A DNA stretch of 58,435 bases, taken from contig JAKPDD010000029.1 of NCBI GenBank assembly GCA_029552945.1, positions 1-58,435 on the forward strand, written 5' to 3'. Source of the stretch: Spirochaetota bacterium (GTDB lineage Bacteria; Spirochaetota; GWB1-36-13; JAKPDD01). The position numbers and the translations under genes are program-made. Under the pieces are notes generated by a model. It searched no databases, was not told the DNA's origin, and saw only the letters and a program-made list of their open reading frames with translations. Each line of letters opens with the position of its first letter. Position 1 is the stretch's first letter. Below, in pieces: positions 1 through 58,435 of the stretch.

Positions 1-1398
1 TGTTGTAATACCTGATGCTGTTGTAAGAGATACACTTGTAATACCTGTGTTAGTTCCATTTGGTAATGCACCTATGTTCTTCGGTTTCTTGTAGTATTCA
101 TCTGACTTACCGCTAGTTGTTTCATACACTTCTATAATATACCCTGCTGCATCTACCATATCATTAAAGGTGAAAATAACATCTCTGTTACCATCTGTTG
201 AATCTCTATCATAATCAGGGCCACCATTATCTGATATTACACCAATATCTGTAACAGAGAGATTTATAAGTATTCCATCAGAATATGCCCAATTTGAAAC
301 ATTACCACTTTTATCTACAGCTCTTACTCTGATATAAACAATTTCATTATCATCAAAAGTTTCTGAACCTATACCTGATGTAATTATATATGTGGAGTTT
401 CCTGAATTGTATGAACTTGACCAGTTTGAACCATCATCACTTGTTTGAACTTCATAGTAGTCAATACCAGAGCCTGAATCTGAAAAACCAGACCATGTAA
501 ATAATATTGATGTTGAGTTTGAGTATACTCCAGGGTCCTGAACTGTTCCTGAAATTGGTATTGAAAGGTCAATTCCTATTGCAACGCTTATCATAGCAGC
601 TGATCTGTTACCAGATGCATCATATGACTTTACAGCAATATAATATTTTTTACTGTCTTGACCGTCAAATTGGAAAATTACTTTAGAACTATTTACTACC
701 CATTCGGATCCATCCCATCCATATATTATATTAGATACACCTGTTGTTATTGTCCCCTCGTTTGCAGTACCAGGGTTTATTTCAGTTCCTGTGAATGTAG
801 CTGTACCTGTTGCAGGTATATCTTTCACAAAAATATCTCTTGTCCCATCTGTGATATTGTATAGTACTATCTCATAACCCTTTACGTTTGAATTAAATAT
901 CCAGTAATATTTTACTGTATTTCCCTCGGTTATATTGTGATATGAATCACTATTTATATCGTTCTCATCCTTTATCTGACCTATTATTTCAGGGTTAGTG
1001 TTATCTATAGTATATGTAACAGATATTGTAGTTGTATTTCTTTTATAGTCAGTGTCTGTTGCTCTTATATATATTGTATATGTGCCAAATGTTGCTCCCC
1101 ATGCAGATAATGAATCAACAGTAAAAGACCAGTTAGTTGTACCATTTGCAAGTTTCCAGGTAGCTTTATTATCAACGCTTATCTCTATTTTAAGTACGTC
1201 ATTGTCAGAATCTTTTGCTTTACCTACAAGTATAAAACTACCACTTAGTACTTGAGAAGTAGAGGGATATTCAACTATTATTTCAGGGCCTTTTATATCT
1301 TCTTCATCAACGCCATAAAATGGATTTTTAGTTTTACATCCTGCTGCTATAAATATTATTATTAGTATAATACTGTTTAATAGAATATGTTTTTTCAT
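1..1398 (-). CDS. FN3/Ig-like domain lipoprotein, C-terminus cut by window edge
   Basis: Minus-strand frame open for 466 codons from an ATG at 1398 to the window edge without a stop; a GAGGG ribosome site precedes the start. The N-terminus is a lipoprotein signal: Lys-Lys, hydrophobic stretch, then lipobox I-A-A-G-C with Cys about residue 20. Residues about 35-150 look like bacterial Ig/cadherin-like repeats (pattern SGSFILVGKAKDSDND, then VTYTIDNTNPEI). Around 280-380 is a fibronectin type III-like module (FTWSGFSDSGSGIDYYEVQ, later IVYIRVRAVDKSGN). The repeated TIDNTNPEI and VTDIG linkers are typical of tandem surface modules. Probably a surface or periplasmic lipoprotein; ligand unknown. 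The total length cannot be judged because the 3' end lies outside. Confidence 0.85.
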   Translation of the reverse strand, partial: MKKHILLNSIILIIIFIAAGCKTKNPFYGVDEEDIKGPEIIVEYPSTSQVLSGSFILVGKAKDSDNDVLKIEISVDNKATWKLANGTTNWSFTVDSLSAWGATFGTYTIYIRATDTDYKRNTTTISVTYTIDNTNPEIIGQIKDENDINSDSYHNITEGNTVKYYWIFNSNVKGYEIVLYNITDGTRDIFVKDIPATGTATFTGTEINPGTANEGTITTGVSNIIYGWDGSEWVVNSSKVIFQFDGQDSKKYYIAVKSYDASGNRSAAMISVAIGIDLSIPISGTVQDPGVYSNSTSILFTWSGFSDSGSGIDYYEVQTSDDGSNWSSSYNSGNSTYIITSGIGSETFDDNEIVYIRVRAVDKSGNVSNWAYSDGILINLSVTDIGVISDNGGPDYDRDSTDGNRDVIFTFNDMVDAAGYIIEVYETTSGKSDEYYKKPKNIGALPNGTNTGITSVSLTTASGITT

Positions 1399-1657
1399 TT
1401 AATGACCCTCTAACTATAATACTTCCCTAATGTTATATTATAATTTTTTTTATTTGTATTTCAAATTTTTTTGTTTTTTATTCTCTTAATAATATTAGAA
1501 TTTCTTTAGATATTAAAATTCGATCAAAAAGAAATAAAATATTTTGTTTTTTTAAATAGTTAAGATTTATGAACTGTAGAAAATCTATTTGTAATTTAAC
1601 TTAAAAAAATATATTTATTTACTTATTAAAAATGAAACTTTATTGTATTTTGATTAA

Positions 1658-1731
1658 TGGGCCCACCAGGACTTGAACCTGGGACCTATTGATTATGAGT
1701 CAACCGCTCTAACCGACTGAGCTATGGGACC
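1658..1731 (-). tRNA. tRNA with CAT anticodon (Ile2 or elongator Met)
   Basis: Minus-strand cloverleaf of 74 nt: D-arm GCTC/GAGC, anticodon stem GTTGA/TCAAT with loop CTCATAA (anticodon CAT), T-arm CCAGG-TTCAAGT-CCTGG, discriminator A, CCA not encoded. The anticodon loop fits both elongator tRNA-Met and the lysidine-modified tRNA-Ile2; general resemblance to tRNA-Ile2 is my impression only. In the acceptor stem GGTCCCA faces TGGGCCC, so base 3 (U) opposes C70, an unusual mismatch where G3:C70 would be expected. Confidence 0.9.
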
Positions 1732-1748
1732 TTAAAAAAGACTATTTA

Positions 1749-1777
1749 AATATAACAAATATCGAATTTAGAGTCAA
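1749..1777 (-). promoter_or_regulatory. sigma70-type promoter for the tRNA(CAT) gene
   Basis: On the minus strand there is TTGACT (1777-1772), a 17-base spacer, and TATATT (1754-1749). The -10 box ends 17 bases before the tRNA 5' end. Both hexamers and the spacing fit the vegetative consensus well even against the A+T-rich background. Confidence 0.65.
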
Positions 1778-1882
1778 TTTTTTATAATTATATTTTTTAA
1801 AATTTTAAAAATTTTATTGATTTATTTAAATTTTTGTTAATTATTTAATTTAATATTATATCAAAAATATTCGGGGTATTTT

Positions 1883-3310
1883 ATGAAAATTAGGTCTTTT
1901 TATTATAAAGCTGGAATAAAGATAAAAATAGCTTTAAGTTTTATATTTCTTGTATGTTTAATAATATTTTTTTCATCTTTTCAAACATATGATAACCAAA
2001 AGATGATTATTAATGAAACTGTTGAAAACTTTGTTAGTGGCTATATAAATAGTAGCAGTAAAGTTTTATTGGAATATATAACACTTGACCAACCACTTGA
2101 TATTCTTATTTTTATTAAAAACTTTGCAGTAAGTCTTCCCCAAATTAAAAACATTATTGTTTATCAGACAGTTAATACAAAAAACCTAAAGTTAATAGAA
2201 AATAAGAGTGGAAAGGTTTCTAATACTGAAAAAAGTGTTATTACTGATCTTTTACCGCCAGCTTATTACCAGATATTTAATTTTGGGTTTTATGTAGATC
2301 CGTCATTTGCTAAAATTAGAAAGTTAGAGGTTGATGATAATATTGTCTTCAGTTATCCTATAGTATTTATTAAAGATAGAGTTGAGCTTGATAAAGAATA
2401 TGTAAGAATGGTTGGATATATGAATATATATTTTTCAAAGACAGCACTTTATCAACCAATTAAAGATACTGTATATTCAATGATAAATGTTTCTCTATTC
2501 TGGCTTTTTATTGGGATAGTACTTGTTTTTATTTTTTCTTTTTTAATTACAAAACCTATTTATTTAATTATATCTGCTGTTAAAAGAATAAGGGGAGGTG
2601 ATCTTGGCTTTACTATTGAGATAAAGAGTTCTGATGAGTTTGGACTTTTAAGTTCTCAGTTTAATGATATGTTAATACATTTAAGGGAAAAGCTTGAGAT
2701 GCAAAAGTTTGTTTCCAGACAAACGACAAAGGTTATAGAAAGTAAGGTAAGAGAGGGTGGGGGGCTTGAGCCTCATAGGGAAAATGTTGTTGTCTTTTTT
2801 GCTGATATAAGAGGATTTACAACTATCTCAGAGGCTTTGGACCCTACCAGAGTTATAGAGTTACTTAATTTTTATTTTGAAGAGATGTCGAAAATAGTTA
2901 TTGAAAATGGTGGGGATATTGACAAGTATGTTGGTGATCAGATATTTGCTGTGTTTAGAGGTGATGATAAAGAGAAAAAAGCTGTTCATACTGCTATAAG
3001 AATACAGGAGATGATAAGATCTAAAAATAATGAAATAAATACAGAGTACAAACTTGAAGTTGGAATTGGGATTAACTCTGGTGAAGTTGTTGCTGGTAAG
3101 ATGGGTAGTAGTATAAGAATGGACTATACTGTAATAGGTGATGTTGTAAATACTGGTGCAAGATTATGTTCAATTGCAGGTGGTGGTGAGATTGTTGTAT
3201 CTCAAAATATCCAGGAATTGTTAAGTAATACATATTCTTTTGTTAAGAAAGATAAAATAAAACTTAAAGGTAAGAGTAAAGAGGTAATAGCTTATAGTGT
3301 TTTATACTAG
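1883..3310 (+). CDS. Membrane-bound class III adenylate cyclase with HAMP domain
   Basis: 475 residues: TM1 about 15-33, extracytoplasmic sensor region 34-200, TM2 about 203-223, HAMP about 224-275 and a C-terminal class III cyclase catalytic domain 300-475. Catalytic residues are all visible: metal-binding D308 (FADIRGF) and D352 (KYVGDQIF), adenine-selecting K348 and T416 (MDYTVIGD), transition-state N423 and R427 (VVNTGAR). The Lys/Thr pair favours ATP over GTP, so cAMP is the likely product. The sensor region was not recognised. Start is an ATG after a weak GGGG stretch. It converges on map, with an A/T hairpin between them. A role in environmental cAMP signalling is inferred from the architecture. 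Confidence 0.9.
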   Translation: MKIRSFYYKAGIKIKIALSFIFLVCLIIFFSSFQTYDNQKMIINETVENFVSGYINSSSKVLLEYITLDQPLDILIFIKNFAVSLPQIKNIIVYQTVNTKNLKLIENKSGKVSNTEKSVITDLLPPAYYQIFNFGFYVDPSFAKIRKLEVDDNIVFSYPIVFIKDRVELDKEYVRMVGYMNIYFSKTALYQPIKDTVYSMINVSLFWLFIGIVLVFIFSFLITKPIYLIISAVKRIRGGDLGFTIEIKSSDEFGLLSSQFNDMLIHLREKLEMQKFVSRQTTKVIESKVREGGGLEPHRENVVVFFADIRGFTTISEALDPTRVIELLNFYFEEMSKIVIENGGDIDKYVGDQIFAVFRGDDKEKKAVHTAIRIQEMIRSKNNEINTEYKLEVGIGINSGEVVAGKMGSSIRMDYTVIGDVVNTGARLCSIAGGGEIVVSQNIQELLSNTYSFVKKDKIKLKGKSKEVIAYSVLY

Positions 3311-3327
3311 TTAATAATTTTAAAGTT

Positions 3328-3352
3328 AAAAATTTTATAAATAAAATTTTTT
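3328..3352. terminator. A/T-only bidirectional terminator hairpin
   Basis: A 10-bp perfect stem (3328-3337 with 3342-3351) and a 4-base loop made only of A and T, with T-runs on both strands, placed between two convergent genes. Typical position for a shared terminator; the stem is weak because it has no G:C pair. Confidence 0.5.
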
Positions 3353-3357
3353 ATTTT

Positions 3358-4140
3358 CTATATTTCCCAGAATGTCAGGATCTCTGGTGCTTTATCTGTT
3401 ATAACTATAGTGTGTTCATAGTGTGCAGATGGTTTTCCGTCAGCTGTCCTTACTGTCCATGAATCTTTATCTATTTTTATGTCTTTTGACCCAGCGTTTA
3501 TCATAGGTTCTATTGCAAGTGTCATTCCTTTTCTGAGTTTTATTTTTGAAAGTCCTTTTATTCTATAATTTGGGATTTGTGGTGGTTCATGTAATTTTTT
3601 ACCAACTCCATGCCCTACAAACTCTCTTACAACAGAAAAATTATTTTCTTCAACTATTGTCTGTATTATATTTGATATGTCAAAAAGAGTTCTCCCTTCT
3701 CTTGCTATTGAGATTGCAGACATTAATGCTTTTAAAGTTACATTGCATAATTTTTCCTTTATATCATCAACTTTCCCAACTTTAAATGTATAAGATGAAT
3801 CCACATGAAATTTGTTCTTATAAAATCCTATATCTATTCCAACTATGTCTCCCTCTTTGAGCTTTTCCTCTTTATTTGGTATTCCATGTATTACTACATC
3901 ATTTACAGAAATACATGATGCTGCAGGATATCCTTCATATCCTTTAAATGATGGTACCCCCCCATTTGATAGTATAAGGTCTTCTATTATTTTGTCTATC
4001 TCGAATGTTGATATACCAGGTTTTACATATTCTTTTATTTTTCCGAATATTTTTCCTAATATTTTTCCATTAATCCTCATATATTCTATTTCTATTGAGT
4101 TTTTAATTACAATTTCTTTAATATCTTTTGTTGTTATCAA
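3358..4140 (-). CDS. map: Methionine aminopeptidase, type I
   Basis: Removes the initiator methionine from nascent proteins. 260 residues, normal length for type I. The five metal ligands are present: D103 (GIDIG), D114 (FHVD), H177 (VGHGVG), E211 (AIEPM) and E242 (YEHT); the substrate-positioning H85 (VIHGIP) is also seen. The start is TTG at 4140, overlapping the TGA stop of the upstream gene as TTGA, with AGAGGT six bases ahead; the next ATG (residue 21) would cut the conserved N-terminus. It is therefore probably translationally coupled to the upstream flippase-like gene. Confidence 0.95.
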   Translation of the reverse strand: MITTKDIKEIVIKNSIEIEYMRINGKILGKIFGKIKEYVKPGISTFEIDKIIEDLILSNGGVPSFKGYEGYPAASCISVNDVVIHGIPNKEEKLKEGDIVGIDIGFYKNKFHVDSSYTFKVGKVDDIKEKLCNVTLKALMSAISIAREGRTLFDISNIIQTIVEENNFSVVREFVGHGVGKKLHEPPQIPNYRIKGLSKIKLRKGMTLAIEPMINAGSKDIKIDKDSWTVRTADGKPSAHYEHTIVITDKAPEILTFWEI

Positions 4141-5162
4141 TTTTTTACCTCTTTATGGTGTGAAAAATAGTAGAGTATTCTTGAGATCATTACCCCTGAA
4201 AATAAAACAATAATATGGAAGGTAAAAAAACGCCAGATTGTTATAAAAGTTGGTATATCTTTTTTTTGCATGAAAAGCCCAAATATTATTGCTGCAAGTA
4301 TGTCAGTTGTTCCACTTGATCCAGGGGTTATTGAAAAATAGTTAACAGCTGTTATCATAAATTGTAGCCCAATAAACTTTGTTATGTTTATTGAATTACT
4401 AAATAGTAAAAGTATCGGAAATATAGATATAAACCTGACAAACCATATTAAGAATGTTAAAATAAATATAAGTATAATATCAATAAAGTTTGACTTAAAT
4501 GATGACTTTATATGTCTGTTAAATACTTCTATCTCTCTTATTAATCTTATTTTTGTATGATACATTTTATGAGACTTTATTAGCTTTATTTTCCCTAATA
4601 ATTTTATGAATATAAAACCTATTTTTTTTAATATTTTAGGCTTTGCTATTGAAAAATAAGAAAAACCAAAAAAATATATTATAGCTATTAAACTACCAAT
4701 TATAAAAAACTGAAGTGTTTTTGATTCAAGTACAGAGGGAAATAGAGGTATAGATATAAATCCCGCAATAAAAAGTATAATTATTGTATAGAGTGTCTGG
4801 ATATACGAGATTGTAACTGATTCTCCCAGGCTCAATCCCTCTTTATGCATTATATATATTGATAATGGTTGCCCTCCACCACCAAAAGGTGTTATTGCTG
4901 ATAAGAACTCGTGCCCAACTATAGAATCAAGACATGTTTTGAGTTTTATTTTTTTATTGAGTGTCTTTGCTATCATTTTTATTCTTAAAACTTCAATAAT
5001 TATACTTGAAAGAGATATTATGGTTGCAAGTATTGTAAATTTTAGTGGGATTATTGAAATATCTATTTTTTCTTCATGAAGTAGAGTGATAAAAAATATA
5101 CTACCGGATGATATTATGAGGAAAATTAAAAAGTTTCTTATTAATTTTAAAGATTTTTTCAT
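4137..5162 (-). CDS. Lysylphosphatidylglycerol synthase TM region/YbhN-like flippase-family membrane protein
   Basis: 341 residues with about eight hydrophobic segments and no soluble domain. The motifs SAITPFGGGGQPLSIYIMHK (about residues 80-100) and NYFSITPGSSGTTD in the C-terminal half match the family of integral membrane proteins related to the transmembrane part of MprF (UPF0104/YbhN/AglD2). Members are linked to flipping or modifying lipids; the substrate here is unknown. I use the ATG at 5162, with GAGGG just upstream, rather than the TTG at 5174 that would sit inside this ribosome site. Overlaps map by one TTGA. Confidence 0.8.
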   Translation of the reverse strand: MKKSLKLIRNFLIFLIISSGSIFFITLLHEEKIDISIIPLKFTILATIISLSSIIIEVLRIKMIAKTLNKKIKLKTCLDSIVGHEFLSAITPFGGGGQPLSIYIMHKEGLSLGESVTISYIQTLYTIIILFIAGFISIPLFPSVLESKTLQFFIIGSLIAIIYFFGFSYFSIAKPKILKKIGFIFIKLLGKIKLIKSHKMYHTKIRLIREIEVFNRHIKSSFKSNFIDIILIFILTFLIWFVRFISIFPILLLFSNSINITKFIGLQFMITAVNYFSITPGSSGTTDILAAIIFGLFMQKKDIPTFITIWRFFTFHIIVLFSGVMISRILYYFSHHKEVKN

Positions 5163-5230
5163 TAAATCCCTCAATGAAATTTTATAAACATATAAAAATT
5201 AATTAATAGATACTATTTTTTCTGCAAAAT

Positions 5231-5845
5231 TTATTTTTTTATCCATCCTATTATACATGTTATTGATTTTTCGGGATCCATTATATACTTTTCATTAATT
5301 TTTATTCCAAGTCTTTTTTCAGTATCTATAAACTCGAGAAATTGTTTCTGAAAACTAAGCGGAATATCTATGTATCCCGGGCTTATTCTCTGGGTTGTAT
5401 TATAACCCTGAATATTTGCATATGATATTATCATTTTATTAATATCTTCTATAATTTGCTCAATTATTTCAGATTCTATTGCATCCAGAAAAAAATATTC
5501 GGTAAGAGAATTTTTTTTATCTTTAAGAAGGTTAAATGCTTCTTTACCCAATGTTGCTGCTGCAAATGATAATAATTTTGAATTGTTAAGTATTTTTATA
5601 GCTTTTTCACTTACAATTTCAATATTTTCCTGAGTTATTAGTTTATCAATATTTATACTTTTCACTGTAGTTGTTTTAATTGCTGCTTTTGGATGCCATA
5701 CTTTTCTAAGTTCGTTTATTAATGATTCAATTATTTTATACTCTTTAGTCTCTATATATTTTATATCAGGGTAACCTAACCTTCTTGCAATATTATTGTA
5801 TGGCATCTCTGATGGTTCTATATAATCAAAAAAATTAGAAATCAT
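5231..5845 (-). CDS. Stand-alone MetH reactivation-domain-like protein
   Basis: 204 residues. The C-terminal half carries the signature of the B12-dependent methionine synthase activation domain: QRISPGYIDIPLSFQKQFLE followed by KRLGIKINEKYIMDPEKS. In full-length MetH this domain binds AdoMet and reactivates cob(II)alamin. Here it is a separate protein, as seen in Thermotoga-type split systems; the rest of MetH is not in the window. The N-terminal half (PYNNIARRLGYP) also fits such split proteins. Overlaps the upstream thioredoxin-like gene by 11 bp. Function is inferred from the domain; moderately sure. Confidence 0.7.
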   Translation of the reverse strand: MISNFFDYIEPSEMPYNNIARRLGYPDIKYIETKEYKIIESLINELRKVWHPKAAIKTTTVKSINIDKLITQENIEIVSEKAIKILNNSKLLSFAAATLGKEAFNLLKDKKNSLTEYFFLDAIESEIIEQIIEDINKMIISYANIQGYNTTQRISPGYIDIPLSFQKQFLEFIDTEKRLGIKINEKYIMDPEKSITCIIGWIKK

Positions 5846-6296
5846 TATTTTTTATACCATTTATTATAAGAGAGGATAGGAAGATCTGATCATCTATAAA
5901 ACCTGTTATTCCATATATTTCTCTTTTATTTTTAAGTATAACAATTGCAGGTAGTGTAGAGACTCTGAAACTATTTTTTAAACCTGAGTTTGTATCTATA
6001 TTTATTGTTAATATAAAATAGTTTTCTTTAAGTTGAGCCAGGTCTAACTTATTTATAATTTCTTTCATTTTTATTGATTCTATTATGTTTTTAGAGTAAA
6101 AGTATATTATTGAATATTCTTTTTTGTTTATAAAAAATTGATAGTTCTCCTCCGTTGCTTCTGTAATATTTTTTATTCTGTTTTCCTCTGATAATTTTTT
6201 ATCTTTATTATCCTGTGAATAAGTAAAGTTATTTATATTTATAGTAAAAATACTTAAAATTAATATAATATAGTATATCTTTATTTTAAAATACAT
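5835..6296 (-). CDS. Secreted thioredoxin-fold protein lacking the CXXC motif
   Basis: 153 residues with an N-terminal hydrophobic signal segment (about 5-26). The central part reads like a thioredoxin fold: strand SIIYFYS, then KNIIESIKMKEII where WCxxC should stand, then NIDTN, and the cis-proline loop RVSTLPAIVILKN followed by GFID. There is no cysteine in the active-site position, so it is not a redox enzyme of the usual type; a binding or scaffold role is possible. Overlaps its neighbours by 11 bp on both sides, so it is in one transcription unit with the beta-barrel and the MetH-like gene. Confidence 0.6.
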   Translation of the reverse strand: MYFKIKIYYIILILSIFTININNFTYSQDNKDKKLSEENRIKNITEATEENYQFFINKKEYSIIYFYSKNIIESIKMKEIINKLDLAQLKENYFILTINIDTNSGLKNSFRVSTLPAIVILKNKREIYGITGFIDDQIFLSSLIINGIKNNDF

Positions 6297-6726
6297 ATCT
6301 TATTCCTAATCCTACTCCAAATCCAAAACTTGTTGATTCTATAAGATACATAGTAGGTGCAACTTCAAGAAATATTCTAAGTGGTATATCTTTTATAAGT
6401 ACAAATATACCTAAAGGTATTCTTATCCCTAATTTATTTTTGTCATCATTACTTTTTTCATTATTTGATTCTATCTGAAATGCTCCTCCAAGACCAGCAT
6501 ATAGTCCAAGAGATGGGGCTCCACTTATTATTCCAGACTTGTTGAATAAAAGATAGTCAATATTCATATTAAAATACTTATCTATGTCCCATCCAACACC
6601 AACCTGTATATTAACATATTCAAAACTTAAACCTGTTGGATTTCCTATTATAATACCAGCCTCAGGTGTGGAGAATGTTAATAATGGTAATAGTGTTAAA
6701 ATTAAAATAAAGATCCTTTTTTTCAT
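6286..6726 (-). CDS. Small outer-membrane beta-barrel protein (DUF3996-like)
   Basis: 146 residues with a signal peptide (KKRIFILILTLLPLLTFS). Mature part alternates glycine/aromatic strands: GIIIGNPTGLSFEYV, YAGLGGAF, GIRIPLGIFVLI, LRIFLEVAPTMYL, and ends in GLGIRYVF with the terminal Phe typical of barrels inserted by the BAM machinery. The GNPTGLSFEY and IRIPLG...FLEVAP pattern resembles the spirochaetal DUF3996 barrel family (Borrelia BAPKO_0422 type); this is a recollection, not a search. ATG follows AGGAGT. First gene of a short overlapping operon. Confidence 0.65.
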   Translation of the reverse strand: MKKRIFILILTLLPLLTFSTPEAGIIIGNPTGLSFEYVNIQVGVGWDIDKYFNMNIDYLLFNKSGIISGAPSLGLYAGLGGAFQIESNNEKSNDDKNKLGIRIPLGIFVLIKDIPLRIFLEVAPTMYLIESTSFGFGVGLGIRYVF

Positions 6727-6801
6727 GTTTTTACTCCTAAAGTGATATTATTAATTTATGATTTAAAAAATAACAAAAAAATTTTTAGTTAAAAATTAAA
6801 A

Positions 6802-7146
6802 CTAAGATTGGTAAAAACATAAAATCGCATGTTTAAAATAGTACTTTATTATGTTATTTTCTTCTATTGCTATTCTATATTTGTCAATAGCATGGAGTTT
6901 ACCTTCAACTTTTGAGTTGTTTGATAAAATTATTGTTATTTTTTTTCCTTTATTTTTTTCAAAAAAGTCTTCTTCCTGTGAATCATTGAATCCAAATGTT
7001 TTATATTTATTCTCAATCTTTTTCAGTGTAAGTTTAAGTAATTGAAGATTTTTTTCTATTTTTGATTGTTCTGTTTCTTTTGATTGATTTTGATTTGTAT
7101 TTTCTGTTTTAAATGTTTTTTTTATCTTTATCTTTTTACCTTCCAT
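6802..7146 (-). CDS. hfq: Hfq-like Sm protein with N-terminal extension
   Basis: 114 residues. Residues 60-113 align with the Hfq Sm fold: a short helix EEDFFEKNKGKK, Sm1 strands ITIILSNNSKVEGKLHAIDKYRIAI, and the Sm2 block YYFKHAILCF, equivalent to the YKHAI signature of Hfq. Hfq is a hexameric RNA chaperone pairing small RNAs with mRNAs. Unlike usual Hfq, the domain is at the C-terminus, behind about 60 residues rich in Lys, Gln, Glu and Asn, and it has no disordered C-tail. ATG at 7146 follows AGGAGA with good spacing. Monocistronic. Sm domain is fairly sure; true Hfq function is inferred. Confidence 0.7.
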   Translation of the reverse strand: MEGKKIKIKKTFKTENTNQNQSKETEQSKIEKNLQLLKLTLKKIENKYKTFGFNDSQEEDFFEKNKGKKITIILSNNSKVEGKLHAIDKYRIAIEENNIIKYYFKHAILCFYQS

Positions 7147-7285
7147 ATCTTTCTCCTGTTTATCTTGAAAGTTGTTATTATAAAATTATCGAGAAATTTT
7201 TAATTTTTATTAGATTAATGTTTTAACTAAAAAAAATATAGTCTATTTCTTAAATTAAGATAGATTAATAGTTTTGATTATAAAA

Positions 7286-7316
7286 ATTAAACCCCTGATA
7301 GAAATCTATCAGGGAA
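7286..7316 (-). terminator. Intrinsic terminator after the beta-barrel gene
   Basis: Perfect 9-bp stem CCCTGATAG (7293-7301) with CTATCAGGG (7306-7314), 4-base loop. Read on the minus strand it lies 13 bases after the stop codon of the gene at 7327-7818 and is followed by TTTAATTTTTAT. Confidence 0.75.
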
Positions 7317-7326
7317 AATGATTTTT

Positions 7327-7818
7327 TTAGAATCCTAAATTAATTCCTGCAAGTATCATTAAGTGAGATAGGTTATCTTTTACATTAACATATCTTAATT
7401 CTAAGAAAGGAGAAATAAGAGGAAGTGGTAACTCATATCCTGCAAAAATATTAAACCCATTTTTACTTTCTGTATCTGATGAACCGAAAGGAGACTCTGC
7501 TTTTACAAAATGAATTCCAGTTCCAATACCACCATATATTCCAATAAATGGAACTTTTAAGGCTACATTAATGTTTAATGCTGTATCTTTTATTTTAAGG
7601 TCTGAATAGTCTTTATGTGATGCACTGAAATACATAACCTCACCTGATACCTTTACTATCATAAAGCTCATTCCAAGGTCAAATCCAAAGGCAGGCAAAC
7701 TGCTGTAATCTTTAAAATTATCAGTTACGCCTTTCATATAACCTGCTTTTAGACCTATTTCTACTGCAAATGTATTTACAGTAAAAAGGATAAGTAATAG
7801 ATATACTACTCTTTTCAT
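7327..7818 (-). CDS. Outer-membrane beta-barrel protein
   Basis: 163 residues; signal peptide KRVVYLLLILFTVNTFA, then alternating strands such as IGLKAGYMKGV, FGFDLGMSFMIVKVSGEVMYF, GIYGGIGTGIHFV, FNIFAGYELPL, FLELRYVNV, ending in MILAGINLGF with a terminal Phe. This is a typical 8-stranded OmpA/OmpX-size barrel. No enzyme or ligand motif seen. Own ribosome site (GGAGGT before ATG) and own terminator, so monocistronic. Confidence 0.75.
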   Translation of the reverse strand: MKRVVYLLLILFTVNTFAVEIGLKAGYMKGVTDNFKDYSSLPAFGFDLGMSFMIVKVSGEVMYFSASHKDYSDLKIKDTALNINVALKVPFIGIYGGIGTGIHFVKAESPFGSSDTESKNGFNIFAGYELPLPLISPFLELRYVNVKDNLSHLMILAGINLGF

Positions 7819-8003
7819 AAATTACCTCCAATTTTTTTCTTTTTTTATAACTTACTAATATATATAATATAATCAGTTTTTTAAAAACAGTAAAAAAAAT
7901 TTTAATTTATTTTACATTTAGGTATATGTTAACCAAGAGTTTTTAGTTTTATTTTATAATAATATATTTATTTAAATTGAATTTTAGTTTTTGAATTTTT
8001 AGT

Positions 8004-8032
8004 TAAAGTTTATATCAATTAAAAACCGAAAG
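8004..8032 (+). promoter_or_regulatory. Possible sigma28-like promoter of the chemoreceptor gene
   Basis: TAAAGTTT (8004-8011) matches the flagellar sigma28 -35 element exactly; 13 bases later comes ACCGAAAG (8025-8032), sharing CCGA with the -10 consensus GCCGATAA. The spacer is two bases longer than the usual 11. It lies about 80 bases before the receptor start, a suitable place for a motility-class promoter. Confidence 0.35.
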
Positions 8033-8110
8033 ATTAATATTAAAACTTGAAATTTATTTTGGTAATTTTATAATTATCTCATATATACTGGCAATACTCA
8101 GGAGGGATTA

Positions 8111-9910
8111 ATGAACCTTAGTATAAAAACAAAAATAATTTTATCAATTTCAACAATTATATTTGTATCACTAATTATTACTTTTATAGGTTTTATGGGT
8201 ATAAAAAACGCAAAGTCTTTATTTGAAAAAAACTCAACTATTCAGGGAAAAATGGATATTGTTAATAGAATATATGAAGGAGTATCAAATACTTATGCTA
8301 AAGTAAGAGATATAGTTATTAAGGTTGCATCAGGTGTAGAAGATGATAAGATAAAAAAAGAAATTGAGGTTTTAACTGAGATGAGAAATCAAAATATTAG
8401 TAATATTGAGAAGTTAAGAAATGTATCTGGTGATGATGATATAGAACTTGTCAAAAAAGTATCAGATTCTTATCAAAAAATTGTTGATATATCAAAAATG
8501 GTTTTATCATTGATTGATTATAATAATAGAGATGTTTCTCTTGCCAATTTTTATCTTTTGAATCAGGAGGAAGAAAAGAAAAATTTTAATGATTATACTT
8601 CTAAAATATTAGAATTTTATGAAAAACAGATTAATGAATCATCTATAACGATAAAGAATGTAAGTAATTATATTGTTTATGTTTTGGTTATTGGTTTTCT
8701 TGCTCTCCTTTTTGTCTCTTTCATTGTTTTTCAAATCATAAATAAAAATGTTATTAAAAATGGAATATCTTTAATGATTGATTCTATAAGAAAACTTTCA
8801 AATAGGGAGCTTAATGTAGAAATAAGGTTAAATAGGAAGGATGAGATTGGAAATGTTGTAAATACACTTTCAGACTTTATAACTAGTTTAAGGGAGTTTA
8901 TAACAAGTATTATGACGGATAGGGTTCAGCTTGAGGCAATTGCTGAAGATTTAGCCTCATCTTCTACTCAGACATCAGCTAGTGTAACAGAAATTACAGC
9001 ATCAGCATCACAGATAGTTGATAATATGAGAAAACAGATGAGCAGGATTGATGAGGCTGATAAGACACTTAGAAAAATACTTGATGCATTGAATAATATA
9101 TATAATCTTTCAGTTGAAAACAAGACAAAGATAGATGATGCATCAACAGCTATTGAGGAGATGACTGCAAGTATTGCAAGTTATGCAGACTTAACTAATA
9201 AAGCAAATAATTTTGCGAAAGATGTTGAGATTTTGTCAAATGATTCAAATAAAGCAATAGAGACTGTTGTAAGTTCTAGCCAGATTATATCAAAAATGTC
9301 TGAAGATATAATAGAGATGGTTAAACTTATAATGGATATAGCAGAGCAGACAAACCTTCTTGCTATGAATGCGGCAATAGAGGCAGCTCATGCGGGTGAG
9401 TATGGAAAAGGCTTTGCCGTTGTTGCAGAGGAGATAAGAAAACTTGCTGATAAGAGTGGGAATGGTGCAAAAAAGATAAAAGAGGTTGTTGATAATATTA
9501 CAGGTGAGATATCAAAAAATATAAAGTTTGGTAATAATGCAAGAGATAATTTTATAAAACTTAAAAGTGGAATTGAGGAACTTAAAAGGATAAACGAGGA
9601 GATAAAAACATCAGCTGAGGAACAGAAGGATGCAAATAAGACAATAATAAGAGCAATAACTGTTTTAAAAGAAGCTGGTGCTTTAATAGCAGAGAGAACA
9701 AAGAAAGAGATGGAAAACAGTAATTTAATAAAGTCGATTTTTGATGATCTTAAGGTTATAAGTAAAGAGGTTGAAACAGCAATGGAGGAACAAAAGGATG
9801 CACTTTCAGAGACAAATATAGCTGCTAATAAGACAAGTAATATTGTTAATGATATAAGGAATATTTCGAAAAATATTGCAGGTGAAGTAAAGACTTATAA
9901 GATAAAATGA
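8111..9910 (+). CDS. Methyl-accepting chemotaxis protein
   Basis: 599 residues: TM1 about 8-28, periplasmic four-helix-type sensor 29-185, TM2 about 186-207, HAMP about 210-265, then the long cytoplasmic coiled-coil signalling domain. The hairpin tip is visible near residues 410-450 (IAEQTNLLAMNAAIEAAHAGE then GKGFAVVAEEIRKLADKS), the part that contacts CheA and CheW. Glu/Gln-rich flanks include likely methylation sites. ATG preceded by CAGGAGGG. The ligand is not predictable. Monocistronic; a motility-type promoter candidate lies upstream. Confidence 0.95.
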   Translation: MNLSIKTKIILSISTIIFVSLIITFIGFMGIKNAKSLFEKNSTIQGKMDIVNRIYEGVSNTYAKVRDIVIKVASGVEDDKIKKEIEVLTEMRNQNISNIEKLRNVSGDDDIELVKKVSDSYQKIVDISKMVLSLIDYNNRDVSLANFYLLNQEEEKKNFNDYTSKILEFYEKQINESSITIKNVSNYIVYVLVIGFLALLFVSFIVFQIINKNVIKNGISLMIDSIRKLSNRELNVEIRLNRKDEIGNVVNTLSDFITSLREFITSIMTDRVQLEAIAEDLASSSTQTSASVTEITASASQIVDNMRKQMSRIDEADKTLRKILDALNNIYNLSVENKTKIDDASTAIEEMTASIASYADLTNKANNFAKDVEILSNDSNKAIETVVSSSQIISKMSEDIIEMVKLIMDIAEQTNLLAMNAAIEAAHAGEYGKGFAVVAEEIRKLADKSGNGAKKIKEVVDNITGEISKNIKFGNNARDNFIKLKSGIEELKRINEEIKTSAEEQKDANKTIIRAITVLKEAGALIAERTKKEMENSNLIKSIFDDLKVISKEVETAMEEQKDALSETNIAANKTSNIVNDIRNISKNIAGEVKTYKIK

Positions 9911-10061
9911 TAATGAACTTTATAAACAATTGTTATTTTAATTAGTATTTTAAATTTTGATTTTGTAGAGATAAGTTTTCACAATTATTATTATTCAGAG
10001 AATTATGTTTTTAGATTCTTGAAGTTTTATTCTCTTATATTTTAAGCTTATTAAAAATAAA

Positions 10062-10088
10062 TAAAGCAAAAAAAAATTATACCGAGTT
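10062..10088 (+). promoter_or_regulatory. Possible sigma28-like promoter of flgB-flgC
   Basis: TAAA (10062-10065), exactly 15 bases, then ACCGAGTT (10081-10088), comparable to the flagellar consensus TAAA-N15-GCCGATAA with CCGA conserved. It ends about 30 bases before the flgB start. A similar ACCGA box stands before the chemoreceptor gene. Confidence 0.35.
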
Positions 10089-10118
10089 TTTAAATAAAAA
10101 GATTTTAAGGTGGCAAAT

Positions 10119-10523
10119 ATGTTTGAAATGACTCAAAATATTCTTGAGATGACTCTTAATGCCAGTGTTTTGAGGTGGAATGTACTTTCAAACAATATTG
10201 CTAATGCTACAACCCCGAACTTTAAAAGGAGTGATGTTACTTTTTCTTCAGAACTTAAAAGAGCATTAGACTCAAACAGTTCTCCTTATCCTTTTGAAGC
10301 AGCAAGGACTAATTCAAAACATATACCATTTTTTGAGAAAATAGATTATACATCTGTTAAACCAAAAATATATACAGAGTTTTATACCTCAACTCAGAAT
10401 AATGGTAATAATGTTGATATGGAATATGAAATGGGTGAGGCATCAAAGACACTTTTACTTTACGATGCAGCAAGTAATATGATAACAAGAAATTATAACA
10501 GAATAAATATGCTTTTAAGATAA
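10119..10523 (+). CDS. flgB: Flagellar basal-body rod protein FlgB
   Basis: 134 residues. The N-terminal rod-protein signature VLRWNVLSNNIANATTPNFK is present, and the C-terminal helix (DMEYEMGEASKTLLLYDAAS) closes the coiled coil of proximal rod subunits. FlgB is the first rod ring, exported by the flagellar type III apparatus. I take the ATG at 10119, which has AAGGTGG at proper distance and gives the typical MFE start; a GTG nine bases earlier is less suited. Followed 17 bases later by flgC; fliE, which often comes next, is not here. Confidence 0.95.
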   Translation: MFEMTQNILEMTLNASVLRWNVLSNNIANATTPNFKRSDVTFSSELKRALDSNSSPYPFEAARTNSKHIPFFEKIDYTSVKPKIYTEFYTSTQNNGNNVDMEYEMGEASKTLLLYDAASNMITRNYNRINMLLR

Positions 10524-10540
10524 TTATGGAGGTATAAACT

Positions 10541-10999
10541 ATGGGAATGTTTCATTCAATAAATGTAAGTTCATCAGGATTGTCTGCTCAAAAAACAAGA
10601 CTTGATGTTATATCAAACAATATAGCTAATGTTAACACAACCAGGACACCTGATGGCGGACCTTTTAAGAGGACAATTGTTGTTTTAAGACCTAAGGAAG
10701 AGAGAATAACTTATAAGAGCCCATTTTTACCGACTGGTTTAGGCCCTAAACTTGGTGAGGGTGTTAAGGTTGTAAAGATAGAAAAGGATTTTTCAGAGGG
10801 AAGGCTTGTTTATGATCCGACTCACCCTGATGCATATAAGTATGGACCTAAAAAGGGTTATGTTGAAATGCCTAATGTAAATGTAGTAAAAGAGATGGTA
10901 GATATGATTGAAGCAACAAGGGCTTATGAGGCTAATATAACAATGCTTAATGCGTCAAAACAGATGTTTCAAAAAGGCATATCTATTGGGGCAAAATAA
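10541..10999 (+). CDS. flgC: Flagellar basal-body rod protein FlgC
   Basis: 152 residues, usual FlgC length. N-terminal motif SGLSAQKTRLDVISNNIANV, the FlgC insertion with PFKRTIVVLRP, the GYVEMPNVNVVKEMVDMIEA motif and a C-terminal helix ending in MFQKGISI. Forms part of the proximal rod in the periplasm. ATG follows TATGGAGG. Cotranscribed with flgB. Confidence 0.96.
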   Translation: MGMFHSINVSSSGLSAQKTRLDVISNNIANVNTTRTPDGGPFKRTIVVLRPKEERITYKSPFLPTGLGPKLGEGVKVVKIEKDFSEGRLVYDPTHPDAYKYGPKKGYVEMPNVNVVKEMVDMIEATRAYEANITMLNASKQMFQKGISIGAK

Positions 11000-11112
11000 A
11001 TATTTTTAGCTTAGTTTTTTATGAATTTTAACTTTAAAATTTTAATTGAAAACTTATTTTTATCCTTGAAAAAATTTTTTAATTTAGTTATTTTTTATTA
11101 AGGAGTCTTATT

Positions 11113-11364
11113 ATGGGTTTAATTGATAGGATAGATTTTGAAGAAGGTAGAATAGATAATACTGAACTTATGCTTAAAACCTGTTTTAACTGTAAATACT
11201 GGGGACATTTTGTAAGAAGAGACTATAATTATTGTCATAAGTGTGTTAATAACCTTAGGATAAATGTAAAATTAAAAAATTTTATAAACATAGTTGGACT
11301 TTATGATTATTATAAACCATTAAAAAATAAGATGAAATTAGAAAAGGATATTATATGGCAGTAG
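11113..11364 (+). CDS. Small Cys-rich hypothetical protein (possible zinc ribbon)
   Basis: 83 residues, unrecognised. Two cysteine knuckles, CFNC (about residues 24-27) and CHKC (about 41-44), separated by an aromatic stretch with W and H, would make a four-cysteine zinc site. The C-terminal half is basic and hydrophobic without a clear motif. Start ATG follows AAGGAGT. It overlaps coaD by 10 bp, so it is translated from the same transcript. Cytoplasmic by lack of signal. Function unknown. Confidence 0.6.
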   Translation: MGLIDRIDFEEGRIDNTELMLKTCFNCKYWGHFVRRDYNYCHKCVNNLRINVKLKNFINIVGLYDYYKPLKNKMKLEKDIIWQ

Positions 11365-11840
11365 CGTTATATCCCGGTAGTTTTGACCCTCTTACTTATG
11401 GTCATCTTGATATAATTAAGAGAGCGTCCTCTGTTTTTAATCATATTTTGCTTGGTATAATAACAAACCCGAATAAAACTCCATTTTTTTCATTAGAGGA
11501 AAGAAAAAAAATCATAAAGGATGTTATAGATAATATTGGCTTATCTAATAAAGTTACTGTTGACAGTTTTGACGGTCTTATGGTAAATTATGCCAGAGAA
11601 AAAAATATTAAAGTAGTGATTAGAGGACTTAGAGCAGTATCAGACTTTGAATATGAGCTTGCTCTGTCTATGATGAATAAAACTCTATATAATGAACTTG
11701 AGACTGTTTTTCTTATGACAGCATCTGAATACTCTTTTATATCTTCAAACCTTGTAAAAGAGGTTTTTAAGTATGGAGGGGATATATCAAACTATGTACA
11801 TCCTATAGTTTTTAATGAGATGTTAAAAAAGATAAGATGA
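11355..11840 (+). CDS. coaD: Phosphopantetheine adenylyltransferase
   Basis: 161 residues. Transfers AMP from ATP to 4'-phosphopantetheine, giving dephospho-CoA. N-terminal nucleotidyltransferase motif YPGSFDPLTYGHLDIIKRA with the T/HxGH signature (H at about 18), VVIRGLRAVSDFEYE substrate loop, and SEYSFISSNLVKEV as the ISSS-type motif. ATG preceded by AAGGA. Overlaps acpS by ATGA; pairing coaD with acpS links CoA synthesis to its use in charging acyl carrier protein. Confidence 0.97.
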   Translation: MAVALYPGSFDPLTYGHLDIIKRASSVFNHILLGIITNPNKTPFFSLEERKKIIKDVIDNIGLSNKVTVDSFDGLMVNYAREKNIKVVIRGLRAVSDFEYELALSMMNKTLYNELETVFLMTASEYSFISSNLVKEVFKYGGDISNYVHPIVFNEMLKKIR

Positions 11841-12169
11841 TAGGTCTGGATATAATAGAGATATCAAGAATAGAGAAAGTGTGTAAAAAAAATAAAAATT
11901 TCATTAATAAAATTCTGTCAAAATCTGAAATTGATATACTTAATAGTATAAAATCTGAAAAGAGGAAATATGAGTTTATAGCTGGAAGGTTTGCTGCAAA
12001 AGAGGCTTTTATGAAAGCACTGGGGAAAGGGGTTTCAATAGGTTTTTCAAATATAGAGGTTTTAAATAATGATTTAGGGAAGCCTTACATAGTATATTAT
12101 GGTAATCTTTATGATAATATTTCTATAAGTCATTCTAAAGATTATGCTGTTGCAATAGTTATTATATAA
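11837..12169 (+). CDS. acpS: Holo-[acyl-carrier-protein] synthase
   Basis: 110 residues. Moves phosphopantetheine from CoA to the serine of apo-ACP. Both magnesium-binding motifs are present: GLDIIEISRIEK (Asp at position 5) and RFAAKEAFMKALGKG (Glu near 56). Ends with SISHSKDYAVAIVII, the family C-terminal strand. Start overlaps the coaD stop (ATGA). Slightly shorter than most AcpS proteins but complete. Confidence 0.95.
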   Translation: MIGLDIIEISRIEKVCKKNKNFINKILSKSEIDILNSIKSEKRKYEFIAGRFAAKEAFMKALGKGVSIGFSNIEVLNNDLGKPYIVYYGNLYDNISISHSKDYAVAIVII

Positions 12170-12269
12170 CTCTTGTTTTCAATTTTTTTTAAGATTTTTT
12201 TGACTCTTTATTGTTTGTTAATTATTTTTAATTTATCTTTTATTTTATAAAAAATTAAGGAGGGAGAAA

Positions 12270-12773
12270 ATGTTTAAAAAGTTGTATGTTTTAACTCTTA
12301 TCCTTTTATTTTCTTCTGTGTTTGCTCAAGGTAAAAAGGATGAGAAAGCTGAAACTGCAAAAAAGTATGTACAGAAAGGTATTGAGTTCTTACAAAAAAA
12401 TAAACATAAGGTTGAAAATAATATACTTTATGTTCAGGTTGGGGGAAAGTGGGTTACTTTTGGTGAGATATTAAGAGATCCAAAGTATGGTATGAAAAAA
12501 GATGAGTGGTATCTTACAATATTTAATCTTGATGGTTATCAAATTGCACATGGTGAGAAAAAGGAGCTAGAAGGTAAAAATCTTTTGGACTTAAAAGATA
12601 CAAATGGTAAGGAATTCGTAAAAGATTTTATGAAAGTGGGAGAAAAAGGTGAGGGCTTTGTTGATTATACTTGGGTAAATCCTGTTAGTAAGAAAATACA
12701 AAAGAAAAACACATATTTTAAAAGATTAGGAAAAGAAAATATTATAGTTGGCTCTGGTTATTATATGGAATAA
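12270..12773 (+). CDS. Secreted single-Cache-domain protein
   Basis: 167 residues with signal peptide MFKKLYVLTLILLFSSVFAQ. The body matches a Cache_2-type sensor domain: YLTIFNLDGYQIAHGEKKEL, GKNLLDLKDTNGKEFVKDF, GEGFVDYTWVNPVSKK and the final strand IIVGSGYYME. Such domains bind small ligands and are usually the outer part of chemoreceptors or kinases; here there is no transmembrane or signalling domain, so it is probably a soluble periplasmic binding protein acting on a partner receptor (inference). AGGAGGG before ATG; own terminator. Confidence 0.75.
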   Translation: MFKKLYVLTLILLFSSVFAQGKKDEKAETAKKYVQKGIEFLQKNKHKVENNILYVQVGGKWVTFGEILRDPKYGMKKDEWYLTIFNLDGYQIAHGEKKELEGKNLLDLKDTNGKEFVKDFMKVGEKGEGFVDYTWVNPVSKKIQKKNTYFKRLGKENIIVGSGYYME

Positions 12774-12780
12774 TATTTTT

Positions 12781-12808
12781 AAATGGGGTTTTTGTTTGCC
12801 CCATTTTT
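12781..12808. terminator. Bidirectional terminator between convergent genes
   Basis: AAATGGGG (12781-12788) pairs with CCCCATTT (12799-12806) around a 10-base T-rich loop. T-run follows on the plus strand and an A-run precedes for the minus strand. It serves the Cache gene and the potassium transporter gene, whose stop codon lies at its edge. Confidence 0.75.
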
Positions 12809-14531
12809 AGTCCATGACTATATTTTCTTGAAGGTATTCTATTTTTGTTCTTACTTTATTTGGGTTTTCAGTCTTGACAAAAGAGGATAAAAACTTAAGG
12901 GGCCCAATTCTTCCTATAAGCATTAATAAAATTATTACAGTTTTGCCTGATGTGCTTAGTTCTGGTGTTATACCTGTTGAAAGTCCAACTGTTGAGAGAG
13001 CAGATACAGATTCGAATACTATTTTTATTATATCAAATTTTTCTGTTAAAGACAGAATTGTTATTGCTATAAAAAGTATAAGTATTCTTATAAATAGAAA
13101 AGAACCTGCAAGATAGAAATATGATGGTGATATTTTTTTCTTAAATATATACGGAGTATCTTTTTTCCTTATCATCAGGTATGTGCCAAATATTAATAAA
13201 AATAGCGTTGTTGTTTTAAGCCCTCCACCTGTTGACGAGGGTGATGCACCAACAAACATTAAAAATATAAGTAATAAGTATGTTGTAACTGAAAGATTTG
13301 ATATATCAATTGTGTTAAATCCAGCAGTTCTTGAAGTTACAGATTGAAATAGTGAGATTAATATTCTATCGACTGAATTATATTTTGATAAATTTTCTTT
13401 TTCAAATAAATAAAATCCAAGTGTTCCTGTTATAATTAATATGAAAGTTGTTATTAATACTATTTTTGTATTTAAAGATAGTTTTGTCTCTCTTTTTATT
13501 TTTTCAATCAAATTAAGTGTTACGGGAAATCCAAGCCCCCCTAGGACTATTAATATCATTATTATTAGATTAAAAGGTATTATATTATAAAATTGAATAA
13601 GATTATTTGGGAGTGTAGAAAATCCTGCATTAGAAAAAGCAGATATTGAGTGAAATATTGAGAAAAATATAGGATTTTCAACATTTATATTTTCTGTTTT
13701 TATTGATATAAAAATAAATATGGCACAAAATATCTCAATTGTAAATGTTGATATTACTATAAACTTTATAAGCCTCTTTAGCTTTTTAAAGCTTGTTTCT
13801 GAATATATTTCTTCAGACTTCAACCTGTCAAAAGTTTTGCTTATTGAACCTGAAATTATTGCAAGGAATGAGGTAAATGTCATAATACCTATGGCACCTA
13901 ATTGTATTAATATGAGTAAGATTATTTTTCCAAAAAATGTAAAATCAGATGTGTTTACAACAGTAAGTCCTGTAACACAAACCGCTGATGTTGAGGTGAA
14001 TAAAGAATCAAGAAAACTTAGATGTCCATTATATGATACAGGTAGTTTTAAAAGTAGAGATCCTAACAATATCAAGAATATGAACCCAATTGTAAAGCTT
14101 TGATATGGATTTAGTTTTATTATTTTAAAATAGTCTTTTATATTCTTTCTGTTAAGAAAAAGATATATAAAATATATAATAAATCTTGTTGTCAAAAAAA
14201 ATGTCGCATAGTAGTCTTTAAAATCAAATTCAACATATACTATCTCTTTATATACTAGGTATAATAATGTATAAATAAAAAGGTTTATTTGTATTGATGT
14301 TTTTTTAAATATTATTGTATTTTTTATTGAAAAATAGATGTTTTTTATTATCTGAAAAAAGAGAACGTATATAAAAATATAATCAAGTAGTAATACAATT
14401 ATTTTTTCATCAAATACTGCCAAAAATACTACTAAACTTGCAACTACGAAAAGATAGCTTATATGTTCAATCATAGATGTAAGGTAATCAATAATAAATA
14501 TACTATAATCTAATATTTTTTTAGTTTTCAA
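12807..14531 (-). CDS. TrkH/KtrB-family potassium (cation) transporter
   Basis: 574 residues, polytopic. The four pore-loop selectivity filters are visible: TSAVCVTGLTVV (about 181-192), SISAFSNAGFSTL, SVTSRTAGFNTI and SALSTVGLSTGITP, each with the central glycine. This places it in the TrkH/TrkG/KtrB superfamily. About 140 residues with extra membrane segments precede the pore unit. Start is TTG at 14531 inside the ruvB end, with GAAGGAG nine bases upstream; no ATG lies before residue 20. The regulatory partner (TrkA/KtrA) is not in the window. Confidence 0.9.
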   Translation of the reverse strand: MKTKKILDYSIFIIDYLTSMIEHISYLFVVASLVVFLAVFDEKIIVLLLDYIFIYVLFFQIIKNIYFSIKNTIIFKKTSIQINLFIYTLLYLVYKEIVYVEFDFKDYYATFFLTTRFIIYFIYLFLNRKNIKDYFKIIKLNPYQSFTIGFIFLILLGSLLLKLPVSYNGHLSFLDSLFTSTSAVCVTGLTVVNTSDFTFFGKIILLILIQLGAIGIMTFTSFLAIISGSISKTFDRLKSEEIYSETSFKKLKRLIKFIVISTFTIEIFCAIFIFISIKTENINVENPIFFSIFHSISAFSNAGFSTLPNNLIQFYNIIPFNLIIMILIVLGGLGFPVTLNLIEKIKRETKLSLNTKIVLITTFILIITGTLGFYLFEKENLSKYNSVDRILISLFQSVTSRTAGFNTIDISNLSVTTYLLLIFLMFVGASPSSTGGGLKTTTLFLLIFGTYLMIRKKDTPYIFKKKISPSYFYLAGSFLFIRILILFIAITILSLTEKFDIIKIVFESVSALSTVGLSTGITPELSTSGKTVIILLMLIGRIGPLKFLSSFVKTENPNKVRTKIEYLQENIVMD

Positions 14532-15510
14532 AGAGTGTATCTCCTTCTTTGTATCCTAAGAATTTATAACCTTTTTCTGTTAAAACTCTTCCACGAGATG
14601 TTTTTTTTATAAATCCCATTCTTATTAGAAAAGGTTCATAGATGTCTTCTATTGTGTCCTCACTCTCACCAAGTGATATTGCAAGTGTCTGCAATCCTAC
14701 AGGCCCTCCATGATAATTTTTCAACATTATCTCAAGTAGTCTTCTGTCCTCAACAGTAAGCCCCTCATTATCAATCCCAAGTTGTTCAAGTGCTTTTTTT
14801 GTAATCTCAAGGTCTATAACTTTTTTTGATGATACAACAGCAAAGTCCCAGACTCTTTTGAGTAGTTTTATTACTATTCTTGGTGTTCCTCTGGACCTTT
14901 TTGCTATCTCTTCTATACTCTCTTTTTTTATGCTGATGTTAAGTATTTTTGATTTTTCAATTATTATTTTTTCTATCTCCTCATGAGTATAAAAATCAAC
15001 TCTTATATCTATACCAAATCTTGTGAGTAGGGGAGGGGTAAGCATTCCTGGTCTTGTTGTAGCCCCTATTAATGTAAAAGGATTAAGGTTAAGTTTTACT
15101 GTTTTTGCTCCAGCACCCTGGCCTATTATTATATCTATATTAAAGTCCTCCATTGCACTATATAACATCTCTTCAAGTACTGGTTTTAGTCTGTGTATTT
15201 CATCTATAAAAAGTATTGTATTTGGTTCAAGACTTGTTAATATTGCTGCAAGATCACCTGTTTTTTCAAGTGCTGGTGCATTTGTAGCTATAAAGTTTGC
15301 ACTCATTTCATTTGCTATAATTTTTGCAAGTGTTGTCTTTCCGACTCCCGGTGGTCCACTTATAAGTATATGGTCAATAGTTTTATTTCTCTTTTTTGCT
15401 GAATCTATAAATACTTTTAAATTATTAACTATTCTTTCCTGACCAATAAAGTCATCAAGTTTTTCTGGTCTTATTTTATCAAATATGTTATTAATAGAGT
15501 TTTTATCCAT
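14521..15510 (-). CDS. ruvB: Holliday junction branch-migration ATPase RuvB
   Basis: 329 residues. AAA+ motor that drives branch migration with RuvA. Walker A GPPGVGKTTLAKIIA, Walker B LFIDEIHRL, sensor 1 GATTRPGMLTPPLLTRFG including the arginine finger region, and the C-terminal winged helix (GGPVGLQTLAISLGE, then EDIYEPFLIRMGFI). Starts with the usual KIRPEKLDDFIGQ. ruvA and ruvC are not nearby. Its 3' end contains the ribosome site and start of the potassium transporter gene. Confidence 0.97.
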   Translation of the reverse strand: MDKNSINNIFDKIRPEKLDDFIGQERIVNNLKVFIDSAKKRNKTIDHILISGPPGVGKTTLAKIIANEMSANFIATNAPALEKTGDLAAILTSLEPNTILFIDEIHRLKPVLEEMLYSAMEDFNIDIIIGQGAGAKTVKLNLNPFTLIGATTRPGMLTPPLLTRFGIDIRVDFYTHEEIEKIIIEKSKILNISIKKESIEEIAKRSRGTPRIVIKLLKRVWDFAVVSSKKVIDLEITKKALEQLGIDNEGLTVEDRRLLEIMLKNYHGGPVGLQTLAISLGESEDTIEDIYEPFLIRMGFIKKTSRGRVLTEKGYKFLGYKEGDTLFEN

Positions 15511-15548
15511 AGAGTTTTAAAATAAAAATTTTTTAATGAAAATTTACA

Positions 15549-16421
15549 CTATTTTTGATGAATTAGTAAAGACTTTTCTCCAAGATAATTGTATTTATAG
15601 AATATTGCTATAAACTCTGTTTTTTTCCCTGATATTATATTTATTATAAGGCTATCTACAATGTTTTTCATAAGTAAAAATCCTCGACCATGACCGTCAG
15701 GTAATATTTTATCATTTTTAAGCCTTTTTTCAAGCCAGTATAAAACAGTTGATTTTGTAAGTTTCCCTTTTCTGTCTTCAACACAGAATATTATTTTTTC
15801 CAGATCTTCTGCAAATGTTATATATATTGGTTCAGATATGTATGATTCTTTACCTTTTTGTAATTCATTACTGTGATAAAATACATTTGATACTATTTCA
15901 TAGAATGCTAATTTTATCTGTAATATTTTTTCTTTTGGTATATTTGAAAAGAGGAACTCTATTTTAAGACTTAGTTTCTTTATTTCAGCTGAATAGTGTA
16001 TTGGTATTGTTTCAAAGTAGACCGGATTCTTAATATAATTTTTTATTCCAAATATTTTGTTTTTATATATATTTGTTATTAAAAGAGCAGATGTTTTATA
16101 ATCTTCTAGTATAAGACCTTTCGGATATATATTATTTATTTTATCTTCCATAAGATAGTCTATAAAGTTTTCATATTCCCTGTCTGTTATAAATAAGAAC
16201 TCTTTATTTTCTTTATGTTGCTGATATATTTCTATTATTTTATCAGTTTCATGGTCAAGGTCAGCTATAATTAGTTTATATTTTTTTATTAAATTATTTA
16301 ACTGATCAATATTATTATCTAAGTTTGAAAACTCTATTTTAAGTTCAGGAAGTATTTTTTTATATTTCTTTTTAAATAATATATTTATTATTTCATCTTT
16401 ACTTATTATCAATATTTCCAT
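15549..16421 (-). CDS. Pseudo-receiver plus GHKL (anti-sigma/RsbW-like) ATPase protein
   Basis: 290 residues. N-terminal half resembles a degenerate response-regulator fold (MEILIISKDEII; KLIIADLDHE with a possible Asp; EFLFITDRE; IYPKG). C-terminal half is a HATPase_c_2-type GHKL domain: N-box IKLAFYEIVSNVFYHS, G1 box FCVEDRKGKL, and G2 box GHGRGFLLMKNIVD. Such kinases act on STAS-type anti-anti-sigma factors, or serve as regulators in partner-switch systems. No cognate sigma or STAS gene is adjacent. Start taken as ATG 16421 rather than the TTG three bases earlier. Overlaps the kelch gene by 23 bp. Confidence 0.7.
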   Translation of the reverse strand: MEILIISKDEIINILFKKKYKKILPELKIEFSNLDNNIDQLNNLIKKYKLIIADLDHETDKIIEIYQQHKENKEFLFITDREYENFIDYLMEDKINNIYPKGLILEDYKTSALLITNIYKNKIFGIKNYIKNPVYFETIPIHYSAEIKKLSLKIEFLFSNIPKEKILQIKLAFYEIVSNVFYHSNELQKGKESYISEPIYITFAEDLEKIIFCVEDRKGKLTKSTVLYWLEKRLKNDKILPDGHGRGFLLMKNIVDSLIINIISGKKTEFIAIFYKYNYLGEKSLLIHQK

Positions 16422-17841
16422 CAATAATATCCATTCTTATTACGCTATTTTGAAGCCCATCATAACTTCTTCCACCAAAAATGTATATACTATTATTATA
16501 AACAATAGTTCCAAAATTGGCAATACTTTTTGGAATTTTTCTTAATTGTTTAATAGTTTTTGTTATAATGTTGTACATAACAACTGAATCTGAGAAATTT
16601 GTTGCACTAATGTCAGTGAACCCACCTATAATTATTATTTTGTCTTTAAAGTTTATTGCTGAAAAACCAAAAGCAGAATTAGGCAAACTATCATATAAAG
16701 ACCATCTATTGTAAGGGGGCAAAAAAATTTCAACTATATTTATATTATTACTTCTATATTTACCACCTATAACAATAATTCCATTATTAAAACTTATTGC
16801 TGCATGAGAGTCTCTTGGGGTATTAAGAGATGGGGCCTCTTTCCATATATCATTATTTGGTTCAAGATACAGTACTGAAAACGGGTTTTTTGTTATTCCA
16901 CCTATTATAAAAATCCTGTTGTTGTTGACTGTAAGTCCATATTGATATCTTGGTTCTGGAAGTGAGGGACCTTTTAACCATATGTCTTTCCCAGGTATAT
17001 ATATGTCAACCTCTTTTATAGGACCTGTTTCATTTATTCCACCTATTACATATATTTTGTTATAAAAGCATATAGCATTAAAACCAGCCCTTTTTCTTGG
17101 CATAGGGGTTTTATATTCCCATTTTCTAGTTAATATATCATATTCAAGTACATTTTCAGTATATCCATTTTCAGTATATCCACCAAATATATAAACTTTA
17201 TTTTCATATAATGTTATTCCAAAAGCATTTACCGCATATGGTATTTTTGATATTATCTCCCATTTATCTTTGAAATAGTCCTCAGACATATCAATTATTA
17301 TTTCTTTATCTGATAATTTTTTGCTTTTTTCAGCATCATCTTTTTTATTTTTTTTTGAATTTTCTCTAACAGCTATTATATCTTTAAAATCTTTATCAAG
17401 ATTATTTATTTCTTTTTCATCTTTCTTATCGATGTTTTTACTCAGAGAATCATTATTTTTTTCTCTATCAGTATCTATTTTTTTACTTATATCTTTATCA
17501 TTTTTTTCTGTGTTTTCGTATTTTTTTGTTGTTTCTTCGTCTTTTTTCCCCACATTTTTATTTTCTTTGTTTTTCTCCCCATCTTTAGCACTTTGCTCGT
17601 CTAATGAGTAATCTTTTTCTTGATTTTTTAATAACTGATTATCATTTTCTTTATTTTCATTATTTCTTTTAAAACTTTCGTTTTTATTATCTTCTTTGAC
17701 ATTTTTTATATTATTTTCTTGAACAGATTCTAATATTATTTTATTATCAGGTTTTATGCTTTTTTCCGAACAGAATTGAATTGTCATAGAAAATAAAATT
17801 ATAGCCAATATAAAAATTAAACATGATTTTATCTTTTTCAT
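16399..17841 (-). CDS. Kelch-repeat exported protein with low-complexity linker
   Basis: 480 residues. Hydrophobic signal then FSMTIQFCS, a possible lipobox of the loose spirochaete type. Residues about 30-190 are a low-complexity Lys/Glu/Asp/Asn linker. From about 195 there are six kelch-type blades with IYVIGG/VYIFGGY motifs and tryptophans (KWEYKTPMPRKRAGF, DIWLKGPSLPEPRYQYGL and similar), predicting a beta-propeller. Likely anchored on the membrane, with the propeller held away by the linker. Partner unknown. One blade contains a duplicated GYTEN. Two other kelch proteins occur near 45-47 kb. Confidence 0.8.
   Translation of the reverse strand: MKKIKSCLIFILAIILFSMTIQFCSEKSIKPDNKIILESVQENNIKNVKEDNKNESFKRNNENKENDNQLLKNQEKDYSLDEQSAKDGEKNKENKNVGKKDEETTKKYENTEKNDKDISKKIDTDREKNNDSLSKNIDKKDEKEINNLDKDFKDIIAVRENSKKNKKDDAEKSKKLSDKEIIIDMSEDYFKDKWEIISKIPYAVNAFGITLYENKVYIFGGYTENGYTENVLEYDILTRKWEYKTPMPRKRAGFNAICFYNKIYVIGGINETGPIKEVDIYIPGKDIWLKGPSLPEPRYQYGLTVNNNRIFIIGGITKNPFSVLYLEPNNDIWKEAPSLNTPRDSHAAISFNNGIIVIGGKYRSNNINIVEIFLPPYNRWSLYDSLPNSAFGFSAINFKDKIIIIGGFTDISATNFSDSVVMYNIITKTIKQLRKIPKSIANFGTIVYNNSIYIFGGRSYDGLQNSVIRMDIIDGNIDNK
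17151..17180 (-). repeat. 15-bp in-frame tandem duplication in the kelch gene
   Basis: The 15-base unit CATTTTCAGTATATC is present twice without a gap (17151-17165 and 17166-17180), identical. It encodes GYTENGYTEN, a five-residue duplication in a blade loop. Confidence 0.9.
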
Positions 17842-17975
17842 AGTTATTAATTTTCGATTTTAAATCGTTTATTCTTTATTTTTTATTCTTTATTTGTGTT
17901 TTAATAATTTTTTTATATAGTATACTTTAAAAGTAGTATATTTAAATATAATATTTTATTTTTTTAGGAGAGTTT

Positions 17976-18701
17976 ATGCTTGAAATAATTGATCTTTCTG
18001 TAAGTATTGACAATAAAATACTTCTTGAGAATATAAACATAAAAATACCTCAGGGTGAAAACCATATACTGTTTGGACCAAATGGTTCTGGTAAAACATC
18101 ATTATTGATGTCAATTATAGGTTTTCCACAATATAAAGTTATTTCTGGGAAAATAATATTTAATGGAAATGATATAACAAATCTATCTATAGATGAAAGA
18201 GCAAGGCTAGGTATTGGCATAGTTTATCAAAATCCACCGGGAATTAAGGGCCTTATGCTTAATAATTTTGTAAATAAACTTGAAGAAAAGTATGGTACTA
18301 AACTATATTCTTATGTCGATAAACTTAAAATGAACGAACTTATAGACCGTGAATTGAATATAAATTTTTCAGGTGGTGAAAAGAAAAAGTCTGAAATACT
18401 CCAGATTTTGACTCAAAATCCAGATTTTATAATGCTCGATGAACCAGAAGCTGGTGTTGATGTTGAAAATATTAATCTTATTGGTAATATACTAAAGGAA
18501 TTTTTAGATAGGAAAAAAATAAAAAATAGAAAAAAATCAAGTTTTATAATTACACACACAGGTTATATACTTGATTATCTTAGTGCTGATAAAGGATATA
18601 TACTTATTAATGGAAAAATAGTTTGTGAGGGTAATCCTTACAGAATTTTTGAACTTATAAAAGAAAAAGGTTTTAAGGAGTGTCAATTATGCAAATTATA
18701 A
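17976..18701 (+). CDS. sufC: Fe-S cluster assembly ATPase SufC
   Basis: 241 residues, an ABC-type ATPase of the SUF scaffold. Walker A GPNGSGKTSLL, Q-loop VYQNPPGIKG, signature FSGGEKKKSEILQIL, Walker B FIMLDEPEAGVDVENI with the SufC-type EAG(L/V)D, and the H-switch ITHTGYILDYL. Works with SufB/SufD to build Fe-S clusters in the cytoplasm. ATG follows TAGGAGAG. Overlaps sufB by 13 bp. Confidence 0.95.
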   Translation: MLEIIDLSVSIDNKILLENINIKIPQGENHILFGPNGSGKTSLLMSIIGFPQYKVISGKIIFNGNDITNLSIDERARLGIGIVYQNPPGIKGLMLNNFVNKLEEKYGTKLYSYVDKLKMNELIDRELNINFSGGEKKKSEILQILTQNPDFIMLDEPEAGVDVENINLIGNILKEFLDRKKIKNRKKSSFIITHTGYILDYLSADKGYILINGKIVCEGNPYRIFELIKEKGFKECQLCKL

Positions 18702-19798
18702 AAAATGAAATTAAAGAAGCTGGGATTGATATAGACAGTAATAAAACAACATATTTTTTAACTGATAGTCTTGAAACTTTTAAAAATGAAACCTCATCTT
18801 TTATTTTTATTCCTTTTAAGGAGGCTATAAAAAAATATCCTGATATTATTGAAAAATATACCTGGAAACTTGTTGATAAAGATAAAGATGATATTACAAA
18901 AAAAGTTTATGAAGAGACACAGGGAGGATATTTTATATGGTTAAAAGAGGGGCATAAAGAGTTTTTACCTTTACAAGCTTGTTTTTATATTAAGTCTTCT
19001 TTATATGAACAGAAGGTTCATAATCTTATTATACTTGAGGATAATGCTGAACTTCATATAATAAATGGCTGTTTATCATCTTCATCTTCATCTGACTCAA
19101 CACACTATGGTATAACTGAAATTTATGTTGGAAAAAACTCATTTTTATCATACACAATGGTTCACAACTGGAACGAGACAACAGAAGTAAGGCCAAGGAC
19201 AGGAGTAAAGGTTAATGATGGTGGTAAGTATGTGTCAAACTATATAGCTTTTAAAGATACAAAAATTGTTCAAAGTTATCCTACTGTATATCTTAATAAA
19301 AACTCATTTGCATCTCTTAATTCTATTATATATGCGAAGTCTGGTTCAGTTTATGATCTTGGTGGTCGTGCAATATTACTTGGTGAGAATGCAAGAGCTG
19401 ATATAAATAGCCGTAGTGTATGCGATGGTGGTACTGTAATAGCAAGAGCTGATATAAGTGCTGAGGCAGATAATACTTTTGGACATATCGAATGTAGTTC
19501 AATTATGCTTGGACATATCGAATGTAGTTCAATTATGCTAGATGATAAAGGAAAAGTGCACACAATACCAGAGTTAAGGACAAATAAGAAAAATGTTACA
19601 CTTTCACATGAGGCAATGATAGGTAAAATAGCAGAGAGTGAAATATATTATCTTATGTCAAGGGGATTTACTGAAAGTGAGGCAATATCATTAATAGTAA
19701 AAGGTTTTCTTAATATTAAGATAGAGGGATTACCTGATGTTATAAATAAAAATATAGAGGAGATTTTAACTCTTCTTGAGTCAAAAAATGCACTTTAA
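18689..19798 (+). CDS. sufB: SufB/SufD-family Fe-S scaffold protein
   Basis: 369 residues. The beta-helix core of SufB/SufD is clear: HNWNETTEVRPRTGVKV, SYPTVYLN, ARADINSRSVCDGGTVIARA, GHIECSSIML, IPELRTNKKNVTLSHEAMIGK and the C-terminal IYYLMSRGFTESEAISLIVKGF. It is shorter than typical SufB and is the only scaffold gene here, directly after sufC, like the minimal SUF systems of archaea and some deep-branching bacteria. I choose ATG 18689 with AAGGAG eight bases upstream. A 30-bp tandem duplication doubles the GHIECSSIML segment, which normally occurs once. Confidence 0.9.
   Translation: MQIIKNEIKEAGIDIDSNKTTYFLTDSLETFKNETSSFIFIPFKEAIKKYPDIIEKYTWKLVDKDKDDITKKVYEETQGGYFIWLKEGHKEFLPLQACFYIKSSLYEQKVHNLIILEDNAELHIINGCLSSSSSSDSTHYGITEIYVGKNSFLSYTMVHNWNETTEVRPRTGVKVNDGGKYVSNYIAFKDTKIVQSYPTVYLNKNSFASLNSIIYAKSGSVYDLGGRAILLGENARADINSRSVCDGGTVIARADISAEADNTFGHIECSSIMLGHIECSSIMLDDKGKVHTIPELRTNKKNVTLSHEAMIGKIAESEIYYLMSRGFTESEAISLIVKGFLNIKIEGLPDVINKNIEEILTLLESKNAL
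19481..19540 (+). repeat. 30-bp in-frame tandem duplication in sufB
   Basis: Two adjacent 30-base units (19481-19510, 19511-19540) identical except the last base (t versus a). They encode the ten residues GHIECSSIML twice within the conserved SufB core. Confidence 0.95.
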
Positions 19799-19885
19799 TT
19801 TATAATTTGAATTATAGTTAATTATAGATTAATTTATTATTATAAAATTTTCGATAATTTTTCTAATAATAATCAGGGTATAAGT

Positions 19886-21013
19886 ATGAAAAAGGTGGCT
19901 ATTATTTTTTATTTGGGTTTATTATTAGTTTGTGTTAAAATATTTTCAATAACTCCTCAAGAACTAAGTCAGCAATTCAGTAGGTCGGGTAGTAAGGTAA
20001 AAATAAGTTTTGAAAGTATATTAATATTTATTTTTCTTGTCATAATAACATTTTTTATTGTGAAATTATTATACATGATTAAAAGGATGAGGATATATAA
20101 AAAAGATAAAGAAGTATTCCTTAAGATGGCTGAAGAGAGAAACATGACATATCATCAGATAAAGATACTGGAAACACTCTCAAAAAAATATAATGTTTTT
20201 CTTACTAATATTCTGACAAATAAAAAAATTTTCAATGAACTTGTAGTTAAAGAAAAAAAATATTTAGCTTCAAAATATACACCAAAGAGTAAAATTTATC
20301 TTGACTTTTACTCTAATATAGAATATGTTAATTCAGTTTTTTATAAAAGAAAACCAGCACCAGGTGAAATCATTCATTCATCCAGAGATATTCATATAGG
20401 TACAAAAATGATAATCTATAGTAGAGGAAAGAATCCAAATCCTGCAAGAGGTATTATAGTATATATGGATAATAATCTTTTTATACTTCAGGTTGAAAAA
20501 TCTAGGACTGAACTTGAGCCTCTTATTAGTAAAGGTGAAGTATTTATTTTCTTTACTCATCAGAATGATGCAAGTTATGAGTTTGGTACATCAATAATTG
20601 ATACAAAAGAGGTTATATCAAAGGAAAGTGTAAAAACAAATATTTATCTTGCACACAGTGATAATTTAGTAAGGAAACAGAGAAGAAAATATATAAGGGT
20701 AAGGACAAATATATCTGGAGTAATAACAGAAGAGATCTTTGAGGATACAAAAGTTCCTACATCTATAAATGTAAATATAATAGATATAAGTGAAGGTGGA
20801 GCATGTATAACAAGTAGTGAACCTATAAAAAAGGATACTATAATCACAATATCTTTTTATCTTGAAAAAATGATCAATATAACTGCTAAAATTTTATCAT
20901 TAAGACCAAATGAAAATAAATATATTATTCACTTAGAGTTTGTTAATATCGATGAAAATAGTAAGTATATAATAAGAAAATTTGTAAATGAGAATACAAG
21001 TAGAAGAGTCTAG
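19886..21013 (+). CDS. Membrane-anchored PilZ-domain c-di-GMP receptor
   Basis: 375 residues: signal-like segment about 4-22, a transmembrane helix about 44-67, a helical region, then a PilZN-like domain and a C-terminal PilZ domain about 265-370. The c-di-GMP motifs are present: RRKYIRVR (RxxxR) and DISEGGA (D/NxSxxG) about 30 residues later. The layout resembles spirochaetal PilZ proteins that tune motility; this is inferred. A cognate HD-GYP protein lies near 48 kb. ATG at 19886 follows CAGGGTAT. No partner in the operon. Confidence 0.85.
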   Translation: MKKVAIIFYLGLLLVCVKIFSITPQELSQQFSRSGSKVKISFESILIFIFLVIITFFIVKLLYMIKRMRIYKKDKEVFLKMAEERNMTYHQIKILETLSKKYNVFLTNILTNKKIFNELVVKEKKYLASKYTPKSKIYLDFYSNIEYVNSVFYKRKPAPGEIIHSSRDIHIGTKMIIYSRGKNPNPARGIIVYMDNNLFILQVEKSRTELEPLISKGEVFIFFTHQNDASYEFGTSIIDTKEVISKESVKTNIYLAHSDNLVRKQRRKYIRVRTNISGVITEEIFEDTKVPTSINVNIIDISEGGACITSSEPIKKDTIITISFYLEKMINITAKILSLRPNENKYIIHLEFVNIDENSKYIIRKFVNENTSRRV

Positions 21014-21247
21014 GGAAAAATTTATTTTTTAAATTAATATTTTTAAAATATTTTTAGAATTTATCTTAGTAAAACATCATTTTTACCTTTTATTTACTGA
21101 TCATAAGTTTATTTAATTTTTTTTTAAAAAATTTTATACATTCTAAATTTTTTAATTAAATTTTATTTCTATAAAATAAACCACAAGAAAGTGGGGTGAG
21201 ATTTTTAGTAGTTTATAAATATTATTAACATAAGAAAGGGGTTGCCT

Positions 21248-21664
21248 ATGAAAAAACTTGGTACTCACCTAATAGCCGAATTCTATGGCTGTGATGCTCG
21301 AAAAATTAGTAAAGTATCATACGTAAAAGAAGCCATGGAGGAGGCGGCCCTAAAGGCAAATGCTACGATTGTTCAATCTACATTTCATCAATTTAATCCT
21401 TATGGAGTAAGCGGTGTAGTAATAATCGCTGAATCTCACTTATCTATTCATAGCTGGCCTGAGTATGGATATGCTTCAATAGATGTTTATACATGTGGAG
21501 ACCATGTTGATCCATGGATTACTCTTCGTCATCTTGAAAAGAGTTTTGGAGCTTCAGATATTGAAGTGATGGAACTTCCAAGAGGAAGAGAATCTAAAAT
21601 TAAAATAAAAAATATTGAAAATTATAATGAATATTCGTTAAATCAAAAAGTTTTAGAAGGGTAA
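21248..21664 (+). CDS. speD: S-adenosylmethionine decarboxylase proenzyme (prokaryotic type)
   Basis: 138 residues. Self-cleaving pyruvoyl enzyme that makes decarboxylated AdoMet, the aminopropyl donor. Cleavage site E62-S63 in [18 protein letters not shown]; the processing and catalytic residues H68 and C83 (YTCGDH) are at the same positions as in the Thermotoga enzyme. I use ATG 21248, behind AAGAAAGGGG, instead of the TTG two codons earlier. First gene of a spermidine cluster. Upstream 234 bases are A+T-rich, with a small CCAC/GTGG hairpin at 21181-21194. Confidence 0.96.
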
Positions 21665-21668
21665 AAAT

Positions 21669-22139
21669 ATGATGGTTAAAACTCCAACAAAGTTTTTTTT
21701 GGTGGCAGGTAAGTCAGAAGGTAGTATGCCTTTAAATGCTTTTGATGGTGCCCTACTTGATGCTGGTGTAGGCGATACCAATCTTGTTAAGATGTCAAGT
21801 ATATTGCCTCCTAATTGTGAATATATTGAGGGTAAGATAAAACTTCCTCCTGGTTCTTTAGTACCTATAGCATATGCAAGTATTGTTGATCATATACCTG
21901 GTGAAAAAATTGCTGCTGCTGTTGCTGTTGCTATACCGGAGGATCCGAATGAAGCTGGATTAATAATGGAATACTCAGCAAGAGGTCATAAAGAAGATAT
22001 TGAAAGAATAGTTAGAAGTATGGCAGAGGAGGGTTTTAAAAAGAGAGGTAGAAAACTAAAAGAAATAAAAAGTATTTCTGTTGAACATACTGTGGAAAGG
22101 ACTGGTGCTGTATTTGCTGCTGTTGTTCTCTGGTATTAG
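21669..22139 (+). CDS. pdaD: Pyruvoyl-dependent arginine decarboxylase
   Basis: 156 residues. Converts arginine to agmatine. Autocleavage occurs between the two serines of [12 protein letters not shown] (about S43-S44), giving the pyruvoyl group; [12 protein letters not shown] and the C-terminal [20 protein letters not shown] are family hallmarks. Follows speD after four bases with AGAAGGG before ATG. Replaces the PLP-dependent SpeA of other bacteria. An 8-bp hairpin follows its stop. Confidence 0.96.
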
Positions 22140-22152
22140 AAAATCTATATTT

Positions 22153-22171
22153 AACCCACTTCTAGTGGGTT
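22153..22171 (+). promoter_or_regulatory. Intra-operon hairpin between pdaD and speE
   Basis: AACCCACT (22153-22160) pairs perfectly with AGTGGGTT (22164-22171), 3-base loop. The next bases lack a strong T-run, so it may be a weak terminator, an mRNA stabiliser or a processing site. Confidence 0.45.
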
Positions 22172-22219
22172 ATCTTGCTTTGATCAAAAATTAAATATTA
22201 TTATTTTAAGGAGATTAAA

Positions 22220-23047
22220 TTGGAAAAATGGTTTTTTGAATTACAAGAACCTGGTGTAAAGCTTGGAATTGAGTATGAAGATAAACTTCTTGAGGTTCAA
22301 ACCAAATATCAAAAACTTGAAATATATAAAACTAAAAGACTTGGCAATCTTATGGTGCTTGATGGCTGTGTTATGACAACTGATGAAGATGAATTTTTTT
22401 ATCATGAGATGATTTCTCACCCATCATTATATACTCATCCAAATCCTGAGAAAGTTCTTATAATTGGTGGTGGAGATGGTGGTACATTAAGAGAAGTTTT
22501 AAAGCATCCTGTTGTAAAAGAGGCTCATTTATGTGAAATAGATGGTGAAGTTATTGAGGCTGCTAAAAAATATTTCCCAAATCTCTCTATATCTTTTAAA
22601 GATCCAAGGACTTCTATTTTTGTTGAAGATGGTTTTGCATTCCTTGATAGACAAAAAGAGTATTATGACGTAATTTTAGTTGATTCTACTGACCCTGTAG
22701 GTGAGGCTGCAAAATTATACGAGGAAAGTTTTTTTAAAAAAATATATAATTCACTTAAGAGTGATGGTATTTTTACCATACAGGCTGAGAACTATTTTTA
22801 TGAACTATCTGTTATGAAGTCTCTTTATAATAATGTTAAGTCTATTTTTAATAAAGCATATTTTTATTTTTCTCCAGTTATAACTTATCCTTCAGGTAAC
22901 TGGTCTTTTTTAATGGGAACTAAAAAATATCACCCTATTAAAGATTCTGATTTTAATAAATATCAAATTAAGACTAAATACTATAACAGAAACATACATT
23001 ATGCTTCTTTTGCTTTACCAGAAATAGTCAAGGGTATTGTAAAATGA
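22220..23047 (+). CDS. speE: Spermidine synthase
   Basis: 275 residues. Transfers an aminopropyl group from decarboxylated AdoMet to putrescine. Motifs: VLIIGGGDGGTLREVLKH (substrate site), CEIDGEVIEAAKKYFP, and DVILVDSTDPVGEAAKLYEE with the catalytic Asp; N-terminal WFFELQEPGVKLGIEYE is standard. The start is TTG at 22220, seven bases after AAGGAG. Overlaps speB by ATGA. Confidence 0.96.
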   Translation: MEKWFFELQEPGVKLGIEYEDKLLEVQTKYQKLEIYKTKRLGNLMVLDGCVMTTDEDEFFYHEMISHPSLYTHPNPEKVLIIGGGDGGTLREVLKHPVVKEAHLCEIDGEVIEAAKKYFPNLSISFKDPRTSIFVEDGFAFLDRQKEYYDVILVDSTDPVGEAAKLYEESFFKKIYNSLKSDGIFTIQAENYFYELSVMKSLYNNVKSIFNKAYFYFSPVITYPSGNWSFLMGTKKYHPIKDSDFNKYQIKTKYYNRNIHYASFALPEIVKGIVK

Positions 23048-23874
23048 GCTTTATTTCAAGTAAAAAAGACCTAAATACAAGTAAAATAATTATATTTGGA
23101 TGTCCATTTGACTCGACTTCCTCTTTTAGACCAGGTTCAAGATTTGGCCCATCTTCTATAAGAAATGTTTCTGATCTTATTGAAACATATTCACCTGTTT
23201 TAGACCTTGACCTGGAAGATGTTGATTTTTTCGATTATGGTGATCTTGAACTTATTTTTGGTAATACGCAAAAAAGTTTAAATATAATAGAAAATTTTGT
23301 AAAGGAAAATTTGGCTAAATCTAAAACTCTTATTGGTCTTGGGGGAGAACATCTTATTTCATACCCAATAATAAAGGCATACTACTCTGTTTATCCTGAT
23401 ATTAATATAATTCATCTTGATGCACATGCTGACTTGAGAGAAGACTATCTTGGAGAAAAGTTTTCACATGCTACAGTTATGAAAAGGACAATTGATCTTA
23501 TAGGTAATGGTAGAGTGCATAGTTTTGGTGTAAGGTCAGGGACAAGAGATGAGTTTAAAATTATAAATCTTTACAGTAAAGATAAGATTATAGATTTTAT
23601 AAAATCTACAGATAAACCACTTTACTTTACTCTTGATCTTGATGTTCTTGACCCATCTATTTTACCTGCAACAGGTACTCCGGAGGCAGGAGGTATATCT
23701 TTTAATGACCTGATGGATATTATTTATTCATTTAAAGGTAAAAAACTTGTTGGTGCTGATATTGTTGAACTTGCTCCTATGTATGATAATTATACCAATT
23801 CTTCTGCTGTTGCTGCAAAGATACTTAGGGAGCTTATTTTAGTTTTTGACTTTAATTTTAAGATAAATTGTTAA
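23044..23874 (+). CDS. speB: Agmatinase (arginase/ureohydrolase family)
   Basis: 276 residues. Hydrolyses agmatine to putrescine and urea. Manganese ligands are in GGEHLISYP (His), HLDAHADLREDY (Asp-His-Asp) and TLDLDVLDPSILPATGTPEAGG (Asp-Asp). Start ATG overlaps the speE stop. With pdaD upstream, agmatinase fits better than arginase: pdaD makes agmatine, speB putrescine, speD the donor and speE spermidine, a complete route in one operon. Confidence 0.93.
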   Translation: MSFISSKKDLNTSKIIIFGCPFDSTSSFRPGSRFGPSSIRNVSDLIETYSPVLDLDLEDVDFFDYGDLELIFGNTQKSLNIIENFVKENLAKSKTLIGLGGEHLISYPIIKAYYSVYPDINIIHLDAHADLREDYLGEKFSHATVMKRTIDLIGNGRVHSFGVRSGTRDEFKIINLYSKDKIIDFIKSTDKPLYFTLDLDVLDPSILPATGTPEAGGISFNDLMDIIYSFKGKKLVGADIVELAPMYDNYTNSSAVAAKILRELILVFDFNFKINC

Positions 23875-23930
23875 CAATTTTGTCTTTTAATGTTAAATTT
23901 AAAGAGTTAGATTCAACCATTTCAAATAAT

Positions 23931-24003
23931 GGTGGCGTACCCAAGCGGCTAAGGGAGCGGTCTGCAAAACCGCGATTCACCGGTTCGATTCCGGTCGCCA
24001 CCT
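23931..24003 (+). tRNA. tRNA-Cys (GCA)
   Basis: Plus-strand cloverleaf of 73 nt: acceptor GGTGGCG/CGCCACC, anticodon stem GCGGT/ACCGC with loop CTGCAAA (anticodon GCA), T-arm CCGGT-TCGATT-CCGG, discriminator U as usual for Cys. CCA is not encoded. It lies between speB and tgt. Confidence 0.95.
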
Positions 24004-24052
24004 TTTATCTTTATTTTAATCTTTTAATTCTTTTATTAAATTCGGAGGTTTA

Positions 24053-25162
24053 ATGTTAGGATATAATCTGATAAAAAAGGATAAAAAAACAAAAGCAAGA
24101 GTAGGAGAAATAATATTACCTGAAGGTAGGGTTCAAACTCCTATATTCATGCCAGTTGGTACTAATGGTACTGTAAAAGGGCTTACACCATATTACATAG
24201 AAGAGACGGGTTCAAAGATTATACTTGCTAATACTTATCATATTTTTTTAAAACCGGGAATAAATATTATAAAAAAATTTGGGGGTATAAAGAATTTTAT
24301 TAAATGGAATGGATTAATGCTGACAGACTCAGGTGGTTTTCAGGTTTTTTCTTTGCCTAATAAGAAAATAAATGATGAGGGTACTTTTTTTAAACATCCT
24401 TATACAGGTGAAGATGTTATTTTTACACCAGAACTTTCAATCGAAGTTCAGGAGATAATTGGTGCAGATATAATAATGGTTTTTGATGAGTGTTTGCCAT
24501 ATCCTGTTGACTATAAATATGCAGAATATTCTATTGAGAGGACAAGGGAATGGGCATATAGGTCTAAAAAAACACTTAAAAATAACAAACAAGCCCTTTT
24601 TGGTATTGTTCAGGGTTCTATCTATCCAGACTTAAGAAAAAAATCTGCTGAATATACTGTTGATATAGGATTTGATGGTTATGCTATTGGTGGAGTGAGT
24701 GTTGGTGAGGGGCATGAATTAATGATGAAAACTATCGAGATGACTGAGCCGTACCTTCCTGAAAATAAACCAAGGTATTTAATGGGTGTTGGTTTACCAG
24801 AGGATATACTTGGAGCAGTTGAGAGAGGTATAGATATGTTTGATTGTGTTATACCTACAAGATATGCAAGGAGTGGGACATTTTTTACAAGAATGGGTAA
24901 AATACGTATTGATAAGAAAAAATATGCAAAAGATAAGTTCCCTATTGATACTAACTGTAATTGTTATACATGTCAGAACTTTTCAAGAGCATACTTACAC
25001 CATCTTTTTAAGAGTAATGAAATATTATCAGATGTTCTTGGCACTATACATAATATCTATTTTTATAATGACCTTATGAAAAATATAAGATTTTCAATAC
25101 TAAACAATGATTTTTTAAGTTTTAAAGAAAATTTTTTAAAAAATTACAGAAATAATGATTAA
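24053..25162 (+). CDS. tgt: Queuine tRNA-ribosyltransferase
   Basis: 369 residues. Exchanges guanine 34 of GUN-anticodon tRNAs for the queuosine precursor. Seen: TDSGGFQVFSL (substrate Asp and loop), GIVQGS, AIGGVSVGEGHE, the nucleophile region MFDCVIPTRYARSGTFF, and the zinc site CNCYTCQNFSRAYLHHLF. ATG follows GGAGG. No queC/D/E/F or queA in the window. It starts 49 bases after tRNA-Cys, which is not itself a Tgt substrate. Confidence 0.96.
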   Translation: MLGYNLIKKDKKTKARVGEIILPEGRVQTPIFMPVGTNGTVKGLTPYYIEETGSKIILANTYHIFLKPGINIIKKFGGIKNFIKWNGLMLTDSGGFQVFSLPNKKINDEGTFFKHPYTGEDVIFTPELSIEVQEIIGADIIMVFDECLPYPVDYKYAEYSIERTREWAYRSKKTLKNNKQALFGIVQGSIYPDLRKKSAEYTVDIGFDGYAIGGVSVGEGHELMMKTIEMTEPYLPENKPRYLMGVGLPEDILGAVERGIDMFDCVIPTRYARSGTFFTRMGKIRIDKKKYAKDKFPIDTNCNCYTCQNFSRAYLHHLFKSNEILSDVLGTIHNIYFYNDLMKNIRFSILNNDFLSFKENFLKNYRNND

Positions 25163-25219
25163 TTTTATAGTTTAAATTAATTATAATATCTTATAACCTT
25201 AAATTAATAAGGGGGATTT

Positions 25220-26185
25220 ATGATAGCTTTAGATTTTGAGTCTAAAATACTTGAACTTGAAAAAAAAATAGATGATTTAAAAAAAGATTACGAAGAAAAT
25301 AAGGTTAATGATTATAAACTTATTGAAACTCTTAATTCAAGGCTTAAATCTGAGCTTGAAAAAATATATTCTCAATTAGATCCATGGCAAATAACTCTTG
25401 TTGCAAGGCATCCTGAAAGACCAAAGTTTTTAGATTATGTTAATATGATTTTTTCTGACTTTATTGAGATACATGGTGATAGGTCTTTTGGGGATGATAA
25501 AGCTATAATAACTGGTTTTGCAAAAATAAATGACGAGAAGGTTTTTATTATTGGACAACAAAAAGGCAAAGATATTGAAGATTCTAAAAAATATAGATTT
25601 GGTATGCCAAATCCAGAAGGATATAGAAAAGCGTTAAGAGTTATGAAAATAGCTGAAAAGTTTAATAGGCCAATATTAACGTTTATAGATACTCCTGGAG
25701 CTTTTCCAGGAATTGATGCTGAAGAGAGAGGGCAGGGTGAGGCTATAGCAAGAAACCTTAAAGAGATGGCTAATTTAAAAGTACCTGTGATAGCTACTGT
25801 CATAGGTGAGGGTGGAAGTGGTGGTGCCCTGGGGATAGGGGTAGCAAACTTTGTTTATATGCTTAAATATTCAATATATTCGGTAATATCACCTGAAGGA
25901 TGTGCATCTATTCTTTTTAGAGATTCTAGTAAGGCAAGTGAGGCTGCAAAGTCTCTTAAGCTTACTGCAAAAGACCTACTTGAACTTGGCATAATAGATG
26001 GTATAATAGATGAACCAGCAGGTGGTGCACATAGGTATCCAAGAGAAGTTGCACAGAACTTAAAAAATAAACTTATGGACAGTATTATTATTTTAAAGAA
26101 ACTGTCAAAAGAAAAATTGAAAGAGAGAAGAATAGAAAAGTTTTTAAAAATAGGTTATTATACTGAAAAATCAGATAATAACTAG
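25220..26185 (+). CDS. accA: Acetyl-CoA carboxylase carboxyltransferase subunit alpha
   Basis: 321 residues. Partner of AccD in transferring carboxyl from biotin to acetyl-CoA. N-terminal helix ELEKKIDDLKKD, PWQITLVARHPERPKFLDY, IHGDRSFGDDKAI, IGQQKGKD, FIDTPGAFPGIDAEERGQ, GEGGSGGALGIG and VISPEGCASILFRD are all AccA hallmarks. GGGGG before ATG. accD lies separately at 34.6-35.4 kb; accB and accC are not here. Confidence 0.96.
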   Translation: MIALDFESKILELEKKIDDLKKDYEENKVNDYKLIETLNSRLKSELEKIYSQLDPWQITLVARHPERPKFLDYVNMIFSDFIEIHGDRSFGDDKAIITGFAKINDEKVFIIGQQKGKDIEDSKKYRFGMPNPEGYRKALRVMKIAEKFNRPILTFIDTPGAFPGIDAEERGQGEAIARNLKEMANLKVPVIATVIGEGGSGGALGIGVANFVYMLKYSIYSVISPEGCASILFRDSSKASEAAKSLKLTAKDLLELGIIDGIIDEPAGGAHRYPREVAQNLKNKLMDSIIILKKLSKEKLKERRIEKFLKIGYYTEKSDNN

Positions 26186-26402
26186 TAAATATTTATTTTG
26201 AAAGTTAATTTTTTTTAACTTAACATTATAAAAATTGTTTTAGTTTTATAATTTTATTATTCTTTCTTATTTTTTAGGTTTTAAGATTATTATATAAGAT
26301 TATTTATTATCGTGTATTTTTTAAAATTATTTATTTTAAATTTTTTTTTATATGTAATTTTTATTTTTACATAAATTATTTTATGTTTTTAGGGAGGGGA
26401 AA

Positions 26403-29400
26403 ATGGATATTGGGCTTTATGTTATTAATTCATTAATTACTTTGTTTATTGTTCTTGTCATAAGAGGTATAGATAAGAAAAAGTGGTCTTCTTTAAAAAT
26501 TCAGGAGTTTGTAAGAAATCAGATAGAAATTTTGAATAAAAAAATAAAACAGAAAGAGGATGATCTTAATAATTCTTATCTTGAACTTGAAAAAATGGTT
26601 TCTCAAGGAAAGAGTGTTGGGATTCTCCTTAAAGAAAAATTGGATGATCTTGATAAGAGATTAACTTACATAGATAAATTCCGCTCAAACATTGATTCAA
26701 CCTTTAATCAGATCAGTGATATTAAAAAGTTTGCTGAGGAATCTTTTGAAAAGGTAAAAAATCTTGAAAAAGATAAAGAGAAGATAATTAAATTACAGAC
26801 TGATTTTTCTAATATTGAAAAGGGTTATAAAAATGCTATTATAAATTATAAAAACATAGAATCAGAGTTTTTAAAAGAGATTGATGCTAAAAGAAGAGAA
26901 GTTGATGCAAAGATTATTGAAATTACAAATACAATAAAAGATAATAATGAAAAAAGGATATCAAAAATAATAGATGGATATAAAAATGCTATAAGAGCAT
27001 GGGTTGATGATAATAAAAATGATATAGAAAATATTATAAGTAGGTTAAAGTCTTCTGAAGAGATTATTGAAAAAATTAAAGTGACTAAGTCTAAAGAGAT
27101 TGACCTTGAGTTAAAAAATAGACTTATTGAGTTTAAGAATGAGTTTGAAGAAATTAAGAATAATTTTTCTAATGATTATCATAAGATAAAAGATGAGAAC
27201 TCTCAATTAATAAAAGATATACAGAAAAACATTATAAATATTAATAATCACATAACAAATATTGCTTCATCTGCTAAAAATGAGTTTGTTAATTTAAAAA
27301 ATGATATGCAGAATATTGAAACAATGTTTAAAAAAGATATTGATACTTATGTTGATTCTATTTATAAAAAGATATCTGGTTTTGAAAGTAGTTTACAGAA
27401 AATAGATAAAATAGCAGAAGATCATGAAAAAAGGATATCAAAAGAGGTTGAGAGTAGGATCTTAAGGATTGAAACAGAAATAAAAAATAAGTATATGGAA
27501 ATAACAACAAAGTTAGAAAAGTTTGAAAATAGTATTACTCAAACAATGGGTAATGTTGAAGAGAGGATAAAAAATATTATATCTAGAGTAATAAATGATG
27601 TTGAATCTCACAAAAATAGTTTAAATAGCAGTGTAAAGGATGTAGAAAAGTCTGCTTATAGTGTATTGGCAAGACTTGAGGATGAGGTTTCTAATAAAGT
27701 TAAAGTATTACTTGAGAATTATGAGAGGGATAAAGAAGATATAAGGAAAAAGATGAGTGATCTTAATCTTGAGATAAACAAAATAGCTACATCTTTTAAA
27801 ACTGATGTTAATTCTGATCTTGATAGCTTTAAAAGAAGTATTGAAAAAGAAAAGAAAGAGTTTATTACTGAGATAAATAATTCAATTAATAAGATTGAAG
27901 AAAAGATAGAGTCGAAAACAAGTGAGTTATTCAGTAGTCTTAAGAATTATGAAGACGAATCATTGAGGTTTGAAAAGAAAATTAAAATCATAGAGTCTAA
28001 CATAAATAGAGAAGTTGAAAATATTATTGAAAGAATTAAGTCTAAAGTTAAAGAGGAGCATTCAAAGTCTCTTGTTGAACTTGAAAACTTTAAGTCTGTA
28101 TTTAGTCAAAACTTTTCTAATCTTGATAATAATATAAAAACTATTAGTGAAAATCTTGTAAATAAAATAGAAGATGTTAAAAAAAGTAGTTTTGATAAAG
28201 TAAAAGATATCGAGTTAAAAGTTGAAAAGACAGTTATTGAACTTGAGTCAAAAATAACAAATAAGGTTAAAGGACTTGAGGCTATTTATACTGAGGGAAA
28301 AGAGGAGATTGAGAATAATATTAAATTGATGAATAATAAAATACAAAGTTTTATTGAAGAACAGAAAAATGATATAGAAGGGCAGTTAGAGTCTTTTAAA
28401 TTAAAAGTAAAGTCTATAACTGATGATATAATAAATAAATATCATGAATCATCTAATCAAATAAACGGTTATAGAGAAAAATTAAAGTCTGATTTCGAAG
28501 AAAACGTTATAAAACCTTATAAATATATTATAGACCAGGAGGTTGAAAAATTAAGGTATAGTATAGAATCTATAAAAAATGAATCTTCAAGAAAAGCAGA
28601 AGAGACTATAAATAGTATAAGAAAAGCAACTGATGAAATTAAAAAAGAGTTTGAAGATAATATTACAAAGAATAAGCATAATCTATCAATTAAAATTGAT
28701 GATTATGAAAAGAGTATAGTTGCAACTATTGACACTAATAGGAGAAGGTTTGAATCTCTTTTTAAAGAGATGCAAGAAAAACTTGAAAAACAGAGAGAAG
28801 AGGCATCTGAAAAGATAAATGAAATATTCAAGACAGAGATGAAAAAAATTGATGAGGTGGAAAATAAAATAAAAGACTTATCATTTAGGATTGATAATGA
28901 ACTTGGAAGGTATGATAGCAATCTTTCAGCAAGCATAGAGGAGATTAAGAAGAAACTTAATAATGAACTTACAGTTATGGAAAATAGTATAAGTGAAAAA
29001 GAGAAGATTTATATTTCTAGGTTAGAGGATAGAGCAAATATAGTTTCAAATAGGATTTCTGATGTTGAAGATAAAATAAAGGATATGAATAAGGTAATAT
29101 ATGAAGAAGTTGGAAAAACTGCTGAGAGTATAAAAAGAGAGATAGAAAACATGAAAAATGGATTCTTAAACTATGTTCAGGATACTATTAATAGTCTAAA
29201 TAAAGATATTGAACCTATAAATGAGGCTATAAAACTACTAAAAGATGAAGCTGTTTCTGTTGAAGATAAACTTGCAAAACAACTTAATAATAGAGTTGAG
29301 TTTTTTGAAATGAGGCTTAAAGAGATAAATGATAATATTGAACACTTTGTGAATGATAAGAGAAAAGAGATAGAGATATCATTGTCTCAAAAGATAAAAG

Positions 29401-30452
29401 AGGTTAATAGTAAGATAGATCTATTTGATAAGAGGTTATTAGAGATTAAAGTATCAAGTGAATCAGAGATAAAAGATGTTATAGAAATGCTTAAAAAAGA
29501 CCTTAATGAGTTTGAAAGTAAGTTTAATAGGTTTAAGAATGATAAAAAGATTGAGAAACTTTTAAGTGATATAGCAAATATTGACGGATTAATTAAAAAA
29601 GTGCAGGTTGAGAAGGATTCAATAGTTGAAGTTGAAAAGAACTTTATGAAACTTAAAAAGGATACTGAAGAAATTTTAAATGAGATAGGAAAGTTTGGTG
29701 TTAAAAAAGATGAGATAACTAACCTTAATCAGAAAATAAATGATGTTGTTGCAAAGTCGAGAGAAATAGATGAGAGAATGAATGCTATAAACAAATACTC
29801 TGGAGATATTGCACAGGTTGAGGTAAAGATGAAAAGATTACAGGATATGTATAAAGAGCTTGAAGAAAAGGCAAGGGTAATTGAGTCAAAAGAGTTCAAA
29901 ATCAGTGATATATTAAATAAGATGGAAATTAATAACAGAATTGCCGAAGAAATAAAAGATGACTATACAAAACTTAAGAAAGAAGTTGAAACAGTACTGA
30001 AAAAAGCTGATGTTGCTAATGATTACATAAAAGAATTACAGTTAAGAATTGAAGAAGTTAAAAAAGGAGAGGATAAGATAGATACAGTACTATCAAGATT
30101 TAGCGAGATTGAACCTCTATCTATGGATATAGAAACAAGGATAAAACAGCTTGAAAAAGCTATAAATAAACTTGACACATCAGAGGCTAGAATTAAAAAA
30201 TTACTTGAGCTTGTCGATTCACCTGACTTATTAAAGAAGGCGAAAAACGTAAAAAATAGTTTTGATACACATGATTTTAAGTTTGATTCTGCTAATAGTT
30301 ACGAGGGGGTTATTAAAAATCTCTCACCATCAAAAGTTGATTCTATTTTAAAGTATAAAAAAGAGGGTTTTAGTAAGGATGTTATAGCTAATATACTTGA
30401 ACTCAAACAACAAGAGGTTGAAGCTGTATTAAACTTTTATGCAAAGATATAA
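26403..30452 (+). CDS. Giant membrane-anchored coiled-coil protein
   Basis: 1349 residues. One N-terminal transmembrane helix (about 5-22, INSLITLFIVLVI) is followed by about 1250 residues of almost unbroken heptad-type coiled coil rich in Lys, Glu, Ile and Asn, with recurrent IEN/EIKNKI patterns. The last 60 residues are different: a compact helical end with LSPSKVDSILKYKKEGFSKD and LKQQEVEAVLNFY, resembling a helix-turn-helix-like tail. Long coiled-coil proteins of this shape are known in spirochaetes; I infer a filament, spacer or shape role. AGGGAGGGG before ATG. Followed by parA. Confidence 0.75.
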   Translation: MDIGLYVINSLITLFIVLVIRGIDKKKWSSLKIQEFVRNQIEILNKKIKQKEDDLNNSYLELEKMVSQGKSVGILLKEKLDDLDKRLTYIDKFRSNIDSTFNQISDIKKFAEESFEKVKNLEKDKEKIIKLQTDFSNIEKGYKNAIINYKNIESEFLKEIDAKRREVDAKIIEITNTIKDNNEKRISKIIDGYKNAIRAWVDDNKNDIENIISRLKSSEEIIEKIKVTKSKEIDLELKNRLIEFKNEFEEIKNNFSNDYHKIKDENSQLIKDIQKNIININNHITNIASSAKNEFVNLKNDMQNIETMFKKDIDTYVDSIYKKISGFESSLQKIDKIAEDHEKRISKEVESRILRIETEIKNKYMEITTKLEKFENSITQTMGNVEERIKNIISRVINDVESHKNSLNSSVKDVEKSAYSVLARLEDEVSNKVKVLLENYERDKEDIRKKMSDLNLEINKIATSFKTDVNSDLDSFKRSIEKEKKEFITEINNSINKIEEKIESKTSELFSSLKNYEDESLRFEKKIKIIESNINREVENIIERIKSKVKEEHSKSLVELENFKSVFSQNFSNLDNNIKTISENLVNKIEDVKKSSFDKVKDIELKVEKTVIELESKITNKVKGLEAIYTEGKEEIENNIKLMNNKIQSFIEEQKNDIEGQLESFKLKVKSITDDIINKYHESSNQINGYREKLKSDFEENVIKPYKYIIDQEVEKLRYSIESIKNESSRKAEETINSIRKATDEIKKEFEDNITKNKHNLSIKIDDYEKSIVATIDTNRRRFESLFKEMQEKLEKQREEASEKINEIFKTEMKKIDEVENKIKDLSFRIDNELGRYDSNLSASIEEIKKKLNNELTVMENSISEKEKIYISRLEDRANIVSNRISDVEDKIKDMNKVIYEEVGKTAESIKREIENMKNGFLNYVQDTINSLNKDIEPINEAIKLLKDEAVSVEDKLAKQLNNRVEFFEMRLKEINDNIEHFVNDKRKEIEISLSQKIKEVNSKIDLFDKRLLEIKVSSESEIKDVIEMLKKDLNEFESKFNRFKNDKKIEKLLSDIANIDGLIKKVQVEKDSIVEVEKNFMKLKKDTEEILNEIGKFGVKKDEITNLNQKINDVVAKSREIDERMNAINKYSGDIAQVEVKMKRLQDMYKELEEKARVIESKEFKISDILNKMEINNRIAEEIKDDYTKLKKEVETVLKKADVANDYIKELQLRIEEVKKGEDKIDTVLSRFSEIEPLSMDIETRIKQLEKAINKLDTSEARIKKLLELVDSPDLLKKAKNVKNSFDTHDFKFDSANSYEGVIKNLSPSKVDSILKYKKEGFSKDVIANILELKQQEVEAVLNFYAKI

Positions 30453-30481
30453 GTGATTTATTGATAATGTTAAAAAGGGGG

Positions 30482-30506
30482 TAAAATTTTAAAAATAAAA
30501 ATTTTA
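30482..30506 (+). terminator. A/T-only palindromic hairpin after the coiled-coil gene
   Basis: TAAAATTTT (30482-30490) pairs with AAAATTTTA (30498-30506), 7-base A-rich loop, 30 bases after the stop codon. No long T-run follows, so termination is uncertain. Confidence 0.3.
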
Positions 30507-30584
30507 GTTCTTAAAATTTTAACTTTGTTTAAAACAAATAATTAAATTTAAATGACTTTTTAAAGAATTGGTGAAAGGATTGAT

Positions 30585-31346
30585 ATGGGTAAAGTTATTG
30601 CAATAGCTAATCAGAAGGGTGGAGTAGGTAAAACAACAACAGCTGTAAATCTTTCTTCTGCTCTTGCTATGAAAGATAAAAAAATACTTGTTATTGATAT
30701 TGATGCTCAGGGAAATACATGTAGTGGTTTTGGCCTTAATAAGGAGACAGAGGATAAAAGTATTTATGAGGTGCTTGTTGAAGGAATTGATATAAGAGAT
30801 ACAATAAAAGAGGTTTCCAAGAATTTATACATAGTTCCTGTAAATTTAAATCTTGCAGGCTCTCAAGTTGAGATACTTGAGATGGAGGACAGGGAAAAAT
30901 TACTAAGGAAGGCTATAGAAAAAATAAGAAATGATTATGACTTTATCTTTATAGATTGTCCCCCTTCTCTTGATATAATGACACTTAATGCTCTTGTTGC
31001 AGCTGATTCTGTATTAATTCCTCTTCAGTGTGAGTATTATGCTTTAGAGGGACTTGCTCAACTTTTAAAAACTATAAGTATTGTTCAAAAAAGACTTAAT
31101 AAAAGCTTATATATAGAGGGTGTTTTACTTACTATGTTTGACACAAGAACTAATCTTTCTACCCAAGTAATGGAAGAGGCCATAAGTTATTTTAAGGATA
31201 AAGTATATAAAACTATAATCCCAAGGAATGTTAAACTTAGTGAAGCACCAAGCTTTGGTTTGCCTGTTATAAATTATGACCCATCTTCGGTAGGAGCAAA
31301 GAGTTATATTAACCTTGCCAACGAATTTCTTGAGAGAAATAAATAA
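30585..31346 (+). CDS. parA: ParA/Soj-family chromosome partitioning ATPase
   Basis: 253 residues. Deviant Walker A ANQKGGVGKTTTAVNL, switch I VIDIDAQGN and Walker B FIFIDCPPSLDIMTLNAL identify a Soj-type ParA; GLAQLLKTI and TIIPRNVKLSEAPSFGLP are typical. ParA dimers bind DNA and move ParB-parS complexes. No parB follows; the next gene is a DNA glycosylase homologue. Start ATG after GAAAGGA. Confidence 0.93.
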   Translation: MGKVIAIANQKGGVGKTTTAVNLSSALAMKDKKILVIDIDAQGNTCSGFGLNKETEDKSIYEVLVEGIDIRDTIKEVSKNLYIVPVNLNLAGSQVEILEMEDREKLLRKAIEKIRNDYDFIFIDCPPSLDIMTLNALVAADSVLIPLQCEYYALEGLAQLLKTISIVQKRLNKSLYIEGVLLTMFDTRTNLSTQVMEEAISYFKDKVYKTIIPRNVKLSEAPSFGLPVINYDPSSVGAKSYINLANEFLERNK

Positions 31347-31369
31347 TTTAATAAATTTATAAATTTATA

Positions 31370-31810
31370 ATGAGATTATGGTCAATTTCACCTGAATATC
31401 TTGATAAAAGTGGTCTTGTTGCACTCTGGAGAGAGGGTTTATTAGCAAAGGCTGTTCTTGAAAATAAAACCAGGGGTTATAAGAATCATCCACAACTTTT
31501 AAGGTTTAAAAACTATATTGAACCACTTGATGCTATAAACTCCTATTTATCTTATGTTTTTTTAGAGGGAGAAAGAAGAAATTATAGATTTGATAAATCT
31601 AAAATAGAGTTTAAGCTTATCCAAAATATTATATCAATCTCAAAAGGCCAGATTATATATGAGTTTGATCATCTTTTAAAAAAATTAAGGATAAGAGATA
31701 CTACTTTATATAATGATCTTGTGAATATAAATCTTACAAAAATAAAAGTAAATCCTATATTTTTTATTGTTGATGGTGAGATAGAAAGTTGGGAAAAATT
31801 AAAATTTTAA
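31370..31810 (+). CDS. Pyrimidine-dimer DNA glycosylase family protein
   Basis: 146 residues beginning with MRLWSISPEYLDKSGLVAL, then WREGLLAKAVLENKTRGY and NHPQLLRFKN, the strongly conserved front of the bacterial pyrimidine-dimer glycosylase (T4 endonuclease V-like, Pyr_excise) family. Members cut the glycosyl bond at UV-induced dimers; activity here is inferred. The C-terminal part is less conserved. Only 23 bases after parA and without a visible ribosome site, so expression may depend on parA translation. Confidence 0.75.
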   Translation: MRLWSISPEYLDKSGLVALWREGLLAKAVLENKTRGYKNHPQLLRFKNYIEPLDAINSYLSYVFLEGERRNYRFDKSKIEFKLIQNIISISKGQIIYEFDHLLKKLRIRDTTLYNDLVNINLTKIKVNPIFFIVDGEIESWEKLKF

Positions 31811-31814
31811 ATTG

Positions 31815-33416
31815 TTAACATTCTATACTTTTACATTCAGGTAAGTATATGGTAAATAACGTTAACTCGGGTTTACTTTCAACAATTATATTTCCTTTAT
31901 GCTTGTTTATTATATTAAGTGAAAAACTTAGGCCTAATCCAGTACCTTTTTCTTTTTTAGTAGTAAAAAATGGATCAAATATTTTATCAATTATTTCCTG
32001 TGGAATTTGTGGTCCATTATTCATTATTCTTATTATATTGTAATTTCCTTCCTCAAGATTAATTTCAATTGCTTTATCTTTTGTTAAAGTTGTATTGTCT
32101 GTTTCAATAATTATTAATCCATTTTTGTTATCTATTGCATCTTTCGCATTAACTATAATATTTATAATAACCTGTTCTATCTCTGACTTGTTTATCTTTG
32201 ACAGAAGATTATTTTTATTCAACATTTTTTTTATTATAATATTTTTTGGTATTGTTTTAGAAATAAATGAATAAATTGTATCTATCAAGATATTTATATC
32301 AATTACAGTTTTTTCATCATCGTATGATCTACCGAATTTGAGTATTGAATTAAGGTAATCCTCTATTTTATTAATACCATTTTCTATTTCTTTTGAATAA
32401 TTTTTTATATTTTCTATTGAATTTTCTAAGTTTAATAATTCATTGTATATTTTTATAGCATTTACTATATTTTTTATATCATGGACTATTCCTGATGCAA
32501 AACTTCCAATTGCCTCCATTTTTGATGATCTTACTAATAATTTTTCAGCTTTTTTTCTTGCCTCTTTTTCTTTAATAAGTTCTTCGACAGTATTTTTAAG
32601 TTCAATTGTTCTTTTTTTAACTATTTCTTCAAACTCATTTGCAACATTATCAAGTGCTTTTATAAGGTTTTGTGTTTCTGTATAGTCATGTTTTATTCCT
32701 ATATAACCAGTAATTTTATTTTCTTCTATTATTGGTGTAATAGTGGCTTTTTCCCAGTATAAACTACCGTCTTTTCTTTTATTGTAAAAATATCCTTCCC
32801 AGCTTTCTCCACTTGATATTAATTTCCATAATTCTTCATAAACCTCTGTGGTGTAGTAATCAGACTTGAATATTCTTGGATTTTTACCTATAAGTTCTTC
32901 AGGTTTGTAACCAGTTAATTTTTCTATGAATTGATTTGCATAAGTTATATTTCCATTTATATCTGTCATAATTACTCCATTTTCTACCTGGCTGATTGCA
33001 ATTCTAAGTTTTCTTAGGTCTTCACTTTTTTTAATATCATCAGTTATATCAATACCAAGAGAAAGTATTAAATAAAGTTTTCCCTCTGTTTTTACATTAA
33101 AATTATACCATTTTATAGTTTTTAATTCCCCATTTTTTGATAAAATTTCATTTTGAAATACCTCATATTCAGGCATATTATTAAGCCTTGAATTAAAAAC
33201 TTCTCTTATTTTATCCCTTATATTTTCGGGTATAAATGTAGTAAACCATTCTTTTCCTATTGTTTCATTTAGGTTATATCCTGATATATCTTGAAAAAAC
33301 TTATTAAAATATACTATTTTCCCTTCTTTATCTAATAGAAGTACTATAATAGGAGCCTTTTCTATCAGTTCAAAGAGTAACTCTTTTTTGAATATGTTTC
33401 TTATTATATCATACAT
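31815..33416 (-). CDS. PAS-PAS sensor histidine kinase
   Basis: 533 residues, no transmembrane segment, so cytoplasmic. PAS1 about 10-130 (IVYFNKFFQDISGYNLNE), PAS2 about 135-255 with PAC motif (GNITYANQFIEKLTGYKPEE; KDGSLYWEKATITPI), coiled linker, dimerisation domain with phospho-His in SGIVHDIKNIVNAI, and a HATPase with N box INIIVNAKDAID and G boxes IFDPFFTTKKEKGTGLGLS. The DIKN form of the H-box is like NtrB-type kinases. ATG after AAAGGA. It is the last gene of the minus-strand run that includes a lone receiver (35401-35766), its probable partner. Confidence 0.92.
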   Translation of the reverse strand: MYDIIRNIFKKELLFELIEKAPIIVLLLDKEGKIVYFNKFFQDISGYNLNETIGKEWFTTFIPENIRDKIREVFNSRLNNMPEYEVFQNEILSKNGELKTIKWYNFNVKTEGKLYLILSLGIDITDDIKKSEDLRKLRIAISQVENGVIMTDINGNITYANQFIEKLTGYKPEELIGKNPRIFKSDYYTTEVYEELWKLISSGESWEGYFYNKRKDGSLYWEKATITPIIEENKITGYIGIKHDYTETQNLIKALDNVANEFEEIVKKRTIELKNTVEELIKEKEARKKAEKLLVRSSKMEAIGSFASGIVHDIKNIVNAIKIYNELLNLENSIENIKNYSKEIENGINKIEDYLNSILKFGRSYDDEKTVIDINILIDTIYSFISKTIPKNIIIKKMLNKNNLLSKINKSEIEQVIINIIVNAKDAIDNKNGLIIIETDNTTLTKDKAIEINLEEGNYNIIRIMNNGPQIPQEIIDKIFDPFFTTKKEKGTGLGLSFSLNIINKHKGNIIVESKPELTLFTIYLPECKSIEC

Positions 33417-33428
33417 GTTTTATCCTTT

Positions 33429-33995
33429 TTATGGACATTGATAAACTATGGAGACAACATTGCTTACAATTGTTTCTATTGTATTTGAATAAGATATAGC
33501 TGTAACCCCAATTGCATATGTTGAACCACTTATGAAGTTTCCGTTGTCAATATTAACTGGGGTTTTTGTTATGTTAAACTTTATCTGAGTTGGCTTTTGA
33601 GGATAATTTGGATAATTTGATGCCAGGTAATTTAGTGTTATTGTAGGATATAGATTATTTTCGTTCTGTACAACTGCTGCAAGTTCTATATTATTATCAA
33701 AATATGGTCTATTCTGCGAATCTATTTTTTTATGGGAATATACATAATAGTAAACATTATCGTAAGCATTATAAGGTGATTTTACTATATATACATTGTA
33801 ACCTGAGAAAAAGTTTTCTGGGTTATAGCCGTAAAATGTGATTTCTATTCCCTCAGGTGTTGTACCAGAGCATATTACTTTTGCTTTTAAGCCCATTGGA
33901 ACCTGTAGGTCTTCAAGGTCATCAGAACTTGGTAGTCCACAGGAGTGTAAAATCATCAAGTTAAAAAGAATTGTCATATAAATACAAACTTTCAC
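33429..33995 (-). CDS. FN3-like lipoprotein, second of a tandem pair
   Basis: 188 residues. Hydrophobic leader ending in MILHSC (lipobox, Cys about 19). The body shares a pattern with its upstream neighbour: YGYNPENFFSGYNVYIVKS, then YPTITLNYLA, TKTPVNID and a final strand GSTYAIGVTAISYSNTIET, like a fibronectin type III-like fold. Starts with GTG overlapping the previous stop (GTGA), ribosome site AAGGTAA. Paralogue of 33992-34576. Function unknown; likely periplasmic or surface. Confidence 0.7.
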   Translation of the reverse strand: MKVCIYMTILFNLMILHSCGLPSSDDLEDLQVPMGLKAKVICSGTTPEGIEITFYGYNPENFFSGYNVYIVKSPYNAYDNVYYYVYSHKKIDSQNRPYFDNNIELAAVVQNENNLYPTITLNYLASNYPNYPQKPTQIKFNITKTPVNIDNGNFISGSTYAIGVTAISYSNTIETIVSNVVSIVYQCP

Positions 33996-34576
33996 GGTAC
34001 TGTTACCTTAATAATATTACTTATTTTTGATTCGACAACGTTTGTTTTATCAAGTGATGTTACACCTATGTAATATACTCCACTTGATATAGCTACTGGA
34101 TTTGGGCCGGAAAATGTAGGTTCATATTCTATTAAAGTCTCGATTTTTATTACTTTTATTTTGACTTCAGGGTAATTATAACCAGGCAGTGTTGGATAGT
34201 AGTTGTCCTGCGGGGGAGTAAAACTTATTCCTCCAGATATTATATAATTATCGCCTCCTGTTGTAAAACTGCCATTGTTTATCCTTGAGTTTACAATAGC
34301 TTGGAAGTCTTCATAGGTAGGGGTTCCACCTTTTATTATGTATATATTATAACCTGTGAAACCTGGTTCTGGATTATATGCATAAAAACCAATTTTAATT
34401 TGTGAGGATGATGCTGTGCAATCTTCTTTCTCTTCTGTGTCCCATGAACCTGCGATGTAATCGTAACAGAAAAGGCCCATAGGTGAATTTAAGTCATTTG
34501 TTGGTGGGGTACCTTTACAAGATAAAAATAGTGGAACAATTAAAAATAATAAGAGTTTCTTTTTTTTACCAGTCAT
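33992..34576 (-). CDS. FN3-like lipoprotein, first of a tandem pair
   Basis: 194 residues. KKKKLLLFLIVPLFLSC is a clear lipoprotein signal (LFLSC). The body has FYAYNPEPGFTGYNIYIIKG, YYPTLPGYNYPEVKIKV and a closing VYYIGVTSLDKTNVVESK, matching the neighbour's pattern. Its ATG lies inside the end of accD (11-bp overlap), so it is translated from the accD transcript. A fatty-acid synthesis operon carrying surface lipoproteins is unusual. Function unknown. Confidence 0.7.
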   Translation of the reverse strand: MTGKKKKLLLFLIVPLFLSCKGTPPTNDLNSPMGLFCYDYIAGSWDTEEKEDCTASSSQIKIGFYAYNPEPGFTGYNIYIIKGGTPTYEDFQAIVNSRINNGSFTTGGDNYIISGGISFTPPQDNYYPTLPGYNYPEVKIKVIKIETLIEYEPTFSGPNPVAISSGVYYIGVTSLDKTNVVESKISNIIKVTVP

Positions 34577-35408
34577 ATAAATAGTTTAATACCTTAAATA
34601 AGGTTTCTTTTAAGTTTTTTCTTTCAACAATAATATCAACAAATCCATGGTCAAGCTGGAACTCACTACTCTGAAATCCTGGTGGAAGTTTTTGCTTTAT
34701 TGTCTGTTCAATTACTCTTGGTCCTGCAAAACCTATTAATGCCGAAGGTTCAGCAATAATAATATCACCTAACATAGCAAAGCTTGCAGTTACACCACCG
34801 GTTGTTGGATGTGTGAGTATTACTACATAAGGTATATTATGGTCTGATAATAGATTTAAGGCTGCCGATGTTTTTGCCATCTGCATAAGAGATACCATAC
34901 CCTCTTGCATTCTTGCACCACCTGATGCAGATATAACAACATATGGTATTTTGTATTTTATAGCATACATTACACCCCTTACAAACTTTTCTCCCACAAC
35001 TGAACCCATACTACCACCTAAGAATCTGAAGTCCATTATTCCTAACTCTATGGATTTACCAAATATTTTTCCCTTTCCTATAATCATTGCATCTTTTGAA
35101 TTGTAGTTTATTTGTGATTCTTTTAGTTTTGCTTTATATGTTGTCCCAGAATATGAAAAGTTTAATGGGTCAACAGGAGATATGTTTTCATCCTGTTCTT
35201 TAAAAGAATCAGGATCAAGTAATATTTGTATCCTCTCATAAGGATTAAGTTGATAATGATAACCACACGCAGGGCATACCCTAAGATTCTGTTCAAGTTC
35301 CTGATTATATATTACATTAGCACACTTTTCGCATTTTTTCCATAGACCTTTTATATCATCTTTTTTTTTATCCTGTTCTGATACTTTTTTACTTTTTCTT
35401 TTAAACAT
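34566..35408 (-). CDS. accD: Acetyl-CoA carboxylase carboxyltransferase subunit beta
   Basis: 280 residues. N-terminal zinc ribbon with CEKC and CPAC (about residues 26-48), then the crotonase-like core: FRFLGGSMGSVVGEKFVRG, VVISASGGARMQEGMVSLMQMAKT, HPTTGGVTASFAMLGD, AEPSALIGFAGPRVIEQT. Completes the carboxyltransferase with AccA (25.2 kb). ATG follows AAGGAGA. Overlaps the upstream receiver gene by 8 bp. Confidence 0.96.
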   Translation of the reverse strand: MFKRKSKKVSEQDKKKDDIKGLWKKCEKCANVIYNQELEQNLRVCPACGYHYQLNPYERIQILLDPDSFKEQDENISPVDPLNFSYSGTTYKAKLKESQINYNSKDAMIIGKGKIFGKSIELGIMDFRFLGGSMGSVVGEKFVRGVMYAIKYKIPYVVISASGGARMQEGMVSLMQMAKTSAALNLLSDHNIPYVVILTHPTTGGVTASFAMLGDIIIAEPSALIGFAGPRVIEQTIKQKLPPGFQSSEFQLDHGFVDIIVERKNLKETLFKVLNYLYDW

Positions 35409-35766
35409 TATTATCTCCTTTTTTAAGAATTTGGATTATTTTTACAGGGTCATAGGGTTTTGTGATAAAATAGTCAATGTTTTTTTTTACTTCTTCGTTA
35501 GCAGTAAGTGATATATCTGCTGTAAGAAGAAGTGATATTATATCTGGTTTTATCTTTTTTACATTTTTTACTATCTCAACACCATTTATTTCAGGTAGAT
35601 TATAATCAACAATTAAGAAATCTGGTATAAAGTTATATTTTGAAATTATTTCAAGACTTTCAAGTCCTTTTTCAGCGGCTTCTACTATAAATCCTTCCCT
35701 TTTTAGTATTAAACTTAAAGATACTCTTACATCTTCGTGGTCTTCAACTATTAAAACTTTTTTCAT
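35401..35766 (-). CDS. Single-domain response regulator (CheY-like receiver)
   Basis: 121 residues, only a receiver. Acidic pocket in VLIVEDHEDV (Glu-Asp), phospho-acceptor Asp in FLIVDYNLPEINGVE (about 54), Thr of LLLTAD and Lys in YFITKPYDP. There is no output domain, so it acts by protein contact or in a phosphorelay. It sits between purQ and accD and in the same direction as the PAS kinase downstream. ATG after AAGGTAAG. Confidence 0.93.
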   Translation of the reverse strand: MKKVLIVEDHEDVRVSLSLILKREGFIVEAAEKGLESLEIISKYNFIPDFLIVDYNLPEINGVEIVKNVKKIKPDIISLLLTADISLTANEEVKKNIDYFITKPYDPVKIIQILKKGDNNV

Positions 35767-35809
35767 ATCTTACCTTAATCTTTTTATTTGAAATTTATAA
35801 CAAAAAAAT

Positions 35810-36508
35810 TTAAAAATTAATTTTTTCATTGTTCAAAATTGATATAAAGATTAATTGTCCGTCTTTACTACCTAATAGAGATTCAATACTTCTTTCCGGG
35901 TGTGGCATCATTCCAAGTACATTCCCTTTTTTATTTATAATACCTGCAATGTTGTATTTTGAACCATTTGGATTTGTTTTATCATTAACATTGCCACTTT
36001 CATCAGAGTATCTAAAAACAATTTGATTGTTTTTTATTAATTCTGCTAGTTCATTGTCATCTATATAATAATTTCCTTCCTTATGTGCTATAGGTATCTT
36101 TATTACATCTTTATCTTTATAAAAAGATGTAAATACTGTTTTATTGTTTTCAACTCTTATGTAAACATCTTTACATATGAACTTTGTAGAATTGTTTTTA
36201 ATTAAGGCACCAGGTAGTATTCCTGATTCTGTTAATATCTGAAAACCATTACATATACCTAAAATTAGTTTACCTCTTTCATTGGCCTCTTTAATGTAAT
36301 CCATTATTCTTGAAAACTTTGCTATTGCTCCTGCTCTAAGATAATCACCATAACTAAAACCACCAGGTATTATTATAAAATCTACATTATCAGATGGTAT
36401 ATCTTTATGCCATATTATAACTGGGTCTTTTTTCATAACTGTTTTTACTGCATATATACAGTCTTTGTCACAATTAGAACCTGGAAAAACTACTATTCCA
36501 ACTTTCAA
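35810..36508 (-). CDS. purQ: Phosphoribosylformylglycinamidine synthase subunit PurQ
   Basis: 232 residues. Glutaminase subunit of FGAM synthase in purine synthesis. Catalytic triad visible: Cys in LILGICNGFQIL, His and Glu in MMPHPERS. N-terminal KVGIVVFPGSNCD and IIPGGFSYGDYLRAGAIA are typical. Starts with TTG at 36508, six bases after AGGAGA. purL and purS are not here. Its start lies 14 bases after carB. Confidence 0.95.
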   Translation of the reverse strand: MKVGIVVFPGSNCDKDCIYAVKTVMKKDPVIIWHKDIPSDNVDFIIIPGGFSYGDYLRAGAIAKFSRIMDYIKEANERGKLILGICNGFQILTESGILPGALIKNNSTKFICKDVYIRVENNKTVFTSFYKDKDVIKIPIAHKEGNYYIDDNELAELIKNNQIVFRYSDESGNVNDKTNPNGSKYNIAGIINKKGNVLGMMPHPERSIESLLGSKDGQLIFISILNNEKINF

Positions 36509-36522
36509 TTTTGTCTCCTTTT

Positions 36523-39500
36523 CTATTTTTTTAATGTTTTATGCCATTCCTGAAGTGATTTTATTGTAAAATCCTTTTCTCTCATTTTTTTTATTGCATC
36601 TATTGATATTATCATAGCTGGCACTGTTGTTACCACAGGTATTTTGTATTTTATAGCTTCCTGTCTTATCTGTTTATCATCATTGATATAGTTTTTAGTT
36701 GGTGTATTAAATATAAGATTTATTTCTCTATTTCTTATCAAGTCAATTATGTTTGGCCTTCCCTCATGTATTTTTTTTATAACTTCAGATTCAATTCCAT
36801 TCTTCATAAAAAAATCGTGAGTACCACTTGTTGTAAGTATTCTGAATCCAAGTTCTTTTAATATTTTTACTTTTTTTACTATTTTTTGTTTTGTCTCATC
36901 ATTTATTGTGATTAGAATTGATCCATTTTTTGGTAATGGCGTACCTGCTGATATTTGTGCTTTTGCAAATGCTATTGCGGGGTCTTTATCTATTCCCATA
37001 ACTTCACCTGTTGACTTCATTTCAGGCCCAAGTAATATATCTACCTCAGGAAACTTGTTAAATGGCAATACAACCTCTTTTACACTATAATAATCAGGAA
37101 TAACCTCTTTAAGCCCCATATCTTTTATTTTTTCTCCAAGCATTATTCTTACTGCATATTTTACCCATGGTATAGTTGCTTTACTGACAAAAGGAGTAGT
37201 TCTTGAACCTCTAGGGTTTACCTCAAGTATGTATAAAGTGTTATCTTTTACAGCATACTGTATGTTCATAAGCCCTTTTATTTTTAGTTCAATTGCAATT
37301 TTATGTGTCCAATCCCTTATCTGTTCTATAATTTCTTTGTCCACACTTATTTGTGGAAGAAAACATGAACTATCTCCTGAGTGTACACCAGCTTCTTCTA
37401 TGTGTTGCATTATACCTGCTATTATTGTATTTTCTGAATCTGATATACAATCAACGTCTATCTCTATGGCATCATTTAAGAATCTGTCTATTAAAATTGG
37501 TTTATCAGGTGATGCTTCTATTGCTTTTCCCATATAATATTTTAACTCATCTTCATTATATACTATTTCCATTGACCTTCCACCAAGTACAAAAGAGGGC
37601 CTTACAAGTACAGGGTATCCTATCTTTTTTGCTTTTTCTATTGCCTCTTCTTTTGAGTACGCAATACCATTTTCTGGTTGTCTTAAACCAAGTTTGTTAA
37701 CTAGGTTATTAAAAAGATTTCTGTCTTCTGCTATTTCAATAGCTTTAGAACTTGTTCCAAGTATGTTAAGACCATGTTTTTCTAAATCAGAACTTATGTT
37801 AAGCGGTGTTTGACCACCAAGTTGCAATATTATACCTTCTGGCTTTTCAAGTTCATATATATTTATAATATCTTCAGCTGTCAATGGTTCAAAATATAAT
37901 TTGTCTGATACATCGTAATCGGTTGAAACAGTTTCAGGGTTTGAGTTGACCATAATAGATTCATATCCTAATTCTTTAAGTGCAATTGATGCCTGTACAC
38001 ACATGTAGTCAAACTCTATTCCCTGACCTATTCTGTTAGGGCCACTTCCTATTATCATAACTTTTTTATTTTCTGATGGTTTTGCCTCATTTTCTTCTTC
38101 ATAGGTTGAGTAGTAGTAAGGTGTTTTTGCCTCAAACTCAGCAGCACACGTATCAACAAGTTTATATACATTTTTTATACCAAGATTTTCTCTGATTTCT
38201 CTTACATTTTCTTCGGTAGTTCCTGATAATTTTGCTATGTGTTTATCTGAAAAACCTAATTGTTTTGCTTCATATAGGAGGGTATAATCATACTCTTTTA
38301 TACTTTTCTTAAGTTTTTCTTCAAAATCTTTTATTTCTTTTAATTGATTTAAGAACCACTTATCTATTTTTGATAAATTATATATAGTGTCTATTGATAT
38401 TCCTTTATCTAATGCTGTTTTTATATAAAAAACTCTATCTGGATTTGGTATTGCTATCTTTTCAAGTATTTCAGAATCACTTAATTCTTCTCCTTTTCCT
38501 ATAAATCCGTAATAGTTTTCAAGGGATCTTATTGCTTTATTGAATGCTTCTTTAAACGTTCTACCTATAGCCATAACCTCACCGACAGACTTCATCTGGA
38601 CACCTAATACTGGTTTTGAACCTTTAAACTTTTCAAAAGCCCATTTTGGGAACTTTACTACGCAGTAGTCTAATACTGGTTCAAATGAAGCTGGTGTCTC
38701 TTTTGTTATATCATTTCTTATCTCATCAAGAGTGTATCCTATTGCAAGTTTTGTTGCTATTTTTGCTATAGGGAAACCTGTTGCTTTTGATGCAAGTGCT
38801 GATGACCTTGAAACCCTAGGGTTCATTTCTATTACTACCATTCTGCCATTTTCAGGATTAATTGCAAACTGTATATTTGAACCACCGGTTTCAACACCTA
38901 TTTCTCTTATTACTTTTATTGCTGCATCTCTCATTATCTGATATTCTTTATTAGTTAATGTTTGAGCTGGTGCAACTGTTATACTATCTCCTGTGTGTAC
39001 GCCCATAGGATCAAAGTTTTCTATTGAACACACAATAACAACATTATCATTTTTATCTCTCATTACTTCAAGCTCATATTCCTTCCATCCTAAAACAGAT
39101 TCTTCTAAAAGAACCTCACCTACAGGACTCTCATTTATTCCTTTATTTACATACTCGATCATCTCTTCTTCATTGTATGCTATATTACCACCACTACCAC
39201 CTAAAGTAAAAGATGCTCTTATTATTACAGGATATCCTAATTCTTTTATTTTTTCCTTTGCCTCGATAACACTCTTTATATAAAAACTTTTTGGAACATC
39301 AAGACCAATCTTTAACATTGCCTCTTTAAACTTTTCTCTACTTTCAGCTTTTTCTATTACATCAGGATTTGCTCCTAACATTTTCACGTTGTATTTCTCG
39401 AGAATTCCTTTTCTTGCAAGTTCCATTCCAAGATTAAGCCCTGTCTGCCCACCTAATGTTGGGAGTATTGCATTTGGTTTTTCTTTTGCTATTATTTTTT

Positions 39501-39723
39501 CTAAAAACTCTACTGTAAGGGGTTCTATATATGTTGCATCAGCCATATTTGGATCAGTCATTATTGTAGCAGGATTGGAGTTAGCTAAAATTACTCTGTA
39601 TCCTTCCTCTTTTAGTGCTTTACAAGCCTGGGAACCAGAATAATCAAACTCACATGCCTGCCCTATTATTATTGGGCCTGCTCCTATAATTAATATACTA
39701 TTTATATCTTTTCTTGCTGGTAT
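36523..39723 (-). CDS. carB: Carbamoyl-phosphate synthase large subunit, probable AUA start
   Basis: 1066 residues when read from the ATA at 39723, the normal CarB length. Makes carbamoyl phosphate from glutamine ammonia, bicarbonate and ATP. The N-terminus [20 protein letters not shown] and [20 protein letters not shown] is conserved, but an in-frame TAA lies three codons before the ATA and no ATG/GTG/TTG occurs until 39561, which would remove 54 conserved residues. Both ATP-grasp halves ([22 protein letters not shown]) and the second nucleotide motif [16 protein letters not shown] are present. A tRNA-Arg ends 21 bases upstream. carA is not here. Confidence 0.93.
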
Positions 39724-39744
39724 TGTAACTTCTTATATTTTAAG

Positions 39745-39818
39745 CGTGCTTAGAGGGAATTGAACCCCCGACCACTGGGACCGCAACCCAGTGCTCTATC
39801 CAGCTGAGCTATAAGCAC
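39745..39818 (-). tRNA. tRNA-Arg (GCG)
   Basis: Minus-strand cloverleaf of 74 nt: acceptor GTGCTTA/TAAGCAC (perfect), D-arm with GG-A20, anticodon stem CTGGG/CCCAG and loop TTGCGGT giving anticodon GCG, T-arm GGGGG/CCCTC (one G:U), discriminator G. A20 and C35 are arginine identity elements. Reads CGC and CGU without inosine. Position 38 is U rather than A. CCA is not encoded. Immediately followed by carB. Confidence 0.88.
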
Positions 39819-39987
39819 ACCAATTAAAATTTACAAAATAACTGTCTTGATTTGAGAAATTATAGTGTATATTATCTAAATTTTTATTTGATTTATTAAT
39901 CAATAAATTATATATAATTCCCTTAGATTGTAGATTATATGATTATATTTTAACTTTAAGCAAAATAATATTTTATTTAAATATTAT

Positions 39988-40689
39988 TTATGCACTTCCA
40001 AATCTTCTTTCTCTTTTTGAAAAGTCTTCTATTGCTTTATATAAATCATCTTTTGTAAAATCTGGCCATAATTTATCTGTAAACCATAACTCAGAATAAG
40101 CAATTCTATATAACATAAAATCACTTATTCTAAGTTCGCCACTTGTTCGTATAAGTAGGTCAATATCAGGTAAGTCATGGTATAAATATTTTTTAAAATC
40201 ATTTATTGTCATGTTTTCTATATCTATTTTTTTTTCATTATATTCTTTTGCTATTTTTTTTGCAGCATCAAGTATTTCAAGTTGACCACTATAATTAAAA
40301 CATATATTAAGGACACCACCATTGTTTTTTTCTGTTTCTTTTTCTATTTTTCTTATTATCTGAATTATTTCTTCATTAAGATTTGATGTTATACCACTTT
40401 GCAAAACTCTTATGTTGTTGTTCTTAAGATAGGGGAAGTCTGTATCATAAAATTTTATGATCATTTTCATTAGAAAATTTATTTCTTCTTGATCTCTTTT
40501 CCAGTTATCAACTGAAAAAGCATATACTGAAATATATTTTATTCCTAGTTTAAAACTTTCCTTAATTATTTCTTTAAAAACATTTACTCCTTCCTGGTGT
40601 CCTTTATATCTTTTAAGTCCCCTTTGTTTTGCCCATCTGCCATTTCCATCCATTATTATACCGAGGTGTTTAGGTAGTTTTAAATCTAT
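39988..40689 (-). CDS. uppS: Undecaprenyl diphosphate synthase, probable AUA start
   Basis: 233 residues from ATA at 40689. Builds C55 prenyl diphosphate for cell-wall carriers. Conserved front LPKHLGIIMDGNGRWAKQRG with catalytic Asp, then YAFSVDNWKRDQEEINFLM, and near the end DLLIRTSGELRISDFMLYR. The conserved LPKHLGII lies before the first ATG (40653); upstream in frame there is only a TAA at 40704 and no ATG/GTG/TTG. ATA 40689 stands six bases after a perfect GGAGG and two bases after the frr stop, so it is the best start. Last gene of the rpsB operon. Confidence 0.93.
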   Translation of the reverse strand: MDLKLPKHLGIIMDGNGRWAKQRGLKRYKGHQEGVNVFKEIIKESFKLGIKYISVYAFSVDNWKRDQEEINFLMKMIIKFYDTDFPYLKNNNIRVLQSGITSNLNEEIIQIIRKIEKETEKNNGGVLNICFNYSGQLEILDAAKKIAKEYNEKKIDIENMTINDFKKYLYHDLPDIDLLIRTSGELRISDFMLYRIAYSELWFTDKLWPDFTKDDLYKAIEDFSKRERRFGSA

Positions 40690-40690
40690 T

Positions 40691-41269
40691 TTAAACCTCC
40701 ATTATCTCTTTTTCTTTTACTTGAAGCATTTTATCTATTTTTTCTATAAACTTGTCAGTTAACTGCTGTATTTTTTCTGTACCTTTTTTAGAATCATCTT
40801 CACTTATTACTTTATCTTTTTCAAGTTTTTTTATATTTTCATTTGCTTCTCTTCTTACATTTCTTATAGCAATTTTAAAATCTTCAGCTGTTTTCTTGGC
40901 CAGTTTTACAAACTCTTTTCTTCTTTCCTCGCTTAAAGGAGGTATAGGCAATCTTATTATATTACCATCGTTTGATGGTTTTATTCCTATATTTGATGTC
41001 TCTATAGCTTTTTCAATTGTTTTTATTATTGACTTATCCCAGGGATCTATTATTATAGTATGACTATCTGGGGTTGATAGAGTTGCAACCTGATTGATTG
41101 GCATATTTTCACCATAGTATTCAACCTTTATATTATCTAAAATTCCTATATTTGCTCGTCCTGTTCTTATTGCTTTAAGTTCATCTGAAAAAAGTTCTAA
41201 TGTAGTATTCATTTTATTTTCTGCTGAAGATATTACTTTTTCTAAAGTTGGTTCATTCATTTTATGCAT
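40691..41269 (-). CDS. frr: Ribosome recycling factor
   Basis: 192 residues. Splits post-termination ribosomes with EF-G. Typical ELKAIRTGRANIGILDNIKVEYYG, PINQVATLSTPDSHTIIIDPWDK, and NDGNIIRLPIPPLSEERRKEFVK; C-terminal helix with DSKKGTEKIQQLTDKFIEKID. The start at 41269 follows AAGGAGG by four bases; the ATG at 41260 is an alternative. Its last codons contain the ribosome site for uppS. Confidence 0.97.
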   Translation of the reverse strand: MHKMNEPTLEKVISSAENKMNTTLELFSDELKAIRTGRANIGILDNIKVEYYGENMPINQVATLSTPDSHTIIIDPWDKSIIKTIEKAIETSNIGIKPSNDGNIIRLPIPPLSEERRKEFVKLAKKTAEDFKIAIRNVRREANENIKKLEKDKVISEDDSKKGTEKIQQLTDKFIEKIDKMLQVKEKEIMEV

Positions 41270-41294
41270 AAAGCCTCCTTGTTGTTATTTTTAT

Positions 41295-42041
41295 TTAAAC
41301 AAACTCAGATTTTTTGTTTGAAACTAATGTTCCAACAAGATCCCCATCAACTATTTTTTTAAGATTACCTTTTTTAAAAAGATCAAAAACAATTATTGGT
41401 AAGTCGTTATCCATACACATTGTGAATGCTGTTGAATCCATTACTTTAAGTCTTTTTGTTATAGCGTCCTTATAACTTATTAAAGAGTATTTTTTTGCAG
41501 ATGGATTTTTTAGAGGGTCATCATCATATATACCATCTACTTTTGTTGCCTTTAGCACAACATCAGCGTTCATTTCAATTGCTCTTAATACTGCTGCTGT
41601 ATCTGTTGTAAAAAATGGATTGCCAGTCCCGGCTGCAAATATTACTATTCTTCCTTTTTCAAGGTGTCTTATTGCTTTTCTTCGTATAAAAGGCTCTGCA
41701 ACAGCATTGATGGTTATAGCACTCTGAACTCTTGTGGGTATGCCCAATTTTTCAATAGCATCCTGTAGGGCAAGTGAGTTTATTAAAGTAGCAAGCATCC
41801 CCATATAGTCTGCTGTTGATCTGTTTATACCTTTTATAGCACCTTTTATCCCCCTAAATATATTACCACCACCTATTACAATAATTATCTCTTTTCCTAA
41901 GTCTCTTACCTCTTTTATTTCATGGGCTATAAGATTTATAGCATCAAGATTTATAGATTCCTCAATAGAGGAAGACTCCCCCATTAAGGCTTCCCCTGAA
42001 AGCTTTATACAAACCCTATTAATGTTAATATTATGTTTCAA
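41295..42041 (-). CDS. pyrH: Uridylate kinase
   Basis: 248 residues. Phosphorylates UMP to [14 protein letters not shown] (ATP site), [56 protein letters not shown] and [14 protein letters not shown] are all family motifs. Start is TTG at 42041 within six bases of AGGTGA, two bases after the tsf stop. Part of rpsB-tsf-pyrH-frr-uppS. Confidence 0.96.
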
Positions 42042-42043
42042 TT

Positions 42044-42868
42044 TTATTCACCTATTGTAGTTTTTATAAATCCTTCTACAGTTACACCTTTTGCTTTTTG
42101 TTCTATAAGTTGTTTTATTGTTATCTCCTCATTTTTAAAAAATGGTTGATTGTACAATGTTTCTTCTTTAAGGAACTTGCTTATTTTTCCCTCTACTATT
42201 TTTGCTCTCATGTTTTCAGGTTTATTCTGTTTTGCAAGCTCTTCGTCAAACTCTTTCCTTTTTTCTTCCAATAATTTAGGATCAACAGATTTTTCATCAA
42301 TACCTATAACTTTGTTTGCAGTAATGTGCACTGCTATATCTTTACCAAGTTCTTCAACAGCAGGAGAGTTTAAGTCATTGCCTGTTAATGCAACTATTGT
42401 ACCTAATTTTTGATTTGTGTGTATATAAGAGAATAGCCTACCACTTGTTGAAATATTTTTTATTGAGTTTATTATTATATTTTCACCAAACTTTGATATT
42501 CCTTCATTAACCATATTTTGAATATCTGTATCTAAGGCTGATGGTTCTTTTATACCTTTTGTAAAGATAGTATTAGCTACCTGTTGAGCAAATGTTTTAT
42601 ATTCATTTGTGTTTGCAACAAAGTCTGTCTCACAATTAACTTCTATTAAAGCACCATTTTTACCATTTTCTGAGATTATAGCTATTAAAACTCCCTCACT
42701 TGCCTCTCTTCCACTTTTTTTAGAAGCTTTTGCTATTCCCCATTCTTTTAGTAATTTAATTGCTTTTTCCATATCTCCATTTGCTTCCTGTAAAGCTTTT
42801 TTGCAATCCATCATTCCAGCACCTGTTCTTCTTCTTAATTCCTGAACATCTTTTGCACTTATAGACAT
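42044..42868 (-). CDS. tsf: Elongation factor Ts
   Basis: 274 residues. Nucleotide exchange factor for EF-Tu. N-terminal UBA-like [29 protein letters not shown] split across the EF-Ts signature, [16 protein letters not shown], and [16 protein letters not shown] in the core. ATG after AGGAGG. The usual neighbour of rpsB. Confidence 0.97.
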
Positions 42869-42925
42869 TTTATCCTCCTAAAACTTTTAATGAATTTATT
42901 TGAAAAAATAATTTTTTAAAATATT

Positions 42926-43711
42926 TTATTCATCATACTCTTCATATTCATAACTTGCTTTTAATTTTATTTTTTCTTCTTCATTGCTTTCTAAGTTCTG
43001 AGTTTGCAAGTTATCTATTCCATCATTAGATTCAGCAATAGATTCGTTTATTATTGCTGCAAACTTGTCAGCAAATAGTTTTACTGCTCTTATAGCATCG
43101 TCATTAGCAGGTATTGGATGGTCTATTAAATCTGGGTCACTGTTTGTATCAACTAATGCTATTATTGGAATTCCCATTCTTTTTGCTTCAATTACAGCCA
43201 TCTTTTCTTTTACTGTATCGATTATAAAGAGTGCAGCTGGCATTTCATTCATATCTTTTATACCACCAAGTATTTTTTCTATTTTCTCTTTCTTTTTAAG
43301 AAGAATTTTTCTCTCTTTTTTAGTAAGTTTTTCAAAACTTCCATCAGTTTCCATTCTTTCAATTCTTCTTAATTTTTTGAGACTCTCTTTTACAGTTGAA
43401 AAGTTTGTAAGAAGACCACCTGGCCATCTCCTGTTAATATATGGCATATTACATTTTATGGCAGCCTCTTTTATAGAATCAGAACCTTGTTTTTTAGTAC
43501 AGACAAATAGAATTTTTCCGCCTTCACTTGCTATTTTTTTTATTACTTCACAGGCATCATTTGCCATTTTTACTGTTTTTTGGAGGTCTATTATATGTAG
43601 ACCATTCCTCTTGGTATATATATACTCCTTCATCTTTGGGTTCCATCTTCTTACCTGGTGACCAAAATGGACCCCTGCCTCCAATAGTTCCTTCATAGTA
43701 AAGTATTCCAT
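42926..43711 (-). CDS. rpsB: 30S ribosomal protein S2
   Basis: 261 residues. [53 protein letters not shown] and [20 protein letters not shown] are S2 hallmarks. C-terminal tail is acidic (about 35 residues). ATG follows GGAGGG. First gene of its operon, divergent from the beta-barrel gene at 43948; the 236-base spacer should hold both promoters. Confidence 0.98.
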
Positions 43712-43746
43712 ACTTTCCCTCCATTAATTAATTATACTTTCTTTCA

Positions 43747-43758
43747 CACCTTTCGGTG
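43747..43758 (-). promoter_or_regulatory. GNRA-capped hairpin in the rpsB leader
   Basis: On the minus strand CACC-GAAA-GGTG forms a 4-bp stem with a GAAA tetraloop, 36 bases before the rpsB start. S2 operons are autoregulated through leader structures in many bacteria; whether this hairpin does so is inference. Confidence 0.3.
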
Positions 43759-43947
43759 GAGATTTTATTTGTTTTATTTTTTGTGGATTAAAATTTATTA
43801 AAATATGTGATGAATTAAAAAAAAATATATTTAACTTGAATTTTAATATATTTTGATTAAAATACTATCATGAAGTTTACGATTATATATGTGTGTTTTA
43901 TTGACTAGAAAAGTTATTGAAAAACAATAAATAAAAGGAGAGTATAA

Positions 43948-44823
43948 ATGAAAAAATTGGTTTTTATAATTTTTACTGCTGCTGCTATAGTTACCTCAGT
44001 TTCTTTCGCCTCTTCATTTAAACTTGATTCAGGGGAAACTTTTAATGGTATTCTTAAAGAATTAAATAAAACTTTTATTATAATATCTAATTCATATGGT
44101 GAATTCAGATTACCAAGAGAAAAGATAAAGAGTATGGATTTTTCAGGTGAAACAATCTCTTACGTTATTTATAATGCTGATGGTACTAAAATACAGGCTA
44201 ACCTTATCTCATTTGAAGATGGTTTTATTACTATAAATACAAGTGGTGGTATTATTAATATGGACTTTAATAGTATTGAAAATATATATAATTTAGATTA
44301 TAAAATTGCTAAAGATAAAGAGGAACTTGAAAAATTAAAAAATAGTTTTAATGAGTTAAAATTATTTTTTGGATATGGATTTATTACAGGTGATTTTAAA
44401 GATTATTACAAAAATAACTTTATTTTTGGTGCTTCATATTCAATGTTTGTTTACCCTTCTATAGCTAGATTGGGGATTGATATAAGATACCAGGCTGTTA
44501 AAGCTAAAGAGGTTGCAACTACTAAAATGACTAATTATACATTTACTCCTTTTTTAAAAATAGGATATTTCTTTTTCAGTAATGATTTTTTATCTAATTT
44601 ATATTTTTACATTAGAGTAGGATATGGTCAAAATTTGACTGTTTTGGCAGTTGATTCAAATGAGGATGTAGGTCTTGACTCAGAATATTTTGCAGGTTTT
44701 GGAGTAGACTATTATTTAGAAAAAATAATCTGTTTTATTGAAGGAGAATATTTTGTAATAAATGGAAAAGAAAAAAAGTTTAAAGAGATTAAAGTTTTAA
44801 GTGGATTTGGCTTAAGATTTTAA
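43948..44823 (+). CDS. Outer-membrane beta-barrel protein with N-terminal SH3-like repeats
   Basis: 291 residues. Signal peptide (KKLVFIIFTAAAIVTSVSFA). Residues about 25-115 hold two small beta repeats of the kind LDSGETFNGILKEL and ISNSYGEFRLPREKIKSMDF, then FEDGFITINTSGGIINMDF, followed by a short coiled coil (about 125-145). The C-terminal part is a barrel: LFFGYGFITGDF, FIFGASYSMFV, LGIDIRYQAV, FYIRVGYGQNL, AGFGVDYYL and terminal SGFGLRF with Phe. First gene of a run with the kelch lipoproteins and HD-GYP gene; ATG after AAGGAGAG. Confidence 0.75.
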   Translation: MKKLVFIIFTAAAIVTSVSFASSFKLDSGETFNGILKELNKTFIIISNSYGEFRLPREKIKSMDFSGETISYVIYNADGTKIQANLISFEDGFITINTSGGIINMDFNSIENIYNLDYKIAKDKEELEKLKNSFNELKLFFGYGFITGDFKDYYKNNFIFGASYSMFVYPSIARLGIDIRYQAVKAKEVATTKMTNYTFTPFLKIGYFFFSNDFLSNLYFYIRVGYGQNLTVLAVDSNEDVGLDSEYFAGFGVDYYLEKIICFIEGEYFVINGKEKKFKEIKVLSGFGLRF

Positions 44824-44834
44824 AAAAGGGGCTT

Positions 44835-45995
44835 ATGAAAAATAAATTTCTAATATTTATTTTTTTACTATTTTCATTTGTTCTTATGGATTGTTCAAAA
44901 AATAGTATTCTTAATGATGCTCTTTATTTTTCTCAGCCTATTGAGGAAGATGCAGCACCTACTATAACTAAGCCTGATAACTATGATTGGAAACTTGATG
45001 GTATCTGGGTAATTGGTGGTAGGAAAGATACAACAAATCTTATTAATACTATTGATGTTTATGATCCTTACGAGGATGAGTGGCATGAAAATGTAACTAC
45101 TTTGCCTATACCAACACCTGTCAGGAATGCTTTTATAACTTCATATTATGATTATGCTACAGGGCATTACAAAATATATATCATGGGTGGTATTAATTCA
45201 GGTGGTGCAGTTATAAATACAGTTCAAGAATATAATGTAACAACTGATACATGGACAACACTTCCTGCAGGTGATAATGTCCCAGCATCTGCTCCTAAGC
45301 AGGGTGGAGGGGTTGTTAAACTTAATTCAAATATATATATTTTTGGGGGTTCTACTGCAAATAGTGCTGCAAGCCCTGTTCAGACAGCTTTTATGTTTAT
45401 GCCTTATAATAGTAGCGGTTCAAGATGGAGTGCTAGTATGGGTAATATGATTGCAACAGCTTTATCTGACTTTGGATTTGTTATTTTAGATGGAGAGATT
45501 ATAGTAGGTGGGGGGAGGACCAATGCTGGAGCACCAACCAATCAACTCTCAGGGTTTTATCCTACTTCAAAACTTGCTATTGCTGCTACTAGTTTTAGTG
45601 TTCTTAAGGTTTCAAGATATGGACTTTCTGCTAGTGTTTACTATGATACTTCCATTGGTACAGCAAGAGTATTTTTTATAGGCGGTACAAATGTTACAAA
45701 TACTGGACAACCACCAGTAACTTTGGCTGTTACTTCTAAAGTTGATATATATGTGCCTTATTCTGAAAATGGTATAAGGGTTATGGTTGATGGGCCTAAT
45801 TTAAACCAAGCAAGAGCTTATCATTCTTCTGTTACTAAAGGGAATTATATATTTGTGTTTGGTGGGTTAATAAGTAGCAGTACCTTAACTAACAGTGTGG
45901 AAAGACTTAATGCTTCTTCTTCTAACCCGAGGTGGAGATTTGTAAAACCTATGCCTACTCCAAGATATGGTTTTTCTGCTATTACTTTAAGGTAA
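44835..45995 (+). CDS. Kelch-repeat lipoprotein A
   Basis: 386 residues. Leader FLIFIFLLFSFVLMDC gives a lipobox. Kelch blades: GIWVIGGRKDTTN, YDPYEDEWHENVTTLPIP, KIYIMGGINSGG, YNVTTDTWTTLPAG, IYIFGGSTANS, EIIVGGGRTNAG and IFVFGGLISSST, ending in KPMPTPRYGFSAITL. A six-bladed propeller is likely. Paralogue of the next gene, 12 bases downstream. Surface or periplasmic binding role inferred. Confidence 0.82.
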   Translation: MKNKFLIFIFLLFSFVLMDCSKNSILNDALYFSQPIEEDAAPTITKPDNYDWKLDGIWVIGGRKDTTNLINTIDVYDPYEDEWHENVTTLPIPTPVRNAFITSYYDYATGHYKIYIMGGINSGGAVINTVQEYNVTTDTWTTLPAGDNVPASAPKQGGGVVKLNSNIYIFGGSTANSAASPVQTAFMFMPYNSSGSRWSASMGNMIATALSDFGFVILDGEIIVGGGRTNAGAPTNQLSGFYPTSKLAIAATSFSVLKVSRYGLSASVYYDTSIGTARVFFIGGTNVTNTGQPPVTLAVTSKVDIYVPYSENGIRVMVDGPNLNQARAYHSSVTKGNYIFVFGGLISSSTLTNSVERLNASSSNPRWRFVKPMPTPRYGFSAITLR

Positions 45996-46007
45996 AAGGA
46001 GGTTTTT

Positions 46008-47120
46008 ATGAAAAGTAAAGGTATTTTTATACTTTTTTTTATGTTTCTTTTGATCTCGTGTAGCTACAATAAAGAAATATTAGATATAGCTCATGAGGCT
46101 TCTATTGGAAGTCAAGAGACAACAACTATACCGCTAGAAGTGAGGATGAGAGGAATATGGCTTGTAGGAGGTTCAAGTTCTGTTACAACTTTAACCCCTA
46201 TAAGTGAAGTGGATCTTTACGATCCTGTCGAAGATAAATGGTATGAAAATATAACTCAATTACCAATACCTGTGGTCTTTGCAGGTATTACTGCAACAAA
46301 TGGGAAAATATATGTAATTGGGGGAATGAAAAATTCAGATGAACTTGTAAGAAATGTTCAGATTTTTGATATAAAGACTCATAGCTGGAGTTATGGACCA
46401 GATTTTCCTGTTGCTGTTCAGGGATTGAAAGCTTTTGCTATAGGTTCTAATATTTATACTGTAGGCGGTAGTTTTACAAATGATTCAACAGGTGCAATAT
46501 CCAAGATAATGAAATTTAATAACCTATTTAATTTCTGGCTATCTCTTTATGATATAGGTGGTAATAATACATACTATCGTCTTGATGGTGGTGTAGCTGT
46601 ATTGGATGGTGTTATGTTTTATGGTGGTGGAAGGGACTTAAATGGGGCATATCAAAATACAAACTATCTACATTATGTATTAGATTACGTTTTAACTGCA
46701 ACCGGTACTGCTTTGACACAACAGAGGTTTGCTCTTGCTTCTGCAGCATATAGTTACCAAAACAAGTTTTATGTATTTTTTATAGGTGGTATTTATGCTA
46801 CTGGGATAACAAATCAACCTGCTATTTCTACTCTTGCTCAAAACACTGTTTATTATTATATTCCTGCTATTGGAGCTTCAGCTCAGTCTATAAATACAGG
46901 ACAAAGCTTAACTAAGCAAAGAGCTTATCATACTGCAGTGTGCTGGGGTCATAATATTTATGTTTTTGGTGGTATTTATAATACAACAGTGTGGGATGAC
47001 TTTGAGGTTTTGAAGGACTTAAATACTGCTTCAATCGCCTCAGCTCCGTGGGTATCCGCCGGTGTTATGCCAAGATCAAGGTTTGGTGGTGAGGCAGTAA
47101 CTTTATACAAGATAAATTAA
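46008..47120 (+). CDS. Kelch-repeat lipoprotein B
   Basis: 370 residues. Leader GIFILFFMFLLISC with lipobox LLISC. Blades: GIWLVGGSSSVT, YDPVEDKWYENITQLPIP, IYVIGGMKNS, FDIKTHSWSYGPDFP, IYTVGGSF, VMFYGGGRDLNG, IYVFGGIYNTT, end MPRSRFGGEAVTLY. Clearly related to kelch lipoprotein A, including VDLYDPVEDKWYENIT versus IDVYDPYEDEWHENVT. AAGGAGG before ATG. A recent tandem duplication is likely but the sequences have diverged. Confidence 0.82.
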   Translation: MKSKGIFILFFMFLLISCSYNKEILDIAHEASIGSQETTTIPLEVRMRGIWLVGGSSSVTTLTPISEVDLYDPVEDKWYENITQLPIPVVFAGITATNGKIYVIGGMKNSDELVRNVQIFDIKTHSWSYGPDFPVAVQGLKAFAIGSNIYTVGGSFTNDSTGAISKIMKFNNLFNFWLSLYDIGGNNTYYRLDGGVAVLDGVMFYGGGRDLNGAYQNTNYLHYVLDYVLTATGTALTQQRFALASAAYSYQNKFYVFFIGGIYATGITNQPAISTLAQNTVYYYIPAIGASAQSINTGQSLTKQRAYHTAVCWGHNIYVFGGIYNTTVWDDFEVLKDLNTASIASAPWVSAGVMPRSRFGGEAVTLYKIN

Positions 47121-47154
47121 AGTTTATTAAAATTTTAATAAAAGGAGAAAAAAT

Positions 47155-48990
47155 ATGTTTAAAAAATTACTTTTTGTATTTTTGATATTACCTTTTATTT
47201 TTTATGCAGGTCCTAAGGAAGATTCTAAAAAGTTATATGATGAAGGAGTTAAGCTATATAAAGATGGAAAGATAGATGAATCTATAAATATTTTAAGGGA
47301 ATCTATTAAACTTGATAATACTAATTTCTGGGCAAAAAAACAGCTGGCAGAAATACTGGCTCAAAAAGCTGAAGATATGTATAACAAAGGATATCAAAAG
47401 ACAGCGTATGAACTTTTTAAAGAGGGTTTCAGGTATTTTCCTAACCACCAGGGTATAGTTTATTGGATTAATAAACTTAAACCTATAGAGGCTAAGCTTG
47501 AGGATAAACCTATTAGTGAAACTAAACAGGAAGGAAAACAAGAGATATTAAAAGAGGAAGAAAAAAAAGATATTAAAAAAGAGGGGGAGTCTGAGTCAAA
47601 AGTAATAGAAGTGAAAAAAGAGGAAAAACAAATAGATTTACAAAAAGATCTTGATAAAATAGAACAGAGGTTTAATGAAAAACTTTTTAAAGTAATAGAA
47701 GCAATGTCTAGAAAAGAGAATAAACCAGTTATAATACCACAGGTTAGTACTCCTGTAATATCTAAAGATGAGATAAAAGAATCGATAAAGAGTGAGATAG
47801 ATGAGATAAAGAAAAAGATATCAAGTTCTGAAAGTAATTTAAATAATGAGACAAAATCTAAAATTAATGTTTTATCATATTTTTTAATTGCTGCTTTGGG
47901 TTTATTAGTTTTTTCTTTAATTATCACTTTAGTTGTTCTTTTAATTAAGAGAGATAGTAAAAGTAAAAAGGTAAGTCTTAAGTCTTTCAATCCTGCCAAT
48001 GCACATTATTTTCAGGAATTGACTAAACTGTATAAGATGGAAGAACTCTTGGAAAAGATAGAAAAAAAAGATATAACATGGGAAGGAATCCAAAAATATA
48101 TTTCTGAACTTGATAAAAAAATAAGGTTTGAAATACTCTATTTAATAGAAAATAAAATAACAAGGGATAATAACCCTATAAACAATTCTGTACTTGAAAC
48201 ACTTTCATGTCTTATGAGTGACCCAGATGAGTATTTACAAACAAGAGCAAAATATCTGATCAATCAAAGTTTACAGTTGACATATGCTAATAAATTAATT
48301 GAATCTCCAAAGTCTTTACCTTCTGATACTAATAGATTAATTGGTATTTCAGATAAAAGAGTTAAAGATAATAAAAAATCCTTTATTGATTCTGAATTAA
48401 TAGATCTTAGGATAGCTATGCCACTTGCAAAAATAATAGATAGAAAATTATTTAAGCAGTCACATAGTCAAAATGTTGGTAGAGGTGTATACTATGTTTC
48501 TCAGGAACTTGGTATTGATCAACAGGAACTTGAATTATATTATGTAGCAGGACTTTTGCATGACATAGGTTATTTTGATGTATTTTCTGAAGTTATAACT
48601 AAAAAAGGTAAATTAACACAGGAAGAATGTAATGTTGTAAAAAATCACCCCCAAAAAGGTGTTGAACTTCTTGATTTTGCTACTATACCATCGATTGTTT
48701 ATGAAGGTATTTTATATCATCATGAAAGGTTTGATGGTTCTGGTTATCCAAAAGGGCTTAAAGGTAAAGAGATACCTTTATCTGCAAGGATAATAGGTGT
48801 AGTTGATGCTTTTGAGGCTATGACATCTCCAAGACCTTATAGACCACCTATGGATGAAAATGAGGCTATAAGAAAAATTAGAGAAGGGATAGGTATATCT
48901 TTTGATCCTGAAGTTGTTGATGCGTTTGAGAAAGTTTATAATATGGGGCTTATTGAAAAAGAGAAAGAGGGAATATTGGTAGAGAAATAA
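47155..48990 (+). CDS. TPR-containing membrane HD-GYP c-di-GMP phosphodiesterase
   Basis: 611 residues. Signal sequence, periplasmic TPR-like helices (about 20-105), a charged linker, a coiled segment, a transmembrane helix about 240-264 (SYFLIAALGLLVFSLIITL) and a cytoplasmic part ending with an HD-GYP domain (about 425-605). Metal and catalytic motifs: GLLHDIGYFD (HD), VKNHPQKG, ILYHHERFDGSGYPKGLKG (GYP) and DAFEAMTSPRPYR. Should hydrolyse c-di-GMP. Periplasmic TPRs may let it sense envelope proteins such as the kelch lipoproteins encoded just before. AAAGGAG before ATG. Confidence 0.9.
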   Translation: MFKKLLFVFLILPFIFYAGPKEDSKKLYDEGVKLYKDGKIDESINILRESIKLDNTNFWAKKQLAEILAQKAEDMYNKGYQKTAYELFKEGFRYFPNHQGIVYWINKLKPIEAKLEDKPISETKQEGKQEILKEEEKKDIKKEGESESKVIEVKKEEKQIDLQKDLDKIEQRFNEKLFKVIEAMSRKENKPVIIPQVSTPVISKDEIKESIKSEIDEIKKKISSSESNLNNETKSKINVLSYFLIAALGLLVFSLIITLVVLLIKRDSKSKKVSLKSFNPANAHYFQELTKLYKMEELLEKIEKKDITWEGIQKYISELDKKIRFEILYLIENKITRDNNPINNSVLETLSCLMSDPDEYLQTRAKYLINQSLQLTYANKLIESPKSLPSDTNRLIGISDKRVKDNKKSFIDSELIDLRIAMPLAKIIDRKLFKQSHSQNVGRGVYYVSQELGIDQQELELYYVAGLLHDIGYFDVFSEVITKKGKLTQEECNVVKNHPQKGVELLDFATIPSIVYEGILYHHERFDGSGYPKGLKGKEIPLSARIIGVVDAFEAMTSPRPYRPPMDENEAIRKIREGIGISFDPEVVDAFEKVYNMGLIEKEKEGILVEK

Positions 48991-49007
48991 TAAATGGAGG
49001 AAAATTT

Positions 49008-49838
49008 ATGAGTTTACAGCAATATTCTAATGATATAAAGAATTTTTATCAGGAAATATCAAGTGAAAGAATTGATTATAATAGAATTAAAGGTATTACT
49101 ATTTCTATATTTGGTGCTGGAGAAAAGTCAGGTAAATCTATAATAGCTTCAAATCTTGCTTATGTACTGAGTAATAACCTTAAAGTTTTATATTTTTCTT
49201 CAAAAAAAGATGGTTATATAAATCCTTTAAAAACAATTAATTTTTCTGATGATATTTTTGGTTTTGTTGATACAAAATTTCAGAATATAAAATATTTATA
49301 CTTTTCACCAAAATCATCATTTTTATCATCTGAAAAAATGGAAAGTATGCTACTTAGATTACCTAATACAGTAAGTGAGAATTTTAATTTTTTTATTCAT
49401 ACTGTAAAAAATACTTTTGATTTTCCTGATAGATATATAATTCTGAATAATCATATAGATATAGTTGTGACTGAAATTAATTCTAATATGTTTTCTAATG
49501 TTTTCCAGATACTTGAAAATCTATCTTTTCTCCCAAGGGCACCTAAGGAAATTTTTATTTTGTTCAATAAATGTAATAGTCCATTCATGGCCTTTGAATA
49601 TTATCAGAAGTTAATTTCTCAAATGACTGAATTGAAAATTCCTGTTAAGATTTACTTTTTGGGTAATATACCTTTCGATGAGTTAAGATGTAGAATATCA
49701 GTTACATCCAATACTATTTTATCTGAGTATTTTTCTGATTCTCCTATTACGGGTAACTTTAAGTTTATTGCAAAGAGGATTATTAATTATTCATATAATC
49801 TAAAAAAGGGTGAATTTATGATATCTGTTAATAAATAG
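49008..49838 (+). CDS. Degenerate MinD/FlhG-like P-loop protein
   Basis: 276 residues. N-terminus ITISIFGAGEKSGKSIIASNLAYVLS is a deviant Walker A of the ParA/MinD type (KSGKS). The later switch motifs are not clear: no DxxxG after the second strand, and IDIVVTEINSNM stands where MinD has the TPE region. Position directly before flhA suggests a flagellar number/placement role like FlhG, but this is inference. ATG follows ATGGAGG. Starts 17 bases after the HD-GYP gene and ends in its own A/T terminator. Confidence 0.6.
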   Translation: MSLQQYSNDIKNFYQEISSERIDYNRIKGITISIFGAGEKSGKSIIASNLAYVLSNNLKVLYFSSKKDGYINPLKTINFSDDIFGFVDTKFQNIKYLYFSPKSSFLSSEKMESMLLRLPNTVSENFNFFIHTVKNTFDFPDRYIILNNHIDIVVTEINSNMFSNVFQILENLSFLPRAPKEIFILFNKCNSPFMAFEYYQKLISQMTELKIPVKIYFLGNIPFDELRCRISVTSNTILSEYFSDSPITGNFKFIAKRIINYSYNLKKGEFMISVNK

Positions 49839-49863
49839 ATTAGTTTTTACTATTATTTATTTT

Positions 49864-49890
49864 AAAATTTTATTTTTTAATAAAATTTTT
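49864..49890 (+). terminator. A/T-only palindromic terminator
   Basis: AAAATTTTATT (49864-49874) pairs over 11 bp with AATAAAATTTT (49879-49889), loop TTTT, followed by a short T-run. Placed 25 bases after the MinD-like gene. Confidence 0.5.
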
Positions 49891-50063
49891 TAGCAAAATT
49901 TTTGATTAAAATTTTTATAATAATTTATTTTTTTATCGTTTTTTTATTGTTTTTTTGATTCTTATAATCTAATCTATTAATTTTTTTTATATTAAAAAAA
50001 ATCTTTATCTTGTCTGAAAAAAATAAATTATTTAGTTTATAATAATATATTTTGGGAGGGGAA

Positions 50064-52157
50064 ATGAAGTCTGAAAAAGCATTAAAGATTTTTCGAAATA
50101 CAGACATCTTGATTGCAATAGCAGTAATTGCTACTGTTATAATGTTAATAATCCCTATGCCTACATTTCTTCTTGACTTTTTTATAGCATTAAATATAGC
50201 ATTTTCTCTTATCATATTACTTATTGTATTATATGTAAAAAGGGTTATAGAGTTCTCTATTTTCCCAACAATAATACTTTTTACAGCAATTTTTAGAATA
50301 GCTCTTAATGTAACATCAACAAGGCTTATATTACTTGAGGGTAAAAACTTTGATGGAAAGATAATTAAAGCATTCGGCGAATTTGTTGTTGGTGGCAACT
50401 ATGTTGTAGGTATATTGATATTTTTAATATTAATTGCTGTTCAGATAATTGTAGTAACAAAAGGTGCAACAAGAGTTTCGGAAGTTGCAGCAAGGTTTGC
50501 ACTTGATGCATTGCCTGGTAAGCAAATGGAGATAACTAATGAACTTTCAAGTGGTATTATTACTGAAGAGGAAGCTAAAAGAAAAAAGAAAGAGGTTCAA
50601 CTTGAGGCTGACTTTTATGGTGCTATGGATGGTGCATCTAAGTTTGTTCAAGGTGATGTCAGGGTAGGTATAATAATAACTCTTATAAATATTATTGGTG
50701 GGCTTGTTATTGGTATAGCTCAACAGGGAATGAGTTTATCTGATGCAGCTGGTACTTTTTTCAGGTTTACAGTCGGTGATGGACTTGTGTCTCAAATCCC
50801 TTCACTTATGGTTTCTGTTGCAACAGGTGTTATTGTTACAAGGTCTGCCACTGAAACAAGCTTTGGACATGAGTTTACAAAACAATTGTCCTTTAGTTAT
50901 AAACCATTATTTATTTCAGCAGGATTCCTATTTTTCTTATCATTTTTGCCTGGTTTTCCAACTATATCGTTATGGATGATATCAGGACTTTTTATTGCAC
51001 TTGGTATGTATATTAAGAATAATGGACCATTGGTTGAAGAAGAGGAGGCAAAAGAGACAGAAGATAAAGATACACAGAAAAAAGAAGAAAATGTATTTAA
51101 TCTTATAAATGTAGAACCTATGGAACTTGAGATTGGTTTTAATCTTGTTCCACTTGTTGATCCTTCTCAGGGTGGGGACCTGCTTGAAAGAATAAAACTT
51201 ATAAGAAGAACTATGGCCCTGGACCTTGGCCTTGTAGTCCCACCTATACGGATAAGAGACAATGCAAGATTGAATCCAAATGATTATTCTATAAAAATAA
51301 AAGGAATTGAGGTAGGTAAAGGAAGTGTAAGGATAAATAAGTATTTTGCTGTACCTCAATCACTTGATGTACCTGATATAGATGGCGAGGAGGGAATAGA
51401 CCCAGTTTTTAACTATAAGGCTAAGTGGATTACTGAAGATAAGAGATTAGAAGCTGAAAGAGATGGATATAGTGTTGTTGATTCAACAACAGTTGTTGCA
51501 ACACATTTAACAGAGGTTATAAGAAGGAACGGATATGAGTTATTGGGAAGACAGGAGGTTAAGAAAATACTTGATTCTATAAGAGATGAGTATTCATCTG
51601 TTGTTGATGAGGTATTAAAAAATGCATCATTAGGTGATATACAAAAGATACTTCAGAGTTTATTGAAAGAGGGTATATCTATAAGAAATATAGTGACAAT
51701 ACTTGAAACAATAGCAGATAATATAAAATACACAAAAAATCTTGATTTTATAACTGAAAAGGTTAGGGGAAAACTTGGTAAACAGATAATTCAATCAATA
51801 AAACAGGATGCTGATAAACTTTATATACTTACACTTGATCCTGAACTTGAGACAGCAATTTACAACTCTCTGCAGGAAACAGAATCAGGATATGTTTCAA
51901 ATTTATCTCCTTCAATAAGTCGTGAAGTAATAGAGGAAATTGCTTCTTATATGAAAAAATATTCATATACAATTAATCCGGTTATTTTAACAAGTGATAT
52001 AGTAAGATTAGTTGTCAGGTCTATAATTGAAAAAGATTTCCCTAGGATCCCGGTTATTTCTCATTCCGAGATTTCTTCGGTAAATGTTAATATTGAGCAC
52101 ATTGGTATAATAAAATCAAAGTCTTTAAAATCACAAGATGAGGAGTTAGGTATTTAG
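50064..52157 (+). CDS. flhA: Flagellar export apparatus protein FlhA
   Basis: 697 residues. N-terminal half has about eight membrane segments, with the FHIPEP signature RVSEVAARFALDALPGKQM and DGASKFVQGDVRVG; from about 330 a long cytoplasmic domain (FNLVPLVDPSQGGDLLERI, ATHLTEVIRRNGYELLGRQE, TLDPELETAI, ILTSDIVRLVVRSIIE). Gate of the flagellar type III export complex. I use ATG 50064 after GGGAGGGG, not the TTG four codons earlier which is part of the ribosome site. No flhB or flhF adjacent. Confidence 0.96.
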   Translation: MKSEKALKIFRNTDILIAIAVIATVIMLIIPMPTFLLDFFIALNIAFSLIILLIVLYVKRVIEFSIFPTIILFTAIFRIALNVTSTRLILLEGKNFDGKIIKAFGEFVVGGNYVVGILIFLILIAVQIIVVTKGATRVSEVAARFALDALPGKQMEITNELSSGIITEEEAKRKKKEVQLEADFYGAMDGASKFVQGDVRVGIIITLINIIGGLVIGIAQQGMSLSDAAGTFFRFTVGDGLVSQIPSLMVSVATGVIVTRSATETSFGHEFTKQLSFSYKPLFISAGFLFFLSFLPGFPTISLWMISGLFIALGMYIKNNGPLVEEEEAKETEDKDTQKKEENVFNLINVEPMELEIGFNLVPLVDPSQGGDLLERIKLIRRTMALDLGLVVPPIRIRDNARLNPNDYSIKIKGIEVGKGSVRINKYFAVPQSLDVPDIDGEEGIDPVFNYKAKWITEDKRLEAERDGYSVVDSTTVVATHLTEVIRRNGYELLGRQEVKKILDSIRDEYSSVVDEVLKNASLGDIQKILQSLLKEGISIRNIVTILETIADNIKYTKNLDFITEKVRGKLGKQIIQSIKQDADKLYILTLDPELETAIYNSLQETESGYVSNLSPSISREVIEEIASYMKKYSYTINPVILTSDIVRLVVRSIIEKDFPRIPVISHSEISSVNVNIEHIGIIKSKSLKSQDEELGI

Positions 52158-52215
52158 GTATTAAAAAAAATTGATATTATACGATAAATAAATTAATAAA
52201 ACAAGGGGTTTATTT

Positions 52216-52377
52216 ATGGCTATAGAAGAGATAGTAGTTGTTGCTTCAAAAATGTATGGAATTTCACGGTTTAAGAGTAAAGAGATAATCGATGATATAC
52301 TAAAGTCAAATAGGAACTTAAAAGACTGTGAAATACTTAAATTAATAGGCGACAGAGTATTGTTTTTAGGTGTATAG
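52216..52377 (+). CDS. Small 53-residue hypothetical protein after flhA
   Basis: ATG at 52216 preceded by AAGGGG and read to TAG at 52375. Sequence begins MAIEEIVVVASKMYGISRF and ends in KLIGDRVLFLGV; predicted mostly helical with two short hydrophobic ends, no signal. It lies 58 bases behind flhA on the same strand, so is probably in its transcript, and converges with the next gene after 13 bases. Unrecognised; good start site and clean frame argue for a real gene. Confidence 0.6.
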   Translation: MAIEEIVVVASKMYGISRFKSKEIIDDILKSNRNLKDCEILKLIGDRVLFLGV

Positions 52378-52390
52378 TGTTTGTTTAAGG

Positions 52391-53146
52391 TTAAATCTCT
52401 GAAAGAAAAGACTGAACATCATTTTTTAGATTGTTATTATAGACTATTAAAAAAGATTTTTCATGATTAATGTAAAAGTCAGCACCTGAGTTTTTGGCAA
52501 AAACCAGAGCAGCTGCTATATCCCATATATTATAGCCTAAAATCATGTAAATTCCGAGTCTTCCCAGACCTACATAACATATTTCAATTGCTGCACTACC
52601 CAGGTTTCTTGTAGCCTGAAACCCAGCTTTAAGTTTATTCCAGCTTTTTTTGATTTTATCCCATTCGTTTAGTTTTGTTCTTGATATTCCATATGATATT
52701 AAACTGTTTTCTTTTTTTATTTCTGGTGTAGTTATGTACTTTTTAGTTTTTTTATTGTAAAAAATTGCTTTGTTATTATAACTTAGAAATGTTTCACCTA
52801 ATACAGGATTGTGTACAATACCAGCATAATAATCGTTGTTTTTTAAAAGTCCAAGTGATATACAAAAAAAAGGTATACCAGTTATAAAATTATTGGTTCC
52901 GTCTATTGGGTCAAGTACCCATGTGTATTCAGAAGAGCCTTCGACTTTTTTTGATTCCTCACTTATAAATGAGTCATACTTAAATTTTTTTAATATTTTT
53001 TCTTTTATATATTCATTTACCAGAATATCATAATTTGTGTAAGCCTCATTCTTGTCTTTTCTTTTTATTACTATATTTTCCGTGTTTGAAATTTTTTTAC
53101 CTATCTTTAATACAATTTGTAAAGCTTTTTTTAATCTTTTTTCCAC
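52391..53146 (-). CDS. Inositol monophosphatase family protein
   Basis: 251 residues. Magnesium sites: FISEESKK (Glu), WVLDPIDGTNNFITGIPFF (motif A, DPIDGT) and YNIWDIAAALVFAKNSGADF (motif B with WD). The family includes inositol-1-phosphatase, SuhB and fructose-1,6-/PAP-type phosphatases; substrate not decided. Start is GTG at 53146 nine bases after AAGGA. The family's N-terminal helix is complete. Confidence 0.88.
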   Translation of the reverse strand: MEKRLKKALQIVLKIGKKISNTENIVIKRKDKNEAYTNYDILVNEYIKEKILKKFKYDSFISEESKKVEGSSEYTWVLDPIDGTNNFITGIPFFCISLGLLKNNDYYAGIVHNPVLGETFLSYNNKAIFYNKKTKKYITTPEIKKENSLISYGISRTKLNEWDKIKKSWNKLKAGFQATRNLGSAAIEICYVGLGRLGIYMILGYNIWDIAAALVFAKNSGADFYINHEKSFLIVYNNNLKNDVQSFLSEI

Positions 53147-53165
53147 TTTAAAATTTTCCTTAAAT

Positions 53166-53207
53166 TAAAAAAAATTTACCTTAAAATTTTTAAATAAAAT
53201 TTTAAGG
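53166..53207 (-). terminator. Terminator overlapping the stop codon of the small secreted protein gene
   Basis: CCTTAAAATTTT (53179-53190) pairs over 12 bp with AAAATTTTAAGG (53196-53207), 5-base loop. On the minus strand it includes the TAA at 53204-53202 and is followed by eight T. Separates this gene from the phosphatase gene. Confidence 0.65.
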
Positions 53208-53528
53208 AATTATAATGTTATGCTGTTGTTTTAAAAGTTCTTTTGCTTTTGTTGATGGTGTTCCTATTGGATATACCTGAATTGAATACATGTAACATGC
53301 CATAGAATCATTTTTTCTTTCAATTTCATAAAATCTTTTACCTAGTTCAAGATAGACATTTGAAAGGTATTCCAATTTTTCTTTAGACCAATTTTGTATC
53401 TCTTTTTGAAGTGCAGATGGTAGTCTATATTCAATTTTATCTTTTTTTATCTTTTTTTCTGAAGTTTTTGTTGCATAAGATACAGACATAAATAAGATAG
53501 ATAAAAATATTATAGCAATTTTTTTCAT
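53202..53528 (-). CDS. Small secreted helical protein
   Basis: 108 residues from ATG 53528, which follows AGAGGT; longer upstream readings lack a ribosome site. Signal peptide KKIAIIFLSILFMSVSYA, then a lysine-rich segment and a helical part SKEKLEYLSNVYLELGKRFYE, DSMACYMYSIQVYP, like a single TPR-type helix pair. No family recognised. Probably periplasmic. Confidence 0.6.
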   Translation of the reverse strand: MKKIAIIFLSILFMSVSYATKTSEKKIKKDKIEYRLPSALQKEIQNWSKEKLEYLSNVYLELGKRFYEIERKNDSMACYMYSIQVYPIGTPSTKAKELLKQQHNIIIP

Positions 53529-53715
53529 TTTAATACCTCTTTTATTTTTTATTTTCATAATTGTAAAAAATAAAAACTTTTTTATTAAAATCAAAAAAAA
53601 TAATATTAATTCAAAAAAATAAAATTTATGAGTAAAATTTAATTTTTGTTATTGGTAAATAATTTTATTATTTTTATTTTCGATTTATATATATCTAGAG
53701 TTTAATGGGGGCAAC

Positions 53716-54405
53716 ATGAAAAAGTACTTATTACCAGTAATTTTGATTTTTGTATTTAGCTGTAAAACTATTGATCAGAATATTAAGGCCAGAACTTCAC
53801 TTTCAAAGTGTAAATATGATATTGAAAAGGTTGAGTTTGACAAATTAATAATCTCTGATGATATTGTAGTTGATGGAAATAGTATAAAAGATATTAAATC
53901 AGCTGCAATAAATATACTTACCAATTTCTTACCTAAGATAATAGCAAAAAATTTTGAAATTAGGATAGATAAAGCATTTTTCAATCTTTATTTAAGTATA
54001 GAAAATACTACTAAAGATGAGGTAGTATTGGATCATTTTGATGCAATTGTGAGTTTAAATAACAATAAGGTTTTAGAATTTAAACATAATGTTTTTAAGA
54101 GAATAAAACCAGGTGAAAAAAGTATTGAGAAGATTAATTTTGAACTTCCATTTGATAGTATAAAACTTAAAAAACCTGAAAAAATAGGATTTACTGTAAC
54201 ATTTTATATGAATATAATAATAGGTTCTATTACATTAAAAGATATATTTAAAATCACAATTTCAAAGGAATTTAATGTGCCGTATGATGAAATAAATAAA
54301 ATAATAGATTCAGCTAAAGATAAAATAATTAATACTGTGAAAGATAGAGTAGAAAAAGAGTTAGACAAGAACATTTATAATAAAATAAAAAATTTAGGAA
54401 AATAA
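53716..54405 (+). CDS. LEA14/WHy-like lipoprotein
   Basis: 229 residues. Leader KKYLLPVILIFVFSC with lipobox VFSC. The mature part has a beta-sandwich feel: IDKAFFNLYLSIENTTKDEV, LDHFDAIVSLNNNKVLEFKH and PGEKSIEKINFELPFDSI, the order seen in LEA type 2 / water-stress (WHy) domain lipoproteins. C-terminal part is an amphipathic helix (about 195-229). GGGGG before ATG; ends in an intrinsic terminator, so monocistronic. Family assignment is moderate. Confidence 0.6.
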   Translation: MKKYLLPVILIFVFSCKTIDQNIKARTSLSKCKYDIEKVEFDKLIISDDIVVDGNSIKDIKSAAINILTNFLPKIIAKNFEIRIDKAFFNLYLSIENTTKDEVVLDHFDAIVSLNNNKVLEFKHNVFKRIKPGEKSIEKINFELPFDSIKLKKPEKIGFTVTFYMNIIIGSITLKDIFKITISKEFNVPYDEINKIIDSAKDKIINTVKDRVEKELDKNIYNKIKNLGK

Positions 54406-54421
54406 ATTAAGGTTTAGTTTT

Positions 54422-54449
54422 AAAGGGGCTTATAGATAGCTCCTTTTTT
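54422..54449 (+). terminator. Intrinsic terminator after the LEA-like lipoprotein gene
   Basis: AAAGGGGCT (54422-54430) pairs with AGCTCCTTT (54438-54446) with one G:U pair, 7-base loop, and a T-run to 54449. Confidence 0.75.
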
Positions 54450-54592
54450 AAATAATTAGAAATTTTAATACAGTATTTTTATAATTTTTTAAACTCTTTG
54501 CTTATATAATTCTATTTAAAAGACTTTTAAAACTTAGTTTAATTAAATTTAAATCAGTTTCATAAATATTAAAATATAATAGGTACTTGTAA

Positions 54593-56440
54593 ATGAATCT
54601 TTTTTCCTATGGTACTTTAATGAATAAATCAATAATTAAAATTGTAACAGGCAAGTTGTTTCCTTATAAAAAAGCTGTTTTAAAAGGTTATAAGCTTTTT
54701 TCACCAGATACTGGTTATCCATATATAATACAAAAAGAGGGATACAGTGTTGAAGGGATAGTATATTTTGGAATAGATAGAGAGAGTTTTAAACTTATTG
54801 ATAAGTATGAGGATGAGGGTTTTTACTATAACAGAATAAAGGTTAATGTTGAAACTGAAGATGGAAATATTATTGAATGTTATGTATATGTTGGTAATCT
54901 GTACAATATAAGAAAAGTCTGGAAAGATAATATTGATGTGGATATAATTCAGAGAATTGAAGAGTTTATAGAAAACAAGATAGGTGAGAGGCTTAGTATA
55001 AAGGCACCTGATAAAGAAGATACGGATAAATTGGCAAAATTAGAAATCTTAAAGGCAGACATACATAGATTGGTTGATATATATCTTGATGGTAAATATC
55101 TTTCCAATTATGAGATAGATAATGAGATTAATCTTGTTAATATGCCTAAATTACCTGATATTGATGTAACAAAAGAGGTTTATAAAAATTATATAGGTAT
55201 TATTTATAATGCAACCTGCCTTAATAAAATAGAAGATTATGTGAGCGATAATTTTTCTAAATTACTTTATTATAAATATCCATTATACGAAAAAACATTA
55301 ACTATTCTTGTATCTCTTATTATTTTTAATAAATATAAGCTATATTTTGAAGATAATAAAAAAAATATCTTCAAAGATTTAAAGACTTTAACTTATGTAG
55401 ATGTAGTAAAAAGAGCTATTAAAGACACTCAAATATTTGTTAATTCTCATAAAGATGAAATAGAGTTTACCTCAAAAGAAGTCAAGATGAAACTTAATCC
55501 TGGTATACTTACAATAGGGCTTGAACTTGAATTTAGTAATGTTGATATTGATAATTCTGATAATTCTAATAATATTTCCAATTTACAAATTTTTAAGTCT
55601 GATAAGAAATATAATGGTTTTTTATATTTTCATGATTTTGACCTTTATCGAAGACTCTGGAAGTTGGGTGGTCATATTGATAATCATTCACTATCATCTC
55701 AATTTGAAAAAAACGGTGGTTTTCTTGAAATAACACCAGGAAAAGAGCCTTTTTCTGATTCTTCTTTACCTATTACAAGGTCATTAGGTATTGCAGATGA
55801 TCTTATAAAAGAGATTATAAAGTTTTTTGATAAAGTTAAACCACACAGTTTACACGTTAATTTAGAATATGATGGGGTTATAAACTGGGAAAAAGAAAAT
55901 GATATTGAACTTATAAAGTGTCTTATGCTTGTTGCAGGTGACTTTAAAAAGCTTAAAAATAATAATATTGTTGAGCAGAGATTATATAATAATGAAATAG
56001 TAAAAGACCCATGTGGTGCTTACAGGATAATATGTGAAAATGCACACCATTGCAGGGAAGATAAAGAAAAAACTGTTATTGAATACCAGTTACCAAGATT
56101 GTCTGATGAAAAAGATTATTCTGTTATAATAGGGGCAATAAAAGGATTTCAATTAGGATACAGACCAAGACCATATGGTTCAAAAGTAAGGCTTATAAAA
56201 GAAAAGCATATTAAAAAAGAATCAGATTATATAAAAAAGTGGGCGTTTAATGTTACACCAGTTTCAAATAATACTATAGAAAAGTTTTTGTCATATATTT
56301 ACGAAGGTTTTTGTGTTGAAAGAAAACAGAGACCAGCTCATACTCAAAAATATATAGATGAACTTATGTTTAAAATTGAAAAAGAATTGAAATCTATTAA
56401 TGAGTCTATTTCTTATCCTTTAACTTTTGTTAATAAATAG
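54593..56440 (+). CDS. Gamma-glutamylcyclotransferase/amidoligase fusion enzyme
   Basis: 615 residues. Residues 1-125 are an AIG2/GGCT-type cyclotransferase fold: MNLFSYGTLMNKSI, LKGYKLF, VEGIVYFGI and LIDKYEDEGFYYNR, where E73/E75 match the catalytic Glu region. Residues about 130-300 form a helical linker. Residues 303-610 carry motifs of amidoligases with the glutamine-synthetase fold: GLELEF (309-314), HIDNHSLS (361-368), GFLEITPGKEP (376-386), HSLHVNLEY (418-426) and VIEYQLPRL (495-503). GGCTs cut gamma-glutamyl bonds, amidoligases make amide bonds; a single protein may edit one peptide-like product. 12 bases before a TauE/SafE permease gene. Domain call for the second half is by motif only. 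Confidence 0.72.
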   Translation: MNLFSYGTLMNKSIIKIVTGKLFPYKKAVLKGYKLFSPDTGYPYIIQKEGYSVEGIVYFGIDRESFKLIDKYEDEGFYYNRIKVNVETEDGNIIECYVYVGNLYNIRKVWKDNIDVDIIQRIEEFIENKIGERLSIKAPDKEDTDKLAKLEILKADIHRLVDIYLDGKYLSNYEIDNEINLVNMPKLPDIDVTKEVYKNYIGIIYNATCLNKIEDYVSDNFSKLLYYKYPLYEKTLTILVSLIIFNKYKLYFEDNKKNIFKDLKTLTYVDVVKRAIKDTQIFVNSHKDEIEFTSKEVKMKLNPGILTIGLELEFSNVDIDNSDNSNNISNLQIFKSDKKYNGFLYFHDFDLYRRLWKLGGHIDNHSLSSQFEKNGGFLEITPGKEPFSDSSLPITRSLGIADDLIKEIIKFFDKVKPHSLHVNLEYDGVINWEKENDIELIKCLMLVAGDFKKLKNNNIVEQRLYNNEIVKDPCGAYRIICENAHHCREDKEKTVIEYQLPRLSDEKDYSVIIGAIKGFQLGYRPRPYGSKVRLIKEKHIKKESDYIKKWAFNVTPVSNNTIEKFLSYIYEGFCVERKQRPAHTQKYIDELMFKIEKELKSINESISYPLTFVNK

Positions 56441-56451
56441 AGGAGTTAATA

Positions 56452-57198
56452 ATGATTATATATCTCTTAATATTTTTTGTTGCGTCTATATTATTTACTA
56501 TGGTTGGTTTTGGTGGAGGTAGTGTGTATGTACCATTATTTACTTTTCTTGGTTATAGTCTAAAAGAGTTTTCTATCCCTGCCTCTTTATTTTTAATATT
56601 CCTGAGTTCTTTAGCTGGTGTATCAAACTATTTCAAGCATAAATTAATAGATTATTCTGCTGGGATTAATATTTCAATAAGTACAATGTTTTTTGCATTT
56701 ATTACTAAAATTTTATTTTTTGATAATATTTCAGCTAATTTTTTGTGGGTTATGCTGGGAGTTGTTATAACTATCCTTGGTATTAAAATGTATTTTCCAG
56801 AGACAGGGATAAGATTACATTTTAAAAGTGAAAAGCTTAAAATACTTTACTATATGTTTATAGGAATAATAATAGGTTTTCTTTCAATAAGTATAGGGTT
56901 TGGTGGTGGGTCAATAATGGTACCCTTACTTATTCTCGCAGGTTTTGAAGTTAAGGTTGCTATTGGTACATCATCTTTTATAATAATGATTACTGGCTTG
57001 TCTAATTTTCTTGTTCATTTTTTTACTTCATTTGATAAAAGTAAAATGGGAGAACTTTTTTTGGCATCATTTTTTGTTATTGCTGGTGGGTATTTAGGTT
57101 CACACCTTACTTCTGTTAAAATGAGTAAAAAAAGTATAAGACTTATTATGGCTACTCTTCTTACAGGCCTTGGCATTTATATACTTTTTACTAGGTAA
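56452..57198 (+). CDS. TauE/SafE-family anion exporter-like permease
   Basis: 248 residues with about eight membrane segments and the inverted repeat of the family: FTMVGFGGGSVYVPLFTFLG in the first half and SIGFGGGSIMVPLLILAGFE in the second, then AIGTSSFIIMITGLSN. Relatives export sulfite, sulfoacetate or related anions; the substrate is unknown. AGAGGAG before ATG; directly behind the GGCT-amidoligase gene and probably in the same operon. Confidence 0.88.
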   Translation: MIIYLLIFFVASILFTMVGFGGGSVYVPLFTFLGYSLKEFSIPASLFLIFLSSLAGVSNYFKHKLIDYSAGINISISTMFFAFITKILFFDNISANFLWVMLGVVITILGIKMYFPETGIRLHFKSEKLKILYYMFIGIIIGFLSISIGFGGGSIMVPLLILAGFEVKVAIGTSSFIIMITGLSNFLVHFFTSFDKSKMGELFLASFFVIAGGYLGSHLTSVKMSKKSIRLIMATLLTGLGIYILFTR

Positions 57199-57203
57199 GT
57201 TTT

Positions 57204-57226
57204 AAAATTTTATTTGAAAATTTTTT
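57204..57226 (+). terminator. A/T-only palindromic hairpin after the permease gene
   Basis: AAAATTTT (57204-57211) is self-complementary to AAAATTTT (57217-57224), loop ATTTG, followed by T. Starts five bases after the stop codon region of the permease gene. Confidence 0.4.
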
Positions 57227-57358
57227 AAATTATTCTTTGTTTCTAATAGATCTAGTTTAATTTTATTAGATTAAAAAATAATTTATATATTTAATCAGTA
57301 GTGAAGAAATATAAATTAAACTTTTATAAGAAAAAAATATATTTAATTTCAATAAGTT

Positions 57359-57395
57359 GATGAGAAAAAGCCTAAGTGCTTTCTTATCTATTTTT
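57359..57395 (+). terminator. Possible bulged terminator hairpin
   Basis: GATGAG and AAAGC (57359-57371, two bulged A) pair with GCTTT and CTTATC (57378-57388), 6-base loop, followed by TATTTTTG. Lies 160 bases after the permease gene, 64 bases before the next start. Could end permease transcripts or belong to an unseen small RNA. Confidence 0.35.
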
Positions 57396-57458
57396 GATTT
57401 ATAAAAATTAGAAATTTTCAGCGGCAACTAGAATATATTTTTATGAAAAGGATGGTTT

Positions 57459-57953
57459 ATGTTAAATCTAGAATATCCAGATTTTTTAGAGCAAATAAAG
57501 CAAAAATTTAAATATTTATTTGATTTATATGGTTTCAGGGTTTGTTACAGTAAGTATGCAGAAGGAGAAAATTATTTAATAATAATGGAGTCAAAAGATT
57601 GTAGAATCAAGTTTTATAGCTCACAAGGTGAGGTAAATATTTTATTTGGAACTCTATCATCTCCTCTTTTATGGGATGATGTTATTAATGGAACAAGATA
57701 TTGGTATTTTGTAAGAGGCATTATAGATTTTTTACAAAAAAAACATATAGATGCTAAGGAGTTATTAAATAAAGCTCGTATGTCTCTTACCCAAGAGCAA
57801 CAACTTGCCGAATTATCAACAGAGCTAGAACCAATATGTAAGAAAGTAATACAGCTTTTCAGGGAAGATAATATTAAGGAATGGATTGAAGAATATGAAA
57901 AGTTTGAACAGGAGCAAGATGAAGAGTTTCAAAGACAATTTGAAAACTTATAA
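57459..57953 (+). CDS. Hypothetical cytoplasmic protein
   Basis: 164 residues, not recognised. No signal or membrane segment. N-terminal half is mixed alpha/beta with aromatic strands (FRVCYSKYAEGENYLIIMES, CRIKFYSSQGEVNILFGTL), the second half helical and acidic (LTQEQQLAELSTELEPICKK; WIEEYEKFEQEQDEEF). The order of a small beta-sheet and acidic helices recalls immunity-like or SMI1/DUF-type proteins, but no motif supports this. AAAGGATGG before ATG. Stands alone between two A/T-rich spacers. Confidence 0.6.
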   Translation: MLNLEYPDFLEQIKQKFKYLFDLYGFRVCYSKYAEGENYLIIMESKDCRIKFYSSQGEVNILFGTLSSPLLWDDVINGTRYWYFVRGIIDFLQKKHIDAKELLNKARMSLTQEQQLAELSTELEPICKKVIQLFREDNIKEWIEEYEKFEQEQDEEFQRQFENL

Positions 57954-58307
57954 TGATTTTTTTAAATGTAAATCTTAAATTAGTCACATAATGATTATTT
58001 CAAAACTTTTCTGTTTTTGAAATCTATGATCAAAAAATTAAATCAATTTACTCACTTTTAATAACAATATACTGATTGATATACCTTTTTTCCATATTAT
58101 AAAATATTTTATTTTTTGGTTATCATTTATTTTAATGATTTTAAATATTATTAAAGTTTAATTTATGATTTAATCTTATTTGCTGATGTTTATTATTACT
58201 ATTTTAATTTAAATTTGAAAAAAAAATTTAAAAAAAATATTTAGGTGTTATAATTTTTATTTTTGAAAATTTGAATATTTGATTATAAAATAAGGGGGGA
58301 TAATATT
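57954..58307. other. 354-base A/T-rich spacer
   Basis: No reading frame with a ribosome site on either strand. It holds a 9-bp hairpin (ATTTCAAAA 57997-58005 with TTTTGAAAT 58015-58023, possible terminator of the preceding gene), poly-A/T tracts, and at its end the AAGGGGGG ribosome site of the symporter gene. I could not pick out a convincing promoter. Confidence 0.5.
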
Positions 58308-58435
58308 ATGACATTAGGGATACTAATAGTATTGTATGTATTAGTGTTAGGTTATTTAGGTTGGTTAGGGTATAAACATACGAAGACTAGTGCTGATTAT
58401 TTAGTAGCAGGTAGGAATGTGCATCCATTTATAAT
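58308..58435 (+). CDS. Sodium:solute symporter family protein, 3' part outside window
   Basis: First 42 codons only. ATG after AAGGGGGG. The start LGILIVLYVLVLGYLGWLGY is a membrane segment followed by KHTKTSADYLVAGRNVHPF, and the DYxxAGR motif is the hallmark of the first loop of SSS-family (PutP/PanF/SglT-like) Na+ symporters. Substrate cannot be told from this fragment. Confidence 0.8.
   Translation, partial: MTLGILIVLYVLVLGYLGWLGYKHTKTSADYLVAGRNVHPFI

Follow-up and report, generated by a model that had tools for sequence, protein, structure and literature searches.

The window analysed here is a 58,435-nt contig (JAKPDD010000029.1) from a Spirochaetota bacterium with a 1.87-Mb genome, whose class is represented in the collection by two genomes, the other being GWB1_36_13. 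Two forward-strand ORFs, separated by 11 nt and with a GAGGAG ribosome-binding site ahead of the second, make up the locus, and both were found where an earlier sequence-only reading of this DNA had placed them, at 54593–56440 and 56452–57198. The genes, and the domains of the first one, are as follows.

54593..56440, + strand: fusion gene of a GGACT and a ligase-like domain, 615 aa, ATG start
54593..54898, + strand: GGACT / AIG2-like gamma-glutamylamine cyclotransferase domain, residues 1–102 (PF06094)
55010..55489, + strand: helical middle domain, about residues 140–299 (AF2 helices; aligned in 30 members)
55490..56437, + strand: glutamine synthetase (GS)-fold carboxylate-amine-ligase-like domain, residues ~300–615 (AF2, Foldseek, invariant residues)
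56452..57198, + strand: predicted TauE/SafE-family permease, 248 aa, ATG start (PF01925 match)

The TauE/SafE ORF matches PF01925 with an E-value of 4.5e-34 and 118.6 bits (Pfam cut-off 32.6), and a search for defence systems gave no match. Elsewhere in the window, positions 26403–30452 encode a repetitive coiled-coil-like protein of 1349 aa, which Pfam links only to apolipoprotein-type and Baculo_PEP_C models, and positions 44835–47120 hold two adjoining Kelch-repeat proteins (386 and 370 aa), followed by an HD-domain protein and FlhA.

The N-terminal domain of the fusion protein had been assigned from sequence to the AIG2/GGCT class, and this assignment holds. Residues 3–102 match GGACT PF06094 with an E-value of 1.5e-19 and 71.2 bits (Pfam cut-off 22.8), and the GGACT motifs are kept. 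A YGT(L/M)M-type loop is formed by residues 6–10, in which Y6-G7-T8 is invariant in all 15 aligned fused members, and E73 (within DKYEDEG), which we take to be the known GGACT catalytic Glu, is kept in 15/15. The domain shares its YGTLM loop and catalytic Glu with mouse A2LD1 and human GGACT (PF06094) but, unlike these proteins, is fused to a ligase-like domain.

The remainder of the chain is silent in sequence searches. Residues ~140–615 gave nothing above chance in Pfam, NCBIfam, PHROGs, or PDB sequences, and the C-terminal domain is, therefore, no known ‘amidoligase’ by these tests. An HMM search of residues 300–615 against amidoligase families, suggested as a check by the sequence-only reading, yielded no match (PF12224, Amidoligase_2). 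PF12224 finds nothing at E ≤ 10 in this genome and has no match in GWB1_36_13 either; the same model does detect genuine amidoligases in other Spirochaetota genomes. Aligning the family with seven Amidoligase_2 proteins in hhalign was insignificant, including a weak alignment that pairs the strand-4 His motifs, and sequence comparison with GS-superfamily families revealed no statistically significant link for the C-terminal domain. Membership of Amidoligase_2 was rejected on sequence, given the PF12224 and hhalign results.

Genuine Amidoligase_2 proteins were seen at other loci. In Spirochaetota, frames of 317–367 aa are directly followed by a small GGCT-like gene (L021–L024, L032), after which comes a phage-terminase-like ORF, named by eye, at L023 and L032, which are probably prophage. 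Locus L034 is also among the Amidoligase_2/cyclotransferase pairs seen here, and at L027/L034 an AIG2-like gene (‘YGTLMRG’) closely follows a tandem of two Cys-rich zinc-ribbon-like plus Amidoligase_2 proteins. Iyer et al. (2008, PMC2588565) had noted Aig2-family cyclotransferases as neighbors of GS-like ligases in Firmicutes, and GS-like ligase/cyclotransferase pairs occur in prophages (PMC11318856). At L025:530–2391, an Amidoligase_2 gene (1384–2391) overlaps an ORF for a class-I glutamine-amidotransferase-like peptidase (530–1516, named by eye), a pairing reported for proteobacteria (PMC2588565).

An iterated search, with a profile built from the C-terminal domains of two spirochaete proteins, uncovered at least 31 related proteins that share the C-terminal domain, 16 of which are fused (two from Spirochaetota and 14 from the PVC phylum). 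The sole relative in the Spirochaetota sample is a full-length fusion in GWB1_36_13 (L005, MIAO01000067.1), with 51% identity. Relatives are present in 14/260 genomes of the PVC phylum (best E-value 7.8e-45), so labelled from its Pontiellaceae centre genome (NCBI phylum Kiritimatiellota, PVC group), and in 11/267 genomes of Desulfobacterota (best E-value 5.5e-34; one of the 11 is weak and remnant-like), a label that rests on the Desulfocapsaceae genome used as the centre of the sample. The phylum sampled around a Symbiobacteriaceae genome (250 genomes) gave one weak match (E-value 0.003), which fails the deeper family model. Scans of genomes and viral contigs returned, beyond GWB1_36_13, just GGACT-only genes or nothing; the plasmid collection contained no relatives, and the phage collection two chance-level fragments only. 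Weak profile matches in Spirochaetota (L037–L049) and at L050 turned out on inspection to be short chance matches, and the deeper family model matched nothing in L050, L051, or L052. The family itself is real and conserved. Because the fusion recurs full-length in GWB1_36_13 and in 14 PVC-phylum proteins, the single chain described by the sequence-only reading is genuine and not a frame artefact.

Structural evidence for the C-terminal domain comes from an AF2 model based on a 30-member alignment (pLDDT 83.3, pTM 0.81); with two sequences only, the model was unusable (pLDDT 36). In a Foldseek search against the PDB (350,542 chains), GGCT/GGACT/ChaC-type structures rank first. The first non-GGACT match is Dop (E-value 0.021, prob 1.00), followed by glutamine synthetase (E-value 0.11, prob 0.66), PafA twice (E-values 0.13 and 0.16, prob 0.98 and 0.95), an unrelated transporter (prob 0.08), and glutamine synthetase again (E-value 0.20, prob 0.47), below which the matches are random. 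A search of the viral library identified a phage ‘Amidoligase enzyme’ (prob 0.75). The E-values of the GS-fold matches are modest (0.02–0.2), partly because the query comprises three domains, and the fold alignment to PafA/Dop has 7–10% identity.

By the published definition (Iyer et al. 2008, PMC2588565), GS-fold carboxylate-amine ligases have a six-stranded core in which strands 3 and 6 are each followed by a helix. Strand 1 bears GhExE (ExE/H), strands 2 and 3 contribute acidic residues, strand 4 has [HD]x[NH], strand 5 and the loop ahead of it supply one Arg each, and strand 6 has Ex[RK]x2D. The model contains six strands (res. 308–314, 360–363, 377–380, 417–425, 480–487, and 491–498) in the order of the superfamily core, as read from the secondary structure of the model, with the spatial order of the sheet assessed through Foldseek only; helices 398–411 and 509–522 follow strands 3 and 6 as in the superfamily. 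Strand 1 carries the sequence G309-L-E311-L-E313, which conforms to GhExE and whose G309, E311, and E313 are invariant in 30/30 members, with Ala or Ser at position 310 in PVC members. The acidic residues expected on strands 2 and 3 are D363 and E379, both invariant in 30/30, as are H418, H421, R463, E497, and R502, of which R463 is the candidate for the loop Arg before strand 5. Strand 4 reads H421-x-N423 in spirochaete and Desulfobacterota members, in agreement with the superfamily motif, and HxS in PVC members. On strand 5, column 482 is occupied by Arg in 27/28 non-spirochaete members and by Glu (E482) in both spirochaete proteins, a substitution that could mark altered substrate use. On strand 6, the invariant E497 is followed by Q/A/S/K at +2 and by an invariant Arg at +5 (R502), with no Asp at the last position of the motif. 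The helical middle domain, with which the unfused homologues begin, contributes Y169 and L239, invariant across the 30 aligned members.

The best reading of the model is that the C-terminal domain is superfamily-like by fold and by most motifs; it would not be placed as a member of Amidoligase_2 or PafA, because the E-x4-R of strand 6, E482, and the HxS of PVC members depart from the consensus. The earlier impression that this region looks like a GS-fold ligase, to which family HMMs are blind, gains support from the AF2 model and from the strand-by-strand motifs, and the idea that residues 300–615 lack the amidoligase fold is contradicted at the fold level by AF2 and Foldseek.

The arrangement of GGACT, helical middle, and C-terminal domain in one chain is found in 2/2 spirochaete and 14/14 PVC proteins. 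Fifteen of these fused members are in the 30-member alignment, the sixteenth, L102, having been found by the family model, and Pfam GGACT matches occur in 15/30 aligned members, equal to the number of fused ones aligned. The Desulfobacterota proteins (476–529 aa as called) are devoid of a GGACT part and split in the tree into two groups, clade A and clade B. At 9/10 clade A loci (counting the split gene of L088), the tail-to-tail neighbor is a free-standing GGACT gene of ~225 aa, with a spacing that ranges from a 75-nt overlap to a 172-nt gap; at the tenth locus, the GGACT gene is 2.8 kb off. Clade B is a paralogue present in six of the same Desulfobacterota genomes and has no linked GGACT. 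The Desulfobacterota ligase-like/GGACT gene pairs are convergent and, therefore, do not form one operon. In the tree, the spirochaete pair falls together with the fused PVC proteins only when midpoint rooting is used. Fused in two phyla and split but adjacent in a third, the GGACT and ligase-like domains are probably linked in function, for which this genomic pattern is strong evidence, and the coupling of the two domains advanced by the sequence-only reading is upheld.

The neighborhood of the fusion differs between phyla. PVC loci keep the gene order accA, GNAT, fusion, murI, with the GNAT directly upstream of the fusion in 11/14 loci and the glutamate racemase gene murI just downstream in 9/14; the full order is seen at L091, L092, L093, L094, L097–L100, and L102. 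Three of the four GNATs tested against NF005840 score above its cut-off and the fourth just below, and the GNATs also match N-acetylglutamate synthase TIGR01890 over its acetyltransferase part, at scores under the cut-off. A GNAT that is N-acetylglutamate-synthase-like on one side and a racemase on the other suggest glutamate as a likely substrate. In the spirochaete window, the TauE/SafE gene is the only TauE gene in the genome, and its co-transcription with the fusion is plausible because of the 11-nt gap. No TauE gene was found in the flanks of 13 scanned fused PVC loci, around the GWB1_36_13 fusion (5.6 kb on its upstream side and 386 nt on its downstream side), or beside the clade A loci of Desulfobacterota. 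Two syntenic clade-B paralogues have a convergent TauE gene that overlaps their ends, and TauE lies 4.3 kb from a third clade-B gene. For the fused homologues, we rejected TauE as a conserved partner, as none is present at the other scanned fused loci, and the ‘make-edit-export’ operon with TauE/SafE that had been envisaged from sequence is not conserved among homologues. Homologues never adjacent to transporters would speak against such a system, and this is largely, though not entirely, what the loci show; with a sole TauE gene in this genome and TauE neighbors at two clade-B genes, a link may exist. Given this distribution, an export role for TauE is a guess.

From the domains, residue conservation, and fusion/adjacency pattern, which are given by the sequences, and from the fold given by the model, we infer ATP-dependent ligation, glutamate as the acid substrate, and a substrate shared by the two domains. 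The reading that we favor, and hold to be reasonably probable, is that the fusion works in the cytosol as a bifunctional enzyme, forming and cleaving a single kind of gamma-glutamyl amide. For the forming step, the C-terminal domain would use ATP and metal ions, held by E311, E313, E379, H421, and E497 among others; it would phosphorylate a carboxylate, in all likelihood the one at the gamma position of glutamate, and join it to an amine. The GGACT domain would cyclise the gamma-glutamyl group off through E73, freeing 5-oxoproline and the amine. Both activities would share one pool in a protect/deprotect or tag/untag scheme, which would account for their fusion in some phyla and their close proximity in another. 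A far bolder proposal, which we regard as a long shot, is that a new GS-fold ligase branch attaches glutamate or a glutamyl tail via the gamma-carboxylate to cellular amines or lysines, with the GGACT eraser in the same chain completing a reversible gamma-glutamylation switch.

Several observations count against the favored reading: the Foldseek E-values for the GS fold are weak and no sequence link is significant, the motifs of strands 4 (HxS in PVC members), 5 (E482 in the spirochaetes), and 6 (+2 position) deviate from those of the superfamily, clade B has no linked GGACT, and the Desulfobacterota pairs are convergent; a maker and breaker in one chain could also run a futile cycle without regulation or distinct substrates for the two. 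The closest solved fold, the depupylase Dop, is a hydrolase, which counts against a ligase and in favor of the main rival, namely that the C-terminal domain is a Dop-like GS-fold hydrolase or ATP-dependent amidase and that both domains break gamma-glutamyl amides, for example, in salvage to glutamate or 5-oxoproline. That Dop and PafA use a shared fold for opposite reactions, as described in PMC7947786 and PMC8599861, also supports this alternative. However, most GS-superfamily enzymes are ligases, and strand 6 has a Glu (E497) as in ligases, not the [QH]x4D of the PafA family (PMC2588565), and we consider a pair of hydrolases unlikely.

Making and breaking could instead serve a thiol or sulfur gamma-glutamyl cycle, in which the ligase would produce gamma-glutamylcysteine, gamma-glutamyltaurine, or similar, GGACT would break it, and TauE would move the sulfur product. 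GCS2 belongs to the same superfamily (PMC2588565), the sole TauE/SafE gene of the genome follows after 11 nt, and two clade-B paralogues have a TauE gene immediately beside them, all of which would fit such a cycle; yet TauE is absent near the other fused homologues and clade A, the domain has no sequence similarity to GCS families, and the neighborhoods showed no further gene of the glutathione pathway, making a sulfur cycle quite improbable. Very doubtful, too, is that one domain is degenerate in the spirochaete protein and kept as a binding or regulatory module. The Glu at position 482 of both spirochaete proteins, in place of a near-invariant Arg, would be consistent with decay, but the remaining invariant acidic, His, and Arg positions of the active site are retained, along with the catalytic Glu of GGACT, and the two spirochaete proteins are 51% identical over their full length.

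The favored reading, a bifunctional gamma-glutamyl enzyme, has partial counterparts among known systems. The Clostridium perfringens CJD_1902 family (PMC2588565), whose genes neighbor Aig2/GGCT genes, and phage Amidoligase_2, which occurs beside GGCT, have the same active-site order of GhExE, acidic residues, and HxN/H. The family described here differs from both in having no match to PF12224 or another Pfam ligase model, in its fusion to GGACT, in an extra helical middle domain, and in the E-x4-R of strand 6; unlike phage Amidoligase_2, it is cellular, and the viral collections yielded no relatives. PafA and Dop are the best non-GGACT fold matches and resemble the C-terminal domain in their GxExE start and gamma-glutamyl carboxylate chemistry, but here strand 6 carries E497-x4-R502 rather than [QH]x4D, and a GGACT domain is fused. 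For butirosin, BtrJ and BtrG provide a gamma-glutamyl protecting group that is added and then stripped by a cyclotransferase, BtrJ being an ATP-grasp enzyme. The add-then-remove gamma-glutamyl logic, with a GGCT-type remover, would be the same; in contrast, BtrJ does not have the GS fold, and the two are separate proteins in an antibiotic cluster.

The novelty lies in a divergent family that neither Pfam nor NCBIfam covers, with its fusion to GGACT and its presence in genomes of three phyla. A GS-fold family spread over at least three phyla is unnamed by the searched family libraries (Pfam, NCBIfam, and PHROGs), and fusion and adjacency tie it to gamma-glutamyl-amide chemistry. With the fusion, making and breaking could be assayed together from one gene. 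If the proposed function is true, these organisms would possess a gamma-glutamyl make-and-break pathway, and the range of recognized ligases would extend past Amidoligase_2, GCS2, and PafA.
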